Source: Dyella sp. BiH032 (GTDB lineage: Bacteria; Pseudomonadota; Gammaproteobacteria; Xanthomonadales; Rhodanobacteraceae). Taken from it: a stretch of 64,000 nucleotides of DNA. This document shows, one piece after another, positions 1 to 64,000 of the stretch (the first letter of the stretch is position 1; every line of letters begins with the position of its first letter). The translations under genes and the position numbers were made by a program. The stretch covers positions 3,968,001 to 4,032,000 of the forward strand of contig NZ_CP134867.1 in NCBI RefSeq assembly GCF_031954525.1. The letters run 5' to 3'. Under the pieces are notes generated by a model that had not been told where the DNA came from, searched no databases, and was given only the letters and a program-made list of their open reading frames with translations.

Positions 1-2990
<2,990 letters not shown>

Positions 2991-3104
2991 CCCGGACGAA
3001 ACGCAAGATTCTGCCGAAGTGGAGGCGCTCGCCGCGCGGCGCTATGCTCCTGGCGTTTTCCAGCGTGCCATACGGCCGCGCAGCGATCTCGCAAGGTATC
3101 CAAG

Positions 3105-4208
3105 ATGTCGGCACTATGGTCAATGCTGGTCGAATGGTTCGCCGGCCATGGCGTTCTTCCTGTTCTGCACGCCCTCCATCTGGAAGGGCTAGCCGGCGAT
3201 CCGAAGGACATCGCCGAATCGCTGCTGATCGCCACCTTGCAGTTGTGCATCATCGGCTTCATTTTCCGTCCGCTGGAAAGCCTGGTTCCGGCCGAGCGAT
3301 GGGCCGACCGCAAGCTGACGCGCGTCGATTTCCAGTACACGCTGATGATGCTCGTGGGCATCTTTCCCATCTTCAGCTTCCTGGTGCTGACGCCACTAGC
3401 CAATTACTTCGGCGGGCCCGATACCGGCCCCGGCGACGCCAGTGCTTCACCGCTCGCGATCACGCACTGGGTACCCTGGCTGAAGCAACACCCGTGGCTG
3501 CTGTTCGGCTGCTATTACGTGGTGTACGACTTCGTCTACTACTGGATGCACCGCCTGCAGCACGCCCTGCCTTGGTGGTGGGCGCTGCACAGCATGCACC
3601 ACAGCCAGCGCCAGATGAGCTGCTGGACCAACGACCGCGGCAGCCTGGTCGACGGCTTCCTGCAATCGATGGTGCTCGCCACGGTGGGCATCGTGATGGG
3701 CGTGGAGCCGGACCAGTTCGCATGGCTCGTGCTGCTGGGAGAGCTGGTGCAGAACTTCTCGCACGCCAACGTGCGCATCGGCTTCGGGCCGGTGTTCGGG
3801 CGCATCTTCGTGGATCCCAAGTTCCATCGGCTGCACCACATGCTGGTGGATCCCGAGCGGCCGGGGCTGCACAACTGCAATTTCGGGCAGGTGCTGTCGG
3901 TGTGGGATGTGGTGTTTGGGACGTCGCTGTATGGGATGGCGCCGAGGCCGACGGGGGTGGGCGATCCGACGGTGGATGCAGACAACGACCATGGGTTGAT
4001 CGGGCTGCATTGGGTGGCGTTCAAGCGGTTCTGGGGGGCGGTGCGGAGGCCATCCGGCTGGAGGCTGGGAGAAGTGGCGTTCGGTCCCGGCTACGAGCCG
4101 ATTCCAGTGGAACAAGTCGATCTCCATCGCGTGGTTGCGCCGAGCGCCGATTCGCCTATGGAGATCAACGAACACACAGTTGCTGTGCCTCGTGCGCCAG
4201 CCGCTTGA
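3105..4208 (+). CDS. Sterol desaturase / fatty acid hydroxylase superfamily membrane enzyme
   Basis: Membrane-bound di-iron oxygenase family protein of 367 residues. Four or five hydrophobic segments surround the eight-histidine iron-binding motifs: HRLQH (149-153), HSMHH (162-166) and HRLHH (241-245), the usual HX3H, HX2HH, HX2HH arrangement. Such enzymes insert oxygen into C-H bonds of lipids; the substrate here cannot be deduced from sequence. After the third His motif there is a hydrophilic tail of about 120 residues. The 3' half of the gene (3880-4060) has unusually G-rich codon choice compared with its neighbours. It stands alone, with a terminator directly downstream. Confidence 0.88.
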   Translation: MSALWSMLVEWFAGHGVLPVLHALHLEGLAGDPKDIAESLLIATLQLCIIGFIFRPLESLVPAERWADRKLTRVDFQYTLMMLVGIFPIFSFLVLTPLANYFGGPDTGPGDASASPLAITHWVPWLKQHPWLLFGCYYVVYDFVYYWMHRLQHALPWWWALHSMHHSQRQMSCWTNDRGSLVDGFLQSMVLATVGIVMGVEPDQFAWLVLLGELVQNFSHANVRIGFGPVFGRIFVDPKFHRLHHMLVDPERPGLHNCNFGQVLSVWDVVFGTSLYGMAPRPTGVGDPTVDADNDHGLIGLHWVAFKRFWGAVRRPSGWRLGEVAFGPGYEPIPVEQVDLHRVVAPSADSPMEINEHTVAVPRAPAA

Positions 4209-4222
4209 GCTCTCGCTGTAGG

Positions 4223-4251
4223 AATCGCCGGCTTTCGCCGGCGATTTTTTT
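4223..4251 (+). terminator. Rho-independent terminator of the desaturase-like gene
   Basis: A perfect 10-bp stem (AATCGCCGGC / GCCGGCGATT) with a TTTC loop is followed by T residues to 4251. It abuts the stop codon of the convergent small gene at 4250. Confidence 0.9.
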
Positions 4252-4579
4252 AACCGCAAATGGCCTCGGGATAAGGCGTGTAGACAACCGTGCAATTTGG
4301 TGGCCCCGGAGGTTCATCACCACCCGTGTTAATCCCGCCGCTGGTATCCGGGCACTCTTGAGCCGTGAACGTCTGATACATGGTCTGGTAACCCCAAGAC
4401 CATAAATTGCCCTGGCAGTTATAGTCCCGCTCTCCAACCCGCGTGGTTAACGACGCGTCGCTGTAATAGCTGTTCTTAATGTTGACCTTGCCGGGATTTA
4501 CCGCCCATGCGTAACCGCTCACCAGCATGCATCCCATCGCTGCGAGAACGACACGCTTCATCCTAAAGCCTGAACGCAT
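4250..4579 (-). CDS. Small exported protein, DUF6289-like
   Basis: A 109-residue protein with a clear signal peptide: basic start MRSGFRMKRVV, hydrophobic core LAAMGCMLVSGYAWA with an AWA cleavage site, then a mature part of about 80 residues. The mature part contains YYSDASLTTRVGERDYNCQG, which resembles the small secreted DUF6289 proteins common in xanthomonads (tyrosine/serine-rich start, Val-Gly, one Cys pair); I recognise this by eye only. Four mature Cys residues may form disulfides, and a Pro/Gly-rich linker (GGDEPPGPPN) precedes the C-terminus. The start at 4579 is preferred because GGAAAGGAGCG lies 6 nt upstream. It is separated from the receptor gene upstream by two terminators, so it should have its own promoter. 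Function unknown. Confidence 0.72.
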   Translation of the reverse strand: MRSGFRMKRVVLAAMGCMLVSGYAWAVNPGKVNIKNSYYSDASLTTRVGERDYNCQGNLWSWGYQTMYQTFTAQECPDTSGGINTGGDEPPGPPNCTVVYTPYPEAICG

Positions 4580-4635
4580 ATTTCGCTCCTTTCCCTGCGT
4601 AGCCATGACAGCGCCATGGCGAAGAACCCCCTTTC

Positions 4636-4670
4636 AAAAAAAACCGCGCCAGGGAATCCCCTGGCGCGGC
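4636..4670 (-). terminator. Second of two tandem terminators after the Oar-like receptor gene
   Basis: On the minus strand an 11-bp perfect stem (CCGCGCCAGGG / CCCTGGCGCGG) with a 4-nt loop is followed by eight T residues. Confidence 0.9.
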
Positions 4671-4717
4671 TTAAAAAAACAAAGTAGCCCCTGCGCTCCG
4701 GATGAAACAGCAGGGGC
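4671..4717 (-). terminator. First of two tandem terminators after the Oar-like receptor gene
   Basis: GCCCCTGC (4710-4717 read on the minus strand) pairs with GCAGGGGC (4687-4694) across a 15-nt loop and is followed by a T-rich run including seven consecutive T. It lies only 11 nt after the receptor stop codon. Confidence 0.75.
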
Positions 4718-4727
4718 GAGTGCTGCA

Positions 4728-7700
4728 TTAGAAGTCGTACGTCATACCGAAGCGGACGTACCGCGGCGTGGTGAAGCCGCGCGGACGGCGATAGCTCGCG
4801 CCCAGGTTGTACTCGTACACGTAGGTCTCGTTCTGCGAGTCGAAGATGTTGAACACGTCAGCCGTGAAGGCGAGCTTGTGATCGGCGAACGCCGGACGGT
4901 ACTGAACGTTGAGCGACACCGTCTTCTGCCACGGCAGGCGACCGGCCGAGCCCGAGGGCGACGGCTTGCCATTGCACCAGTGGTAGTACGGACCATCGTA
5001 CGCGGGCGACTCGGCATTGGGGCCGTAGAAGTCCAAGCAATCGTACGGCGCACCCGAAGCCAGCGAGACGACACCGCCGACCATCCACTCAGGCGTGACC
5101 TGGTAGCTGCCATAGGCCTTCAGCTGGTGCTTGCGGTCGTTATGCAGCAGGCCGCCGGAGTACACCATGAGCGACGGGTAATCCCAGTCGGTCGTAGCAG
5201 CGATGTCGCCCTGACCGATGTTGGACTTCACCTGACCTTCGGAGTTGCCGTAGGAGCGCGAGTAGACGTAGTCGATGCGACCCTGCCACTTGCCGTCGAA
5301 CGGATGATCCAGGTACAGGTTCAACGCGTAGTAGTCGCGCTTGGGCTTCGGATATTCGAAGTCCTTGGAGCTGATCTGCAGCTGGCCGTAGCCGCCCTTG
5401 CCGTCCGGCAGCTGGAACACCGCACCGCGACCCGGGTTGAAGAAGTAGCAACCGCGCAGGTTGGTGGTATCGATGCCCTGCTCGGCCGCCTTCGCTTCGA
5501 AGAGGTCGGTGTTGCAGGTGTCATCGATGATGTTGCGCAGGACGCGATAGGTCGCCTTGGCACCGTAGTTCCACGAGTCGTTGAGCCTCTTGTCGAAGCC
5601 CAGGATGAACTCGTCCTGGTACTGCGCCTTCAGGTTCTTCGCCGTCACGGTGGCCGGATCGGGGGACTGACCGTACTCGTTGTTCTCCGAGTAAGGAGCG
5701 CCCGGGCCCTTGGCCGTATTGATCGGGGTCAGGCCGGTCGGATAGCCGGTGGCCGGATCGATGCCCGTGTAGGTGTAGAACACGCGGGTGTAATACGAGC
5801 CGGAAGCACCACGCAGCGCCACGCTGGTCGGCATGGCGAGGTAATAGCGACCCGCGTTGCCGTAGACCTTGAAGCTGGAATCGCCATTCACGTCCCAGCT
5901 GAAGCCGAGGCGAGGCGCCCACTGCGGCTTGGTCTGGCGAATGTAGGGCTCGCCATCGCTGTTGTAGTTGGTGAACTGGTCGTTGCGCAGACCCATCTTG
6001 ACCATCCAGCGGTCGTTGATCTGCCAGGTGTCTTCGATGTACTGCGCGCGCTGTTCCACGCGGACCGAAGCTGCGGTACGGAAGAAGTACTGAGCAACGT
6101 AGTAGCCCGTCGCACCGCCGGGGTAGCTGCCGGGGGCATCGACCACGGGATTGCCGGCGGCGTCCTGAGCAATCGGCGAATTGGGGTTCGCGCGATGGTT
6201 GTATTCCCAGGCATAGCCGGCATTGGTCGGGATGTAATCGCCGTCGTTCAGGTCCTGCGTGCGCTGGTTGTCGATACCGGCGGTGATCGTGTGATCGCCG
6301 AGGACGTAGGTGACGTCGAAACGGTAGTTCGCACCCTTGGTCTGATGCGACGGGTCGGTGGTGGTCAACACGGTCTGCGTATTGCCGATACCGGTACTGC
6401 TGCCGCCGTTCAGTGCCGGGTTCTGCTGATCGGGACTGAGGACGTTGATGAGACCGGCATTGAAGTCACTGCCCAGGGCCGTATACAGGTCGGTCTTCTG
6501 CTTGCCGTACTGAGCACTGATGGTCAAGCTGTCAGTGATGTAGCCGGTGTACTTGGCGATCCACATGTTCGCCGAAGTCTTGCTGGGCGTGTCCTGATTC
6601 AGGTAGTCGCCGCGCTGGTTGGTGTCGTTGTCGTAAGCGTAGACGTTGCCGTTGTAATTGTGCTTCGTCGACGCGCTGGTCAGCTCGAGGATGTGGCTGT
6701 CGGTGATGTTCCAGTCCAGCTTGGCGTACCAGCTCGGGTCGCTGAAGTGGCGACGCAGTTCGGTGCCCGACGCGACCGAGTTGACAGCCTTATCGTCGGT
6801 CTTGTTGCCTTCCACCGACGCGAACATGAACAGCTTGTCCTTGATCAGCGGACCGCCGACATAGGCACTGGCGATGGTGTTCGTGCCCTTGTTGTCATTG
6901 CGGTACTGGTAGAGCTTACCGTTGCGCAGGCGGATGTTTTCCGGGTCGGCGCGCAGGGCCTCGGGCGTCCACAGAATCTGTCCGCCGAAGTGCCACTCGT
7001 TGGTGCCGCGCTTGCCCACCATGTTGATCACGCCGCCGTCAGAACGGCCGAACGCGGCGCTGTAACCGCCGGTCAGCGTTTCCTGCTGCTCGATCGAGCC
7101 GTACGGCAGATCGATGCCGCCCATGCCGCTCAACGGATCGGTCACGTTCATGCCGTTGATGTAGTAGGCGTTCTCGACGACCGACGCACCACCGAACGAC
7201 ACGAGCTGCTGGCCGCCCGGGCCAGTGAAGAAGCCGCTACCCTGCACAGCGCCCGGCGCCAGCAGCGCGATGGCTTCCGCCGAGCGCGCCAGCGGCAGCT
7301 TGGCCAGCTGCTGCGAGGTGATCACGGTGCGCGAGTCGACGCCAGTAACGTCGATCGCCGGCAGCGCGTTCGCCGTCACGGTCACGGCCGACAGCGAGGA
7401 AGCGTTCGTCTTGCTCGCAAACGAGACTTCGGTGTTGCCGCTCACCTTGATGGCCACGTCGGAGCGAGTGTCCACGGTGGCGCCCCCCTTCTGCAGGGCC
7501 ACGGTGTACGTACCAATCGGGAGATTGTTCACCTGGTACTTGCCGGAAGCATCGACCGGCACGGTACGGGTCAGGCCCGAGTTGCTGGTGACGGTGACCG
7601 TATCGCCAGGCTCGGCCTGGCCGTAGATGCCGCCGACGGTCGACTGAGCGAAGGCCGTGCCGGCCATGCCCATCGCGAGGGCAGCCGCCAACGCGGTATG

Positions 7701-7739
7701 GCGCAGCAGATAACCGCGATTCAACGATCGAAAACTCAT
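4728..7739 (-). CDS. Oar-like TonB-dependent outer-membrane receptor
   Basis: A 1003-residue outer-membrane protein. A signal peptide (ending GMAGTAFA) is followed by a carboxypeptidase-regulatory-like beta-sandwich domain (about residues 30-115, with VDASGKYQVNNLPIGTYTV), then a plug domain (about 120-250, YYINGMNVTDPLSG and GGYSAAFGRSDGGVINMV) and a long beta barrel ending in Phe (GMTYDF), the usual sorting signal for BAM. This architecture is that of the Oar/OmpA-related TonB receptors of Myxococcus, Xanthomonadaceae and Bacteroidetes, some of which export or process cargo rather than import it. The start at 7739 has GGGGAGA 6 nt upstream; longer in-frame starts lack a signal peptide at the N-terminus. 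A second receptor of the same type lies at 54456-57803. Confidence 0.9.
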   Translation of the reverse strand: MSFRSLNRGYLLRHTALAAALAMGMAGTAFAQSTVGGIYGQAEPGDTVTVTSNSGLTRTVPVDASGKYQVNNLPIGTYTVALQKGGATVDTRSDVAIKVSGNTEVSFASKTNASSLSAVTVTANALPAIDVTGVDSRTVITSQQLAKLPLARSAEAIALLAPGAVQGSGFFTGPGGQQLVSFGGASVVENAYYINGMNVTDPLSGMGGIDLPYGSIEQQETLTGGYSAAFGRSDGGVINMVGKRGTNEWHFGGQILWTPEALRADPENIRLRNGKLYQYRNDNKGTNTIASAYVGGPLIKDKLFMFASVEGNKTDDKAVNSVASGTELRRHFSDPSWYAKLDWNITDSHILELTSASTKHNYNGNVYAYDNDTNQRGDYLNQDTPSKTSANMWIAKYTGYITDSLTISAQYGKQKTDLYTALGSDFNAGLINVLSPDQQNPALNGGSSTGIGNTQTVLTTTDPSHQTKGANYRFDVTYVLGDHTITAGIDNQRTQDLNDGDYIPTNAGYAWEYNHRANPNSPIAQDAAGNPVVDAPGSYPGGATGYYVAQYFFRTAASVRVEQRAQYIEDTWQINDRWMVKMGLRNDQFTNYNSDGEPYIRQTKPQWAPRLGFSWDVNGDSSFKVYGNAGRYYLAMPTSVALRGASGSYYTRVFYTYTGIDPATGYPTGLTPINTAKGPGAPYSENNEYGQSPDPATVTAKNLKAQYQDEFILGFDKRLNDSWNYGAKATYRVLRNIIDDTCNTDLFEAKAAEQGIDTTNLRGCYFFNPGRGAVFQLPDGKGGYGQLQISSKDFEYPKPKRDYYALNLYLDHPFDGKWQGRIDYVYSRSYGNSEGQVKSNIGQGDIAATTDWDYPSLMVYSGGLLHNDRKHQLKAYGSYQVTPEWMVGGVVSLASGAPYDCLDFYGPNAESPAYDGPYYHWCNGKPSPSGSAGRLPWQKTVSLNVQYRPAFADHKLAFTADVFNIFDSQNETYVYEYNLGASYRRPRGFTTPRYVRFGMTYDF

Positions 7740-8222
7740 TTGGATCTCCCCGAAAACGCCCGCCTGGGTGGTGGGCAAAATTGAGCAAAACCGCCCGGTC
7801 CCCTGGGCGATAGGCCAAAAGGTCGCAAAGCTGCGTCTGTAGGAAACTCCCCCTGCAGACTGCCCCTCTGCATCCCCTGTTACGACGACGATTTCTTGCG
7901 GGCCTCCCGTGGCTGTAAGCAAGCTGTCGCCTGACTGTCGTATCAGGAACCTCCCGAAAATAACGTCGGGCGTTACACCAAGTCAACAATTACTTAATGA
8001 ATGGCGCCGCTGCGCCATCCTGCGGTGCCCGCCTGCCGATTAGATCCTGCGTTTCCCCGATGTGCGCAGGCGTACGGTCGCGGGTAATGGCTTGGCCCGA
8101 ATCGTAATTTATTGCGTCACGAGGGCACGGCTTTACCGCGGCTCAGCGCCGGGCCAGGTGCCATTAAAGCCTTCTGCATTATCCAGTTAATGCACAGGCT
8201 TTATTGAATTAAATCCGGCCAT
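7740..8222. other. Non-coding region, leader of the receptor gene
   Basis: About 480 bases between the receptor start and the secF terminator. It holds the candidate promoter at 7957-7986 and a leader of roughly 210 nt. From about 7990 to 8222 I see no gene; base composition is more AT-rich than in the neighbouring genes. Confidence 0.6.
7957..7986 (-). promoter_or_regulatory. Candidate sigma-70 promoter of the Oar-like receptor gene
   Basis: On the minus strand TTGACT (7981-7986) and TATTTT (7957-7962) are separated by 18 nt. The -35 matches 5 of 6 and the -10 matches 4 of 6 consensus bases. The transcript would start near 7950. Confidence 0.45.
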
Positions 8223-8246
8223 AAAAAAACCCGGCCGAAGCCGGGC
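8223..8246 (-). terminator. Rho-independent terminator of the queA-secF operon
   Basis: On the minus strand, stem CCCGGC/GCCGGG with a TTCG loop followed by seven T residues, 27 nt after the secF stop. Confidence 0.88.
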
Positions 8247-8272
8247 TTTTCTTCCAATACCGCCAGATCTGC

Positions 8273-9229
8273 TCACGGACGCCGCGCCAGCTCCGGGTTC
8301 TCCTTGGTCTGCGGCATCAGGTCCTTCTTGGAGACGCCGAGCCACAGCAGGATCGGGCTGGCCACGAAGATGGACGAGAGCGTACCGACCAGGATGCCGA
8401 TCAGCATGGTGATGGCGAAGCCCTGCACCACCGAGCCGCCGATGAAATACAGCGCCGCCATGGTGATGGCAGTGAACAGCGAAGTGATGATGGTTCGCGA
8501 CAGCGTGCTGTTGATCGAACGGTTGAGGACTTCCACCGGCTCGGCCTTGCGGGCCAGGCGGAACAGCTCGCGGATACGGTCGAACACCACCACCTTGTCG
8601 TTGATCGAGTAGCCGATCACCGCTAGTACCGAGGCCAGTACGGTGAGGTCGAACTCGCGCCCGGTGATCGCCAGCACGCCCAGGGTGACCAGCACGTCGT
8701 GCACTTCGGTCGCCAGGGCGGCGACGGCGAAGCGGCGCTCGAAGCGGACCCACAGGTACAGGCCGATGCCGAGAATCACGAACACCGCGGCCACGGTACC
8801 GTCGCTGCGCAGCTCGTCGCCGACCTGCGAACTCACTGAAGAGCGGCTCTTGAGCAATGCGTCCGGACGCGCCGCCTGCAGGGCCTTGCTGACCACGGCG
8901 GAGACCTGGTCCAGGTTCACCCTGCCCTGCGCGTCCTTCATCGCCGCGGTCGGCTGCATGCGGATCGAGACCTCCTTGGTGCCGCCCAGGCTCTGCACGA
9001 CGGCGTGTTCCATGCCCGCCTTGGCCAGCGCCTCGCGGACGTCGGACACGGCCACCGGCTGCTGGTAGCTCACCTCGGCGGAAATACCGCCGGTGAAGTC
9101 CAGGCCGTAGTTCAGCCCGCGCGTGGCGATCAAGGCGATCGAAACGAGCATGAGCAGCACGGCGATGCCGATGCTGACCTTGCGCATCCCCAGGAAGTTG
9201 ACGTTGGCGTTGTGGTTGAAGATTTCCAT
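8273..9229 (-). CDS. secF: Protein translocase subunit SecF
   Basis: Inner-membrane RND-type protein, 318 residues, that with SecD uses the proton gradient to complete Sec-dependent export on the periplasmic side. After a short cytoplasmic start there is a first membrane helix (ISIGIAVLLMLVSIALIA region), the SecF motif LNYGLDFTGGISAEV, a periplasmic domain (about 60-130) and five further helices including the conserved VLAVIGYSINDKVVVFDRIRE segment cut here to its core (VIGYSINDKVVVFDRIRE). The gene starts 16 nt after secD and is the last gene of queA-tgt-yajC-secD-secF. Confidence 0.96.
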   Translation of the reverse strand: MEIFNHNANVNFLGMRKVSIGIAVLLMLVSIALIATRGLNYGLDFTGGISAEVSYQQPVAVSDVREALAKAGMEHAVVQSLGGTKEVSIRMQPTAAMKDAQGRVNLDQVSAVVSKALQAARPDALLKSRSSVSSQVGDELRSDGTVAAVFVILGIGLYLWVRFERRFAVAALATEVHDVLVTLGVLAITGREFDLTVLASVLAVIGYSINDKVVVFDRIRELFRLARKAEPVEVLNRSINSTLSRTIITSLFTAITMAALYFIGGSVVQGFAITMLIGILVGTLSSIFVASPILLWLGVSKKDLMPQTKENPELARRP

Positions 9230-9245
9230 GAGTTCCAGTTCCTCT

Positions 9246-11117
9246 TCAGACCGACAGCGTCTTGAGCTTGCGACCGCCGTGGATCAGCGCGGTGATCGCG
9301 TGGGTCACGGTGACCGAGGTGAACATCGAGGTCAGGATGCCGATCAGCAGCGTCACGCCGAAGCCGCGGATCGGGCCGGAGCCCATCGTGGTCAGCGCCA
9401 GCGCGGCGATCAGGTGGGTGACGTTGGCGTCCAGGATGGTCGCCCAGGCCTTCTCGTAGCCGGCGCGGATCGACGCCAGCGGCGTGGAGCCGTTGCGCAG
9501 TTCCTCGCGCACGCGTTCGCAGATCAGCACGTTCGCGTCGATCGCCATGCCGAGGGTCAGCACGATACCGGCGATGCCGGGCATGGTCAGCGTGACGCCG
9601 ACCATCGACATGACCGCCAGCAGGATCACCAGGTTGAAGAACAGCGCGACGTCAGCCACCAGTCCGAACAGCTTGTAGTAGATGGCCGCGGCCAGCAGCA
9701 CCAGGCCCAGGCCGATCAGCACGGCCTTCATGCCCTTCTCGATGTTGTCCTGGCCCAGGCTCGGACCGATCACGCGCTCCTCGACGATATCGATCGGCGC
9801 GGCCAGCGAACCGCCCTTCAGCAGCAGCGCCAGCTCGGAAGCCTCCTTCGCACTACGCAGACCGGTGGTCTGGAAGTTCTTGCCGAACACGCCGTTGATG
9901 GTGGCGTAGTTGATCACTTCCTCGGTGATCTTCGGCGTGCGCACTTCCTTTCCGTCCACCACCTTGGTCTCGACCACGCGCTCGACGTACACCACGCCCA
10001 TCGGCTTGCCGACGTTGCTGGTGGTGAAGTCGAGCATCTTCTTGGCGCCCGCGGCGTTGAGCGTCACCGACACCATCGGCGAACCGCTCTGCTGGTCGGC
10101 GCCGGAAGCGGCATCGACCAGCTGGTCGCCGGTAACGATGATCTTCTTGCTCAGCAGGATCGGGCGTCCATCGCGGTCCTTATACAGGCGCGCATCCGGC
10201 GGCACGCTGCCGGTGCGCGCGGCATCCGCGGCCTGTTGCGGCGTGCCGTAGCCGGCGCGGTATTCCAGCGTGGCGGTGGCGCCGATCAGCTTCTTGGCTT
10301 CGGCGGTGTCCTGCACGCCGGCCAGCTCGACGATGATGCGGCTATCGCCCTGCTGCTGGATGATCGGCTCGGACACGCCCAGCGCGTTGATGCGGTTGCG
10401 CAGCGTGCCCAGGTTCTGGCGCACGGCGTTGAGGGAGATCTCGCGCAGCTTGTCGGGACGCAGCACCGCGTTGAGCACGAAACGGTCGCCGGTCACCTGG
10501 CCGTCCTGCGTGGACAGGTCCGGATACTCGGCGGCGATGGCATTGGCGGCCGCGGTGCGGTCTTCCGCCGAGCGCAGGATCACGGCCACGCCCTGGCCGC
10601 GCACGGCGTTGCGGCTGACCGAGTCGTAGCGGATGTTCTTCTCGCGCAGCAGGCTGCGGATGTCGTCCGCGTAGCGCGTCTCCTGCTTGTCGACCACGTC
10701 GTTCTGGTCCACTTCCATCAGGAAGTGCACACCGCCCTGCAGGTCCAGGCCCAGCGGCATCGAGCGCGCGCCGATCATGGACAGCCAGTGCGGCACCGTC
10801 GACCTGAGGTTGAACGCCACCGTGTAGTCGTCGCCCAGCGCGGCCTTGATGGCGTCGCCCGCGCTCTTCTGCACGTCGGCGTTGCCGAAGCTCACCAGCA
10901 GGTGGTCGTTCTTCAGCTCGACGCTCTGGTAGGCGATGTTCTGCTGCTTGAGCGCACCCAGCGCCTTCTGCTCGAGCGCCTGGTCGACCACCCCGTTGCG
11001 GTTGGCCGTGACCTGTACCGCCGGCTGCGGCAGGAACACGTTCGGCAACGCGTAAACGATGCCCAGCGCCAATACGATGGCAACCAGGAAATATCTCCAG
11101 CGTGGAAAATCACTCAT
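9246..11117 (-). CDS. secD: Protein translocase subunit SecD
   Basis: Partner of SecF, 623 residues from the chosen start. N-terminal helix (RYFLVAIVLALGIVYALPNV), large periplasmic P1 region with the LGLDLQGGVHFLMEV motif (about residue 120), and a C-terminal six-helix domain with GMAIDANVLICERVREELR (D and R of the proton path). I chose the ATG at 11117 (MSDFPRWRY), which fits family N-termini; another ATG three codons upstream (11126, MQGM) cannot be excluded and neither has a strong ribosome site. Located between yajC (97 nt upstream) and secF (16 nt downstream). Confidence 0.95.
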   Translation of the reverse strand: MSDFPRWRYFLVAIVLALGIVYALPNVFLPQPAVQVTANRNGVVDQALEQKALGALKQQNIAYQSVELKNDHLLVSFGNADVQKSAGDAIKAALGDDYTVAFNLRSTVPHWLSMIGARSMPLGLDLQGGVHFLMEVDQNDVVDKQETRYADDIRSLLREKNIRYDSVSRNAVRGQGVAVILRSAEDRTAAANAIAAEYPDLSTQDGQVTGDRFVLNAVLRPDKLREISLNAVRQNLGTLRNRINALGVSEPIIQQQGDSRIIVELAGVQDTAEAKKLIGATATLEYRAGYGTPQQAADAARTGSVPPDARLYKDRDGRPILLSKKIIVTGDQLVDAASGADQQSGSPMVSVTLNAAGAKKMLDFTTSNVGKPMGVVYVERVVETKVVDGKEVRTPKITEEVINYATINGVFGKNFQTTGLRSAKEASELALLLKGGSLAAPIDIVEERVIGPSLGQDNIEKGMKAVLIGLGLVLLAAAIYYKLFGLVADVALFFNLVILLAVMSMVGVTLTMPGIAGIVLTLGMAIDANVLICERVREELRNGSTPLASIRAGYEKAWATILDANVTHLIAALALTTMGSGPIRGFGVTLLIGILTSMFTSVTVTHAITALIHGGRKLKTLSV

Positions 11118-11214
11118 GCCTTGCATCCGTCAAAAGCCGCGGCAGAGGCCGCGGCGGTAGCATCGTTTCGCATCGCGACGCGGGCGTCCGCCCGGCCGGC
11201 TCCCCCAGCGAAGG

Positions 11215-11553
11215 TCAGGACGACTTCAGCGAACCCTTGGGCAGCACCTGGGCCACGGCACCCTTCTGCACCTTGACCTTCACATTGGCTGCGATCTCGA
11301 GGGTGATGAAGGACTCGCCCACTTCCTCCACGCGGCCGGCCATGCCGCCGTTGGTCACCACCTCGTCGCCCTTGGACAGGGCCGAGACCATGGCGCGATG
11401 TTCCTTCTGCCGCTTCATCTGCGGGCGGATCATCAGGAAGTACATCACGCCGAACAGCAGGATCAGCGGCAGGAAGGTGACCAGCGGGTTCCCCTGGGGA
11501 GCACCGGCGGCCGGAGCGGCCTGAGCGATCACGAAAGTGGTCGGAAGATTCAT
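11215..11553 (-). CDS. yajC: Sec translocase accessory protein YajC
   Basis: Small single-pass membrane protein, 112 residues, that joins the SecDF complex. A Pro/Ala-rich start (AQAAPAAGAPQGNP) precedes one membrane helix (LVTFLPLILLFGVMYFLMI), then the family motif RPQMKRQKEHRAM and a small SH3-like cytoplasmic domain with KGDEVVTNGGMAGRV. Length and motif order match the family. It lies between tgt and secD on the same strand, as in most proteobacteria. A longer upstream in-frame opening exists but has no family similarity. Confidence 0.95.
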   Translation of the reverse strand: MNLPTTFVIAQAAPAAGAPQGNPLVTFLPLILLFGVMYFLMIRPQMKRQKEHRAMVSALSKGDEVVTNGGMAGRVEEVGESFITLEIAANVKVKVQKGAVAQVLPKGSLKSS

Positions 11554-11802
11554 CAGCTTGTCTCGTAAGTAGCGGCGCCGGCTGAAATTTCCGCCAGAAG
11601 CCTGAAAAAGATCGTGGATTATGCCACGCCCCCCGCTTCCCACGCAGCGGCCGGACGGCCCCCGGCGCGGGAGCGCATGGTTATGGAGGGTGCCGGGGGC
11701 GCTTGCAAGCACCCTGCCCCGCCTCCGTGCCCCAACTGCGATGCGCGCCACGCCGGCGCCGGCATCACAGACCCTGTTCCGCCGGCTTCGTTCGCCGCCG
11801 GC

Positions 11803-14041
<2,239 letters not shown>

Positions 14042-14124
14042 CGGCGGACTCGGCTGGCGGCCATGGGCGGCGGAAAACGGCGCATTATCCCGCAGCCCGA
14101 CCGCGCGGGCACGTTCGCTGCCTG

Positions 14125-16563
14125 TCAGGAGGGCTTATTCGCCTTCCGGCGGCGGCGCAGGAGCCAGAAACCGAGCCCGGCTCCGAACACCACGATGCCG
14201 CCGGCGATCCACGGCAGATGGCGATGAACGACCCGCTTGGCTTTCACGACGTACAGATGGCGCTGCATGACACGGGCGCGCTCGAAGTCCGGCTCTTCGC
14301 AATTCCGGCCAAAGTCCGCTGCCCAATCGACGTACGGCCCATGCTTCACGTAGCGGTCGTACAGCGCCCGCGCGCGGCGCATCCGCTCCGGCAGGACGGC
14401 GGGCGGGGCCTCGCCGTAGCCCTGGTACTGGTCCTCGTAGTCCGGCGGGCCCTCCAGCATCCAGCCGGTGGCTTTGCAGAGCACCGCGGCGAAAGCCTGC
14501 GAGCGCGGCGGCAGCAGGTCGGCCGCGCTCGCCGCGCGATCGGCGGCCAGATACCGATAATGGAAGCGGCGCTCGGGCTTGGCGGCGCTTTCGGCGAAGC
14601 GCTGACGCTCGCCATCGGTCACGAAGGTCTGCTTAAGATCGTCTGCCGAATGACCGCTGCCGCCCTGGTAGCCACCGCCCTCGTCCTGGTAGTCCGGCCC
14701 CTGCTCGTAGCCGAACAGCTCCAGGCCGTGTTCGCGCTGGATCGCTGCCGCCGCGTAGCGCGCCTCGGCCCTGCCGATGTCGGTCCACGCCTTGTCGGCG
14801 TCGCGCACCGCCTGGGCGAACGCGCGGGCTTCCGCGCGCAAGTCTTCCTTGCCGAAACGCTGATCGCCGCTGACCGGGAAATACGCCTGCGCTTCGTCGT
14901 ACCGGCCGACGCGCATCAGGCGGCGGGCCAGCAGCCAGCGCAGGTTGTCCGCCAGCGGCGTGCCGAACCCGTACGGCGCCGGTTCGGCCGATCCGCCCTT
15001 GGCCGGCGCAGGTGCCGGGGTGGCGGGCACGCGGGCGTCCACGAAGCTTTTCAATTCGTCCACCGTGAGCACACGCTCAGCGAGATAGGACACGTCGTTG
15101 CCGAAGCCGATGCCGCTGGTCTCGTCGTCGGGAAAGAACACGTTGCCGCTGCCGCCAACCGCATTGGCGGCGTCGTAGAGGCGCCCCATCGCCTCCACGT
15201 ACTCGCCGCGCGCGAGCGCCAGCACGCCTTGCTCGCCCACCAGCAGATGGGTGTTCTCCGGCTCCATGCTGGCCTTGGGATCGTCCGCCTTGGGGAAGGC
15301 CTTGGCCGCTTCGGCATAACTGGCGGCAGCGGCGGCGAGGTCGCCCTTCTGCAGGGCCAGCTTGGCGCGCACCCAGCTCGACAGCGGGCCCGGCGCCTTG
15401 TCGATCAGCTTGGCAGCCAGGTCATAGCGACCGACGCGGTAGGCCAGCGCGGCGAGGCGATCGGCGCCCTCCACGTGGTCCAGCCCGCGCTGCTCGATCG
15501 CCGCCACCAGGGCCACCAGGCTCGGATGGGGTTTGCGGGTCGTGGCCTTGCCATCCGCCGCTTCGCTGACTACGTCGTCCATCCGCGCCAGCGCATAGGC
15601 CACCAGCAAGCGCTGCGATACCGGGTGATCGACCAGAGCGGCGGCGAGCTGGTCGTCGCGCAGCGCCGTTTCGGCCAGGATCGCCAGCGACTGCACCGCG
15701 CCGCCCGAGCCGTGCCCGGCCTGCGCGGCATACAGCGTGATGGCGCGCTTCAGATCGTCCGGCGCCAGATGCAGGCCACAGTCATTGTCGGGACCGGCGA
15801 TCTCGTTCCAGCCACAGGGCTTGCCACTGACATACAGATGCAGGCGCGCCTCTTCGCCGAAGCTGGACAACGCCAGAGCCTGCGTATCGCTGCCCCCATC
15901 CAGGGCGCGCGTGCGCGCCAGCTGGAACGCCTTGGCCGCGGCGTCACGCTCCCGCTTGAACGCGGCGGCATCTCCGGCCTGGTCGCGAGCCCGCTCCGCG
16001 TGAATGCGGCCGAGCATGTACGCCGCCCACACCGAGCGCAGCTTCGCCTGTCCGGGCGGCAAGGCCAGGACCTTTTCGAAACTGGCGACCGCGCGGTCCA
16101 TGTCCGGGCCAGTGGACACCGCGCAGTGCGCGTCGGCGGGCGCCGATGCGGCCTCGCCTTCGTCGCTGCCTTCGCAGGCCATCTGCGCGATCTCGTAGTC
16201 CGCCGCGCCGGCCGCGTACAGGCGCAGTTCCTCCGGCAGGCCTGTGCTCTTTTCGTAGACCTCGCTGCCGCTTTGCAGCTGGCGCAACGATTCGATCTGC
16301 TGCCATTGCTCCGGCGTCAGGCCAAGCGACCTGGCCACCGTCGCGGCATCGTCCGCCTTGGGCGCTTCGGCCTCGGCGGGCAGCTTGTCGGTGGCCGGTA
16401 GCAGGGCAGCCGCCTCGAAGGCAAAGCTGTTCTGCGGCGTGGCCTTCAGCGTGGCTTCGCGGTGGTCCAGCAGCTGGCTGGGAAAGTCCGGCCCGCAGGC
16501 CCAGACAGCGGCAGCCGCCACGCCGGCCAGCAGAGCGGCCGCGATCCATTGGCGCTTGTACAT
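14125..16563 (-). CDS. Large exported protein of unknown function with C-terminal membrane anchor
   Basis: An 812-residue protein I cannot name. The N-terminus ([28 protein letters not shown]) is an export signal; the Cys after VWA could be a lipidation site, but Trp at -2 is unusual. The body is mainly Ala/Leu/Asp-rich helical sequence with pairs of helices such as [20 protein letters not shown] that look like tetratricopeptide-type repeats. Near residue 640-660 there is a Gly/Tyr/Gln-rich low-complexity stretch ([17 protein letters not shown]). One membrane helix ([18 protein letters not shown]) followed by RRRRK ends the protein, giving an N-out, C-in topology if the signal is cleaved. Ribosome site GGAAGGA lies 8 nt before the start. 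It follows the DUF3142-like gene by 77 nt on the same strand and may act with it. Confidence 0.8.
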
Positions 16564-16640
16564 CGGAAATCCTTCCCCTTGGGAGATGCTTGGCGCGCGC
16601 ATCATGCGGGCAAAGCCGCCCAAGCGGAATAGCCATCGCT

Positions 16641-17858
16641 TCAGGGCTCGGGCACGGGCTCGCCAGGTCTGTCGCCGCAACGTGCCCAACCGACCGCGCG
16701 CTGGTAGTGCGCACGCAACCAGCCGTCGCGGTCGCGCCGCAGGAACGGATGAGCTTTGGCATAGGCGAGCACGTAGCCGTTGACCCCGTCGGCGACGGTG
16801 CAGCCCGCCGGCAGGCGGATGCGGCCCGGCAGGCGCCCGTCCACTTCGCCGTCGTTGCGCAGCACGATGTCCACCGCGCCAGGCGCAGCGCCCGGCTGGA
16901 AAAACGCGACCAGGGATGTCTTCAACGGCGTGCCGCCGATCACCGCGCGCCAGGTCGGCAGGCTCCATGCGCGCTCGTCCTGGGCCGTCGGAAGACGGAA
17001 CCACACGATGCCGGCCAGGCCACGCGGCGGATCGCCGCGCAGGCTGGCGAGCAGCGTCGCCACGTCCGCCGGTGCCGCGATCAGCTCGCTCGCCTCGCTG
17101 CCGCCCGCGAGCAACGGGGCCTCGCTTTCCACGGCGACGACGCGCCCATCGTCGTCCCAGGCCACACGCGAGCCGTAGGTCGGCAGCGCGACGCGGAACG
17201 GCTTGTGCACCCGCGCCGCGAAGCGGTCGATCCAGGTGCGCGCGAGCGCGGGATCGAACAGGCCCGCGCGAGGCGATTGCACGGCATGCACCTGCAGCAC
17301 CACTTCGTCCGCCTGCGCCGCCACGCGCTCCAGCTCGGCGGACGCCAGCCACGCGGGCAGCGCCGTGATCGACAACGGCGTCGCCCGGAGGGCGCTCTTC
17401 AGCCGGGCAAGAAACCCGGCATAGGTCGGCAACCGCGCGGTGCCACAGTCGTGATCGATCTCGACGCCCGCCAGCGGCGCGCCTTTCCAGGTGTCGCGCA
17501 GGGCGATCACCTGCGTGAGCAGCGCATCGGCATCCCATGACGACAACTGCCCGTCGATGCGTATCACCAGCACGACCGGCCGCTGCGTGGCCGCGAGCGC
17601 GGTGCGATCGATGGCCACCGGCCGCAGGCGGCCGCTGGCATCGGTCTGCGCGGCCAGCACGCGCCATGCATGGATCAGGTCGGCCGACTGCGTCAACGCG
17701 GCCGTCACCGCGGGATTCCATTGGCGCTGCCACACGTAGACGTCGTGCTCCAGCGGAACGGGCGGACGATGGCAGGCGATCAGGCAGACGCAGGCCAGCC
17801 ACGCGGCCAGCCATCGCCATCCTCTTGTCCAGGCACCGTTCGCCACCCCGCTCCCCAT
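16641..17858 (-). CDS. DUF3142-like lipoprotein
   Basis: A predicted lipoprotein of 405 residues. The signal (WRWLAAWLACVCLIAC) contains a good lipobox, LIAC, giving a lipid-modified Cys. The mature part contains VYVWQRQWNP, GVEIDHDCGTARL, LPTYGSRVAWDD and GIVWFRLPT, which match my memory of the DUF3142 family: a probable TIM-barrel fold related to glycoside-hydrolase-like proteins, with no known activity. The start is uncertain: ATG at 17858 has GGGGG directly before it, while an ATG at 17894 would add 12 residues. The downstream gene 14125-16563 is very close, suggesting a two-gene unit of exported proteins. Confidence 0.75.
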   Translation of the reverse strand: MGSGVANGAWTRGWRWLAAWLACVCLIACHRPPVPLEHDVYVWQRQWNPAVTAALTQSADLIHAWRVLAAQTDASGRLRPVAIDRTALAATQRPVVLVIRIDGQLSSWDADALLTQVIALRDTWKGAPLAGVEIDHDCGTARLPTYAGFLARLKSALRATPLSITALPAWLASAELERVAAQADEVVLQVHAVQSPRAGLFDPALARTWIDRFAARVHKPFRVALPTYGSRVAWDDDGRVVAVESEAPLLAGGSEASELIAAPADVATLLASLRGDPPRGLAGIVWFRLPTAQDERAWSLPTWRAVIGGTPLKTSLVAFFQPGAAPGAVDIVLRNDGEVDGRLPGRIRLPAGCTVADGVNGYVLAYAKAHPFLRRDRDGWLRAHYQRAVGWARCGDRPGEPVPEP

Positions 17859-17910
17859 CCCCCGCTCAGAAGCGGCCCGCTCAGAAGCGCGCATTCTAGC
17901 CACGCCAAAG

Positions 17911-17933
17911 AAAACGCCGCCCGGAGGCGGCGT
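17911..17933 (-). terminator. Rho-independent terminator of rtcB
   Basis: On the minus strand an 8-bp perfect stem (ACGCCGCC/GGCGGCGT) with a 4-nt loop followed by TTTT, 27 nt after the rtcB stop codon. Confidence 0.85.
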
Positions 17934-17960
17934 CAAAGAGGCGCAGCGCGCGGCAGGAAC

Positions 17961-19181
17961 TCAGCCCTTCACGCACAACACCTGGCGCAACGTGTGCACC
18001 ACCTCCACCAGGTCGGTCTGCGCGGCCATGACCGCGTCGATCGACTTGTAGGCGGCTGGCGATTCGTCGAGCACGCCCGCGTCCTTGCGGCATTCCACGT
18101 GCGCGGTGGCCTCGCGGTGCTGGGCCAGCGTGATCTGCTGCTTGGCCATGCCGCGGCTCATGACGCGGCCGGCGCCGTGGCTGCAGCTGTGGAAGCTGTC
18201 CGCATTCCCTTTGCCGCGCACGATGTAGCTCTTCGTGCCCATGCTGCCGGGGATGATGCCGAGCTCGCCCTCGCGGGCGCTCACGGCCCCTTTGCGGGTG
18301 ACCAGCAGCGATTCGCCGAAGTGGGTCTCGCGCTGCACGTAGTTGTGGTGGCAGTTCACCGCCACCTTGTCGAGCTGGAACTTCGGCAGGCGGTGGCGCA
18401 TCTCGTTGAGCACCCGCGCCATCATCGCCTCGCGGTTATGGCGTGCGTAGTCCTGCGCCCAGGACACGGCCTCCACGTAATCGTCGAACAGCGGCTCGCC
18501 TTCCATGAAAAACGCGAGGTCCTTGTCCGGCAAGTGGAAACCCAGCACGCGGTGGGCCAGCTGTTCGCGCGCCCGTTCGATGAAGTAGGTACCGATCAGG
18601 TTGCCGGTGCCGCGCGAGCCCGAGTGCAGCATCACCCATACGCGGTCCTCCTCGTCCAGGCAGATCTCGATGAAGTGGTTGCCGCCGCCGAGCGTGCCGA
18701 GCTGCTGTTCGAACTTGTCCGTGCGGATCTTGCGGTGCCTGGCCTTGATCCCCTCCAGCCGCTGCGCCAGCCCGGACTGCACCAGACGCGTGCCGATGCC
18801 GTCCGGCAGGCGGCGGTGTTCGCCGCCGGCGCCGTTGCCCACCGGCACGCCACGCTCGATGCTCGAACGCAGCAGCGCCAGGCTGTCCGGCAGGTCGGCC
18901 GCGCGCAGCGTGGTCCGCACCGCGGCCATGCCGCAGCCGATGTCCACGCCGACCGCAGCCGGGATGATCGCGCCGCGCGTGGGCACCACCGACCCGACCG
19001 TGGCGCCCTTGCCCAGGTGCACGTCCGGCATGACCGCGACCCACGGGCCGACGAACGGCAGCGCCGCGATATTCTGCAGCTGCGCGTGGGCTTGCGCCTC
19101 CAGCGGCACGCCGTCCACCCAACCCTTGATCGGCTTGGCGCCCTCGGCATGCAACAGTTGATATGACGTTTCGGTACTCAT
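17961..19181 (-). CDS. rtcB: RNA-splicing ligase RtcB
   Basis: Mn/GTP-dependent RNA ligase, 406 residues, that joins 2',3'-cyclic phosphate (or 3'-phosphate) and 5'-OH RNA ends, as left by tRNA-cleaving toxins. Motifs are complete: PDVHLGKGATVG (52-63), GVDIGCGM with metal-binding D80 and C83, GGGNHFIEI, HSGSRGTG and the guanylylated histidine in CSHGAGRVMSR near residue 320. AAGGAGA lies about 8 nt before the ATG at 19181; a longer in-frame start lacks this. It follows a slipin gene by 56 nt. No rtcA cyclase and no rtcR regulator gene is present in the window, so regulation may differ from the E. coli rtcBA model. Confidence 0.95.
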   Translation of the reverse strand: MSTETSYQLLHAEGAKPIKGWVDGVPLEAQAHAQLQNIAALPFVGPWVAVMPDVHLGKGATVGSVVPTRGAIIPAAVGVDIGCGMAAVRTTLRAADLPDSLALLRSSIERGVPVGNGAGGEHRRLPDGIGTRLVQSGLAQRLEGIKARHRKIRTDKFEQQLGTLGGGNHFIEICLDEEDRVWVMLHSGSRGTGNLIGTYFIERAREQLAHRVLGFHLPDKDLAFFMEGEPLFDDYVEAVSWAQDYARHNREAMMARVLNEMRHRLPKFQLDKVAVNCHHNYVQRETHFGESLLVTRKGAVSAREGELGIIPGSMGTKSYIVRGKGNADSFHSCSHGAGRVMSRGMAKQQITLAQHREATAHVECRKDAGVLDESPAAYKSIDAVMAAQTDLVEVVHTLRQVLCVKG

Positions 19182-19237
19182 GATGTTCTTCTCCTTGGGG
19201 CCGGTCGCGGCAATTCCATCTGCCGCGACGACGGCTT

Positions 19238-20362
19238 TCATTCCTTGATGGTCACCAGCTGCTTCAGCACGCCATCCAGGCCGCCGAACACCGTCAGCTT
19301 GTCGATCTTCTCGGTGACCTTCTCCAACGCTTCCAGTTCCTTCAGGCGCATCAACACCGGGCTCTCCTCGATCAAGCGCGCGGTGTTGAGCAGGGAACGC
19401 GTGGCGTTCGCCTCCTCGCGGCGGCGGATCACATTGGCCTGAGCCGCCTTCTCCGCCTGCACCACGCTGTTGAGGATGTCCTTCATTTCGCCCGGCAGGA
19501 TCACATCCTTGACACCCACGCCTAGCACTTCCACGCCCAATTCGGTCACACGGCCGCGCACGTAAGCAAAGATGTCCGCATCCAGCGAGGCCTTGTCGCC
19601 CAGCAGCTCGTCCAGCGTCTTGGCGGAGACCGCCTTGCGCAGGCCGTACTGCAGTTCGCGATAGACGTAATCGCCGTACTTGGCCACCTTCGTGCGCGCG
19701 GCGACCGGGTCGGTCACGCGCAGGCTGGCGGCAAGATTCACGCGCAGGCTCACCTTGTCGCGAGTCAGCAGTTCCTGGCCCGAGACTTCCAACGACTGCA
19801 CGCGCAGGTCGATCACTTCGGCGGCGACGTTCTTGCGGAAGTTCCAGAACGCATACGCACCCGGCGCCAGCGTGCGCACCAGCTTGCCATCCACGAACAG
19901 CAGGCCCGCCGATTCGGACGGCACGTCCAGCGCCACCGCCACCTTGGTCAGTACGCCGAGTTGGCGTAGACGGTTGGCGACATCAGGCTGCACCTCCAGC
20001 GTGCCGGCAAGGGATGCCAGGCGCAGTTCGACCGGTACCAGCTCCTTCCAGTACAGCTTGCGGGTACCCGGCGCGAGCACGTCTTCCAGCTTGCCGTTCT
20101 TCAGCACCAGGCCGACCTGGTCCACGCCGACGTCCGCGAGCAGGAAGTGCTCGCCCAGCTTCGCGTCCATCCGCGCCATCAGCACGTCGGCGTCGGTGCC
20201 GGCGTACTCGGCGCGGGCAGCATTGTGCACGGCCACCGCGATGCGGCCGAACGGGTCGAACCAGCGGTAGACGCCCGCGGCGAGCACGCGCTGCAGTCGA
20301 CGGTTGCGATACAGCAAACCGCGCTCGCCGTCGCCGATCACGATTTGCTTGATCCAGAACAT
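19238..20362 (-). CDS. Slipin / SPFH-domain membrane protein
   Basis: A 374-residue member of the SPFH (stomatin/prohibitin/flotillin) superfamily, slipin branch. The N-terminal part (FWIKQIVIGDGERGLLYRNR) is only mildly hydrophobic. The SPFH core includes VIDLRVQSLEVSGQELLTRD, KVSLRVNLAASLRVTDPVAA and LGVEVLGVGVKDVILPGEMK. A helical region with EKAAQANVIRRREEANATRS follows, the usual stomatin oligomerisation helix. AAGGAG is 8 nt before the ATG at 20362. Slipin genes are repeatedly found beside rtcB in RNA-repair operons, and here the two are consecutive with tRNA-like genes upstream. Probable role (inference): membrane scaffold for the repair system. Confidence 0.88.
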   Translation of the reverse strand: MFWIKQIVIGDGERGLLYRNRRLQRVLAAGVYRWFDPFGRIAVAVHNAARAEYAGTDADVLMARMDAKLGEHFLLADVGVDQVGLVLKNGKLEDVLAPGTRKLYWKELVPVELRLASLAGTLEVQPDVANRLRQLGVLTKVAVALDVPSESAGLLFVDGKLVRTLAPGAYAFWNFRKNVAAEVIDLRVQSLEVSGQELLTRDKVSLRVNLAASLRVTDPVAARTKVAKYGDYVYRELQYGLRKAVSAKTLDELLGDKASLDADIFAYVRGRVTELGVEVLGVGVKDVILPGEMKDILNSVVQAEKAAQANVIRRREEANATRSLLNTARLIEESPVLMRLKELEALEKVTEKIDKLTVFGGLDGVLKQLVTIKE

Positions 20363-20405
20363 GGGAATACTCCTTATCCCTGACATAAGCCGGCCTGAGT
20401 TAATC

Positions 20406-20420
20406 GCTTTGCGCGGGCCA
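20406..20420 (-). promoter_or_regulatory. Possible sigma-54 (-24/-12) promoter of slipin-rtcB
   Basis: On the minus strand TGGCCCG-N4-AAGC reads GG-N10-GC, the invariant spacing of sigma-54 promoters; the -24 half matches TGGCACG in 6 of 7 positions while the -12 half keeps only GC. It would start transcription near 20394, about 32 nt before the slipin start. RtcR-controlled rtc operons use sigma-54, but no rtcR gene is visible, so this remains tentative. Confidence 0.35.
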
Positions 20421-20730
20421 GCCGGTAACGCGCAAATAATCGTTTTGATAATCCAAGGGCGCGGCACGCCCTCCCTTTCGGGATAATCGTCCGCAAATCG
20501 CTCCGCGGCCGAGCGGAAACTAAGGCGGAAGCGCCCCTGGCGTCGGCGACGCGGGACCGTCGCGCCTCCACGGGGGAGACGGACGCTGTCCGCGGCGCGG
20601 CGAACCGCCCGCTTGCCGGCGACCGTCCGCCCCATCTCGGGACGGCGATCCGGCGTGGCTCCCGCTGCGGCGAAGCCGGACCGCCTTCCCTGGCGATACC
20701 GGCAGCGCCGCGCGGGGCGCTTCCTGTGGA

Positions 20731-20746
20731 GGGAGCTTTCGCTCCC
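20731..20746 (-). other. GNRA-tetraloop hairpin after the tRNA-like pair
   Basis: On the minus strand GGGAGC-GAAA-GCTCCC forms a perfect 6-bp stem with a GAAA tetraloop, 4 nt after the Met-type tRNA-like gene. It lacks a T-tract, so it looks like an RNA structure or processing barrier rather than a terminator. Confidence 0.55.
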
Positions 20747-20749
20747 GGG

Positions 20750-20823
20750 GTTTTGGAGCGGGAGTCGAACCCGCGACAACCGACTTATGAGGTCAGTGCT
20801 CTACCTGTCTGAGCTATCCAAAC
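20750..20823 (-). tRNA. tRNA-Met(CAU)-like gene, no CCA, weak acceptor stem
   Basis: A full cloverleaf can be folded: D arm GCTC/GAGC with GG in the loop, anticodon stem CTGAC/GTCGG with loop CTCATAA (anticodon CAU, as in elongator Met), T arm GCGGG-TTCGACT-CCCGC. The acceptor stem GTTTGGA/TCCAAAA has a G1-A72 mismatch and is followed by C and CCC rather than CCA. The three normal tRNAs in this window all encode CCA and have perfect acceptor stems, so this is either a specialised tRNA or a tRNA mimic. It sits 1 nt after the Ala-like gene and upstream of slipin-rtcB. Confidence 0.7.
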
Positions 20824-20824
20824 A

Positions 20825-20898
20825 AGCGACGTGCCGGATTCGAACCGGCGCCCGATGGCATGCGAAGCCATTGCTCTACCCGACTGAGCTAACGTCAT
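20825..20898 (-). tRNA. tRNA-Ala(CGC)-like gene, no CCA, weak acceptor stem
   Basis: Cloverleaf on the minus strand: U8-A9, D arm GCTC/GAGC with loop AGTCGGGTA, anticodon stem ATGGC/GCCAT with loop TTCGCAT (anticodon CGC), 5-nt variable loop, T arm GCCGG-TTCGAAT-CCGGC. The acceptor ATGACGT/ACGTCGC has an A1-C72 mismatch and a wobble at 2-71, and no CCA follows. The G3-U70 identity pair of normal tRNA-Ala is absent (G3-C70), so charging with alanine is doubtful. One nucleotide separates it from the Met-type element. Confidence 0.7.
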
Positions 20899-20952
20899 TC
20901 CCGAAACACCGCCGTGCAGGCCCGGGCATACGCTGTCGGCAACGCCGCGCGC

Positions 20953-21052
20953 ACCGGCCGGGCGCTTGAACCCGAGCCGCTGGAGCCTGTCGTATCGATG
21001 CTTCGCATGGCCGGCTGTCGCCAGCCGGTCATCCGTGTGGGCGCAAGCGCCC
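20953..21052 (-). other. Structured non-coding segment, possible third degenerate tRNA-like element
   Basis: On the minus strand this stretch holds two strong hairpins, GGGCGC-TT-GCGCCC (21039-21052) and CCGGCTG-GCGA-CAGCCGG (21011-21028, GNRA loop), then GGGTTCAAGCGCCC reminiscent of a T arm. The 77 nt from 21029 to 20953 begin ACCGG and end CCGGT, which could pair as an acceptor. No convincing anticodon arm can be drawn, so this is only a candidate. Confidence 0.3.
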
Positions 21053-21240
21053 GCATTCGTTGAAACCTCCCGGTCACTCGCCGCCCGTGCCGAAGCATCA
21101 AGGCACAGCGCATCCATGCGCCTCTCGCGGTCGCCCCTGCCTCGGCCCGGCGGCCGGATGCTTCAGGGCGGAAGTCGCCTTCCGTTGGTCGGTCGTTTCA
21201 TCACCTTTCGGTGCATGGACCCGTTCCTTGCGAACGCCGG

Positions 21241-21277
21241 AAACAAAACGCCCCCGGGTGAAGAACCCGAGGGCGTT
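21241..21277 (-). terminator. Rho-independent terminator of the small gene at 21324-21437
   Basis: On the minus strand a 13-position stem with one mismatch (AACGCCCTCGGGT pairing ACCCGGGGGCGTT) closes a 5-nt loop and continues into TTTTGTTT. Confidence 0.88.
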
Positions 21278-21323
21278 CGCGTTGCCTCGGGAGATCGGGG
21301 TGACCGATCTCCGCAGGCGAGGA

Positions 21324-21437
21324 TCAGTCGATGGTGTGGAAGCGGCCGCCATTCGCCGGCCGCATGCCGTGCCCGCACGGCAGCACGTCGCGGCATTCGC
21401 GCGAGGGCAGCGTGGCGTGGACGACGAATAACGACAT
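21324..21437 (-). CDS. Candidate 37-residue protein
   Basis: A short open frame starting MSLFVVHATLPSRECRD and ending GRFHTID. It is supported by context rather than similarity: a promoter with exact 17-nt spacing lies 57-85 nt upstream of the start, and a strong terminator follows 47 nt after the stop, so a transcript of about 250 nt is expected. The peptide has C-X6-C-X-H, which might bind metal, and no signal sequence. The ribosome site is weak (CTGGAATT). A second hairpin (GAGATCGG/CCGATCTC, 21292-21312) lies just after the stop. It could instead be a small RNA. I do not recognise a family. Confidence 0.45.
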   Translation of the reverse strand: MSLFVVHATLPSRECRDVLPCGHGMRPANGGRFHTID

Positions 21438-21493
21438 GGCTAATTCCAGACCTTTTCCAAAAATGAAGTTCGCCGGACTTGGCGAGGTCGCGA

Positions 21494-21522
21494 ACATTAC
21501 GCGAGCCCGATTATCCATGCAA
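21494..21522 (-). promoter_or_regulatory. Candidate sigma-70 promoter of the small gene
   Basis: On the minus strand TTGCAT (21517-21522), 17-nt spacer, TAATGT (21494-21499). Transcription would start near 21487, giving a 50-nt leader before the ATG at 21437. Confidence 0.55.
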
Positions 21523-21550
21523 GCACTTTTTTTAAGGCTACGAATAATTC

Positions 21551-22153
21551 TTACAGCCAGCCTTTTTGCCGGGCCAATCGATAAGCCTCGATGCGATTGG
21601 CGACGCCCAATTTGCCGATCGCTTCGGAAAGATAATTACGTACCGTGCCATGCGAGAGATTCAACTGCGAAGCGATTTCGGTAGCCGATTGTCCTTCGCC
21701 GGCGAGGCGCAGCACCTGGCGTTCGCGATCGTTGAGCGGATCGGCCTCCGACCACGCCTCCAGCGCGAGCTGCGGGTCGATCGCGCGGCCGCCGCGATGG
21801 ACCATGCGCAACGCCTCGGCGAGATTCTCCGCTGGCGCGTCCTTCAGCAGATAGCCGGACACACCCGCATCCAGCGCGCGGCGCAGAAAGCCGGGGCGTG
21901 CGAACGTGGTCACGATGATCACCTTCATCGGCAGCTCGTGGCGCTGGATGCGCTGCGCCAGTTCCAGCCCGGTAAGCCCCGGCATTTCGATGTCGGTCAC
22001 CAGCACGTCCGGTTTCAGCCGCTGGATCTCGCGCCATGCGGCCTCGCCGTCCGGCGCCGAACCCAGCACTTCGATGTCCGACTCCAGATTGAGCAGCGCG
22101 GACAGCGCGCCGCGCACCATCGCCTGGTCCTCGGCCAGCAGCACCCGGATCAT
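21551..22153 (-). CDS. NarL/DesR-type response regulator
   Basis: Two-domain transcription regulator, 200 residues. The receiver domain (1-120) has the acidic pair in LLAEDQAMVRG, phospho-acceptor D54 in LVTDIEMPG, Thr in IIVTTFARPG and Lys in YLLKDAP. The C-terminal LuxR-type helix-turn-helix (about 138-200) has LNDRERQVLRLAGEGQSATE and LSHGTVRNYLSEAIGKLG. Its ATG overlaps the stop of the second kinase (ATGA), so it is translated together with it. Target genes probably include the ABC exporter of the same operon; see the palindrome at 26347-26362. Confidence 0.93.
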   Translation of the reverse strand: MIRVLLAEDQAMVRGALSALLNLESDIEVLGSAPDGEAAWREIQRLKPDVLVTDIEMPGLTGLELAQRIQRHELPMKVIIVTTFARPGFLRRALDAGVSGYLLKDAPAENLAEALRMVHRGGRAIDPQLALEAWSEADPLNDRERQVLRLAGEGQSATEIASQLNLSHGTVRNYLSEAIGKLGVANRIEAYRLARQKGWL

Positions 22154-23316
22154 GCGACGCTCCCGGGCAACGCCACGGCGCTTTCCCGCTCACGGGGAAG
22201 CTGCGCGAGCGGAACGCTAACGCGCAGGCGCGTGCCCCGCCCGGACGGCGAATCGATCTCCAGCTGGCCGCCCAGCGCGCGGACGCGCTCGCGCATGCCG
22301 CTGACGCCATTGCCATGTGCGGAAAGCCCTCCGCAGCCGTTGTCGCTGATCTGCATGTCGAACCGTTCCTTGCCGATGTCGAACCGCACGCAGGCCTCGC
22401 TGGCCCGCGCATGGCGATGAATATTGGTGATGGCTTCGCGCAGCACCAGCGCGAGGGGCGCCTCGACCGCGGGCGGCAGCAGCATGCCGTCCGGCAGGTC
22501 GCCGTGGAACGTCACGCCGGAAGCCTCCAGCATCAGCCGCGCCGAAATCAGTTCCGCCGCCAGGTCGCCGCGCCGCATGCCCGTGACGGCGGCGCGCACT
22601 TCCGCAAGCGCATGGCGCGCGACTTTCTCCACTTCCGCCATCTCGCACTGGGCCCGCGGCGGATCGTCCAGCGCAAGACGACGCGCCAGCTCCGACTTGA
22701 TGGCGACCAGGGAAAGCGTGTGGCCCAGCAGATCGTGCAGGTCGCGGCCGATGCGCTCGCGCTCCGCCAGCGTGGCCAGGCGCCGCACTTCCTGCTGCGA
22801 AAGGCGCAGGTCGGCGTCCTTGCGCAGGTTATTGATGTAAAGAAAGTTGCCGGAACCGCCCAGCACGCTGCCGATAAACATCACGAGCAGGACCCACAGC
22901 GGCACGTCCACCCAGAGCAGCGCGGCGACCAGCGAGGCCAGCACCATCAAGGCCGTGCCGCGCAGCCACAGGCGAAACGAAGGGGTCACGGACAACGCCG
23001 TGCATGCACTGACGACGTAGCCGAGCGCGACGGGATTGGCAGGCCACAACCCGATCCCCATGACCGCCATGCCGGCGACATACCAGTACAGGCGCCGCGG
23101 CGACCCGAAGTACACCTGCATGTGCAGGTAAACGAACACGAACATGCTCAGGATCGTGGGCACGAACCACGATGGAGCGAACCCGCGCACGCTCAACGGC
23201 ACCAGCAGGAGCGTGACGATCCATACCATCTGGCCCAGCCCCGCTCGCCAGATGAACGCTGGCGCCCGCAGTTGGAGGTAAAGCGAATCCGGCGCGGGCT
23301 TGAACGGCAGGCGCAC
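22150..23316 (-). CDS. DesK-type sensor histidine kinase (second of two)
   Basis: Membrane histidine kinase of the HisKA_3 class, about 388 residues. Five or six hydrophobic segments fill the N-terminal 160 residues (for example IVTLLLVPLSVRGFAP and MFVFVYLHMQVYF), then a short coiled segment, the phosphorylation box ERERIGRDLHDLLGHTLSL and an HATPase domain with NIHRHARAS, ISDNGCGG and GMRERVRALGG. No periplasmic sensor domain is evident; sensing is probably within the membrane. The start is uncertain: GTG at 23316, 1 nt after the upstream stop, is chosen; GTG at 23337 would overlap the upstream gene. It is clearly a paralogue of the kinase just upstream. Confidence 0.9.
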   Translation of the reverse strand: MRLPFKPAPDSLYLQLRAPAFIWRAGLGQMVWIVTLLLVPLSVRGFAPSWFVPTILSMFVFVYLHMQVYFGSPRRLYWYVAGMAVMGIGLWPANPVALGYVVSACTALSVTPSFRLWLRGTALMVLASLVAALLWVDVPLWVLLVMFIGSVLGGSGNFLYINNLRKDADLRLSQQEVRRLATLAERERIGRDLHDLLGHTLSLVAIKSELARRLALDDPPRAQCEMAEVEKVARHALAEVRAAVTGMRRGDLAAELISARLMLEASGVTFHGDLPDGMLLPPAVEAPLALVLREAITNIHRHARASEACVRFDIGKERFDMQISDNGCGGLSAHGNGVSGMRERVRALGGQLEIDSPSGRGTRLRVSVPLAQLPRERESAVALPGSVA

Positions 23317-23317
23317 G

Positions 23318-24505
23318 TCACACGCTCGATGGAACACCGCTGCCCGCGGGTTCCAGGTCCGCCACGGAAGGGCGCGAGGGCAGCAGCGGCACGGTGACGA
23401 GCAGGACCGTGCCGCGGCCGCGCGCCGACTCGATGCTCAGATGGCCACCCAGCGCGCGGACGCGCTCGCGCATGCCGCACATGCCATTGCCCTCGCCGGC
23501 GGTGAAGCCCCGGCCATCGTCGCTCACGCGCAGGCGCATCGTGTTGGCGTCGCGTTCGAGTTCGATGCGGGCGCGGCTGGCCTGGGCGTGGCGGGCGACG
23601 TTGGTGGCCGCCTCGCGCAGCACCAGCGACAGGGCGCGCTCGACTTCCACGGGCAAGCCGGTCGGCGGTGGCGCGTAATCCAGATGCACGCCGGAGGACT
23701 CCAGCAGCAGGCGCGCCGAGGCCAGCTCGGCCGCCAGATCGGTGGCGCGGATGCCGGTCACCGCCGAACGCACCTCGGCCAATGCGTGCCGCGCCACGCG
23801 CTCGGCTTCCGTCACTTCGCGCTTGGCCGCTTCGGCATCGCGGTCGAACAGCTTGCGCGAGAGTTCCAGCTTCAGCGTGATCAGCGACAAGGTGTGCCCG
23901 AGCAGATCGTGCAGGTCGCGCCCGATGCGCTCACGCTCGGCCGTGGCGGCCAGCCGGCGCACTTCTTCCTGCGACAGCTTCAGCGCTGCGTCTTTTTCCT
24001 GCTCCATCCGCTCGACGTGGCTTACCGTCGCGATGATGATGGTCATGCACGGCACGGCCACCAACACTTGCCATGGATATCCGGCGAGCGACGTCACGAG
24101 CGCATATGCAGCATTGAGCGCCAGCAACCGCAGCAGCAGCGTCAGGAAGCGGCGCGAGTTGGCCAGTGCGCACGACACGCAGCCATAGATGAAATACGCG
24201 ATGCCGCTGGGATACCACGGCGCCAGGGCGATGCTCATGCCGGCCAGCAGCCATGCGTAGCGCGGCGCCGTGCGCCGCGGCGCGAGCATGACCTTGGCGA
24301 ACAGCAAGACGAACACCGGATAGGACGCGAGGGTGATCAACGCCCAGCGCAAGGTGTAGTCGTGCCCGAACACCGGCGTGATGAACACCCACGCCGACCA
24401 CAGCAGGTGCACCGATTCCGCCCAGGGCGACTTGCCCTGCCGCTGGATCGCGGCCACGCGCGAATCCGGCGCCGGCGTGAGCCAGGAGCGAAGCAGGCTG
24501 AGCAT
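23318..24505 (-). CDS. DesK-type sensor histidine kinase (first of two)
   Basis: Paralogue of the next gene, 395 residues, with the same plan: a short soluble start (SWLTPAPDSRVAAIQRQGKS), five or six membrane segments, then ERERIGRDLHDLLGHTLSL, NVARHAQAS, VSDDGRGF and GMRERVRALGG. The identity around the H-box and ATP site is nearly complete, while membrane regions differ, as expected if the two copies sense different signals or heterodimerise. GGAGGGT lies about 8 nt before the ATG at 24505. It follows the ABC permease by 60 nt. Confidence 0.92.
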   Translation of the reverse strand: MLSLLRSWLTPAPDSRVAAIQRQGKSPWAESVHLLWSAWVFITPVFGHDYTLRWALITLASYPVFVLLFAKVMLAPRRTAPRYAWLLAGMSIALAPWYPSGIAYFIYGCVSCALANSRRFLTLLLRLLALNAAYALVTSLAGYPWQVLVAVPCMTIIIATVSHVERMEQEKDAALKLSQEEVRRLAATAERERIGRDLHDLLGHTLSLITLKLELSRKLFDRDAEAAKREVTEAERVARHALAEVRSAVTGIRATDLAAELASARLLLESSGVHLDYAPPPTGLPVEVERALSLVLREAATNVARHAQASRARIELERDANTMRLRVSDDGRGFTAGEGNGMCGMRERVRALGGHLSIESARGRGTVLLVTVPLLPSRPSVADLEPAGSGVPSSV

Positions 24506-24565
24506 GGCGGTGACCCTCCCCACAGGTCGCGCGACGACGGGTGTCGTGACAAGCAGCATGCTACT

Positions 24566-25351
24566 TCAACCGTGCCGGCGCAGGCGGCGGATAGCGAACG
24601 CCAGGAACACGGCCGTCAATCCGGCCAGCGCCGCCACGTGCGGCCATGCCGCGCCCTGCCCCAGGCCGACTGCGTCCAGCGCAAGCTGGTTGAGGTGATA
24701 GGCCGGCCACACCGGCGCCAGCTGCTGCACCGCCTTGGGCATCATCGTTAGGGGAAACCACAGGCCGGAGAGGAAGGCCATCGGCAGGTAGATCAGGTTG
24801 ACCAGACCCGGCGCACCGGTGCCCTTGATCAACATGCCCAGCATCAGCCCCATCGCGCAGAACGGCAGCGTGCCGAACAGGTCCGTGGCGAACAGGGCCA
24901 GTTTCTGCGTCGCCGTGAGCGGCACGTGGGCCAGAAACGTCGCCATCGCCAGCAACAGGCCCGACACGACCGCGGCCGCCAGCATGGCCATGGCCATCTT
25001 GCCGAGCAGGTAGGCGCCCGGCGGCATCGGAAGCGCGCGCTTGAGCGTGAGCAGGCCGTTGTCGCGCTCCATCGACAAGGCCACGCCGAAGCCGAACAGC
25101 CCGGGGGCCATCACGCCGAAGGTGCCGTAGGCGGCCAGCAGATAGCGTGGCGCGTCGGCGCTATTGGCGTGCGCGAGGAAGATGCCGAACATGAGGTAGA
25201 AAGCGAGCGGCAGGAACAAGGTGGGCACGAGGAAACCCGGATTGCGCAGGTAGCGGAGTACCTCGGCGCGGGTTTCCTGCAGATAGGCGCCCAGGACACG
25301 ACCGCGGGGCATGGGTTGGATGGGCGTATTCGCGGAAAGGACAGCGTTCAT
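24566..25351 (-). CDS. ABC-2 type transporter permease
   Basis: Six-helix membrane subunit of an ABC exporter, 261 residues. A cytoplasmic start with LQETRAEVLRYLRNPGFLVP leads into the first helix, and the ABC-2 pattern continues with GLFGFGVALSMERDNGLLTL and FLSGLWFPLTMMPKAVQQLAPVWP near the end. Its start codon shares one base with the stop of the ATPase gene (TGATG). The substrate cannot be told; relatives export antimicrobial peptides, lipids or drugs. The order ATPase-permease-kinase-regulator resembles yvfRSTU/desKR-linked loci of Bacillus. Confidence 0.92.
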   Translation of the reverse strand: MNAVLSANTPIQPMPRGRVLGAYLQETRAEVLRYLRNPGFLVPTLFLPLAFYLMFGIFLAHANSADAPRYLLAAYGTFGVMAPGLFGFGVALSMERDNGLLTLKRALPMPPGAYLLGKMAMAMLAAAVVSGLLLAMATFLAHVPLTATQKLALFATDLFGTLPFCAMGLMLGMLIKGTGAPGLVNLIYLPMAFLSGLWFPLTMMPKAVQQLAPVWPAYHLNQLALDAVGLGQGAAWPHVAALAGLTAVFLAFAIRRLRRHG

Positions 25352-26274
25352 CAGGCGGCCTCGCGGGTTTCGGTCGGCGCCTCGGCGGCGCGGGTCAGCT
25401 CGGTGAAGGCCTCGGCGAGGCCGGCACGCTGGACTTCCAGTTGTTCCAGCTGCGCGTCGGCGGCGAGCAGGCGGCGCACGACGGTTTCCGCGCTGCCCGT
25501 GGACAGCCAGAGCCGGTCGCCTTCGTCGCGAGCCTCGACCACTTCCGGCCAGGACGCGACGTCGGCCGCGCGCAGGCGCGTGACGCAGCGCACCCGCTTG
25601 AGCGCCACGCGCGCGCGCAGATCGTCCACGCTGCCTTCGCTGATCACCCGGCCGCGCGACATCACGCACACACGGTTCGCCAGCGCTTCGGCCTCTTCGA
25701 GATAGTGCGTGGTCAGCACCACGCCGCAGCCTTCGGCCACTAGGTGGCGGATGGCGACCCAGAGTTTCTCGCGGGCCTCCAGGTCCATGCCCACCGTGGG
25801 CTCATCGAGGAACAGCAGCTCCGGCCGGCCGCACAGCGCCAGCGCGAATTGCACGCGGCGCTGCTGCCCACCCGACAGCGCGCCGTAAGGACGGCGCAGC
25901 AGATCGGTCACGCCCGCCAGCTCCGCGCTCTCCTGTTGGCTGCGCGGCGCCGGGTAGTAGCTGGCGGTGAGCCGCAGCAGTTCGCCGACGCGCAGCGTGG
26001 CCGGCAGCGCCGCCGTCTGCAGCATCATGCCGATGCGGCGCCGCGCCACGATGTGCTGCGGATCCTCGCCGAACAGTTCGACACGTCCGGCATCTGGCCG
26101 CACCAGGCCGAGCAGCATGGCAATGGTGGTGCTCTTGCCGGCGCCGTTCGGCCCCAGCAGCGCGAAAATTTCGCCGCGATGCAGCATCAGATCGAGGCCG
26201 TCGACCGCAGTGTGAGCGCCGTAGTGTTTCACCACGGCAGACAGACGTGCGACTGGTAAAGCGTTCGTGATCAT
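25351..26274 (-). CDS. ABC transporter ATP-binding protein
   Basis: ATPase partner of the adjacent permease, 307 residues. Walker A is GPNGAGKST (42-50), signature LSGGQQRRVQFALAL, Walker B LLFLDEPTVGMD, and the switch histidine is in LTTHYLEEAEALA. The C-terminal 80 residues form the extra domain seen in drug- and peptide-exporting ABC-2 ATPases. AGGAGGGAG stands 5 nt before the ATG. It is the first gene of a five-gene operon: ATPase, permease, kinase, kinase, regulator. Confidence 0.95.
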   Translation of the reverse strand: MITNALPVARLSAVVKHYGAHTAVDGLDLMLHRGEIFALLGPNGAGKSTTIAMLLGLVRPDAGRVELFGEDPQHIVARRRIGMMLQTAALPATLRVGELLRLTASYYPAPRSQQESAELAGVTDLLRRPYGALSGGQQRRVQFALALCGRPELLFLDEPTVGMDLEAREKLWVAIRHLVAEGCGVVLTTHYLEEAEALANRVCVMSRGRVISEGSVDDLRARVALKRVRCVTRLRAADVASWPEVVEARDEGDRLWLSTGSAETVVRRLLAADAQLEQLEVQRAGLAEAFTELTRAAEAPTETREAA

Positions 26275-26346
26275 GGACTCCCTCCTTTGGTCACGATGCT
26301 AGGCAGGACAAGGCCTGGCGGGCATTTGCGGGCGTCAGCCGGTGCA

Positions 26347-26362
26347 GGTGACAGGCGTCACC
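26347..26362. promoter_or_regulatory. Perfect palindrome upstream of the ABC/two-component operon
   Basis: GGTGAC-AGGC-GTCACC, 6-4-6 symmetric, 73 nt upstream of the ATPase start and 219 nt before the divergent aminotransferase. Dyads of this size are typical of NarL/DesR-type dimers, so it may be the operator for the regulator encoded at the end of the operon. Function is inferred from position only. Confidence 0.4.
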
Positions 26363-26457
26363 CCCGGGGTTACGGCGCCGACGAAGGCGGGTTATCCTCG
26401 GTGAATCGTCGCGTCACCGATGCGTTACGCGGCGTGCACGATTGAGCAGAAGCCTAT

Positions 26458-26487
26458 GGGTTGCCACGCGCGGGGTTGCCACACGCG
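26458..26487. repeat. Tandem 15-bp direct repeat upstream of the aminotransferase
   Basis: Two adjacent 15-bp units beginning GGGTTGCCAC and differing at one position. Located 94-123 nt before the aminotransferase start; possibly a paired regulator-binding site. Confidence 0.5.
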
Positions 26488-26580
26488 ATCGTCATCGGCT
26501 TCCGCCAGGCATTCATTGCGATGTTGGCAGGACGCGCCATTTCCCCATGGCGATCCTGCGTACCTTGAGGAGGAACCATC

Positions 26581-28077
26581 ATGGGTGTGATCGATCAGCT
26601 GCGCGAACTGCGCGATTTCGGCGGCGCGCCGCAGACCACTGGCCTGGACGACGCGACCATCGAGCGATTCGCCGCCAGCCACCCGCAACTGGCCCAGGCG
26701 ATCGGCGAAGCGGTGGAGCAGCACCGTGCTCTGCGCGCTGAGCTGGGCGATTTCCTCAAGCTCGACGAAGCCGAGCAGCTGCGCCTGGCGCAGGCTGGCT
26801 TCGTCAACTTCTATCCCGACGATGGGATCAACCGCTACCTGCCCGCGGCGGCGCGCGGCCCCTGGATCGTCACGTTCAAGGGCGCGGTGATCCATGACAA
26901 CGGCGGCTACGGCATGCTCGGCTTCGGCCATAACAACGAAGCCATCCGCACGGCGATGAGCCGGCCGCAGGTGATGGCCAACGTGATGACGCCGAGCGTT
27001 TCGCAGATGCGTTTCGCGCAGGCGCTGGATCGCGAGCTCGGCCGCAACCGCGGCGGCAATCCCTACGCGCGCTATCTGTGCCTCAACTCCGGCTCCGAGT
27101 CGGTCTCGCTCGCCTGCCGCATCGCCGACGTCAACGCCAAGGCGATGACCGAGCCGGGCGCGCGCTACGCGGGTCGCAGCATCAAACGCATCGCCGTGAA
27201 AGGCGCATTCCACGGCCGCACCGAGAAGCCGGCGCTGTATTCCGATTCCACCCGCAAGACCTATCAGCAGCACCTAGCGAGCTATCGCCATGAGGACACG
27301 CTGATCACCGTGGCGCCGTACGACGTCGCGCAGCTGGAAGCCGCCTTCGCCGACGCCGACCGGCACGGCTGGTTCATCGAGGCGATGTTCCTGGAACCGG
27401 TGATGGGCGAAGGCGACCCGGGCCGCGCGGTGACGCCGGAGTTCTACAAGGCCGCGCGCGAGCTCACCGAAGCGCACGGCTCCATGCTGCTGATCGATTC
27501 GATCCAGGCGGGCCTGCGCGCGCACGGCGTGCTGTCGCTCACCGACTATCCGGGCTTCGAGCAGCTGCCCGCACCGGACATGGAAACCTTCTCCAAGGCG
27601 CTCAACGCGGGGCAGTATCCGCTGTCCGTGCTCGCCGTGAACGAGCGCGCCGCGAACCTGTATCGCAAAGGCATCTACGGCAACACGATGACCGCCAACC
27701 CGCGCGCGCTGGACGTGGCGCTGGCGACGCTGCACGAACTTACCGACGACGTGCGCGCCAACATCCGCGAGCGCGGCAAGGAGTTCGTCGACAAGCTCAA
27801 CGCGCTGAAGAACGAGCTAGGCGGCCTCATCACCAAGGTGCAGGGCACCGGCCTGCTGTTCTCCTGCGAGCTGGCGGGGGACTTCAAATGCTACGGCGCC
27901 GGTTCCATCGAGGAGTACATGCGCGAGCGCGGCGTGGGCGTGATCCATGGCGGCGTCAATTCGCTGCGTTTCACGCCGCACTTCAAGGTGACCAGCGCCG
28001 AGGTCGATCTGGTGGTCGCCCACGTGCGCCAGGCCCTGCTGCAGGGCCCGCGCAAGATGAAGGCGGAAGCGGCCTGA
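26581..28077 (+). CDS. Class III PLP-dependent aminotransferase
   Basis: Fold-type I aminotransferase of 498 residues in the acetylornithine/4-aminobutyrate transaminase superfamily. Visible landmarks are LNSGSESVSLACRIADVNA (cofactor phosphate region), AFHGRTEKPALYSD, FLEPVMGEGDPG, LLIDSIQAGLRAHG and the Schiff-base lysine in FSKALNAGQYPLS (K339). An N-terminal extension of about 90 residues before the catalytic core is longer than in most class III enzymes. Start is supported by AGGAGG 8 nt upstream. No pathway genes accompany it, so the amino donor and acceptor cannot be assigned. The divergent ABC operon starts 306 nt away. Confidence 0.85.
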   Translation: MGVIDQLRELRDFGGAPQTTGLDDATIERFAASHPQLAQAIGEAVEQHRALRAELGDFLKLDEAEQLRLAQAGFVNFYPDDGINRYLPAAARGPWIVTFKGAVIHDNGGYGMLGFGHNNEAIRTAMSRPQVMANVMTPSVSQMRFAQALDRELGRNRGGNPYARYLCLNSGSESVSLACRIADVNAKAMTEPGARYAGRSIKRIAVKGAFHGRTEKPALYSDSTRKTYQQHLASYRHEDTLITVAPYDVAQLEAAFADADRHGWFIEAMFLEPVMGEGDPGRAVTPEFYKAARELTEAHGSMLLIDSIQAGLRAHGVLSLTDYPGFEQLPAPDMETFSKALNAGQYPLSVLAVNERAANLYRKGIYGNTMTANPRALDVALATLHELTDDVRANIRERGKEFVDKLNALKNELGGLITKVQGTGLLFSCELAGDFKCYGAGSIEEYMRERGVGVIHGGVNSLRFTPHFKVTSAEVDLVVAHVRQALLQGPRKMKAEAA

Positions 28078-28097
28078 AGGCGCCCGCCCGCCGCATG

Positions 28098-28122
28098 AAC
28101 GCCGGGCCACGCGCCCGGCGTT
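28098..28122 (+). terminator. Hairpin after the aminotransferase gene
   Basis: A 10-bp perfect stem (AACGCCGGGC/GCCCGGCGTT) with a 5-nt loop, 21 nt after the stop codon. Only two T follow, so termination may be partial. Confidence 0.5.
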
Positions 28123-28201
28123 CGCCCCACTAGCCAACGGCTGCGACAGGCATAGACTTGCGCCCACCGGCACACGCCGGTCACTCCAGGAGGGTACCCG
28201 C

Positions 28202-28537
28202 ATGTTCTTGCGTTTCAGCCTGACCGCCGCCAGCGTCGCCCTGGCCCTCGCCGTTTCTACCGCCGCTTTCGCCGCACCGCAGGCCAAGAAGGAACTGACG
28301 CCGCAGCAGCAGCGCATGGCCGACTGCAACAAGCAGGCCACCGGCAAGAAGGGCGACGAGCGCAAAGCCTTCATGAGCAGCTGCCTCAAAGGCGAAGCCG
28401 CCGCGCCGGCGAAGATGACTCAGCAGGAAAAGATGAAAGCCTGCAATGCGGATCCGAAAGCCAAGACACTCAAGGGCGACGACCGCAAGAAGTTCATGAG
28501 CTCGTGTCTGAGCGGGGGCGCCGCGGCAAGTCCGTAA
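28202..28537 (+). CDS. psiF: PsiF repeat family protein
   Basis: Small exported protein, 111 residues. The signal peptide ends near [10 protein letters not shown], then two PsiF repeats follow, each with a Cys pair: [19 protein letters not shown] plus MSSCL, and [20 protein letters not shown] plus FMSSCL. In E. coli psiF is phosphate-starvation induced; the molecular role is unknown. The ribosome site AGGAGGG is 8 nt upstream of the ATG. A strong terminator follows, so it forms a single-gene unit. Confidence 0.9.
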
Positions 28538-28560
28538 ATCCCGTATCGGCCCGTTGCCGC

Positions 28561-28596
28561 AAGGCGCCGCTTCGCTGGAGCGGCGCCTTTGCTTTT
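28561..28596 (+). terminator. Rho-independent terminator of psiF
   Basis: Stem AAGGCGCCGC/GCGGCGCCTT with a 9-nt loop followed by a T-rich run (TTGCTTTTT), 23 nt after the stop. Confidence 0.85.
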
Positions 28597-28653
28597 TGGC
28601 GCCCCGGCGCTCATGGGCGACAATCCGGCGTCGCCCACCGCGCAGGATCGCCC

Positions 28654-29295
28654 ATGAAGCTCGTCGAAGTCCGCCACCCGCTCATCCAGCACAAGCTCGG
28701 CCTGATGCGCCGCGCCGGCATCAGCACGAAGGAGTTCCGCGAGCTGGCCTCGGAAGTCGCCGCCCTGCTCACCTATGAGGCCACCAAGGATCTGGAAACG
28801 ATCGACAAGCACATCGAAGGCTGGGCCGGCCCGCTGACCGTGCACCAGATCAAAGGCAAGAAGATCACTATCGTCCCCATCCTCCGCGCCGGCCTGGGCA
28901 TGCTCCCCGGCGTGCTGGACCTGATCCCCGCCGCCAAGGTCAGCGTCGTAGGCCTGCAGCGCGACGAGGAAACCCTCAAGCCCATCGCCTACTACGAGAA
29001 ACTGACCGGCCGCATGGACGAGCGCATCGCCCTGATCGTCGACCCCATGCTCGCCACCGCCGGCACCCTGGTCGCCACCGTGGACATGCTCAAGGCCGCC
29101 GGCTGCAAGCGCATCAAAGGCCTGTTCCTCGTCGCCGCCCCCGAAGGCTTGAAGCGCATCGAAGCGGCCCACCCGGACATCGAGATCTACACGGCCGCGA
29201 TCGATGAGCGGCTCAACGAACATGGATACATCCTGCCTGGGCTGGGGGATGCGGGGGATAAGATTTTCGGGACGAAGCAGCTGCCGGGGGGCTGA
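28654..29295 (+). CDS. upp: Uracil phosphoribosyltransferase
   Basis: Pyrimidine salvage enzyme, 213 residues, making UMP from uracil and PRPP. Characteristic segments are [40 protein letters not shown], the PRPP loop [15 protein letters not shown] (with DPMLATAGT) and the C-terminal uracil-binding [16 protein letters not shown]. The ATG at 28654 is preceded by AGGAT at 7 nt. No uraA permease gene is adjacent in this window. Confidence 0.96.
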
Positions 29296-29627
29296 GCGTT
29301 TTTCTTCGCTGCGGATGCGGCGCTGTCGCGAGCACCCACCCCTCATCCCGCCTTCTCCCCGGAGGGGAGAAGGAGAAGTGCCGTACCGCGGCAAGAAAAA
29401 AACGAGAGCGAGCGAAGCGACGCTCCGTGTCGCTCTTGATCTCCCGGGTTCCCTTCGCGGCGGTGAGGGCTGGACGATCAGGCCGCCAAAGGCGGGCGGG
29501 GACAGGACGTCCCCGCCTTTTCGATCAGGGCATGGATGCCCTGTCGAAAAGCCCGGCCAGCCCTCAACGCACCCGCAGCAGCGTAGGCTGCGGAGGGCGC
29601 CGCGCAGGGGGCCCTTCTTCTTGGTTA
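29296..29627. repeat. Intergenic block of palindromic repeats, left of the IS30-family element
   Basis: No gene. Successive inverted repeats are visible: CCTTCTCCCC-GGA-GGGGAGAAGG (29351-29373), GGCGGGGAC/GTCCCCGCC (29495-29517, followed by TTTT, probably the upp terminator or a bidirectional one), and CAGGGCAT-GG-ATGCCCTG (29526-29543). The block ends with CCTTCTTCTTGGTTA, the left part of a dispersed xanthomonad-type repeat that continues beyond the insertion sequence at 30746. Confidence 0.65.
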
Positions 29628-30745
29628 GGCGGTGTCAATCTAGAAGTGCATCATCGATGGCCTGAGCGAGGTCATCGTGCCCCATGGCACGCATGAACAT
29701 CTCCGCCGGACAGTGGTAGCCCAAGGTGGCTCGGGGCCGAAGGTTCATCTCCTGAGCGATGGCATCCAGCGCTCGCTGGCTATGCACGGACAGATCGGTG
29801 CCTTTAGGGAGGTACTGCCGCAGCAGGCCGTTGGTGTTTTCGCAGATGCCCCGCTGCCAGGGGCTGCGCGGATCGGCGAAATAAATGCTCAAGCCGGTAC
29901 GTTCGGACAAGGTCTTGTACAGCGCCATTTCCTTGCCCTGGTCATAGGTCAGTGTCTGGCGAAGCTCCGGCGGCACGCCCTGGAAGGCGCGACTGAAGCC
30001 CTCCAGCGCCTCCTGGGCCGAACACCCCTTCATCTTGACCAGCTTCAGGAACAAAGTGCGTCGATCCACCAGCACCCCCACCGACGATCGGTTACGCGCC
30101 CCCTTGAGGAAGTCGCCTTCCCAATGGTCTGGTAACAGGCGCTCGTTGGCCTCCGGCGGGCGGTCATGAATACTCGGCAGATCCTGCATGCGGCCGCGCC
30201 GGTTCGCCCCTTGGCCACGCGGACGGCGTGCGCACTTGTGTTGGCGCAGCAAGGCCACCAGCTCACGCCGCAGTTCGCCACGCGGCATGGCATAAATCGC
30301 GGTGTAGATCGTCTCATGGGACACGTGTTTGGCCGGCTCGTCAGGATGCTGCCGGCGCAGTGTGCGGCTCACTTCTTGCGGTGACCAGCGGCGCGCTAAC
30401 AGCTGGCGCACCAGGGGCCACAAGGCCCCATCACGATGTAGCTTGCGCCGTCGGCGTGCCTTGCGCGCGAGCCGTCGAGCCCGCGCACCGGCACGGCGGG
30501 CGTCATAGCCAAGTGTCGGACGACCCATGCGCGGACGCTCCGCCGGTTCGCGGTGCCCATTACGCGCCAATTCCCGGGAAATCGTGCTAGCCGAACGGCC
30601 TAGCAGCCGTGCCAGCTGCCGAGCGCTCTCGCCGCGTGCCTTGCCCACCATGATCGCGCCCCGTTCTTCGGCGCTCAGATGGCTGTAATGCTGTCCCATG
30701 CATCACCGTGTCGTGGGGGTGGTGCACTTGATGTTAGAGACCGCC
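29628..30745 (-). mobile_element. IS30-family insertion sequence, complete, 1118 bp
   Basis: One transposase gene flanked by imperfect 26-bp inverted repeats (29628-29653 and 30720-30745; 19 of 26 positions agree, both start GGCGGT and share AAGTGCA). The outermost 6 bp and the transposase-proximal AAGTGCA blocks are identical. A 3-bp direct repeat TTA lies at 29625-29627 and 30746-30748, the target duplication expected for IS30. The element is inserted in a dispersed palindromic repeat and appears intact. Confidence 0.88.
29635..30699 (-). CDS. IS30-family transposase
   Basis: A 354-residue DDE transposase. The N-terminal helix-turn-helix (LSAEERGAIMVGKARGESA and LLGRSASTISRELARN) is typical of IS30 and binds the inverted repeats. 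The catalytic acids are in DHWEGDFLKG, LTYDQGKEMA and the CENTNGLLRQYLPKGTD motif, which is diagnostic for IS30. The frame is uninterrupted and of full family length, so it may be active. The stop codon lies inside the left inverted repeat region, as is common in compact IS elements. Confidence 0.95.
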   Translation of the reverse strand: MGQHYSHLSAEERGAIMVGKARGESARQLARLLGRSASTISRELARNGHREPAERPRMGRPTLGYDARRAGARARRLARKARRRRKLHRDGALWPLVRQLLARRWSPQEVSRTLRRQHPDEPAKHVSHETIYTAIYAMPRGELRRELVALLRQHKCARRPRGQGANRRGRMQDLPSIHDRPPEANERLLPDHWEGDFLKGARNRSSVGVLVDRRTLFLKLVKMKGCSAQEALEGFSRAFQGVPPELRQTLTYDQGKEMALYKTLSERTGLSIYFADPRSPWQRGICENTNGLLRQYLPKGTDLSVHSQRALDAIAQEMNLRPRATLGYHCPAEMFMRAMGHDDLAQAIDDALLD

Positions 30746-30777
30746 TTACTTCTTCTTGGGCAAGCAAGAAGAAGTAA
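30746..30777. repeat. Right part of the dispersed repeat interrupted by the IS element
   Basis: A perfect 12-bp inverted repeat, TTACTTCTTCTT and AAGAAGAAGTAA, around GGGCAAGC. Together with CCTTCTTCTTGG left of the IS it reconstitutes one uninterrupted repeat unit once the IS and one TTA copy are removed. Confidence 0.7.
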
Positions 30778-31075
30778 CTCGCTCTCCGGCAGGAGAGCGA
30801 AACCCTCGCCCCGGAGGGGCGAGACACGACTGGCGACCACCTCGCGACAGGTGGCGGCGAGGCGGCCATCAGCGCCCGTCGCGCACCGCGGGCAACCCCG
30901 CCCCACAACCACCCGCGAACGCGCCAACCTCCCCCAAACCCCAACAAACGGCCGCCCCTGCGCCCCCCCATTCCCCCTCCTCCAAGTGAGACCCCGCTTA
31001 GCAAATCTGTCGCAATAAATTGCTAGCCTCCGCCCCCGAAGGATCCGTTCGGGTCCCAGAAGAGGGAGTGGGTTA
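30778..31075. other. Non-coding region upstream of the secreted nuclease
   Basis: GC-rich repeat remnants (CTCGCCCC-GGA-GGGGCGAG at 30807-30825) give way to a C-rich stretch (30890-30990) and then to AT-richer sequence. TAGCAA (30999-31004) and TTGCTA (31020-31025) form an inverted repeat with a 15-nt spacer about 50-77 nt before the gene, a possible regulator site. No gene seen. Confidence 0.5.
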
Positions 31076-33874
31076 ATGGAAGCAAAGCATGCCCGGCGCG
31101 CCCTATGGGCCGCGCTGCTAGGAATCGTGTCGGTCACCTCCGTGCAGGCGGCCGATCTGAGCATCAGCCAGTTCCGCGTGCGCGGCCCGTCCGGCGGCAA
31201 CGACGAATTCGTGGAACTGTTCAACGGCGGCGCTACGGCGCTCGACCTCTCCGGCTACAAATTCAACGCATCGAACAGCAGCGGTACCACCGGTACGCGC
31301 CTGACCTTCCCAAGCGGTACCGCGATCGCGCCGGGCTGCCACTTGCTGCTGACCAACAGCGCGAGCAGCGGCTATTCCGGCAGCGTGGCCGGCGACCTCA
31401 AGTACAGCACCGGCGTCACCGACGATGGCGGCCTGGCCATTCTCGACGCCAGCGGCCAGATCGTGGATCAGGTGGGCCTCTCCTCCGGCTCCGCGTACAA
31501 GGCGGGCACGCCGCTCGCATCGCTGGGCAGCACCAATGCCGACAAGGGCTACGGCCGCAAGGCCAACGGCGCCGGCGTGCCGCAGAACACCGGCGACAAT
31601 CAGGCCGATTTCGTGGTGGTTTCGCCCACCGCGCCGCATAACGCGGCCAGCGGCTGTGCGGTGATGAATTTGGCGCTGTCGATCGCCGACGCAACGGTGA
31701 CCGTGCGCGGCGCCGCCGACGTCGCGATGCCCTTCGCCATCACGCTCAACCAGCCGGCCCCGGCCGGTGGCGTAAGCGTGCACGTCGCCACTCAGGACGA
31801 CACCGCCACCGTCGCCGCGGGCGACTACGATGCGGTAGACACCACGCTGACCATCGCCGCAGGACAGACCCAGGCGAGCTTCAACGTCAACGTCCACGGC
31901 CGCACCACGGGCGCGCCGGACAAGGCGTTCCTGGTCAAACTGGACCAGCCGACCGGCGGCGCCACGCTCGCGCGCGGCAGCGCCATCGGCGCGATCCTCT
32001 ACGACATCCCGGTCGCCGCGGAAATCTGGCAGATCCAGGGCCGCGAACAGACCTCGCCGCTGTTGGGCAAGTCGGTGAAGACCAGCGGCAACGTCGTCAC
32101 CGCGGTGGGCCCGGCCGGCTTCACCATGCAGACGCCGGACAGCCGTGCCGATGCCGACCCGCTCACTTCCAATGGCGTCTATGTCTTCACCGCGTCCAAG
32201 CCCGCGGTGGTCATCGGCGACGTGGTGGACGTGGATGCGACCGTCGACAACTACTACCACCTGACGGAGTTGAAGAACGCCAAGGTCACGGTGACGGCCC
32301 ACGGCGCGACGCTGCCGAAGGCGGTGGTGTTCGGCGCGAACACGCCCTCGTCCGATCCGAACCATTTGTCCTGCGGCGCGACCAACTTCCAGTGCTTCGT
32401 GGGCATGCGTGTGGTGATCGAGAACGGCATGATCAACACGGGCAACAAGCGCTTCAGCACCGAGCCGTTCGCCGAGGTGAGCATCACCGCCAACGGCAAG
32501 CGCTCGCTGCGCCAGCCGGGCGTGCGTTTCGGCGTGCCGGTGCCGGATGGTGTCGATCTGCCCAACTGGAGCGGCAACCCGGAAGTGTTCAAGATGAACA
32601 CGGACGACTTCGGTGCCGTGCCGATCAATACGCCATTCGTCGCGGGCACCACGTTCCGCGCCGAGGGCGTCATCTCGTACGACTTCGGCGCGTATACCTT
32701 CATCCCGACCACGTTCCAGGTGAAGTACGCCGCACCGATGCCCCGCGCGGTCTCGCCGACGCCGCCGCTGGCGGTGCGCATCGGCGCGTTCAACACCGAG
32801 CGCTTCTGCGACAGCGAATTCAACACCACCTATACCTGCAGCGGCGACAGCAAGGAGCCGACGCCGGAACAGGTGGCGCTGAAGACGCGGCGGCTGTCGG
32901 CTTATATCGGCAGCGTGCTGAAGCTGCCGGACGTGCTCTCGGTAGAGGAGGTGAAGTCGCTGGCCGTGCTGCAGGGCCTGGCCAAGCAGTTGGGCGACGA
33001 CTATCCAGTGAAGTACGAAGCGTTCCTGCTGCCGGGTCATGATCCGAGCGGCATCAACGTGGGCTTCCTGGTGCGCACCGACCGCGTGCGCGTGCAGTCG
33101 GTGCGGCAGCTGGCCGCGGACGAAACCTGGGACGACAACGGCAGCACCGCGTTCGTCCACGATCATCCGCCGCTGCTGCTGACGGCCGAAGTGCGCGGCA
33201 TGCGCTTCCACGTGATCTCGGTGCACCCGAAGGCGCGCACCAATGTCGATAAGGACACTGCCACGGCCGTGCGCGACCGCCAGAAGCGCTTCACCCAGGC
33301 CGTCTCGCTGGCCCGCCAGGTGCAGGACCTGCAGCTGCGCTACCCCTCGCGGCCGCTGCTGGTAGTGGGCGACTTCAACGCCTACCAGTTCAGTGATGGC
33401 TGGGTGGACGTGGTGGGCCTCGTCTCGGGTCGGTACAAGGACAGCGAGAACCTCCTGAAGCTCGGCCAGAACATCGTGCGCCCGGCGCTGTGGAACGCGG
33501 TGGAATCGGTGCCGGAGAACGATCGCTATTCGTTCCTGTTCACCGAAAACTTCGGCGAGATCCAGGGCTACACCAACGCCGGCAGCGGCAATTCAGGCCG
33601 CCAGGTGCCGACGGTGCAGGTGCTCGATCATGCCCTGCTGAACCGCGCCGCCGCCTTCCGTTTTCTGCGCATGCAATACGGCCGCGCCGACCTGGACGCG
33701 CCGGCGCAGACCGAGGCCGACGCCGCCAATGCGGCAGATTGGACCAAGGCGATCGGCGCGTCGGATCACGACGGTTTCGTGGTCGATCTGTTCGCCCCGG
33801 CCTTCTTCGATCCGCATGGTGAGCATGATCGCGGGCACGACGACGAGCATGGCCATCACGGCAAAGACCACTGA
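31076..33874 (+). CDS. Secreted ExeM/NucH-type nuclease with lamin-tail and Calx-beta-like domains
   Basis: A 932-residue exported protein. A signal peptide (ending VTSVQA) is followed by a lamin-tail domain (about 25-165: ISQFRVRGPSGGNDEFVELF, LDLSGYKFNAS), a Calx-beta-like domain (about 205-300: ATVAAGDYDAVDTTLTIAAG), an OB-like region, and a C-terminal endonuclease/exonuclease/phosphatase domain from about residue 565 (RIGAFNTERFCD, LSVEEVKSL, LLVVGDFNAYQFSDG, and GASDHDGFVVDL with the terminal catalytic His). The last 25 residues are almost only His, Asp, Glu and Gly, possibly metal-binding. The family degrades extracellular DNA for phosphate or biofilm turnover. Ribosome site GAGGGAG; terminator directly after. 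Confidence 0.88.
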   Translation: MEAKHARRALWAALLGIVSVTSVQAADLSISQFRVRGPSGGNDEFVELFNGGATALDLSGYKFNASNSSGTTGTRLTFPSGTAIAPGCHLLLTNSASSGYSGSVAGDLKYSTGVTDDGGLAILDASGQIVDQVGLSSGSAYKAGTPLASLGSTNADKGYGRKANGAGVPQNTGDNQADFVVVSPTAPHNAASGCAVMNLALSIADATVTVRGAADVAMPFAITLNQPAPAGGVSVHVATQDDTATVAAGDYDAVDTTLTIAAGQTQASFNVNVHGRTTGAPDKAFLVKLDQPTGGATLARGSAIGAILYDIPVAAEIWQIQGREQTSPLLGKSVKTSGNVVTAVGPAGFTMQTPDSRADADPLTSNGVYVFTASKPAVVIGDVVDVDATVDNYYHLTELKNAKVTVTAHGATLPKAVVFGANTPSSDPNHLSCGATNFQCFVGMRVVIENGMINTGNKRFSTEPFAEVSITANGKRSLRQPGVRFGVPVPDGVDLPNWSGNPEVFKMNTDDFGAVPINTPFVAGTTFRAEGVISYDFGAYTFIPTTFQVKYAAPMPRAVSPTPPLAVRIGAFNTERFCDSEFNTTYTCSGDSKEPTPEQVALKTRRLSAYIGSVLKLPDVLSVEEVKSLAVLQGLAKQLGDDYPVKYEAFLLPGHDPSGINVGFLVRTDRVRVQSVRQLAADETWDDNGSTAFVHDHPPLLLTAEVRGMRFHVISVHPKARTNVDKDTATAVRDRQKRFTQAVSLARQVQDLQLRYPSRPLLVVGDFNAYQFSDGWVDVVGLVSGRYKDSENLLKLGQNIVRPALWNAVESVPENDRYSFLFTENFGEIQGYTNAGSGNSGRQVPTVQVLDHALLNRAAAFRFLRMQYGRADLDAPAQTEADAANAADWTKAIGASDHDGFVVDLFAPAFFDPHGEHDRGHDDEHGHHGKDH

Positions 33875-33894
33875 TCGAAGCCGGTCATGACGAA

Positions 33895-33929
33895 AAGACC
33901 GCACCCGGCGACGGGTGCGGCTTTTTTTT
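33895..33929 (+). terminator. Rho-independent terminator of the secreted nuclease
   Basis: Stem CCGCACCCG/CGGGTGCGG with a GCGA loop followed by eight T residues. Confidence 0.92.
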
Positions 33930-33987
33930 GCCCTTCGGCGCATGCCGCAAGGCCATGACGACGAGCCGTCTGCGCCGGCCTGGTGGA

Positions 33988-34977
<990 letters not shown>

Positions 34978-35012
34978 CTAGCATGCGGCCGGAACCGGAG
35001 CGTTCGGCCGCC

Positions 35013-36416
35013 TTAGAAGAGCTTGCCCGGATTGAGGACGCCGCGGGGATCGAAGACTTGCTTCAGTCCACGCATCAGCGCGATTTCCGCCGCGCTGCGC
35101 GTACCTTCCAGGTACGGCTTCTTCACCAGCCCGATGCCGTGCTCGGCCGAGATGCTGCCGCCGTGCCGCTGCAACACGCCAGCCAGCAGCCTGGTCACGT
35201 GCTCGCATTGGGCGATGAAATCCGCGTCGGCCAGCTCGGCCGGCTTGAGCACGTTGATGTGCAGGTTGCCGTCACCGATGTGACCGAACCACACCACTTC
35301 GAAGTGCGGGTATTCGCGACCCAGCAGCGCCTGGATCTCTTCGAGAAACGCCGGCAGCGCGCCAATGCGCAGGGAGATGTCGTTCTTGTAGGGCTTGTGC
35401 GGCGCCAGGCTTTCGGTGATGCCTTCGCGCAGCCGCCACAGCGCGGCGGCCTGGGCCTCGCTCTGGGCGATGGCGCCATCGGCGATCCAGCCTTCGTTGA
35501 CACCCTGCTCGAACGCCGCCAGCGCGGCATCCTGTGCCGATTCGTCGGCCGCGTCGAACTCCGTCACCACGTAGAACGAATGGTCGCCGTCGATCGCGCG
35601 CTGCGCACCGTGCGCCAGCACGTGGCGCAAAGCCACGTCGGTGAAGAACTCGAATGCCTGCAGTTTCAGCCGCGCGCGGAACAGTGCGAACACCTGCATC
35701 AGCGCCGCCATGTCCGGCAACGCCAGCAACATCACCTGCGACGGCGGCGGCGGATCGGTGAGGCGCAGCGTCGCCTCCACCACCACGCCGAGCGTGCCTT
35801 CGGAGCCGATCGTCAGGTGGCGCAGGTCGTAGCCGCTGGAGTTCTTGATCAGCCCGCGGTTGAGCTCGAGCAACTCGCCGTTGCCGGCCACCACCTTGAC
35901 CCCGGCGATCCATTCGCGGGTATTGCCATAGCGGATCACCCGGATGCCGCCGGCGTTGGTGGCAATGTTGCCGCCGATCGAGCACGAGCCGCGCGCTGCG
36001 AAATCCACGGGATAGATCAGCCCATGGTTGCGCGCCGCTTCCTGCGCCGCCTGCAGGGTGATGCCCGCCTGCACGGTGAGGCTGCGATCGATGGCATCGA
36101 AGCCGAGCACCCGGTTCATCCGCTCCAGGCTGAGCACCAGTTCGCCATGCGCCGCCACGGCTCCGCCCGACAGGCCGGTGCGCCCGCCGGAAGGCACCAG
36201 CGCGATGCCGTGCTCGTTCGCCCAGCGAATGATGGCCTGCACCTCTTCCACCGCCGCGGGAAACGCGATGGCGAGCGGCGCCGGGGTCCAGCGACGGGTC
36301 CAGTCGCGGCCGTAGTGCTCCAGGTCCGATGGCTCGGTCAAGAGGCGCAGAGACGGCAGACGGGCGGCCAGTTCGGCCAGGGCGGCGGCATTCGGGGCCG
36401 GGTCGGGCGAGGTCAT
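35013..36416 (-). CDS. FAD-binding oxidase, D-2-hydroxyglutarate dehydrogenase-like
   Basis: GlcD/DLD-family flavoprotein, 467 residues. The FAD-binding part has PSGGRTGLSGGAVAAHGE, PVDFAARGSCSIGGNIATNA and IGSEGTLGVVVEATLRL; the C-terminal catalytic part has FGHIGDGNLHINVLKPAE and SAEHGIGLVKKPYLEG. It is transcribed divergently from serA, 102 nt away. In Pseudomonas a D-2-hydroxyglutarate dehydrogenase of this family removes the D-2-hydroxyglutarate made by SerA when 2-oxoglutarate regenerates its NAD, so the linkage favours that role over glycolate or D-lactate oxidation. GGAG stands 7 nt before the ATG at 36416. Confidence 0.85.
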   Translation of the reverse strand: MTSPDPAPNAAALAELAARLPSLRLLTEPSDLEHYGRDWTRRWTPAPLAIAFPAAVEEVQAIIRWANEHGIALVPSGGRTGLSGGAVAAHGELVLSLERMNRVLGFDAIDRSLTVQAGITLQAAQEAARNHGLIYPVDFAARGSCSIGGNIATNAGGIRVIRYGNTREWIAGVKVVAGNGELLELNRGLIKNSSGYDLRHLTIGSEGTLGVVVEATLRLTDPPPPSQVMLLALPDMAALMQVFALFRARLKLQAFEFFTDVALRHVLAHGAQRAIDGDHSFYVVTEFDAADESAQDAALAAFEQGVNEGWIADGAIAQSEAQAAALWRLREGITESLAPHKPYKNDISLRIGALPAFLEEIQALLGREYPHFEVVWFGHIGDGNLHINVLKPAELADADFIAQCEHVTRLLAGVLQRHGGSISAEHGIGLVKKPYLEGTRSAAEIALMRGLKQVFDPRGVLNPGKLF

Positions 36417-36518
36417 GGCAACTCCGGTGGCGGGTCGCCCAGCCTGCCAGCCCCAGCCGTTGCGGTCCAGTGCTGCGCTGCCGCATAGTGCGGGTTTGCG
36501 AAACCCGTCCGGCGGCCC

Positions 36519-37751
36519 ATGAAAACCTCGTTTCCGAAAGAAGACATCAAGGTCCTCCTCCTGGAGGGCGTCAGCCCGAGCGCCGTGGAAACCTTCCGCC
36601 GCGCCGGCTACAGCCAGATCGAGTACCACGAGAAATCGCTGCCGGAAACCGAGCTGAAAGCGCGCATCGCCGAAGCGCACATCGTGGGCATCCGCTCGCG
36701 CAGCCACCTCACCGCCGAAGTGCTGGAACAGGCGCGCCGGCTGATCGCCGTCGGATGCTTCTGCATCGGCACGAACCAGGTGGACCTGGAGGCGGCGAAG
36801 ATTCACGGCGTGCCGGTGTTCAATGCCCCCTACTCCAACACCCGCAGCGTGGCCGAGCTGGTGATCGCCGAGGCGATCATGCTGTTGCGCGGCATCCCGC
36901 AGAAGAACGCGCTGTGCCACCGCGGCGGCTGGACCAAGTCCGCGGCCGGCAGCTACGAAGTGCGCGACAAGGTGCTGGGCATCGTCGGCTACGGCCACAT
37001 CGGCACCCAGGTGGGCGTGCTGGCCGAAGCCCTGGGCATGCGGGTGATCTTCCACGACATCGAGACCAAGCTCTCGCTGGGCAACGCCCGCGCCGCCGGC
37101 AGCCTGGACGACCTGCTGGAACGCGCCGACGTGGTGACCTTGCATGTGCCGGAGACGCCCGCCACCAAGCTGATGATCGGCGCCACCGAGCTGGCGAAGA
37201 TGCGCAAAGGCTCGCTACTGATCAATGCCTCGCGCGGCACCGTGGTGGACATCGACGCGCTGGCCGCCGCGCTGCATGCCGGCCATCTGGCCGGCGCGGC
37301 GGTGGACGTCTTCCCGATGGAACCCAAGGGCAACGACGATCCGTTCGTCTCGCCGCTGGTCGGCATGGACAACGTGATCCTCACCCCGCACATCGGCGGC
37401 AGCACGCTGGAAGCGCAGGACAACATCGGCATCGAAGTGGCGAGCAAGCTGGTGCGGTACAGCGACAACGGTTCGACGCTGTCGGCGGTGAACTTCCCCG
37501 AAGTGACCCTGCCCGAGCATCCGAACAGCCGGCGCCTGCTGCACATCCATCGCAACGTTCCGGGTGTGCTGTCGCGCATCAACGAGCTGTTCTCGGCGGG
37601 CAACATCAACATCGACGCGCAGTTCCTGCAGACCGATCCGCAAGTGGGCTACGTGGTGATCGACGTCTCGGCCGACAAACAGCAGGCTGGCGTATTGAAG
37701 GACAAGCTCGCCGCCATCCCCGGCACGCTGCGCAGCCGCGTACTTTATTGA
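36519..37751 (+). CDS. serA: D-3-phosphoglycerate dehydrogenase
   Basis: First enzyme of serine biosynthesis, 410 residues, same length as E. coli SerA. The nucleotide-binding motif is IVGYGHIGTQVGVLAEALGM (about 157), active-site segments are INASRGTVVDIDAL and LTPHIGGSTLEAQ with the catalytic His, and the C-terminal 75 residues form an ACT domain (HRNVPGVLSRINELFSAGNI) for feedback inhibition by serine. The order of motifs is complete. No strong ribosome site is visible. Just after the stop a 12-bp motif TGAGCGATCGCC occurs twice (37749-37760, 37763-37774). Confidence 0.96.
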   Translation: MKTSFPKEDIKVLLLEGVSPSAVETFRRAGYSQIEYHEKSLPETELKARIAEAHIVGIRSRSHLTAEVLEQARRLIAVGCFCIGTNQVDLEAAKIHGVPVFNAPYSNTRSVAELVIAEAIMLLRGIPQKNALCHRGGWTKSAAGSYEVRDKVLGIVGYGHIGTQVGVLAEALGMRVIFHDIETKLSLGNARAAGSLDDLLERADVVTLHVPETPATKLMIGATELAKMRKGSLLINASRGTVVDIDALAAALHAGHLAGAAVDVFPMEPKGNDDPFVSPLVGMDNVILTPHIGGSTLEAQDNIGIEVASKLVRYSDNGSTLSAVNFPEVTLPEHPNSRRLLHIHRNVPGVLSRINELFSAGNINIDAQFLQTDPQVGYVVIDVSADKQQAGVLKDKLAAIPGTLRSRVLY

Positions 37752-37876
37752 GCGATCGCCACTGAGCGATCGCCGAGGCGGGGAGATGCGGTCCCCGCCG
37801 ATACATGCCCTTCACCGGACCACGCGTAAAGGTGGCGGGGACGCGATCCACCGATCAGACGCCCACCGTGCGCGCC

Positions 37877-38884
37877 ATGAGCAAAATCGTCCTGCCGGAC
37901 CGCATGATCGAGATCGGGATCACCACGCCCGGTCCGCCCGAGGTATTGCAGCCGCGCACGGTGCCGTTGCCCGTGCCGGCGCGGGACGAACTGCTGGTGA
38001 AGGTGGAAGCCGCCGGCGTTAACCGACCCGACGTCATCCAGCGGATGGGGCACTACCCGATGCCGCCTGGCGCGCATCCCACGCCGGGCCTGGAAATCGC
38101 GGGCGAGGTAGTGGCGCTGGGAAGCGACGCGCAGGGGTTCGCGCTCGGTGACCGCGTCTGCGGGCTGACCAACGGCGGCGGCTATGCGGAGTACTGCGCC
38201 CTGCCAGCGGGGCAGGCCCTGCCCATTCCCGATGGCGTCGATGCCATCCGTGCCGCGGCCATTCCCGAAACCTTCTTCACCGTGTGGGCCAATCTGTTCC
38301 GGATCGGCCGCGCGACGCCGGGGGAGCGGGTGCTCATCCATGGTGGCACGAGCGGTATCGGTACCACGGCGCTCATGCTGTGCCGCGAGTTCGGCATCAC
38401 CGCTTTCGCCACCGCCGGCAGCGAACACAAGTGCGCGGTGGTGCGCCACCTGGGCGCCGAGGCGATCAACTACCACAAGGAGAACTTCGCGCTCGCCATT
38501 CTCGGCAAGACCGAGGGGCACGGCGTCGACGTGATCCTGGACATCATGGGCGGCTCATACTTCGAACGGAACCTGGCCTCCCTGGCGCGCGATGGCCGGC
38601 TGGTCGTCATCGGCTTTCTGGGGGGCACGCGTGCGGAGGTGGTCGACCTGCAGACCCTGGCGCTCAAGCGCGCCACGGTCACCGGCTCCACCATGCGGGC
38701 CCGCAGCCCGGCGGAGAAGGCCGAGATCGCCAACGACCTGCGCGCGCACGTGTGGCCCGTGCTGACCGCCGGCCGCTGCCTGCCGATCGTCCACGAGGTG
38801 TTTCCGCTCACCCGCGCGGTCGAGGCGCATCGCCTGATGGAAAGCGGGGAGCACGTCGGGAAGATCGTGCTGAAGGTCGCCTAG
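37877..38884 (+). CDS. NAD(P)H quinone oxidoreductase, zinc-independent MDR family (PIG3-type)
   Basis: Medium-chain dehydrogenase/reductase of 335 residues. The N-terminal GroES-like domain has VEAAGVNRPDVIQRMGHYPM and GLEIAGEVVALG without zinc ligands; the Rossmann part has LIHGGTSGIGTTALMLCREF, ATAGSEHKCAV and ILDIMGGSYFERNLASL, matching the p53-inducible quinone oxidoreductase subgroup. The ATG at 37877 (MSKIVLPDRMIEI) gives the usual N-terminus; an upstream ATG at 37805 would add 24 unconserved residues. Its stop overlaps the 3' end of the convergent membrane-protein gene by 4 nt. Confidence 0.9.
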   Translation: MSKIVLPDRMIEIGITTPGPPEVLQPRTVPLPVPARDELLVKVEAAGVNRPDVIQRMGHYPMPPGAHPTPGLEIAGEVVALGSDAQGFALGDRVCGLTNGGGYAEYCALPAGQALPIPDGVDAIRAAAIPETFFTVWANLFRIGRATPGERVLIHGGTSGIGTTALMLCREFGITAFATAGSEHKCAVVRHLGAEAINYHKENFALAILGKTEGHGVDVILDIMGGSYFERNLASLARDGRLVVIGFLGGTRAEVVDLQTLALKRATVTGSTMRARSPAEKAEIANDLRAHVWPVLTAGRCLPIVHEVFPLTRAVEAHRLMESGEHVGKIVLKVA

Positions 38885-39630
38885 CCCAGCGCGGCATGCA
38901 GCAGCGCCAGCCAGCCCGCGGGCGCCGCGAACGCCAGGTAGAGCGCGAGCGCCTGCCCGGCCATCACGCATGGCAGGCCGATCCGATAGACCTGATGCAC
39001 GCGGCCTTCCACCACCAGGTCGCGCAACAAGCCCAGGCCGATCAGCCCGTCGACGTACAGGTACCAGGTATTGACCGGCACCAAGGCCCGCGGGAAACGG
39101 GCGAACGCGGCAACGGTCAATGCGCAGGTGGCGATCAACATAAGCCGCCGGTGGAACGCCGGCTGCCTGCGCCAGTGCAGCGCGAAGCCGAAGCTCACGG
39201 CGAAGGTCAGCATGTCGTTGAAGGAGATGGCCAGGAAGGCGTCATGCACTGGTCCCTGCCGCACATGCCATTGCCGCATCATCAGCGCGGTGGCCACGCC
39301 CAGCACAGGCAAGGCAATGCCCAGGCCCGCGCCGAACCGGCCGAGCCACCGATGCAGACGCACACCATGCAGCCGCACCAGCCCCGATTGCATGAGGAAC
39401 AGGACGACCCAGCCGGTACATACCAGGGCGTGGGCATGCAGGACCCACGGCAATGGCTGCGCCTCCGGCCGATGCAGCAGCCGTTCGTCCAAGCCCCGAC
39501 CGAAGCCGTAGACAACCACCACCAGTACGAGCCAGGCCATGCCGAAGTAGAACCAGCGTTCGAGCGCATTGCGGCAGCGGTCGACGAAACCCGCGGACGC
39601 GGCCACGGCGATCGGGGGGAAGGTCTTCAT
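38881..39630 (-). CDS. Multi-pass membrane protein of unknown function
   Basis: A 249-residue protein with about six or seven hydrophobic helices: WFYFGMAWLVLVVVVYGFG, WVLHAHALVCTGWVVLFLMQ, FGAGLGIALPVLGVATALMM and others. Conserved-looking His residues occur at helix ends (LHAHALVCTG, HGVRLHRWLG, WHVRQGPVHDAF), reminiscent of haem-binding membrane proteins, but no family can be named with certainty. The ATG at 39630 has GAGAGG 4-9 nt upstream. It stands alone between convergent and divergent neighbours. Confidence 0.72.
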   Translation of the reverse strand: MKTFPPIAVAASAGFVDRCRNALERWFYFGMAWLVLVVVVYGFGRGLDERLLHRPEAQPLPWVLHAHALVCTGWVVLFLMQSGLVRLHGVRLHRWLGRFGAGLGIALPVLGVATALMMRQWHVRQGPVHDAFLAISFNDMLTFAVSFGFALHWRRQPAFHRRLMLIATCALTVAAFARFPRALVPVNTWYLYVDGLIGLGLLRDLVVEGRVHQVYRIGLPCVMAGQALALYLAFAAPAGWLALLHAALG

Positions 39631-39762
39631 GTAGCCTCTCGGCGAACAGGGGGCCCTACCCTCGCCAGGCCGGATGTTCGAGTCCTGAAATGGGTCTGAA
39701 ATGCCGTTGAAGAACTCTGAAGGCGCACGATACGGCCGACGCGCTCGACCAAGGAGAACGCA

Positions 39763-40071
39763 ATGAAAGCCAGCTGCAGCCATCTCGATGGCATCCGCGA
39801 CGTCACCCCCAGCGCCGCCGGGTGCGAGGAATGCCTGAAGATCGGCAGCCCATGGGTCCACTTGCGTATCTGCCGGACCTGCGGCCATGTCGGCTGCTGC
39901 GACGATTCACCCAACCGGCACGCCACCAAGCATTACCGCCACACCGGCCACCCCATCATCGAGGGCTACGACCCGCCGGAAGGCTGGGGCTGGTGCTATG
40001 TGGATGAGGTTTCATTCGACCTTTCGGACCGCAAGACGCCCCACCCTGGTCCGATCCCGCGCTACGTCTAG
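39763..40071 (+). CDS. UBP-type zinc-finger protein
   Basis: A 102-residue protein consisting of one ZnF-UBP domain. Zinc ligands are visible as CSHLD near the N-terminus, GCEECLKIGSPWVHLRICRT with two Cys, CGHVGCCDDSPNRHATKHYR and HTGHPII. In eukaryotes this fold binds the C-terminal Gly-Gly of ubiquitin; in bacteria it occurs as short free-standing proteins of unknown role. AAGGAGA lies 4 nt before the ATG. It is followed by a terminator shared with the convergent tRNA-Pro. Confidence 0.9.
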   Translation: MKASCSHLDGIRDVTPSAAGCEECLKIGSPWVHLRICRTCGHVGCCDDSPNRHATKHYRHTGHPIIEGYDPPEGWGWCYVDEVSFDLSDRKTPHPGPIPRYV

Positions 40072-40083
40072 GGCCGCCTAAAA

Positions 40084-40108
40084 GAAAGGCGCCACGAGGG
40101 CGCCTTTC
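40084..40108. terminator. Hairpin between the zinc-finger gene and tRNA-Pro
   Basis: Perfect 10-bp stem GAAAGGCGCC/GGCGCCTTTC with a 5-nt loop. On the minus strand it is followed by TTTAG after the A-rich side, so it probably ends the tRNA-Pro transcript and perhaps also the zinc-finger gene. Confidence 0.65.
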
Positions 40109-40125
40109 GAAAACATCACCGTAAT

Positions 40126-40202
40126 TGGTCGGGGCGGCCGGATTCGAACCGACGACCCTTTGCCCCCCAGGCAAATGCGCTACCAGGCTGCGCTACGCCC
40201 CG
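40126..40202 (-). tRNA. tRNA-Pro(GGG)
   Basis: 77 nt with perfect acceptor CGGGGCG/CGCCCCG, encoded CCA, D arm GCGC/GCGC, anticodon stem TTTGC/GCAAA with loop CTGGGGG (anticodon GGG) and T arm GTCGG-TTCGAAT-CCGGC. It closes the thrS-merR cluster. Confidence 0.97.
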
Positions 40203-40282
40203 ACGCTACGGCAAGTGGGAAAGTCTAGCAGCTAGGCCATGCTTTTCAAAAGAGCACGGCCCGCGAAAGCGGCGAACCGCGC

Positions 40283-40639
40283 TCAGCGGCGCAGCAGGCT
40301 CAGGACTTCTTCCAGCTCCATGCGCACCTGGCGCACGATCTGGTGGGAAATGCTCGATTCCATGCGCGCCTGCGGGCCTTCCAGCCGGGCGCGCGCGCCG
40401 GTGATGGTGAAGCCTTCGTCGTACAGCAGGGCGCGGATCTGCCGGATCATCAGCACGTCGTGGCGCTGGTAGTAACGGCGGTTGCCGCGACGCTTGACCG
40501 GATTGAGCGCGGGAAACTCCTGCTCCCAGTAGCGCAGCACGTGCGGCTTCACGCCACACAGCTCGCTGACCTCACCGATGGTGAAGTAGCGCTTGGCCGG
40601 AATGGCCGGGAGTTCGGTGTTATTCCCTTGGTCCAGCAT
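40283..40639 (-). CDS. MerR-family transcriptional regulator
   Basis: Short MerR-type protein of 118 residues: helix-turn-helix [20 protein letters not shown] with WEQEFP, wing motif [20 protein letters not shown], then [18 protein letters not shown] and a C-terminal dimerisation helix ending [10 protein letters not shown]. There is no ligand domain. It is the gene that conventionally follows ihfA in gammaproteobacteria; its start overlaps the ihfA 3' end by 20 nt, implying coupling. Targets unknown. Confidence 0.93.
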
Positions 40640-40919
40640 AGCTCTCCACTCTCACCTTGAGTTTCTGCCCCGGACGGAACGTCACCACGCGGCGGGCGGA
40701 GATCGGAATCTCCTCGCCGGTCTTCGGGTTGCGTCCCGGACGCTGGTTCTTCTGACGCAGGTCGAAATTGCCGAAGCCGGACAGCTTCACCTGCTCGCCT
40801 TTTTCCAACGCTTCGCGGACGACCTCGAAATAGGCGTCCACGAATTCCTTTGCCTCGCGCTTGTTGAGGCCCACCTCGAGAAAGAGGCGCTCGGCCATCT
40901 CCGCCTTGGTCAGCGCCAT
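40620..40919 (-). CDS. ihfA: Integration host factor subunit alpha
   Basis: DNA-bending protein of the HU/IHF family, 99 residues, partner of IhfB. It starts [20 protein letters not shown] and carries the DNA-intercalating beta-arm [20 protein letters not shown] with the tip proline. It directly follows pheT with a 1-nt gap, as in E. coli, where ihfA is cotranscribed with pheST. GAGGA stands 4 nt before the ATG. Confidence 0.97.
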
Positions 40920-40920
40920 G

Positions 40921-43299
40921 TCATCCTCGCAATCTTGCCTTGCATGAAGTCTCCAACGCAGTGACTGCCAGTCGCACGCAGCGATCTGCGTCGTCGTCGG
41001 TAAGCGTGCGTGAAGCGTCCTGCAAAATCAAGCCCATAGCGAGACTCTTTCGGCCTGTCTCGACGCCTTTTCCGCTGTATCGGTCGAACAGCCGGAGCTC
41101 CGTCAGCAGGCCTCCGAGGGCCTCCCGGACACAGTGTTCGACCTGTGCCCAGGCGACCTCCTCCGGAAGGTCCACGGCGATGTCGCGGCGCACCGACGGG
41201 AAACGCGGCACCGGCGCGGCTTTGGGCAGGCGGCGTGCCAGGAGCGGCTCCAGGGCCAGCTCGAGGACGTGCACGTCGGGCCCCAGGTCCAGTTCCTTGG
41301 CCAGCTGGGGATGCAGCGCGCCGAGATAGCCGGCGGTCTTGCCGTCCTTCGCAATACGAGCGCCCCGCCCCGGATGCAGCCAGGCCGGCAGGCCATCGGC
41401 ATGCACCGACCAGCGGTGGGGCTCGCCGCCCCAGGCGACGATCGCGTCCAGGTCGCCCTTCAGGTCGTAGAAGTCCAGCGGGCGCGCGGCCTCGCCCCAT
41501 TGCTCGCCACGGGCTGCGCCGCAGGCGGCGATGGCGAGGCTCGGGGTTTCCACAGGAGGATCACCGGCAGCGAACACGCGGGCCACCTCGAACAGGCGGA
41601 CGCGCTCCTGCTGACGCGCGCGGTTGTGGCGCAACGCCTCGACCAGGCCGGGCAGCAGCGACGGCCGCATGACGGCCAGATCGGCCGACAGCGGGTTCGC
41701 CAGCGGCACGAGATGTTCGGTGAAACCCCAGCGGGCGAGCAGATCTTCCGCCAGGAAGGAGAGGTTCACCGCCTCGTAGTAACCGCGCGCGGCGAGCTGC
41801 TCGCGCAATGCGAGCTCGGGGATGCGTGCCTCGGGCTCGGTCGCCAGGCGCAACGCACCGGCCGGGCTATGCGTCGGCACGCGGTCGTAGCCGTAGATGC
41901 GGGCGACTTCCTCGACGAGGTCCTCCTCGCGCTCGATGTCGAAGCGGCTGGTTGGCGCGGTGATGCGCCAGCCATCGGCGATCGATTCGACCTGCATGCC
42001 GAGCGCGCTGAAGATGCGCGCGACTTCCGCATCGGCCACTTCGAGGCCGAGCACGCGCTTCAGGCGCGTGCGGCGCAGCACCACCGGCGTGGGACGAGGC
42101 AGATCGGCCAGGTTCTCGGCCACGAGCACCGGGCCCGCCTTCCCGCCGGCGATCGCGAGCAGCAGCTCGGTGGCGCGCTCCAGCGCGCGGCGCGGCAGTG
42201 CCGGGTCGACGCCGCGCTCGAAACGGTGCGACGCATCGGTATGCATGCCCAGCTTGCGCGCGCGCCCCATGATGGCGGCCGGCGCGAAATGCGCCGATTC
42301 GAGGAAGATGTCGCGGGTATCGTCGGTGACGCGCGAATCGAAGCCGCCCATGACGCCCGCGACGGCCAGGGCCTTGTGTTCGTCGGCGATCAGCAGGAAG
42401 CCCGGATCGAGCTTGGCTTCAGAGCCGTCCAGCAGCTTCAGCGCCTCGCCTTTGCGCGCATGGCGCACGACGATGTCGCCTTCCAGCTTGCCGTTGTCGA
42501 ACGCGTGCAGCGGCTGGCCCAGCTCGAGCATCACGTAGTTGGTGACGTCGACGATCGCACTGATCGGGCGCAACCCGGAACGGCGCAGGCGCTCGGCCAT
42601 CCACAGCGGCGTGCGGGCCCGTGCGTCGATGCCTTCGACGATGCGGCCGAGATAGCGCGGCGCGTCGGCGCCGGCTTCCAGCCGGATACCGCGGCGGAAA
42701 TCGCCGGTGACCGGCGCATCGACCTGCGCCGGCACGCGCACGTGGCTACCGAACAGCGCGGCGACGTCATGGGCGAGACCGACCAGGCCGAGGCAATCCG
42801 GGCGGTTCGGCGTGAGCTTCAGTTCGATGCTGGCGTCGGGCAAGCCGAGGTAATCGGCGAGCGGGCGACCGACCGGCGCGTCCGCCGGCAGTTCGAGCAG
42901 GCCGGAAGCATCCGCATCGATCCCCAGCTCCTTGGCGGAGCACAACATGCCGAAGGATTCGACGCCACGCAGCTTGGCGGCCTTAATCTTGATGCCGCCC
43001 GGCAATTCGGCGCCCACCGTGGCCAGCGGCACCTTGATGCCCGCCCGCGCGTTCGGCGCGCCGCAGACGATCTGCAGCGGTTCGCCCTGCCCCGCGTTCA
43101 CGCGGCAGACCTGGAGGCGGTCGGCTTCCGGATGCTTTTCGGCACCGACGATTTCGGCCACTACGACGCCGGCGAGCTGCTCGCCCAGCGGGGTCAGCTC
43201 TTCCACTTCCAGGCCCGCCATGGTCAGCGCATGGGCCAGTGCGGCGCGGTCAGCGTGGATGTCGACCAGTTCGCGCAGCCAGTTCTCGGAGAATTTCAT
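40921..43299 (-). CDS. pheT: Phenylalanyl-tRNA synthetase beta subunit
   Basis: 792 residues, the usual length. The N-terminal tRNA-binding EMAP-like domain (about 40-150) has [12 protein letters not shown] and [12 protein letters not shown]3/B4 editing domain around 210-400 ([18 protein letters not shown]); B5 domain around 405-475; the C-terminal ferredoxin-like anticodon-binding domain ([17 protein letters not shown]). ATG at 43299 gives the standard start [14 protein letters not shown]. It lies 106 nt after pheS. Confidence 0.97.
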
Positions 43300-43405
43300 G
43301 GTTGGATCCGGGAATGAGATATCGAGAGTCGTCGTGCGACGAGGGATACGGTGGCGATGGCCGGGCAGGAACGACGTATCGACGCCCTCCTGCCCTGGAC
43401 GCCCC

Positions 43406-44569
<1,164 letters not shown>

Positions 44570-44600
44570 TCATATCGTCAGTGCGCGAGGCGCCGGACGA

Positions 44601-44960
44601 TCAAGCGGCCAGACTGGCCTTCGCCTTTTCCGCGATGGCGCCAAAAGCCTTGATGTCGTGCACGGCGATGTCGGCCAGCACCTTGCGGTCCACCGTGATG
44701 CCGGCCTTGGTCAGGCCATTGATCAGGCGGCTGTAGGACAGGCCGAACTGACGGGCGGCGGCATTGATACGCACGATCCACAGGGCGCGGAACTGGCGCT
44801 TCTTCTGCTTGCGGCCGATGTAGGCGTACTGACCGGCCTTGATGACGGCCTGGTTAGCTACGCGGAAAACCTTGCGACGGGCGTTGTAGTAGCCCTTCGC
44901 GCGGCCGATGATCTTCTTGTGACGACGACGGGCGGTAACGCCACGCTTTACACGAGCCAT
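44601..44960 (-). CDS. rplT: 50S ribosomal protein L20
   Basis: 119 residues, beginning [20 protein letters not shown] with the long basic N-terminal helix and the globular part containing [21 protein letters not shown]20 represses rpmI-rplT translation in E. coli by binding its leader. GGAGG is 8 nt before the ATG. It follows rpmI by 16 nt. Confidence 0.98.
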
Positions 44961-44976
44961 GGTTCAGTCCTCCGCC

Positions 44977-45174
44977 TTAGACGTACGGCAACATGCGAGC
45001 GACGCCCTTGGTGTCGCAGGCCTTGACGTGGTTGGTAGCGCGCAGATTGCGCTTACGCTTGGTCGACTTCTTGGTCAGGATGTGCGACTTGAAGGCGTGA
45101 CCGGCCTTGAACTTGCCGGAAGCGGTCTTGCGAAAACGCTTCGCCGCCGCCCGGTTGGTCTTGATCTTGGGCAT
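44977..45174 (-). CDS. rpmI: 50S ribosomal protein L35
   Basis: 65 residues, [20 protein letters not shown] at the start and [13 protein letters not shown] near the end, full length for the family. GGAG precedes the ATG at 45174. The 236-nt gap to infC contains an 8-bp hairpin (CGGCGGCC/GGCCGCCG, 45372-45392) that may be part of an L20-responsive leader. Confidence 0.98.
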
Positions 45175-45410
45175 GGAAATGCTCCGTATCTCGGTTTCTG
45201 ACTGATCTGGCGGCGGCCTGGGCCGCGCTTTCCGTCCTGCCATGATCGGTTCACGACCCTTCCTGGCGGGTCGAACCGGCGATTGTACGGGGATTGAGGC
45301 GCCTTTGCCAGTGGTGTGGCGCGGTAGGCGGCGGCAGGGCGCCCTGGGCAAGCCCCTCCCTTGAAGCGAAACGGCGGCCTCGAGGGCCGCCGCTTGCCAG
45401 CCATACCGGC

Positions 45411-45935
45411 TTACTTCTTCTTGGGGCCGATCATCATGACCATCTGACGGCCTTCCAGGCGGGGAAAGGACTCCACCACGCCGTTCTCGCCGACGTCTTC
45501 CTGGATCTTCTTGGCCAAGTTCTGGCCCAGATCCTGGTGAGACATTTCGCGGCCGCGGAAGCGAATGGTCACTTTGACCTTGTCCCCTTCCTCGAGGAAG
45601 CGAAGCATGTTGCGCAGTTTGATCTGGTAGTCGCCCACGTCCGTGACCGGGCGGAACTTGACTTCCTTGATCTCGACCTGCTTCTGCTTCTTCTTGGCCG
45701 CCTGGGCCTTCTTCTGAGCTTCGAACTTGAACTTGCCGTAATCCATGATGCGGCAGACCGGCGGGTCGCCGTTGGGCTGAATCTCGACCAGGTCGAGCCC
45801 CTGCTCCTCTGCCATGCGCAAGGCTTCGTCGCGGGTAAGAATGCCCAGCTGCTCGGAATCCGCTCCGATTACGCGCACGCGCGGAACGCGGATCTCATGG
45901 TTGCGGCGATTGCCCTTGTTGTCGGTGGTGGCGAT
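45411..45935 (-). CDS. infC: Translation initiation factor IF-3, ATC start
   Basis: Binds the 30S subunit and controls start-codon fidelity; 174 residues when read from an ATC codon at 45935. The N-terminal sequence [20 protein letters not shown] continues the family pattern and is preceded by GGAGG with 8-nt spacing, whereas the first ATG/GTG/TTG start would be a GTG at 45878 that removes 19 conserved residues and has no ribosome site. The domains are N ([20 protein letters not shown]), linker KKKQK and C (MIGPKKK end). IF-3 genes of gammaproteobacteria use rare starts (ATT in E. coli) to autoregulate, so the ATC is credible. thrS is 42 nt upstream. Confidence 0.92.
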
Positions 45936-45977
45936 ACCACTATCCTCCAGAAGAATTAAAGAGACGGCCGGGCGGCA

Positions 45978-47879
45978 TCAACGCCGCGCCTCGGCCTCCA
46001 GGCGCTCGATGAAGGCGGCCAGCGGCATGCTGCCCAGGTCTTCACCGGAACGCGTACGAACGGAAACGGCCCCTGCTTCCTTCTCACGGTCACCGACCAC
46101 GAGGAGGTACGGGACCTTCTGCAACGTATGTTCGCGGATTTTATAGCCGACCTTTTCGTTGCGCAAATCGGCCTTCACCCGGAAACCTTTATCGACAAGG
46201 GCTTGCGTGACTTCACGGACATAACCGGCCTGGGCGTCCGTGATACTGAACACCTGGGCCTGGACCGGCGCCAGCCAGGCCGGCAGGTTGCCGGCATGGT
46301 GCTCGATCAGGATGCCGATGAAGCGCTCCATCGAGCCAACGATGGCCCGGTGCAGCATCACCGGGTGACGGCGCTGGCTGTGCTCGTCCACATACTCGGC
46401 GCCCAGGCGCTCGGGCATCATGAAATCGACCTGCATGGTACCGACCTGCCAGCCGCGGCCGATCGAATCCCGCATGTGGTACTCGATCTTGGGGCCGTAG
46501 AAGGCACCCTCGCCAGGAAGCTCCTCCCACTGTACTCCAGCCGACCGCAGGGCGGCGCGAAGGGCGTCCTCGGCCCGGTCCCAGACGGCGTCGCTGCCGA
46601 TGCGCTTGTCCGGGCGCAGGGCGATCTTGAGCGCGATGTCCTCGAAGCCAAAGTCCGAATACACCTTCATCGCCTGCTGATGGAAGGCCGTAACCTCTGA
46701 TTCAATCTGCTCTTCCGTGCAGAAGATGTGACCGTCGTCCTGCGTGAAGGCGCGCACGCGCATGATGCCGTGCAAGGCGCCCGAGGGCTCGTTGCGATGG
46801 CAGCCCCCGAACTCGCCGTAGCGGACCGGCAGGTCGCGGTAGCTATGCAGGCTGGTATTGAAGATCTGTACGTGCCCTGGGCAGTTCATCGGCTTGAGCG
46901 CATAGGTGCGCTTCTCCGACTCGGTGAAGAACATGTTTTCCTGGTAGTTGTCCCAGTGCCCGGACTTCTTCCACAGGCTGACATCCATGATCTGCGGGCC
47001 GCGCACTTCCTGGTAGCCGCTCTTGCGGTACACGCCGCGCACGTACTGCTCCACCGCCTGCCAGATGGCCCAGCCGTTCGGATGCCAGAACACCATGCCA
47101 GGCGCTTCTTCCTGCTGGTGGAACAGATCCAGCGCCTTGCCGATCTTGCGGTGATCGCGCTTCTCGGCCTCTTCCAGCTGGTGAAGGTAGGCCTTGAGGT
47201 CCTTGTCGTTGAGCCACGCCGTGCCGTAAACGCGCGTCAGCATCGCGTTGTTGGAATCGCCGCGCCAATAGGCGCCCGCCACCTTCATCAGCTTGAACGC
47301 GCGCAGCTTGCCCGTGTTGGGCACGTGCGGGCCGCGGCACAGGTCGGTGAATTCGCCTTGCGTGTAGAGCGACAACTCCTCGTTCGAAGGAATGCTCTCG
47401 ATGATCTCTGCCTTGTACTCTTCGCCGAGGCCGCGGAAGAACGAGATCGCCTCGTCGCGCGTCTTCACGCTGCGCGTCACGGGCAGGGCCTCCTGGACGA
47501 TCTTGTGCATCTCTTCTTCGATCTTCGCGAGATCCTCCGGCGTGAAGGGGCGTTCGTAGGCGAAGTCGTAATAGAAGCCGTTGTCGATCACCGGCCCGAT
47601 GGTCACCTGCGCACCGGGATACAGGCGCTGCACGGCCTGTGCCAGCAGGTGGGCCGTCGAGTGCCGCAGGATGTCCAGCGCCTCAGGGCTCTTCTCGGTG
47701 ACGATTTCGAGGCCGGCATCGTGGTCGATCGTGAAGCTGGCATCGACCAGTTTGCCGTCCACTTTGCCGGCCAGGGTGGCCTTGGCCAGGCCGGCGCCGA
47801 TGGAGGCAGCCACGTCCTGCACCGTGACGGGATGGTCGAACGGGCGCTTGCTGCCGTCGGGTAGGGTGATCTCAATCAT
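45978..47879 (-). CDS. thrS: Threonyl-tRNA synthetase
   Basis: Class II synthetase of 633 residues. N-terminal TGS domain (1-62), editing domain with the HXXXH zinc-like motif [11 protein letters not shown] and [10 protein letters not shown], catalytic core with the zinc Cys in [12 protein letters not shown], motif 2 ([19 protein letters not shown]) and motif 3 ([20 protein letters not shown]), then the anticodon-binding domain ([20 protein letters not shown]). The ATG at 47879 is chosen because [12 protein letters not shown] is the family start. Expression is probably controlled by the leader at 47971-48051. Confidence 0.97.
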
Positions 47880-47970
47880 AGGAATACCTGTTGCAGCACC
47901 GGGCATCTGCCCGGCTTCAAGAAAGGTGGCCGTGGATGGCGGGTCCCGCGGAGGCCATCCGGATGGCGGA

Positions 47971-47999
47971 CAAAAAGAAAGAGCGCCAGGCGCCCTTTT
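47971..47999 (-). terminator. Attenuator terminator in front of thrS
   Basis: On the minus strand AAAGGGCGC-CTG-GCGCTCTTT (9 bp, one G-U pair) followed by CTTTTT, 92 nt before the thrS start and 26 nt after the leader-peptide stop. Its left arm can alternatively pair with CGCCTTGC just upstream (48009-48016), which would prevent termination. Confidence 0.75.
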
Positions 48000-48024
48000 G
48001 CGGAGTAAGCAAGGCGTGGCGGGA

Positions 48025-48051
48025 TCAGCGTTGGCGCTTGGTAGTTGTCAT
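48025..48051 (-). CDS. thrL-like: thrS leader peptide MTTTKRQR
   Basis: An 8-codon frame, ATG ACA ACT ACC AAG CGC CAA CGC TGA, with three consecutive Thr codons directly after the start. It lies between a promoter and an intrinsic terminator ahead of thrS, the arrangement of ribosome-mediated attenuation. CAAGCG inside the frame can pair with CGCCTTG downstream; a ribosome stalled at the Thr codons would block this and free CGCCTTGC to form the antiterminator with GCAAAAGGGCG. No strong ribosome site is seen, which is common for leader peptides. The symbol is descriptive only. Confidence 0.65.
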
Positions 48052-48113
48052 GTCGCACACTAGGCCGGCACTTACGCGCGAGCCACCTGTTCTCCGGCTT
48101 CCGAGGGTCGGGA

Positions 48114-48142
48114 ACGCTAATTTAGCGCCGGCCCGCTGTCAA
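48114..48142 (-). promoter_or_regulatory. Promoter of the thrS leader
   Basis: On the minus strand a perfect -35 TTGACA (48137-48142), a 17-nt spacer and TAGCGT (48114-48119). Transcription would begin near 48107, 56 nt before the leader peptide. Confidence 0.65.
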
Positions 48143-48209
48143 TTCGGCGCCGCCCACGCCGTGCGCAACCGATAGAATTCCGACTCGCTTTCCAACGACG
48201 TCCAACTCC

Positions 48210-49220
48210 ATGCGCATTCTGGTCACCGGAACCGCCGGCTTCGTGGGCTCCGCCCTGGCGGAGCGCCTTCTCGCCCGAGGCGACGAGGTATACGGCCTCG
48301 ACAACCATAACGACTACTACGATCCATCCCTCAAGGAAGCCAGGCTCGCCCGCTTTGCTTCCCACCCGCGTTACACCCATCTTCGGGCCGACCTGGCCGA
48401 CGACGCCGCGGTCAAGCGGGCCTTCGAGACGTTCCAGCCCCAACGCGTGGTCAATCTGGCCGCCCAGGCGGGCGTGCGTTACTCACTGAAGAACCCGGAG
48501 GCCTACGTCCAGAGCAACCTGGTCGGCTTCACCCACATCCTGGAGGCCTGCCGCCACCATCGCGTGGAGCATCTGGTCTACGCCTCGTCCAGCTCGGTCT
48601 ACGGCGCCAACCGCAAATTGCCGTTCGCCGTGGAGGACCCCGTCGACCACCCGGTGAGCCTTTATGCCGCCAGCAAAAAGGCCAACGAGCTGATGGCGCA
48701 TACCTATAGCCACCTGTTCGGCTTGCCCACCACTGGCCTCCGCTTCTTCACCGTCTACGGCCCGTGGGGACGGCCGGACATGTCGCCGATGCTGTTCGCC
48801 GACCGCATCAGCCGCGGCGAGCCGATCGACGTGTTCAATTTCGGCCATCACAGCCGCGACTTCACGTATATCGACGACATCGTGGAAGGGGTGATCCGCA
48901 CGCTGGACCACATCGCGCAACCCGACCCCGCCTATGACGCGCAGCATCCGACGCCAGGCACGTCACAGGCGCCTTACCGCGTCTACAACATCGGCAACGA
49001 CCAGCCCGTGCAGCTGCTGCGCTTCATCGAACTGATGGAGCAGAACCTGGGCCGCACGGCGGAAAAACGTCTGCTACCCATGCAGCCGGGAGACGTGCCT
49101 GACACCTGGGCCGACGTATCCGCCTTGCGGAAAGACGTGGGTTACGCGCCCAACACCTCCATCGAGGAGGGCGTCAAACGCTTCGTGGCCTGGTATCGCG
49201 AGTACCACGGAGTCGCATGA
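48210..49220 (+). CDS. NAD-dependent nucleotide-sugar epimerase, UDP-glucuronate 4-epimerase-like
   Basis: Extended short-chain dehydrogenase of 336 residues. The NAD motif is GTAGFVGSALAERLL (7-21), the catalytic YAASK (about 151-155) follows SSSSVYGANRKLPFA, and RFFTVYGPWGRPDMSPMLFA is the signature of the UDP-GlcA/UDP-Glc 4-epimerase branch. LDNHNDYYDPSLKEARLARF is also typical of UDP-glucuronate 4-epimerases. Product would be UDP-galacturonate for lipopolysaccharide or exopolysaccharide. It stands alone, divergent from thrS, sharing the 48143-48209 region. Confidence 0.88.
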   Translation: MRILVTGTAGFVGSALAERLLARGDEVYGLDNHNDYYDPSLKEARLARFASHPRYTHLRADLADDAAVKRAFETFQPQRVVNLAAQAGVRYSLKNPEAYVQSNLVGFTHILEACRHHRVEHLVYASSSSVYGANRKLPFAVEDPVDHPVSLYAASKKANELMAHTYSHLFGLPTTGLRFFTVYGPWGRPDMSPMLFADRISRGEPIDVFNFGHHSRDFTYIDDIVEGVIRTLDHIAQPDPAYDAQHPTPGTSQAPYRVYNIGNDQPVQLLRFIELMEQNLGRTAEKRLLPMQPGDVPDTWADVSALRKDVGYAPNTSIEEGVKRFVAWYREYHGVA

Positions 49221-49265
49221 TCTCTTGCCGGACGCCGTTCTTTTCGAGCAGCGTCCGAGCAGAGC

Positions 49266-49712
49266 TCAGAACGGTTTGGCGATCACCAAGAAGATAATGC
49301 CAAGCAGGACGAAGACCGGCAGCTCGTTCATGATGCGGAGCGTGCGCGCACTCGGCAGCGAGCCGCCTTTCGCACTGCGCTTCACCAACCGCCCGCTCCA
49401 GATGTAATAGGCGAGCAACAGCACGACCAGCCCCAGCTTGGCATGCAACCAGCCGGCCTCGCCGAAATTCGGCAACCGTCCGGGGAATACCCGCCATCCC
49501 TGCCACAGGGTCAGGCCGAACAGGAACGCCAGGCCGAACATGCTGTGTCCGAAGCGGTACAGCCGGATTCCCATCAGCTCCAGGCGTGCTCGCGTCGCCG
49601 GCTCGCTGCCTGCCTCGGCGATGTTCACTAGTACCCGGGGCAGGTAGAAGACTGACGCCACCCAGGCCATCACGAACAGCAGGTGCAGACTCTTGATCCA
49701 CAAATAGGCCAT
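49266..49712 (-). CDS. HemJ/CopD-like membrane protein
   Basis: A 148-residue protein with four membrane helices. The first helix carries a conserved His (MAYLWIKSLHLLFVMAWVAS), and the segment GWLHAKLGLVVLLLAYYIWS has the His/Lys pair found in HemJ (protoporphyrinogen IX oxidase, UPF0093), while database names for such proteins often read CopD family. A role in haem synthesis is plausible but a copper-related role cannot be ruled out. The ATG at 49712 is preferred over the adjoining GTG at 49715; GGAG lies 7 nt upstream. Confidence 0.75.
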   Translation of the reverse strand: MAYLWIKSLHLLFVMAWVASVFYLPRVLVNIAEAGSEPATRARLELMGIRLYRFGHSMFGLAFLFGLTLWQGWRVFPGRLPNFGEAGWLHAKLGLVVLLLAYYIWSGRLVKRSAKGGSLPSARTLRIMNELPVFVLLGIIFLVIAKPF

Positions 49713-49735
49713 CACGATGCTCCGGGCTCAAACGC

Positions 49736-49770
49736 AAAAACGGCGCGACCTTCCGATCGCGCCGTTTTTT
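49736..49770. terminator. Bidirectional terminator between the HemJ-like gene and tRNA-Val
   Basis: Stem CGGCGCGA/TCGCGCCG with an 8-nt loop, preceded by AAAAA and followed by TTTTTT, so it works on either strand. In the minus direction it ends the uvrB-tRNA-Val side. Confidence 0.88.
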
Positions 49771-49779
49771 AACGGTAAA

Positions 49780-49854
49780 TGGTGGGCGGTACAAGGATCG
49801 AACTTGTGACCCCTTCCATGTCAAGGAAGTGCTCTACCGCTGAGCTAACCGCCC
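49780..49854 (-). tRNA. tRNA-Val(GAC)
   Basis: 75 nt; acceptor GGGCGGT/ACCGCCC, encoded CCA, anticodon stem CTTCC/GGAAG with loop TTGACAT (anticodon GAC), T arm ACAAG-TTCGATC-CTTGT. Confidence 0.97.
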
Positions 49855-49929
49855 GAATCGCGCCATCGAGCGGCGCGAGCCGCGTAGCATACACGAGCCC
49901 CTATCCAGCCACAACCACCCGAGGCCGGG

Positions 49930-51954
49930 TCATCTCAGCGCTTGTTCCCGCAGCTGATGGATCTGGTCTCGCAGCCGCGCCGCATCCTCGAACTCCAGGT
50001 TTTCGGCGTGCTTGTACATTTGGGCCTCCAGCCGCTTGATCATCGCGCTCGCCTGGTCGGCGCTGAGCGCCTGGTAATCCGCGCCCTGCTCGGCCACCGC
50101 CCGGCCCCTGGCCTTGCCGGCCTTCGCCCCCCGGCCACGCGGCACCTCGCTGCGGGCGCCTTCCATGATGTCAGCGATGCGTCGCACCACGCTTTTCGGC
50201 GTGATCCCGTGCTCCTCGTTATAGGCCACCTGCTTTTCGCGGCGGCGGGCGGTCTCGTCCATGGCCGCCTGCATCGAGCGGGTAATGTTGTCCCCATAAA
50301 GAATCGCCTTGCCCCGCACGTTGCGCGCCGCGCGGCCGATGGTCTGGATCAGCGAGCCGCTCGAACGCAGGAAACCTTCCTTGTCCGCATCGAGAATCGC
50401 GACCAGCGACACCTCCGGCATGTCCAGCCCTTCGCGCAACAGATTGATGCCCACCAGCACATCGAACTCGCCCAGGCGCAGGTCGCGGATGATCTCCACG
50501 CGCTCCACCGTTTCGATATCCGAATGCAGATAGCGTACTTTCACGTTGTGCTCGCCGAGGTACTCCGTAAGGTTCTCCGCCATGCGCTTGGTGAGCGTGG
50601 TGACTAGCACGCGGTCGCCCATCGCCACGCGCTCGCGGATCTCGCCGAGCAGATCGTCCACCTGGGTGCGTACCGGCCGAACCTCGACTTCCGGATCGAT
50701 CAGGCCGGTGGGACGGACCACCAGCTCCACCACCGAATCGCCGGACTTCTCCATCTCGTACTTGCCGGGCGTCGCCGAGACGAAAATGGTGCGCGGCGCC
50801 CGCCGCTCCCATTCCTCGAAGCGCAATGGACGGTTGTCCATCGCCGATGGCAGGCGGAAACCGAACTCCACCAGCGTTTCCTTGCGCGAGCGATCGCCCT
50901 TGTACATGGCCCCGAGCTGCGGGATGGTCACGTGCGACTCATCGACCACGAGCAGCGCATCCGGCGGCAGGTAGTCAAACAGCGTCGGCGGAGGTTCGCC
51001 AGGACCACGGCGGGTGAGGTGCCGGGAGTAGTTCTCGATACCCTGGCAATAGCCCACCTCGGCCATCATCTCCAGATCGAAACGCGTGCGCTGGTCCAAG
51101 CGCTGCGCCTCCACCAGCTTGTTTTCCTTGTACAGGTATTCGAGGCGATCCTTCAGCTCGACCTTGATGGTCTCGATCGCGTTCAGCACGCTCTCGCGGG
51201 TACTGGCGTAATGCGTGCGCGGATACACCGTATAACGCGGCACCTTGCGGATGGTCTCGCCGGTGAGCGGATCGAACAGCGAAAGGTTCTCCACCTCCCC
51301 GTCGAACAGCTCGATACGCAGCGCCTCGGTTTCCGATTCAGCAGGAAACACGTCAATGATCTCGCCGCGCACCCGATACGTGCCGCGCCGCAGTTCCAGC
51401 TCATTGCGGGTGTACTGCAATTCGGTGAGCTGGCGGATCAATGCCCGCTGCTCGATCCGCTCGCCTCGCGCCAGGATCAGTCGCAGCGACAGGTAATCTT
51501 CGGGATCGCCCAGGCCGTAGATCGCCGACACAGTCGCTACGATGAGCGAATCCTTGCGCGAAAGCAGAGCCTTGGTCGCCGCAAGGCGCATCTGCTCGAT
51601 GTGTTCGTTGATGGACGCGTCTTTCTCGATGAACGTGTCCGATGCGACGACATACGCCTCGGGCTGGTAGTAGTCGTAATAGCTGACGAAGTACTCCACC
51701 GCGTTATGCGGGAAGAACTCCTTGAACTCGCCATACAGCTGCGCCGCCAGGGTCTTGTTGTGCGCCATGACGATGGTGGGGCGCTGGATCTTCTCGATCA
51801 CGTTGGCGATGGTGAAGGTCTTGCCCGAGCCCGTCACGCCAAGCAGGGTCTGGGAGGCCAGGCCAGCGTCGAAACCCTTCACCAGGCGCTCGATGGCCTG
51901 GGGCTGGTCGCCGGCGGGTTTGTAGGGGGATACGAGCTCGAAACGGTCGGTCAT
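49930..51954 (-). CDS. uvrB: Excinuclease ABC subunit B
   Basis: Damage-recognition helicase-like subunit of nucleotide excision repair, 674 residues. Walker A is [10 protein letters not shown] (about 39-48), the beta-hairpin region contains [11 protein letters not shown], the DEAD-like box is [11 protein letters not shown], helicase motifs [19 protein letters not shown] and QTIGRAARN follow, and the C-terminal UVR domain ([20 protein letters not shown]) binds UvrC. The ATG at 51954 is used; a GTG three codons upstream is possible. A 10-bp palindrome lies 41 nt upstream. Confidence 0.97.
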
Positions 51955-51994
51955 GACAGTCACATGCGGTCGCTTCGGACCATTTTAAATTGCC

Positions 51995-52019
51995 CCTGCT
52001 GACAAGCTCTGTCAGCAGG
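51995..52019. promoter_or_regulatory. Perfect 10-bp palindrome between uvrB and the pseudopilin gene
   Basis: CCTGCTGACA-AGCTC-TGTCAGCAGG. There is no T-tract in either direction, so it is more likely a protein-binding or RNA structural site than a terminator. It does not match CTGT-N8-ACAG (gammaproteobacterial LexA). Confidence 0.45.
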
Positions 52020-52105
52020 ATAGGACACGGAATGTCGACGCAAGCCGGCAGACCGGGCCAGGCCTCCTGCCTAGCATGGGATGCAGCCCTCATAGAGTTA
52101 CGCGC

Positions 52106-52663
52106 ATGCCCCCACCCCTTCCCTTGCTGACCGCCCAGCGAGGCCTGACCCTGATCGAGCAATTGCTGGTCGTCGCCATCGCGGCGACCCTCGCCTGCGT
52201 CGGCCTGCCATCGTTCTGGCGCCTGGTGGCCACCAGCGAGGTCCGCGTGGCGCAGTCCGCGCTGATCAACGTACTCAACCATGCCCGCGCTCTTGCCGTG
52301 CAGACAGGCAGAGCCACCCTCGCCTGCCCCACGCGGGACGGCGAGCATTGCAGCGACGCGCCCGCATGGGAGAACGGCTGGCTGGTCGGCTTCCGCGGTG
52401 ACCGGCAGGGGGACATCGAGGGTGCCCCGAAACTCCACCGGTATCCTCCGTCCGGAAGCTTGATCATTCGCAGCACCCAGGGGCGCCGCGCCATCCAGTT
52501 CCAACCCGATGGCTCCGCCGGAGGCAGCAACCTCACCCTTCTTATCTGCCACCGGGCCGGGAACGATCACTCGCTGAACGTGAAAGTGTCTAATGCCGGG
52601 CGTGTACGCGGCGGCAAAAATACAGAGACTGAGGCGCTCCAATGCGCGGATCGCCAAACCTGA
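52106..52663 (+). CDS. GspH/FimT-family pseudopilin
   Basis: A 185-residue type IV pilin-like protein. The class III signal is TAQRGLTLIEQLLVVAIAAT: cleavage after Gly, Leu instead of the usual Phe at +1, and Glu at +5, followed by a 20-residue hydrophobic helix. The globular part has the GspH-domain pattern ALINVLNHARALAVQTGRAT and ENGWLVGFRG, with three Cys that could form a disulfide. FimT-type minor pilins are usually clustered with pilE/pilV genes; here it is alone, so it is either an orphan or acts with pili encoded elsewhere. No strong ribosome site. Confidence 0.88.
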   Translation: MPPPLPLLTAQRGLTLIEQLLVVAIAATLACVGLPSFWRLVATSEVRVAQSALINVLNHARALAVQTGRATLACPTRDGEHCSDAPAWENGWLVGFRGDRQGDIEGAPKLHRYPPSGSLIIRSTQGRRAIQFQPDGSAGGSNLTLLICHRAGNDHSLNVKVSNAGRVRGGKNTETEALQCADRQT

Positions 52664-52689
52664 CGGAGCGAAACGCCGTGAAGGACGGA

Positions 52690-52726
52690 CAAAAAACAAG
52701 GCCCTGCATCGCTGCAGGGCCTTGTT
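52690..52726 (-). terminator. Terminator of tRNA-Asn
   Basis: A 14-bp perfect stem (AACAAGGCCCTGCA/TGCAGGGCCTTGTT) with a 4-nt loop; on the minus strand it is followed by TTTTG after the paired TT, giving a run of six T. Confidence 0.92.
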
Positions 52727-52732
52727 GGAAAT

Positions 52733-52809
52733 TGGCGCCCGATGTTGGACTCGAACCAACGACCCCCTGATTAACAGTCAAGTGCTCTAACCGGCTGAGC
52801 TAATCGGGC
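52733..52809 (-). tRNA. tRNA-Asn(GUU)
   Basis: 77 nt; acceptor GCCCGAT/ATCGGGC, discriminator G and encoded CCA, anticodon loop CTGTTAA (anticodon GUU), T arm GTTGG-TTCGAGT-CCAAC. It is a substrate of the queuosine pathway encoded at 11803-14041. Confidence 0.97.
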
Positions 52810-52882
52810 GGGGTGAGTCGCGTAGTTTGAAGTCCGTCACCCGGGCTGTCAAGCCTGAACCCACGGGCTCGGAACCGGAAAA

Positions 52883-54283
52883 TCAGCCCGTACGGACGCG
52901 ATAGCACGGCACATAGGCGGCACCACCCGGCAGCTTCATCCGGTGCTGGACGACGAAGGCCTGCAGCAGCTCATCCAGCGCCCGCATGATGTCGTGCTCG
53001 CCATCGATGTCGAACGGACCATACTGTTCGATAGCACGCACGCCCTCTTCTTTCACGTTGCCGGCCACGATGCCCGAGAACGCACGGCGCAGGTCGGCGG
53101 CCAATTCGTGACGCGGACGATCGCGGTGAATCGCCAGGCTGCGCATGGCCTCATGGGTTGGGCGGAACGGTATCTGGAACGGGAACGGGATGCTCAGCGC
53201 CCAGTTGAAGAAGAACGCGTCCTTGTTGTCCAGGCGATGGTTGCGCACCTTGTCGATCCCCTTGGCCATGGCGTGCGCCACCGCCGTCGGATCGTCGACG
53301 ATGATCTGATAATGCTGCGCCACGCTGTCGCCCAGGGCCAGGCGAAGGAAGCGATCGATCTGCTCGAAGTACGCCGCGGACTGCCGCGGGCCGGTGAACA
53401 CCAGCGGGAACGGAATGCCCGCGTTGTCGGGATGCAGCAGAATGCCCAGCAAATAGAGGATTTCTTCCGCCGTGCCCACGCCGCCCGGAAACACGATGAT
53501 GCCGTGGCCGATGCGCACGAAGCCTTCGAGACGCTTCTCAATGTCCGGCATGATCACCAGGTGATTCACGATCGGATTGGGCGACTCGGCGGCGATGATG
53601 CCCGGCTCAGTCACGCCGATGTAGCGATTGTTGCGGCGGCGCTGCTTGGCGTGAGCGATGGTTGCGCCCTTCATCGGACCCTTCATCGCGCCCGGACCGC
53701 AGCCCGTGCAGATGTCCATGCCACGCAGGCCCAGCTGATAGCCCACCTGCTTGGTGTACTCGTACTCGTCCCGCGAGATCGAATGGCCGCCCCAGCACAC
53801 CACCAGATTGGGATCGATCTGCGGCTTGAGGATGCGCGCATTGCGCAGGATCTCGAACACGGCATGGGTGATGCCCACCGAGTCGTCGAGATCGAAACCG
53901 CCCTGCTCCAGCTGCGTCGACACGTAGACGATGTCCCGCACCACGGCCACCAGCAGCTCGTTGATGCCGCGGATGATCTGCCCGTCCACGAATGCCTGCG
54001 GTGGCGCGTTCTGCAGCTCGATCTTGATGCCGCGGTCCTGCTGCAGCACCTGAATGTCGAAATCGGGGAACTGCTCGAACATCGACCGCGGGTCGTCCGT
54101 GATGTTGCCCGAGGTCAGCACCGCCAGCGCGCAACGGCGCAGCAGCGCATGCATGCCCGACCCGCTGGCGTCGCGCAGGCGCGCCACCTCATTGCGGGAC
54201 AGGATATCCAGGCCACCGGCGGGCGAAATGCGCGCGCTGACGGTGGCCTGCTTGCCGGCCTTGCCGGCCCGAACATCGTTCAT
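52883..54283 (-). CDS. ppnN: Pyrimidine/purine nucleotide 5'-monophosphate nucleosidase PpnN
   Basis: Long form of the LOG (lysine decarboxylase-like) family, 466 residues; in E. coli PpnN (YgdH) hydrolyses nucleoside monophosphates to base and ribose-5-phosphate and is activated by (p)ppGpp. The catalytic motif PGGVGTAEEILYLLGILLHP (about 283-302) and CTGCGPGAMKGPMKGATIAH are present; the N-terminal domain (about 1-140) and a C-terminal domain after residue 350 distinguish it from short LOG proteins. AAGGAG is 7 nt before the ATG at 54283. It stands alone. Confidence 0.93.
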   Translation of the reverse strand: MNDVRAGKAGKQATVSARISPAGGLDILSRNEVARLRDASGSGMHALLRRCALAVLTSGNITDDPRSMFEQFPDFDIQVLQQDRGIKIELQNAPPQAFVDGQIIRGINELLVAVVRDIVYVSTQLEQGGFDLDDSVGITHAVFEILRNARILKPQIDPNLVVCWGGHSISRDEYEYTKQVGYQLGLRGMDICTGCGPGAMKGPMKGATIAHAKQRRRNNRYIGVTEPGIIAAESPNPIVNHLVIMPDIEKRLEGFVRIGHGIIVFPGGVGTAEEILYLLGILLHPDNAGIPFPLVFTGPRQSAAYFEQIDRFLRLALGDSVAQHYQIIVDDPTAVAHAMAKGIDKVRNHRLDNKDAFFFNWALSIPFPFQIPFRPTHEAMRSLAIHRDRPRHELAADLRRAFSGIVAGNVKEEGVRAIEQYGPFDIDGEHDIMRALDELLQAFVVQHRMKLPGGAAYVPCYRVRTG

Positions 54284-54399
54284 CGAATCTCCTTCGGCCG
54301 CGAAGTCCGCGGCGACACTCCGCCCGAAAGCGGGCCGCCCCAAGCGAGAGGCGGCCGACTAGCTTCACCCCGGCGAACCGGGCCGGTCAACCTCTCCCA

Positions 54400-54434
54400 T
54401 AAAAAAACCGGCGCCCCGAGGGGCGCCGGTTTCC
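54400..54434 (-). terminator. Terminator of the second Oar-like receptor gene
   Basis: On the minus strand AAACCGGCGCCC/GGGCGCCGGTTT followed by a run of seven T, about 22 nt after the stop. Confidence 0.92.
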
Positions 54435-54455
54435 ATCTGGCAAGGCCAGCCTGGC

Positions 54456-57400
54456 TTAGAACGTGTAGCGCAGGCTGAGCATGGCGGACCAGCGCGAGGC
54501 CGGGTTGACCTTGGTCGCGCTGTTGTCGGTCGAGCTGTCGTACACCGTCTTCTGGCCCGGCTGGTAGTTGCCGTTCGCGTCCGTCGGCAGGCTGTAGATG
54601 TACTTGCCCGTCTTCGGATCGACGCCGGCATAGTTGGCCAGCGTACGGATGTAGGGGAAGCCGACGTAGTTCTGCTGGCCCCACTTGTCGTTGACCAGGT
54701 TCAGGACATTGTAGATGTCCAGGCGGATCTCACCCTTGTTGCCCTTGAAGATGCCGGGCACTTCCTGGCTGAAGCTCAGGTCGAGCTGGTTGACCCAAGC
54801 CGACTTGGCACCATTGCGGCGAGCCACCTTGCCCTGGTGATCACTCAGGTAGTCGTCGCTCTTGATGAACGCATAGAACTGCTGCTCCAGCTTGGCCGCC
54901 TGGGCCGGGGTCGGAGCGGTAATGATCACCTCGCCCGGACGCGGGATATAGATCAGGTCGCGCGAGTAGGAGTCGCCATTGGCGTCATTACCGAACACCC
55001 AGCTATACGGCACGCCCTTGTGACCGTCGTAGAACGCACTGACGGTCGTGGCGTAGTTACCGAAGAAGTTGTGCGACCACGAAACCGAGGCGTTCACGCG
55101 CAGCGGCACATTGGTGTTCGAGGTCGAAGCCACGTCTTCGTTCGGGTTGTACCAGGCGTTGTTGCTGTAGTTCGACGTCGCCTGGCTGGAGGTGCCCGGG
55201 TTCACTTCGGTGGCGTGCGAACCGGTGACGCTCAGGCTGGCCGCCCAGCTGTCGGAGAACGGCTTGCTCAGCGACAGGGTCAGCGACTCGGCCTTGCCCT
55301 TGCCGGTGTTGGTCAGGTAGGTCACGCCCTGAGCAAACCGGCCATCGGCGCGGATACGCGAATTATTGTTGTTGTTGCCGACGCTGGCAGCGCCGTTGGG
55401 ATTGGTGCCGCAGTTAGTGGCGCCGGTGGCACCACCCAGGGATTGCGCGCCACCGATGCAACCGTAGTAGGTGAAGCGGCCATCCGGCAGCACGCCGGAA
55501 GGCGCACCGATGTTGAGGTTCTTGTAGAGGATGCCGTCACGCGTCTCCAGGCGCTGGTACTCCGCCGTGGCGATGACACCCCAGAACGGCAGCTCACGGT
55601 CGATGGCAAGCGAGGCCTTCCACACGCTCGGCAACTGGAAGTTCGGGTCGATGGTATCCACCGCCATCTGCGGGATGGTGCCGGCGCCCGAGGTGTTCTG
55701 CTTATGCGGATCCGCGCTGAAGGTCGGGCAGGTCACGAAAACGCTGCCGAACTTGCAGGTGCCATTGGCCTGACGATCGTACTGATAGGTAACAATGTTG
55801 ATACCGTTGTTCTGGTACGGATTCGTCATCCACACGGTCGGCGGGCTGGACTGGAACAGGCCCACGCCGCCGCGCAGCTGGGTCTTCAGCTCGGTATCGA
55901 AGGTGTAGTTGAACGACAGGCGCGGCTGCACCAGCGTGCTGCCATTGATGGTGCCGGTGTTGCTGAAACCGAAGCGCTGCTCGAACTTGGCGTTGTACAG
56001 CGGCTTATCGTCGGTCAGGTACTTGTTGACGCGGAAGCCGTACTGCACGGACAGGTTGTTGTTGACCTGCCACGTATCCTGCAGGAAGAAGTTGCGCTCG
56101 CGCAGCTCCCACTTCGCGGCGATGCCGTTGATGTCGTAGCCCGGCGCCGGCTGGTACAGGCTGTAGCTGGAGTACAGGCCCTGCTCGAATCCGGGGATGC
56201 TGTTGAAGGTATAGGCGCCAAACTCGGTGCGGCCGAACAGGTTATAGATGCGGTTGCGGCCTAGCTCGAAGCCACCCTTCACGGTGTGGTCGCCCAGGTA
56301 AAGCGTTCCGGCCCAGAACGCACTGAGGTTCTTGACCTTCGCCGAGTTGTAGTGGCTGAACTGATCTTCGCCCAGGTTCACCGTCGGCGCGGTGGTGCTA
56401 TTGGTGTTGCTCGAGCGCACGGTGATCTGCGGCTGCTGGTTGGCAACCGTGCGGTGCAGGTTGAAATCGCTGTAGGCGATCTTCGTCTCGGACGAGAAGA
56501 TGTCCGACCAGTCATCGAAGAACTGCAGCGTGTAGTTCTTGTTGTCGGTCGCGACGTTGTACCAATAGCTGCTCAGGCCGATCGAGTTGGTGCTGTTGCC
56601 CTGCGGGTTCGGCTTGAATTCCTTGGTGCGCTGATAAGCGAAGCTGGCGCGGTGGCGATCGGAGATGTTCCAGTCGATCTTGGCCTGGTAACGCTTGTCT
56701 TCCAGGTCGCCTGCATTGGCGCCGAGGCTGCCCGGCACCAGCCCGAGGTTGTTGGCCGCATTGGTGATGCGAGCCAGATCGCTGGGCGAGATCTTGTTGC
56801 CGGTGGAGCCGCCGGTCAGGCTGCTGTCGAGGCCATTGGCCGCGCCGGAGCTCAGACCGGTGACCTTTTCCTTCTCATAGCTGGCGAAGAAGAACAGCTT
56901 GTCCTTGATGATCGGACCGCCGATGGTCGCACCCGCCTTCCAGTTGGTGTCGAACTCGGTGTAGTCGCGGTTGGTCTTCAGCCAGCCGGCCTTGCCCACC
57001 ATGTCGTCGGTGTTCTTGTAGGTGTAATACACCGAACCATGAAAGTCGTTGGTACCGCTCTTGGTGACGGCGTTGATCTCGGCGCCCACCGAGTCCGACG
57101 TCACGTCGTAGTTGGCGGTGGAGATCGAGTATTCCTCGATGGTGTCCATCGCGATCGGCGAGCCGACGGTCGGCAGGCCGCTGCCGTTCAGGCCGAAGGG
57201 ATCGCCCACGCCCAGGCCGTCGACCTTGATGCTGTTGAGGCGCGCGTTCTGGCCGTTGGCGGAGATTGCACCGGTGACGTGATCCACGTTCACGCGCGGA
57301 TCGAGGCGGGCGATGTCGGCGATGTTGCCGCTCGGCGCCGGCGTCATCTTCAGCTGGCGCTGCGACACGTTGGTCGACAGGCCCTTGTTCTCGGAAGTGA

Positions 57401-57803
57401 AGAGCTGCGAACCGGCGGCGGCGGAAACCGTCACGCCCTCGAGGTTCTTGGCGGCAGCGGCGGCGCCGACGGTCAGGTTCACGGCCGTGTCCTGCGACAG
57501 CTGCAGGTAGACGTTGTCCTGCTCGGTGGTCTGGCCGTCCTTGTTCACCTTCACATCGAACGGACCACCCACGCGCAGACCGGAGGCGGCATAGCGGCCG
57601 TTCGCATCGGTCGTGGTGCTCTTGGTGGTACCGGACGGCTCATGCACGATCTGCACGGTGGCGCCGGCGACCGGCTGGCCGTTGGCGTCCAACACGCGGC
57701 CGCTGATGGAAGACGAAGTGTCCTGGGCGATCGCCGGCACCGACATGGCGAGCAACGACGCGATCGCAAACGGCAGGACTTTGGCACGAATTCGGCTGTT
57801 CAC
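54456..57803 (-). CDS. Second Oar-like TonB-dependent outer-membrane receptor
   Basis: A 1115-residue outer-membrane protein with signal peptide (ASLLAMSVPAIAQ), carboxypeptidase-regulatory-like domain (about 30-115: GRVLDANGQPVAGATVQIVH), plug (about 125-260: LNSIKVDGLGVGDPFGLN, AEINAVTKSGTNDFHGSVYY) and a large barrel ending in SLRYTF. The plan matches the receptor at 4728-7739, but sequence and plug differ. The frame starts with GTG at 57803, with AAGGGG 10 nt upstream. Such receptors are strongly expressed in xanthomonads and may carry glycans, peptides or secreted cargo; the ligand is not predictable. Confidence 0.9.
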   Translation of the reverse strand: MNSRIRAKVLPFAIASLLAMSVPAIAQDTSSSISGRVLDANGQPVAGATVQIVHEPSGTTKSTTTDANGRYAASGLRVGGPFDVKVNKDGQTTEQDNVYLQLSQDTAVNLTVGAAAAAKNLEGVTVSAAAGSQLFTSENKGLSTNVSQRQLKMTPAPSGNIADIARLDPRVNVDHVTGAISANGQNARLNSIKVDGLGVGDPFGLNGSGLPTVGSPIAMDTIEEYSISTANYDVTSDSVGAEINAVTKSGTNDFHGSVYYTYKNTDDMVGKAGWLKTNRDYTEFDTNWKAGATIGGPIIKDKLFFFASYEKEKVTGLSSGAANGLDSSLTGGSTGNKISPSDLARITNAANNLGLVPGSLGANAGDLEDKRYQAKIDWNISDRHRASFAYQRTKEFKPNPQGNSTNSIGLSSYWYNVATDNKNYTLQFFDDWSDIFSSETKIAYSDFNLHRTVANQQPQITVRSSNTNSTTAPTVNLGEDQFSHYNSAKVKNLSAFWAGTLYLGDHTVKGGFELGRNRIYNLFGRTEFGAYTFNSIPGFEQGLYSSYSLYQPAPGYDINGIAAKWELRERNFFLQDTWQVNNNLSVQYGFRVNKYLTDDKPLYNAKFEQRFGFSNTGTINGSTLVQPRLSFNYTFDTELKTQLRGGVGLFQSSPPTVWMTNPYQNNGINIVTYQYDRQANGTCKFGSVFVTCPTFSADPHKQNTSGAGTIPQMAVDTIDPNFQLPSVWKASLAIDRELPFWGVIATAEYQRLETRDGILYKNLNIGAPSGVLPDGRFTYYGCIGGAQSLGGATGATNCGTNPNGAASVGNNNNNSRIRADGRFAQGVTYLTNTGKGKAESLTLSLSKPFSDSWAASLSVTGSHATEVNPGTSSQATSNYSNNAWYNPNEDVASTSNTNVPLRVNASVSWSHNFFGNYATTVSAFYDGHKGVPYSWVFGNDANGDSYSRDLIYIPRPGEVIITAPTPAQAAKLEQQFYAFIKSDDYLSDHQGKVARRNGAKSAWVNQLDLSFSQEVPGIFKGNKGEIRLDIYNVLNLVNDKWGQQNYVGFPYIRTLANYAGVDPKTGKYIYSLPTDANGNYQPGQKTVYDSSTDNSATKVNPASRWSAMLSLRYTF

Positions 57804-58220
57804 TGTGATTAACCCCTTGGGCGCGCAACGTAAAAATGAGCGATGCGGAAACCAAAAACGCCGGTGCCCGGCGCTAGCCAGGCAGCTCTCTCAAAGCAGA
57901 TTGGTTTCCCCGGAATATTCTTGCTGTCCGAGCTTTCTTGCGGCGAGACCGCCCCGCCTGCCAACAAAGTGTTAAGCGGACTTTAACGGCATTCTATGAC
58001 ACTTATGTAACGGTTTCACGTACTTTTTATCTCGTGCCGGCCCCATACCACTGAATTGGAGCGACGCACAAGTGACGTGAAAACAGCCACTTGAGTGGAG
58101 AGGTAGCAGAAGCCACCGCACCACTCCGGCCTTCGCCGCCAGCCCGTCGTACAAGGCCCGCCAAACGAAAGCTTAAGACAGGCTAACAGCCCGCTTTGTG
58201 ACAGGGGATAAGAAATTTCC
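57804..58220 (-). other. Leader and promoter region of the second receptor gene
   Basis: 417 bases without a gene. On the minus strand a good -10 hexamer TAGAAT (57991-57996) is visible but its -35 is poor. A terminator-like hairpin lies in the leader (57851-57873). An imperfect inverted repeat CCACT-TG-AGTGG is at 58086-58097. Confidence 0.5.
57851..57873 (-). promoter_or_regulatory. Terminator-like hairpin in the receptor leader
   Basis: On the minus strand CGCCGG-GCA-CCGGCG followed by TTTTT, about 50 nt before the GTG start. It could attenuate transcription of the receptor. The 6-bp stem is short. Confidence 0.4.
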
Positions 58221-59933
58221 CTAGGATTTTCCGAGGTAGCGCGCGCGCTTTGCCGGCTTGAGTGTGGCCAGGTCCAGCATCACCAACCCATCGACGCAGC
58301 CGGAGAAACCGGGATCCTCGCCGAAATCGAGGAACTGCACGCCCTCGGGCTCCACCAGGTCCACGTATTGGCGGTAGAGCACGGGCAGACTGACGCCCAG
58401 GGCGTCCAGGTGATGTTTCAGCTTGCCCAGGCCCGCGGCGGGGTCCAGGCCTTCCAGCGCGGCGCGGACCATATCGATCACTGCGGGCGAGATCACGAAC
58501 GGCTGGCGAGCCGCGGCGAGGCCCGGTGCGCCGAAGTAATGCTGGTGCGCCGCCGCGATCCATTCGCGCGCCTCGCGCGGCAGGCTGACGGACATGCTCA
58601 CGGGACCGAACAGGTAGCGCAGCTCCGGATGACGCTGCAGGTACAGGCCAATGCCCTGCCACAGCTGGTCCAATGCACGGGAGCGCCAGTACGCCGGCGC
58701 GATGAAGCTGCGGCCGAGCTCGAGGCCCTGCGCCAGACGCGATTCGAGCGCCGGCGAATAATTGAACAGGCTCGAGGTATAGAGGCCCTTCATGCCGCGC
58801 TCGGCGATGATCCGGCCACCGTGGCCGAACCGGTACGAACCGACGATACGCAACGCCTTCGGGTCCCACAGCACGAGGTGCTCGTAGTGCGGATCGTAGA
58901 CGTCGAGGTCGCGCCGCAGCCCCGTACCCTCGCCTACCTTGCGGAACGTCAGCTCGCGCAGGCGACCGATCTCGCGCAATGCTGCGCTATCGGCCGCGCC
59001 CTGCAGCAGCAGTACCTGCTTGCCGTCGTTGAGGTCAGCCAGCTTCTCCGCGCGCGCGGCCAGGTCAGCCACCACGCGATCGGTGGATTCCGGATGCGCG
59101 ATCGGTGCCTGGCCGCCGAAGATCAAACCGCGGTGGCGACCAATGCGATAAACATGCCGCCGCATGAGCTTCGCCGCGCGCTGGGCCGATCCGCCACTGC
59201 GCTGCTCCAGCTCGTCCGCACCAACCAGCGCACCGACGCTGAAGCCGATGCGGCGCTTGATCGGCGCCACGGCCTCGCGCGGCAGCATGGCCGTACTGAG
59301 CGGCTTGGCCAGCATGGAGAGGCCATAGAAGATGGCCGAATTGCGCGCCGCTACGTGGATCGGCAGCACCGGCGTCTTGCTGCGCAGTGCCAACCGCGCG
59401 AAGCCATCGGCCCAGCGGCCGTCCCGTACGCCGCCAGGTCCCATCCGCGAAACTTCGCCAGCCGGGAACACGATCAGCGCCTCGCCACGATCCAGCGCGC
59501 GATAGATTTCGCGCATGCGGGAGCCCGCGCCCTTGCCGAACACGTCCACGTGCAGGAGAAGGCGATTGAGCTGCGGAATCGATGCCAGCCAATCGTTGCC
59601 GAGAATCTTGACGTCGCTGCGCACCGAGCCGACCAGATGCAGCAGCGTCAGCGCATCCACCATGCCCAGGGGATGGTTGGCCACCACCAGCACGCCGCCC
59701 TCGACCGGGATGTTCTCGCGCTCGCGCGGATTGACGTAGTAGTTCGCACCCAGCACATCTAGGGAGCGCTCGACGAAATCGAAGCCCTCGGAATCGCGGA
59801 GCTGCTCCAGCACGCGATTGAAGCCGTCCTCGTCGGCGAGGCGCCCCAGCAGCCCGACGATCGAGCGCTTCAGGTGCGGATGCTGTGCCAACCATGGCAG
59901 ACGTTCGATGACGGTCTGTTCGACACTTAGCAT
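58221..59933 (-). CDS. Two-domain acyltransferase (PlsC-like plus GNAT), OlsF-like
   Basis: A 570-residue protein. The N-terminal half (about 60-260) is a lysophospholipid-acyltransferase domain with the NHX4D motif in VVANHPLGMVDALTLLH and the second motif in LIVFPAGEVSRMGPGG. The C-terminal half (about 300-560) is a GNAT-type domain of the OlsB/haemolysin kind: LRELTFRKVGEGTGLRRDLD, YDPHYEHLVLWDP, IVGSYRFGHGG and SRSFIAPAYWRSRALDQLWQ-like text (actual start LGRSFIAPAYWRSRALDQLW). This domain order is that of OlsF, the bifunctional ornithine-lipid synthase of Serratia and Flavobacterium. AAGGAGA precedes the ATG at 59933. It could also acylate another amine-containing lipid. Confidence 0.82.
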   Translation of the reverse strand: MLSVEQTVIERLPWLAQHPHLKRSIVGLLGRLADEDGFNRVLEQLRDSEGFDFVERSLDVLGANYYVNPRERENIPVEGGVLVVANHPLGMVDALTLLHLVGSVRSDVKILGNDWLASIPQLNRLLLHVDVFGKGAGSRMREIYRALDRGEALIVFPAGEVSRMGPGGVRDGRWADGFARLALRSKTPVLPIHVAARNSAIFYGLSMLAKPLSTAMLPREAVAPIKRRIGFSVGALVGADELEQRSGGSAQRAAKLMRRHVYRIGRHRGLIFGGQAPIAHPESTDRVVADLAARAEKLADLNDGKQVLLLQGAADSAALREIGRLRELTFRKVGEGTGLRRDLDVYDPHYEHLVLWDPKALRIVGSYRFGHGGRIIAERGMKGLYTSSLFNYSPALESRLAQGLELGRSFIAPAYWRSRALDQLWQGIGLYLQRHPELRYLFGPVSMSVSLPREAREWIAAAHQHYFGAPGLAAARQPFVISPAVIDMVRAALEGLDPAAGLGKLKHHLDALGVSLPVLYRQYVDLVEPEGVQFLDFGEDPGFSGCVDGLVMLDLATLKPAKRARYLGKS

Positions 59934-60025
59934 GATCGTCTCCTTAACGACTTCGCCCATGCTGGCCGCGGATTATGACAGCAAGGTGATCCTGCCAGGG
60001 CAAGCCCCATTCGGCCGATGGCGTT

Positions 60026-60637
60026 TCAAACGGCCAGATGCAAATACGCTGCCACGCCGCCCAGGAACATCTGCACGGACAACGCGATGAGCAGCATGCC
60101 CATCACCCGCTCAAGGGCGGTCAGCACGCTCTCGCCCAGCCAGCGGAACAAGTAGGTGGAACACAGCAGAATCACCGACGTCGCCAGCCACGCGCCCAGC
60201 AAGGCGATCGCCCAGTCGGCGGTGCGGCCGGGCTGGGTATTGGTGAGCAGCAGCAGCGCGGCCATCGCGGACGGGCCGGCCACCCCAGGAATGGCCATGG
60301 GCACGATGAAAGGCTCGCCCTCGCCTGACTTGCCGAAGATGCCACCGCCATCCGCGGGCGGGAACACCATGCGGATGCCGATCAAGAACAGCACGATGCC
60401 GCCGGCGATGCTGATGGATTCCTGGCGCAGCTGCAGAAGCCTGAGGATGTGCTGGCCGCCGACCAGGAATACCAGCAGCACACCAAGCGCGATCAACAGC
60501 TCGCGCACCATGACGTAGCGCCGGCGCTTGGGTGCCACATCCTTGAGCAGGCTGAGGAAGATCGGGATGTTGCCCAGCGGATCCATGATCAGGAACAGCA
60601 GGATCGCCGCCGACAAGGTGGTCATCTGCGTTTCCAT
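60026..60637 (-). CDS. MarC-family integral membrane protein
   Basis: 203 residues, six predicted membrane helices, with the family sequences FLIMDPLGNIPIFLSLLKDV, GIVLFLIGIRMVFPP and PFIVPMAIPGVAGPSAMAAL. The family was named after the mar locus but has no proven role in resistance; a transport function is assumed. GAGGGGAA lies 6 nt before the ATG. It is a single gene between the acyltransferase and the SDR gene on the same strand. Confidence 0.92.
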   Translation of the reverse strand: METQMTTLSAAILLFLIMDPLGNIPIFLSLLKDVAPKRRRYVMVRELLIALGVLLVFLVGGQHILRLLQLRQESISIAGGIVLFLIGIRMVFPPADGGGIFGKSGEGEPFIVPMAIPGVAGPSAMAALLLLTNTQPGRTADWAIALLGAWLATSVILLCSTYLFRWLGESVLTALERVMGMLLIALSVQMFLGGVAAYLHLAV

Positions 60638-60679
60638 TTATTTCCCCTCGCCGGATGCGGCTGACCTGACGCGCACCGC

Positions 60680-61447
60680 TCAGACCTCGCGTAGGTCGAG
60701 TGTGGTGCCGCGCGAAGCCGCGCCTTGCGGTCCCAGGAGATAGACGGCCGCCTGCGCCGCGGCATCCGGCAGGGGAAGCTTGCTGGTGTCCTCGCCGAAA
60801 TAGGCCTGGCGACGCAATGCCGTGCGCATCGGCGCGGGCAGCAACGCATGCGCACGCAGCGGCGTGGTTTCGGTCTCTTGGTGCAGTATCTCCACGAAGC
60901 GCTCCAGCGCCGCTTTCGCGACGCCGTAGGCGCCCCAGTGCGCCTTGCGCACGAGCTCCGGGTTGTCCAGCACGAACACGACGGCACTGTCGGGCGCGGC
61001 GGTGAGCAGCGGCATGCAGGCCTGGGTGAGCGCGAAAGGCGCGGACACGTTCACGTGCAAGGCGCGCAGCCACTCGTCCGGCTTGTGCATGGCGATGGGC
61101 GTGAGGCCATCGAAGCTCGCGGCCGCGTGGACGATGCCATCCAGCCGGCCGAAGTCGCGTTCGAGGCCATCGGCCACCGCCTGATAGTCGTTCGGTGTGG
61201 CGGCTTCCAGATCGAGCGGGTGGATCACCGGCTCAGGCAGCTGCTCGGCCACCATCGCGTCGTAAAGCTGCTCCAGCTGACGCCGGCGCCGCCCGGTGAT
61301 GACCACCGTGGCACCTGCACCGGCCAGCGCGCGGGCGACGGCGGCGCCCAATCCGCCATAAGCGCCGGTGACCAGTACCACGCGCCCGGCAAGGGAGCCG
61401 GGCTGCGGCGCCCAGTCTTGAGGAAGACGGCTGCTCGCCAAAGTCAT
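60680..61447 (-). CDS. YciK-like short-chain dehydrogenase
   Basis: 255-residue classical SDR. NAD(P) motif TGAYGGLGAAVARAL (about 28-42), HAAASFDGLTPI, and the catalytic YGVAK preceded by Ser/Asp-rich VFVLDNPELVRKAHWG, where the usual catalytic Ser seems to be replaced by Asp-Asn as in several YciK relatives. The ATG overlaps the grxD stop by 4 nt, so it is coupled to the glutaredoxin gene. Substrate unknown. Confidence 0.88.
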   Translation of the reverse strand: MTLASSRLPQDWAPQPGSLAGRVVLVTGAYGGLGAAVARALAGAGATVVITGRRRRQLEQLYDAMVAEQLPEPVIHPLDLEAATPNDYQAVADGLERDFGRLDGIVHAAASFDGLTPIAMHKPDEWLRALHVNVSAPFALTQACMPLLTAAPDSAVVFVLDNPELVRKAHWGAYGVAKAALERFVEILHQETETTPLRAHALLPAPMRTALRRQAYFGEDTSKLPLPDAAAQAAVYLLGPQGAASRGTTLDLREV

Positions 61448-61770
61448 GCCTGCGATGCCCCGCTCACGTCGACCACCATCCGTGCCAACTCGCCGGAGGC
61501 CTTGAGGTCCTCGACGATGTCGCAGCCGCCGATCAGTTCGCCCTGGATGAACAGCTGAGGGAAGGTCGGCCAGTTCGCGTAGTGCGGCAGCGCCGCGCGT
61601 ACCTCGGGGTCGGCCAGCACGTTCACCGCATGGACGTCCGCCCCCGCCTCTTTCAGCGCCTGCGCGGCGCGGCTGGAGAAGCCGCACATCGGGAACTGTG
61701 GCGTGCCCTTCATAAAGAGCACGATGGGGTGCCCGGCCAGCACGGCCTTGATTCGCTCGTTAACGTCCAT
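61444..61770 (-). CDS. grxD: Monothiol glutaredoxin GrxD
   Basis: 108-residue glutaredoxin with the single-Cys active site CGFS in PQFPMCGFSSRAAQAL (about residue 29), the TVP-like loop WPTFPQLFIQGELIGG and the GGCDIVEDL glutathione site. Monothiol CGFS glutaredoxins carry and hand over [2Fe-2S] clusters. The start at 61770 (MDVNERIKAVL) fits the family; ATGs at 61785 and 61788 are possible. It is divergent from sodB, an iron-dependent enzyme. Confidence 0.93.
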   Translation of the reverse strand: MDVNERIKAVLAGHPIVLFMKGTPQFPMCGFSSRAAQALKEAGADVHAVNVLADPEVRAALPHYANWPTFPQLFIQGELIGGCDIVEDLKASGELARMVVDVSGASQA

Positions 61771-61889
61771 AGCTCGGCAATTCATCATTACAATGCGATG
61801 AGATCGGTAGTGTATCAGTCGCGCACCGGCTCGCCGTCCCGCGGCGCCCGCCACGACTTTCCTCAGCCAAACGCCCAGGAGCCTCAACC

Positions 61890-62471
61890 ATGGCGATCGA
61901 ACTCCCCCCCCTGCCCTACGAAAAGAACGCGCTGGAACCGAACATTTCGGCCGAAACGCTGGAATTCCACTACGGCAAGCACCACCAGGCCTACGTGACC
62001 AATCTCAATAACCTGATCAAGGGCACGGAGTTCGAGAACGCAGAGCTGGTGGACATCATCAAGAAGTCGTCCGGCGGGGTGTTCAACAATGCCGCCCAGG
62101 TGTGGAACCACACCTTCTATTGGAACTCGATGCGCAAGCCGAACAAGGAGAATGCCCCCAGCGGCAAGCTCGCCGATGCCATCAACAAGGCGTTCGGCTC
62201 GTTCGACAAGTTCAAGGAAGAATTCAGTAAATCGGCTGTGGGCAACTTCGGCTCCGGCTGGACCTGGCTGGTGCAGCGCCCCGACGGATCGCTGGGCATC
62301 GTCAACACGTCTAATGCCGCCACGCCGATCACGGGGAGCGACAAGCCGCTCTTTACGGTCGACGTGTGGGAGCACGCCTACTACATTGATTACCGCAACG
62401 CTCGCCCGAAGTACGTCGAGTCGTTCTGGGAACTGGTGAACTGGGAATTTGCGGCCAAGAATCTGGCCTGA
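61890..62471 (+). CDS. sodB: Superoxide dismutase [Fe]
   Basis: 193 residues. Metal ligands are His in [13 protein letters not shown], His in [13 protein letters not shown], Asp and His in [23 protein letters not shown] and FGSGWTWLV are typical of the iron-type enzyme. Cytoplasmic, no signal peptide. AGGAG is 9 nt before the ATG. It has its own strong terminator and is divergent from grxD, sharing a 119-nt promoter region. Confidence 0.96.
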
Positions 62472-62490
62472 TCCCTTCACTGGGAAAGAA

Positions 62491-62521
62491 AAAGCGGAGC
62501 CGGCGACGGCTCCGCTTTTTT
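62491..62521. terminator. Bidirectional terminator between sodB and purK
   Basis: Stem GCGGAGCCG/CGGCTCCGC with a GCGA loop, flanked by A residues on the left and a run of T on the right, 20 nt after the sodB stop. Confidence 0.92.
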
Positions 62522-62538
62522 TGCGCAACCTGCCGGGC

Positions 62539-63693
62539 TCAGCCCAGCAATCGAACCGCCGGATCCGCCTGCTGATCGCGCGCAAGCGCCTGAGCGATGC
62601 CGCGCAGGCGTTCCGCCATCTGCGCAGCGTCCGGCGCGCAGACCGTGGCGTGCCCCACCTTGCGGCCGGGGCGCGGCTGCTTGCCGTAGTCGTGCCAATG
62701 CGCGTCGACCGTGCGGAGCACGGGGGCGGCGTCGGGCAGTTCGCCGATCCAGTTGAACATCGCCGAGAGGCCGCGCGCCGCGGTATCGCCCAGCGGCATG
62801 CCGAGCACGGCGCGCACATGATTCTCGAACTGGCTGGTGAACGCGCCCTCGATCGTCCAATGCCCCGAGTTGTGCACGCGCGGAGCCATCTCGTTGCCTA
62901 GCAGCTCTCCGTCCTTGACGAATAGCTCCAAGGCGAACACGCCCACGTACGACAACCGCTCCGCCAGCGTGCGGGCCAGCGCCGTCGCGCGCGCCTGCAG
63001 TTCGCCCACCTCCGGCGCCGGGGCCAGGCTCAAAGAGAGCACGCCGTCGGTGTGCCAGTTCTGGGTGAGCGGCCAGGTGCGGAAATCGCCGTCGCGGCCA
63101 CGCACGGCGACCACCGACAGCTCACGGTCGAACGGCACGAAGGCCTCGAGGATCAAGCCGTGCGCCGCGGCCTGCGCGCCCAGGGCCGCCCAGGCGGCAT
63201 CGGCGTCGACAAGACTGCGTATGCGGAACTGCCCCTTGCCGTCGTAGCCGAGGCGGCGCGTCTTCAGGATGGCCGGCGCGCCGATGGTGGCCAGGGCGCG
63301 GTCCAGATCGGAACGCGTATCGACGGCCATGAAGGCCGGCGTGTCGAGTCCGCATTCGCGGAACAGGGTCTTCTCGGCCAGCCGGTCCTGCGCCACCGCC
63401 AGGGCGCGCGGCGCCGGAAAGACAGCGGCGCGCTCGGCCAGCCAATGCGCGGTTTCGGCAGGCACGTTTTCGAAGTCGAAGGTGACTACGTCCACCTGCT
63501 GGGCGAAACCTTCGAGTGCGGCGTAGTCCGTCCAATCCGCCGCCAGCAGCGGCGCAACCTGCGCGGCACAGGCATCGGGCGCGCTATCCACGACCAGAGT
63601 CTTCACCCCGAGCGGTGCTGCCGCCAGCGCCAGCATGCGGGCCAGCTGGCCGCCACCGAGGATGCCCAGCACGGGTTGGCGTCGTGCGGTCAC
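62539..63693 (-). CDS. purK: N5-carboxyaminoimidazole ribonucleotide synthase
   Basis: ATP-grasp enzyme of purine synthesis, 384 residues, converting AIR, ATP and bicarbonate to N5-CAIR. Start [22 protein letters not shown]-grasp core [17 protein letters not shown], and [20 protein letters not shown] with the metal ligands. The start is GTG at 63693, overlapping the purE stop (GTGA), as expected for the coupled purEK pair. Confidence 0.95.
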
Positions 63694-64000
63694 TGTCGCG
63701 GGTCCGGGTGGTCGAGCACGGACTGCGTCTGGCGTGCGCGGTAGGCATCGAGCGCCGCGGCCAGCGCAGGATCGTGCAGGGCAAGCACGGCGGCCGCCAG
63801 CAGGCCCGCATTGACCGCGCCGGCACGACCGATCGCCAGGGTGCCGACCGGGATGCCTGCCGGCATCTGCGCGATCGAGAGCAGGGAATCCATGCCGTTC
63901 AATGCCTTGGACTGCACCGGCACGCCGAGCACCGGAAGCCGCGTCTTGGCCGCCAGCATGCCCGGCAGATGCGCCGCGCCGCCGGCGCCGGCGACGATGA
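63690..64000 (-). CDS. purE: N5-carboxyaminoimidazole ribonucleotide mutase (5' end missing)
   Basis: The frame is open to the right edge, so the N-terminus is outside the window; 102 residues are visible. Class I PurE sequences are present: [40 protein letters not shown] and [13 protein letters not shown]. It moves the carboxylate of N5-CAIR to C4, working directly after PurK. The stop overlaps the purK start. Confidence 0.95.

Follow-up and report, generated by a model that had tools for sequence, protein, structure and literature searches.

The window considered here, i.e. the whole 64,000-nt stretch of contig NZ_CP134867.1 of Dyella sp. BiH032, carries on its minus strand a pair of tRNA-like elements followed by a slipin gene and by rtcB, as follows:

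17961..19181, minus strand: rtcB, encoding the RNA ligase RtcB, 406 aa (Pfam PF01139)
19238..20362, minus strand: slipin/SPFH (Band 7) protein, 374 aa (Pfam PF01145)
20748..20823, minus strand: T2, a tRNA-like domain called tRNA-Met(cat), with an acceptor of 4-5 bp, a hypervariable loop and no CCA in the window
20824..20899, minus strand: T1, a tRNA-like domain called tRNA-Ala(cgc), with an acceptor of 5-6 bp and no CCA in the window

ARAGORN, which calls both tRNAs at these positions, together with Rfam and Pfam confirmed the preliminary description of a tandem tRNA-like pair preceding the slipin gene and rtcB on the same strand. The pair had been placed immediately upstream of these genes; it is indeed upstream, but ca. 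385 nt, mostly of conserved RNA, separate it from the slipin start, and the feature to which it belongs reaches ca. position 21166.

Scoring with the Rfam tRNA covariance model, as had been suggested, gave 54.2 and 57.7 bits, the lowest values among the five tRNAs of the window, yet not abnormal genome-wide (ranks 42 and 47 of 51). The 1-72 pair is non-standard in both elements, as first noted, and neither has a standard acceptor of 7 bp; in the alignment of relatives, the conserved acceptor helices of T1 and T2 comprise only 4-6 bp. By eye, the T1 acceptor is longer at two loci (L049 and L051). Both elements lack the CCA that all 49 remaining tRNA genes of the genome encode (with one base of slack), in agreement with the initial observation; this lack is not general, since among 76 relatives a CCA at most two bases from the tRNA position follows T1 in 50 and T2 in 23, versus a background of 7%. 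Contact of T1 with CCA-reading enzymes is possible, given its frequency in these relatives.

The T loop is 7 nt long in 77/77 loci, with entropy near zero at most positions, and the D loops of the same loci vary in length while keeping their GG, so that the T and D arms are those of a tRNA. The "anticodon" loops, in contrast, occur in 55 distinct versions for T2 and 52 for T1 in the 77 loci, with a T1 loop that ranges from 0 to 7 nt among species, as aligned. Decoding by T1 and T2 is thus very unlikely, because tRNA T and D arms are kept whereas the anticodon is not constant and the acceptor is incomplete; the view that the pair resembles tRNAs without serving as housekeeping ones is borne out. 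That they would be genuine tRNA genes, odd or in decay, located here by chance, is hardly credible: ARAGORN and Rfam call them tRNAs with scores normal for the genome and T1 often retains its CCA in relatives, but the anticodon of the pair differs from species to species when Lys(ttt) and Arg(ccg) genes retrieved by the same search are constant (6/6 loci each), the genome holds a second Ala(cgc) and three further Met(cat) genes, and the T1 and T2 stems are maintained by compensatory changes.

Comparative analyses indicate that the two elements are almost certainly domains within one larger structured non-coding RNA, of ca. 640 nt in Lysobacterales. Reading them as two tRNA-like genes was therefore correct as to their resemblance but missed their membership in this RNA, the parts of which besides T1 and T2 are:

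20527..21166, minus strand: whole structured RNA, helices P1 through P11, 640 nt (span inferred from the alignment)
21090..21166, minus strand: 5' domain, helix P1 (CTGAAGCATC / GATGCTTCGG) with inner hairpin P1a (Lysobacterales alignment)
21007..21032, minus strand: hairpin P2 (ATGACCGGCTG / CAGCCGGCCAT), 11 bp, with strong covariation
20903..21004, minus strand: helix P3 (GAAGCATC / GGTGTTTC), which encloses the core (alignment)
20917..20989, minus strand: core P4-P5-P6, in which CCGGTGCGC...GCGTATGCC is almost invariant; outside the order, this is the part that model R2 detects (see below)
20732..20745, minus strand: hairpin P10, stem GGAGC / GCTCC with a GAAA loop, conserved in position and covarying
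20527..20724, minus strand: 3' domain, long-range 11-bp helix P11 (GGAAGCGCCCC / GGGGCGCTTCC), which holds P12-P14 (alignment)

The structure, built on an alignment of 78 Lysobacterales loci, comprises 151 base pairs, 92.0% of which are formed, compared with 79.0% for the shuffles and 36-46% for the slid controls, the first value being biased upward by the derivation of the pairs from the alignment used for counting. A stronger test is provided by two-sided changes together with the shuffles: such changes occur at 116 of the 151 pairs, with 1438 versus 427 two-sided-change cells. GU cells exceed AC cells (997 versus 302, or 761 versus 298 once the P6 helices are removed), the bias predicted if the RNA comes from the slipin strand. 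P9 and P10 alone reverse this trend, with small counts. Among relatives, the RNA spans 620-686 nt (median 653) and carries two tRNA-like domains, or three in one genome; its several hundred nucleotides and many covarying helices are those of a large ornate RNA. It has no Rfam family of its own: with Rfam 15 at curated thresholds, tRNA was the sole model to reach its cut-off across the RNA region. Sub-threshold matches to Plastid-ycf2 (30.4 bits for a cut-off of 65.7, opposite strand), Tymo_tRNA-like (22.1 for 40) and YrlA (RF02553; 21.6 for 69) were taken as tRNA resemblance. An apparent pairing between the core and T2 was dropped as mostly invariant, and the core itself was rejected by eye as a sigma54 site since its spacing is wrong.

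The tRNA-like domains might serve as processing marks, where RNase P or RNase Z would cut so as to free the slipin-rtcB message or mature the RNA. Both enzymes recognise the T arm, which is the most conserved part of these domains, and the frequent CCA after T1 in relatives led us to raise the standing of this explanation slightly. We still regard it as improbable, for the acceptor stems are short, the elements of the window lack CCA, and the covarying 5' and 3' domains would be left unexplained.

The distribution of the RNA was explored with two models, R1 for the tRNA-like pair and R2 for the core. A class-wide R1 search was discarded, having returned matches in 369/369 genomes with ordinary tandem tRNAs scoring up to ca. 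115 bits, and R1 was afterwards restricted to the surroundings of slipin genes. For R2, the background in control loci rose to 18.7 bits and scores below ca. 20 bits (L205, L224, L241 and L243) were not counted. In the family of the window, the RNA region lies upstream of the orthologous slipin in all 22 genomes that have this gene, and the pair is upstream of slipin in 77 of 80 named loci, a set overlapping the former, with the three misses corresponding to contig ends. In a sample of the phylum the pair was found upstream of slipin in 20 of 21 loci, the exception having just 85 nt of upstream sequence; four of the 20 belong to the order of the window (L231, L235, L236 and L237) and L230 shares its genome with L206. 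R2 scores above 20 bits beside the R1 pair in 14 of these 20 loci, with no match at the expected place in L227, L232 and L233. Loci fetched by their core motif adjoin slipin in 20/20 cases, only four of which come from genomes not counted before. Conversely, no pair match above 9 bits was obtained in nine control loci of other SPFH genes. Among the 14 orthologues from the class (L194-L207), 11 have an R1 match within 1 kb upstream, some of them shortened. L197 displays the core only, L207 a single T arm and L201 a match only ca. 1.3 kb upstream; L202 falls inside an array of ordinary tRNAs. Overall, loci were found in Lysobacterales, in Burkholderia, elsewhere in the phylum and in a single Clostridia record; support beyond Lysobacterales is thinner because R1 alone does not separate pairs from ordinary tandem tRNAs and R2 backs only the 14 of 20 loci mentioned above.

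Neither R1 (9.2 bits) nor R2 reached the E. coli and Citrobacter loci (L219 and L220); inspected by eye, these have a hairpin and, in addition, a single hairpin resembling a T arm, together with a sigma54-like site, and they are possibly reduced forms of the RNA. A second, weaker R1 match occurs on the opposite strand in L137. A core match on a viral contig (L171), where there is no slipin, was attributed to chance; phages gave no slipin match at E 1e-10, and PADLOC gave no match for the three proteins submitted.

In most Lysobacterales loci rtcB comes after slipin. No RtcB was found in two near-complete genomes, G048 (99% complete) and G032 (100%), which keep the RNA and the slipin, so that the RNA is more tightly linked to slipin than to rtcB; the proposal that the pair travels with rtcB thus holds insofar as it follows the slipin-rtcB locus in relatives, with slipin as the closer associate. 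Elsewhere rtcB precedes the RNA (L196, L202, L207 and L232), and in L196, L207 and L232 the RNA sits between rtcB and slipin. RtcB would then be a frequent but optional client.

These genomes also bear on the earlier suggestion that the tRNA-like domains are bait, diverting anticodon nucleases from real tRNAs and being resealed by RtcB. Tandem tRNA mimics do adjoin a repair ligase, the T2 loop stays at 7 nt in 70/77 loci with 29 different central triplets, and a role as competitive inhibitor has been proposed for the Y RNA encoded in the rtc operon of Salmonella (PMC7790460). The T1 loop, in contrast, has 7 nt in only 16/77 loci and 4 nt in 38/77, genomes exist with the RNA and slipin in which no RtcB was found, and that study observed no fragments from YrlA cleavage (PMC7790460), all of which makes the bait proposal weak and, in our opinion, a poor candidate.

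The rtc/RtcR context that had been pointed out was recovered in some relatives, in which an RtcR gene adjoins the locus. A Pfam check of six loci bearing a TGGCACG site, which by its likeness to the consensus we take to be an RtcR-type promoter site of the -24/-12 kind, detected RtcR encoded divergently in 6/6, and RtcR is annotated in L220. In RtcR-type loci, the -24/-12-like site occurs shortly before the core. At the locus of the window RtcB is present; no RtcR was found in its genome, as is also the case for 18 of the 22 RNA-bearing genomes of the family.

The main rival to the reading preferred below is a cis-acting 5' leader, in which the tRNA mimics would bind a protein that handles tRNA, be it RtcB, slipin, a modification enzyme or a nuclease, and thereby set the translation or transcription of slipin-rtcB, much as a tRNA-like operator controls some synthetase genes. 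Wherever it occurs near slipin the RNA is on the same strand just upstream, with the -24/-12-like site a short way ahead of the core in RtcR-type loci; a median of 132 nt separates the end of P11 from the slipin start, a stretch with few T runs (at least 5 T in the 20 nt past P11 in only 18/78 loci). The RNA persists, however, after rtcB has been lost from the genome and can lie between rtcB and slipin, so that it cannot act solely as a leader of rtcB; typical leaders are smaller and have less of a fixed core, and some loci already have an RtcR gene. We consider a leader somewhat unlikely.

The slipin itself is predicted to consist of three tandem beta modules, an SPFH domain and long helices, in a structure model of middling quality (pLDDT 78.8, pTM 0.52). 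Hydropathy analysis revealed no transmembrane segment in the slipin of the window; an internal segment exceeds 1.6 in 6 of 54 slipins, none near the N terminus. Pfam detected Band 7 only and no RNA-binding domain. The model resembles stomatin and vault-protein folds, and the SPFH family has ring- or cage-forming members. An SPFH gene within the rtc locus of Pseudomonas aeruginosa has already been published (PMC13086221); a putative counterpart of this slipin by locus, it was deleted with no detectable effect on biofilm, is absent among the mutants listed with phenotypes in the text available, and is described in a main text in which no word starting with tRNA occurs (PMC13086221).

Taken together, these data tentatively suggest, with a probability of about 0.45-0.48, that the RNA is a partner of slipin in RNA-damage stress, forming an RNP near the repair ligase. 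The RNA would be co-produced with the slipin operon upon RNA damage and would pair with the SPFH protein to form a particle whose tRNA-like elbows would be exposed to nucleases or tRNA-binding proteins close to RtcB, on the model of OapA-bound OLE RNA or Ro-bound Y RNA. This slipin-partner reading draws on the covarying structure, the strand signal, the linkage to slipin, the SPFH controls, the independence from rtcB, the divergent RtcR and the slipin architecture. Against it stand the few T-rich terminators between the RNA and slipin and the strict same-strand position, which also suits a leader; the Pfam result and the Pseudomonas deletion; and the missing RtcR in the genome of the window, the thinner support beyond the order, the CCA after T1 and the middling protein model.

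Known systems provide partial parallels. YrlA, found in rsr-yrlBA-rtcBA operons, likewise has a tRNA-like module and is a non-coding RNA from a repair operon under RtcR control (PMC7790460), but the RNA of the window is much larger, has two (once three) tRNA-like domains and a slipin gene as neighbour, and remains below the RF02553 gathering score; Ro60/TROVE (PF05731) was not found in the genome. OLE, as a large structured RNA encoded beside one protein gene, is comparable in that the gene most often found downstream of it, oapA, specifies its partner protein (PMC12265935), and GOLLD and ROOL are also large ornate RNAs. The RNA belongs to none of the three, only the tRNA model reaching its Rfam threshold, and it differs from OLE in carrying tRNA-like domains; OapA, moreover, is a membrane protein, unlike the slipin of the window as judged from hydropathy. 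As in RtcR/RtcB/RlaP repair operons, rtcB, a divergent RtcR and RlaP accompany this slipin in relatives. Finally, the predicted SPFH shoulder and beta modules resemble the major vault protein, which together with vault RNA forms the vault. A bacterial vault-like RNP, in which a multi-module anchorless SPFH protein built like the major vault protein would assemble with its own large RNA bearing tandem tRNA mimics, be made upon tRNA damage and gather damaged tRNAs or their enzymes, with RtcB or RlaP as clients, is nevertheless rather improbable, and stomatin, prohibitin and HflK entries outrank the vault protein in the fold ranking.

If the slipin-partner reading is true, a large RNA family would be added to bacterial RNA-damage biology and the slipins of rtc loci would gain a likely partner; the role of tRNA-mimic RNAs in repair operons becomes testable. 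Since ARAGORN and Rfam call the two domains tRNAs, tRNA catalogues may contain false entries of this origin.

The two tandem tRNA-like genes of the preliminary description were both called by ARAGORN and are indeed followed, on the same strand, by a slipin gene (SPFH / Band 7 protein) and by the RNA ligase gene rtcB. The elements concerned are located in the window as follows.

20748-20823, minus strand: tRNA-Met(cat) by ARAGORN, a tRNA-like domain hereafter T2
20824-20899, minus strand: tRNA-Ala(cgc) by ARAGORN, a tRNA-like domain hereafter T1
21166-20527, minus strand: structured RNA of 640 nt, from the alignment structure

As described, T1 and T2 have neither CCA nor a standard 1-72 pair in the window; CCA is encoded in 49/49 other tRNA genes of this genome (one base of slack allowed), which include one more Ala(cgc) and three more Met(cat). 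Their Rfam tRNA scores are the lowest among the five tRNAs of the window and rank 42nd and 47th of 51 genome-wide, so that the score by itself does not distinguish the pair. ORFs resembling tgt and queA were seen by eye a few kb past rtcB (window 11803-14041), probably by chance; queuosine is a modification located in tRNA anticodons.

Of 147 Rhodanobacteraceae genomes, 22 carry an orthologous slipin, and the comparison across genomes that had been proposed revealed that the pair is conserved upstream of it: the tRNA-like region was found in 22/22 (ARAGORN detects at least one element in 20, and the region is visible for every one of the 22 in the alignment), and R1, a model of the T1-T2 pair, matches 77/80 loci of a scan of named genomes whose set overlaps with the former. 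Hosts of the named loci are Dyella, Rhodanobacter, Frateuria, Lysobacter, Luteimonas, Pseudoxanthomonas, Xanthomonas and some MAGs; in the three loci missed (L068, L123, L128) a contig end lies 361 nt or less from slipin. T1 is reduced in one locus (L052).

Judged from their sequences, T1 and T2 behave unlike decoding tRNAs. Of the 147 family genomes, 116 were matched in a DNA search, mainly at ordinary tRNAs; long matches were obtained at 18 loci, including that of the window, all of which (18/18) have slipin downstream. In these 18 loci the anticodons of T1 and T2 vary between species and certain loops are abnormal in length; Lys(ttt) and Arg(ccg) genes, matched in the same search, have a constant anticodon in 6/6 loci each. 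In the model's alignment of the 77 named loci, T loops are always of 7 nt (77/77) with entropy near zero at most positions, and D loops vary in length with GG retained. The "anticodon" loop of T1 has 7 nt in 16 loci, 4 nt in 38 and 0-6 nt in the rest, while that of T2 has 7 nt in 70/77, with U33 retained in 52 of those 70 and 29 distinct central triplets. The stems are maintained by compensatory change, with 97.0% of cells paired on 21 pairs and two-sided change in 22/38 pairs, a level reached in 0/500 shuffles.

The absence of CCA, true of the window, is not general in relatives. Among the named loci, T1 has CCA within 2 bases of where a tRNA would carry it in 50 of 76, and T2 in 23 of 76 (one of the 77 loci left out), against a background of 7%, and at 19/64 T arms of distant loci as compared with 36/36 control T arms of ordinary tRNAs. 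Most of these T1 cases are consistent with an acceptor of 6 bp and then ACCA, directly ahead of T2; the window's species lacks the CCA. Since T1 often bears CCA, it may still be readable, provided that its 3' end is released, by enzymes that bind CCA or the acceptor. This result made a processing reading of the tRNA-like domains somewhat less improbable than before, which leaves it unlikely, and did the same on a smaller scale for the view that T1 and T2 are decaying tRNAs, which is very improbable.

In silico analyses further show that T1 and T2 belong to a larger structured RNA. A conserved stretch with many covarying helices begins about 760 nt upstream of slipin and ends about 130 nt before it, with a median RNA span of 653 nt in an alignment of 78 sequences, window included. 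Its 151-pair structure is 92.0% formed (79.0 in shuffles, 36.4 to 45.9 in slid versions), a percentage favoured by the structure having been drawn from the alignment on which it was scored; the two-sided changes are therefore the stronger evidence, with 1438 cells versus 427 in shuffles. Both sides changed in 116/151 pairs, and none of five measures was reached by any shuffle. GU cells exceed AC cells (997 versus 302; 761 versus 298 without core helix P6), as would be expected for an RNA of the slipin strand. The RNA comprises a 5' domain, a core (helices P4-P5-P6) in which CCGGTGCGC...GCGTATGCC is near-invariant, T1 and T2, a hairpin of GNRA type that is conserved, and a 3' domain, which a long-range helix of 11 bp closes. 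An exact match to the core motif, one per genome, is present in 26/233 family genomes (reversed control 0), with slipin at 20/20 loci retrieved, 16 of them from genomes already counted; in a class sample it was found in 2/369 genomes, that of the window and one of the same order. With Rfam 15 at gathering thresholds, only the tRNA family was matched at the RNA positions of the window and 11 related loci.

The data thus show a large, structured RNA that contains tRNA-mimic domains, is linked to one particular slipin and is often accompanied by rtcB. It would be the RNA component of a slipin particle in an RNA-damage response; the main rival is a cis-acting leader, and the CCA found in relatives slightly lowers the odds of both. 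No description of the RNA was found within the open-access literature searched, which excludes the 2016 RNA-repair survey of Burroughs and Aravind. A Pseudomonas SPFH gene is placed in the rtc locus in PMC13086221, the main text of which has zero words starting with tRNA.

Other elements were observed in this region. An alternative fold is possible in which GATGCTTCGG, the 3' strand of P1, pairs with CGAAGCATC, the 5' strand of helix P3 (window 21090-21166 and 20997-21004), and in L136 (about 4430-4590) hairpin P5 carries an insertion of ~150 nt with long inverted ends that resembles a small mobile element. On the minus strand at about 21230-21480 of the window, a 37-aa ORF (MSLFVVHATLPSRECRDVLPCG...), which has relatives at several loci of Dyella (best in L062), is followed by a terminator-like hairpin; a terminator-like motif is found 717-1215 nt upstream of slipin in 66/77 loci. 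Because its 5' arm GCGAACGC can, by eye, also pair with a downstream GCGTTCGC, this hairpin may be an attenuator.

Elsewhere in the class and phylum, slipin orthologues have about 35-53% identity to that of the window. R1 matches occur within 1 kb in 11/14 class orthologues and upstream in 20/21 phylum loci (34-124 bits; 85 nt upstream in the locus missed), four of the 20 being from the window's order and one duplicating a class-sample genome. R1 also scores ordinary tandem tRNAs high, and beyond the order the argument therefore rests on the core and on aberrant ARAGORN calls. The core model, R2, exceeds 20 bits in 14 of these 20 loci (background up to 18.7 bits). A Burkholderia record has both pair (63.5 bits) and core (26.2 bits), and in one of Subdoligranulum (Clostridia) two T-arm hairpins come after the core (24.2 bits, E 0.0019), and then slipin and an RtcB relative. 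Nine control loci, which carry other SPFH genes, gave no pair. The E. coli slipin locus, present in 1624/5426 E. coli genomes, has a leader that neither R1 nor R2 reaches and that is at best a reduced form of the RNA. In E. coli and Citrobacter (L219, L220) the gene after slipin is RlaP (PF10127), a protein of the polymerase-beta family associated with RNA repair. In L202 (G390), many tRNA genes form an array that has slipin inside it and is preceded by rtcB.

The link to rtcB raised in the preliminary description is frequent, with rtcB after slipin in 74/77 named loci, but it is optional: no RtcB match was found in two genomes having RNA and slipin (G048, 99% complete; G032, 100%), nor in the less complete G141, which also has both. 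Of the three remaining named loci, L098 has its contig ending after slipin, and L117 and L124 have no rtcB within the sequence examined. Within 1.5 kb on each side of 23 phylum loci, rtcB was downstream of slipin in 13, upstream in one (L232) and in neither position in nine; for 14 class loci it was downstream in four, upstream in three (L196, L202, L207) and not seen in seven. In some Lysobacterales loci (L095, L108, L127, L129, L138) slipin and rtcB are separated by an additional ORF, about 250-290 aa long and containing MRxDMxKVIVERPRxGG; the three copies compared with Pfam (L127, L138, L129) had no match, nor did that of L127 with PADLOC.

Finally, a TGGCACG-type site, presumably an RtcR-type promoter element, was detected in 5/22 phylum loci having enough upstream sequence and, by eye, in L219-L221. 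A divergent RtcR (Pfam) is present in all six such loci examined (L221, L223, L226, L227, L228, L233); RtcR is annotated at L220 and is not listed beside L219, for which the gene table is incomplete. RtcR-controlled operon expression in Salmonella responds to damaged tRNAs (PMC7790460), and loss of the repressor TrcR in Anabaena makes slipin and rtcB rise together (PMC10272220). RtcR is absent from the window's genome and from 18/22 RNA-bearing family genomes, which counts against a simple RtcR story; in the other four of these 22, RtcR has a separate RtcB encoded about 4 kb away or less.
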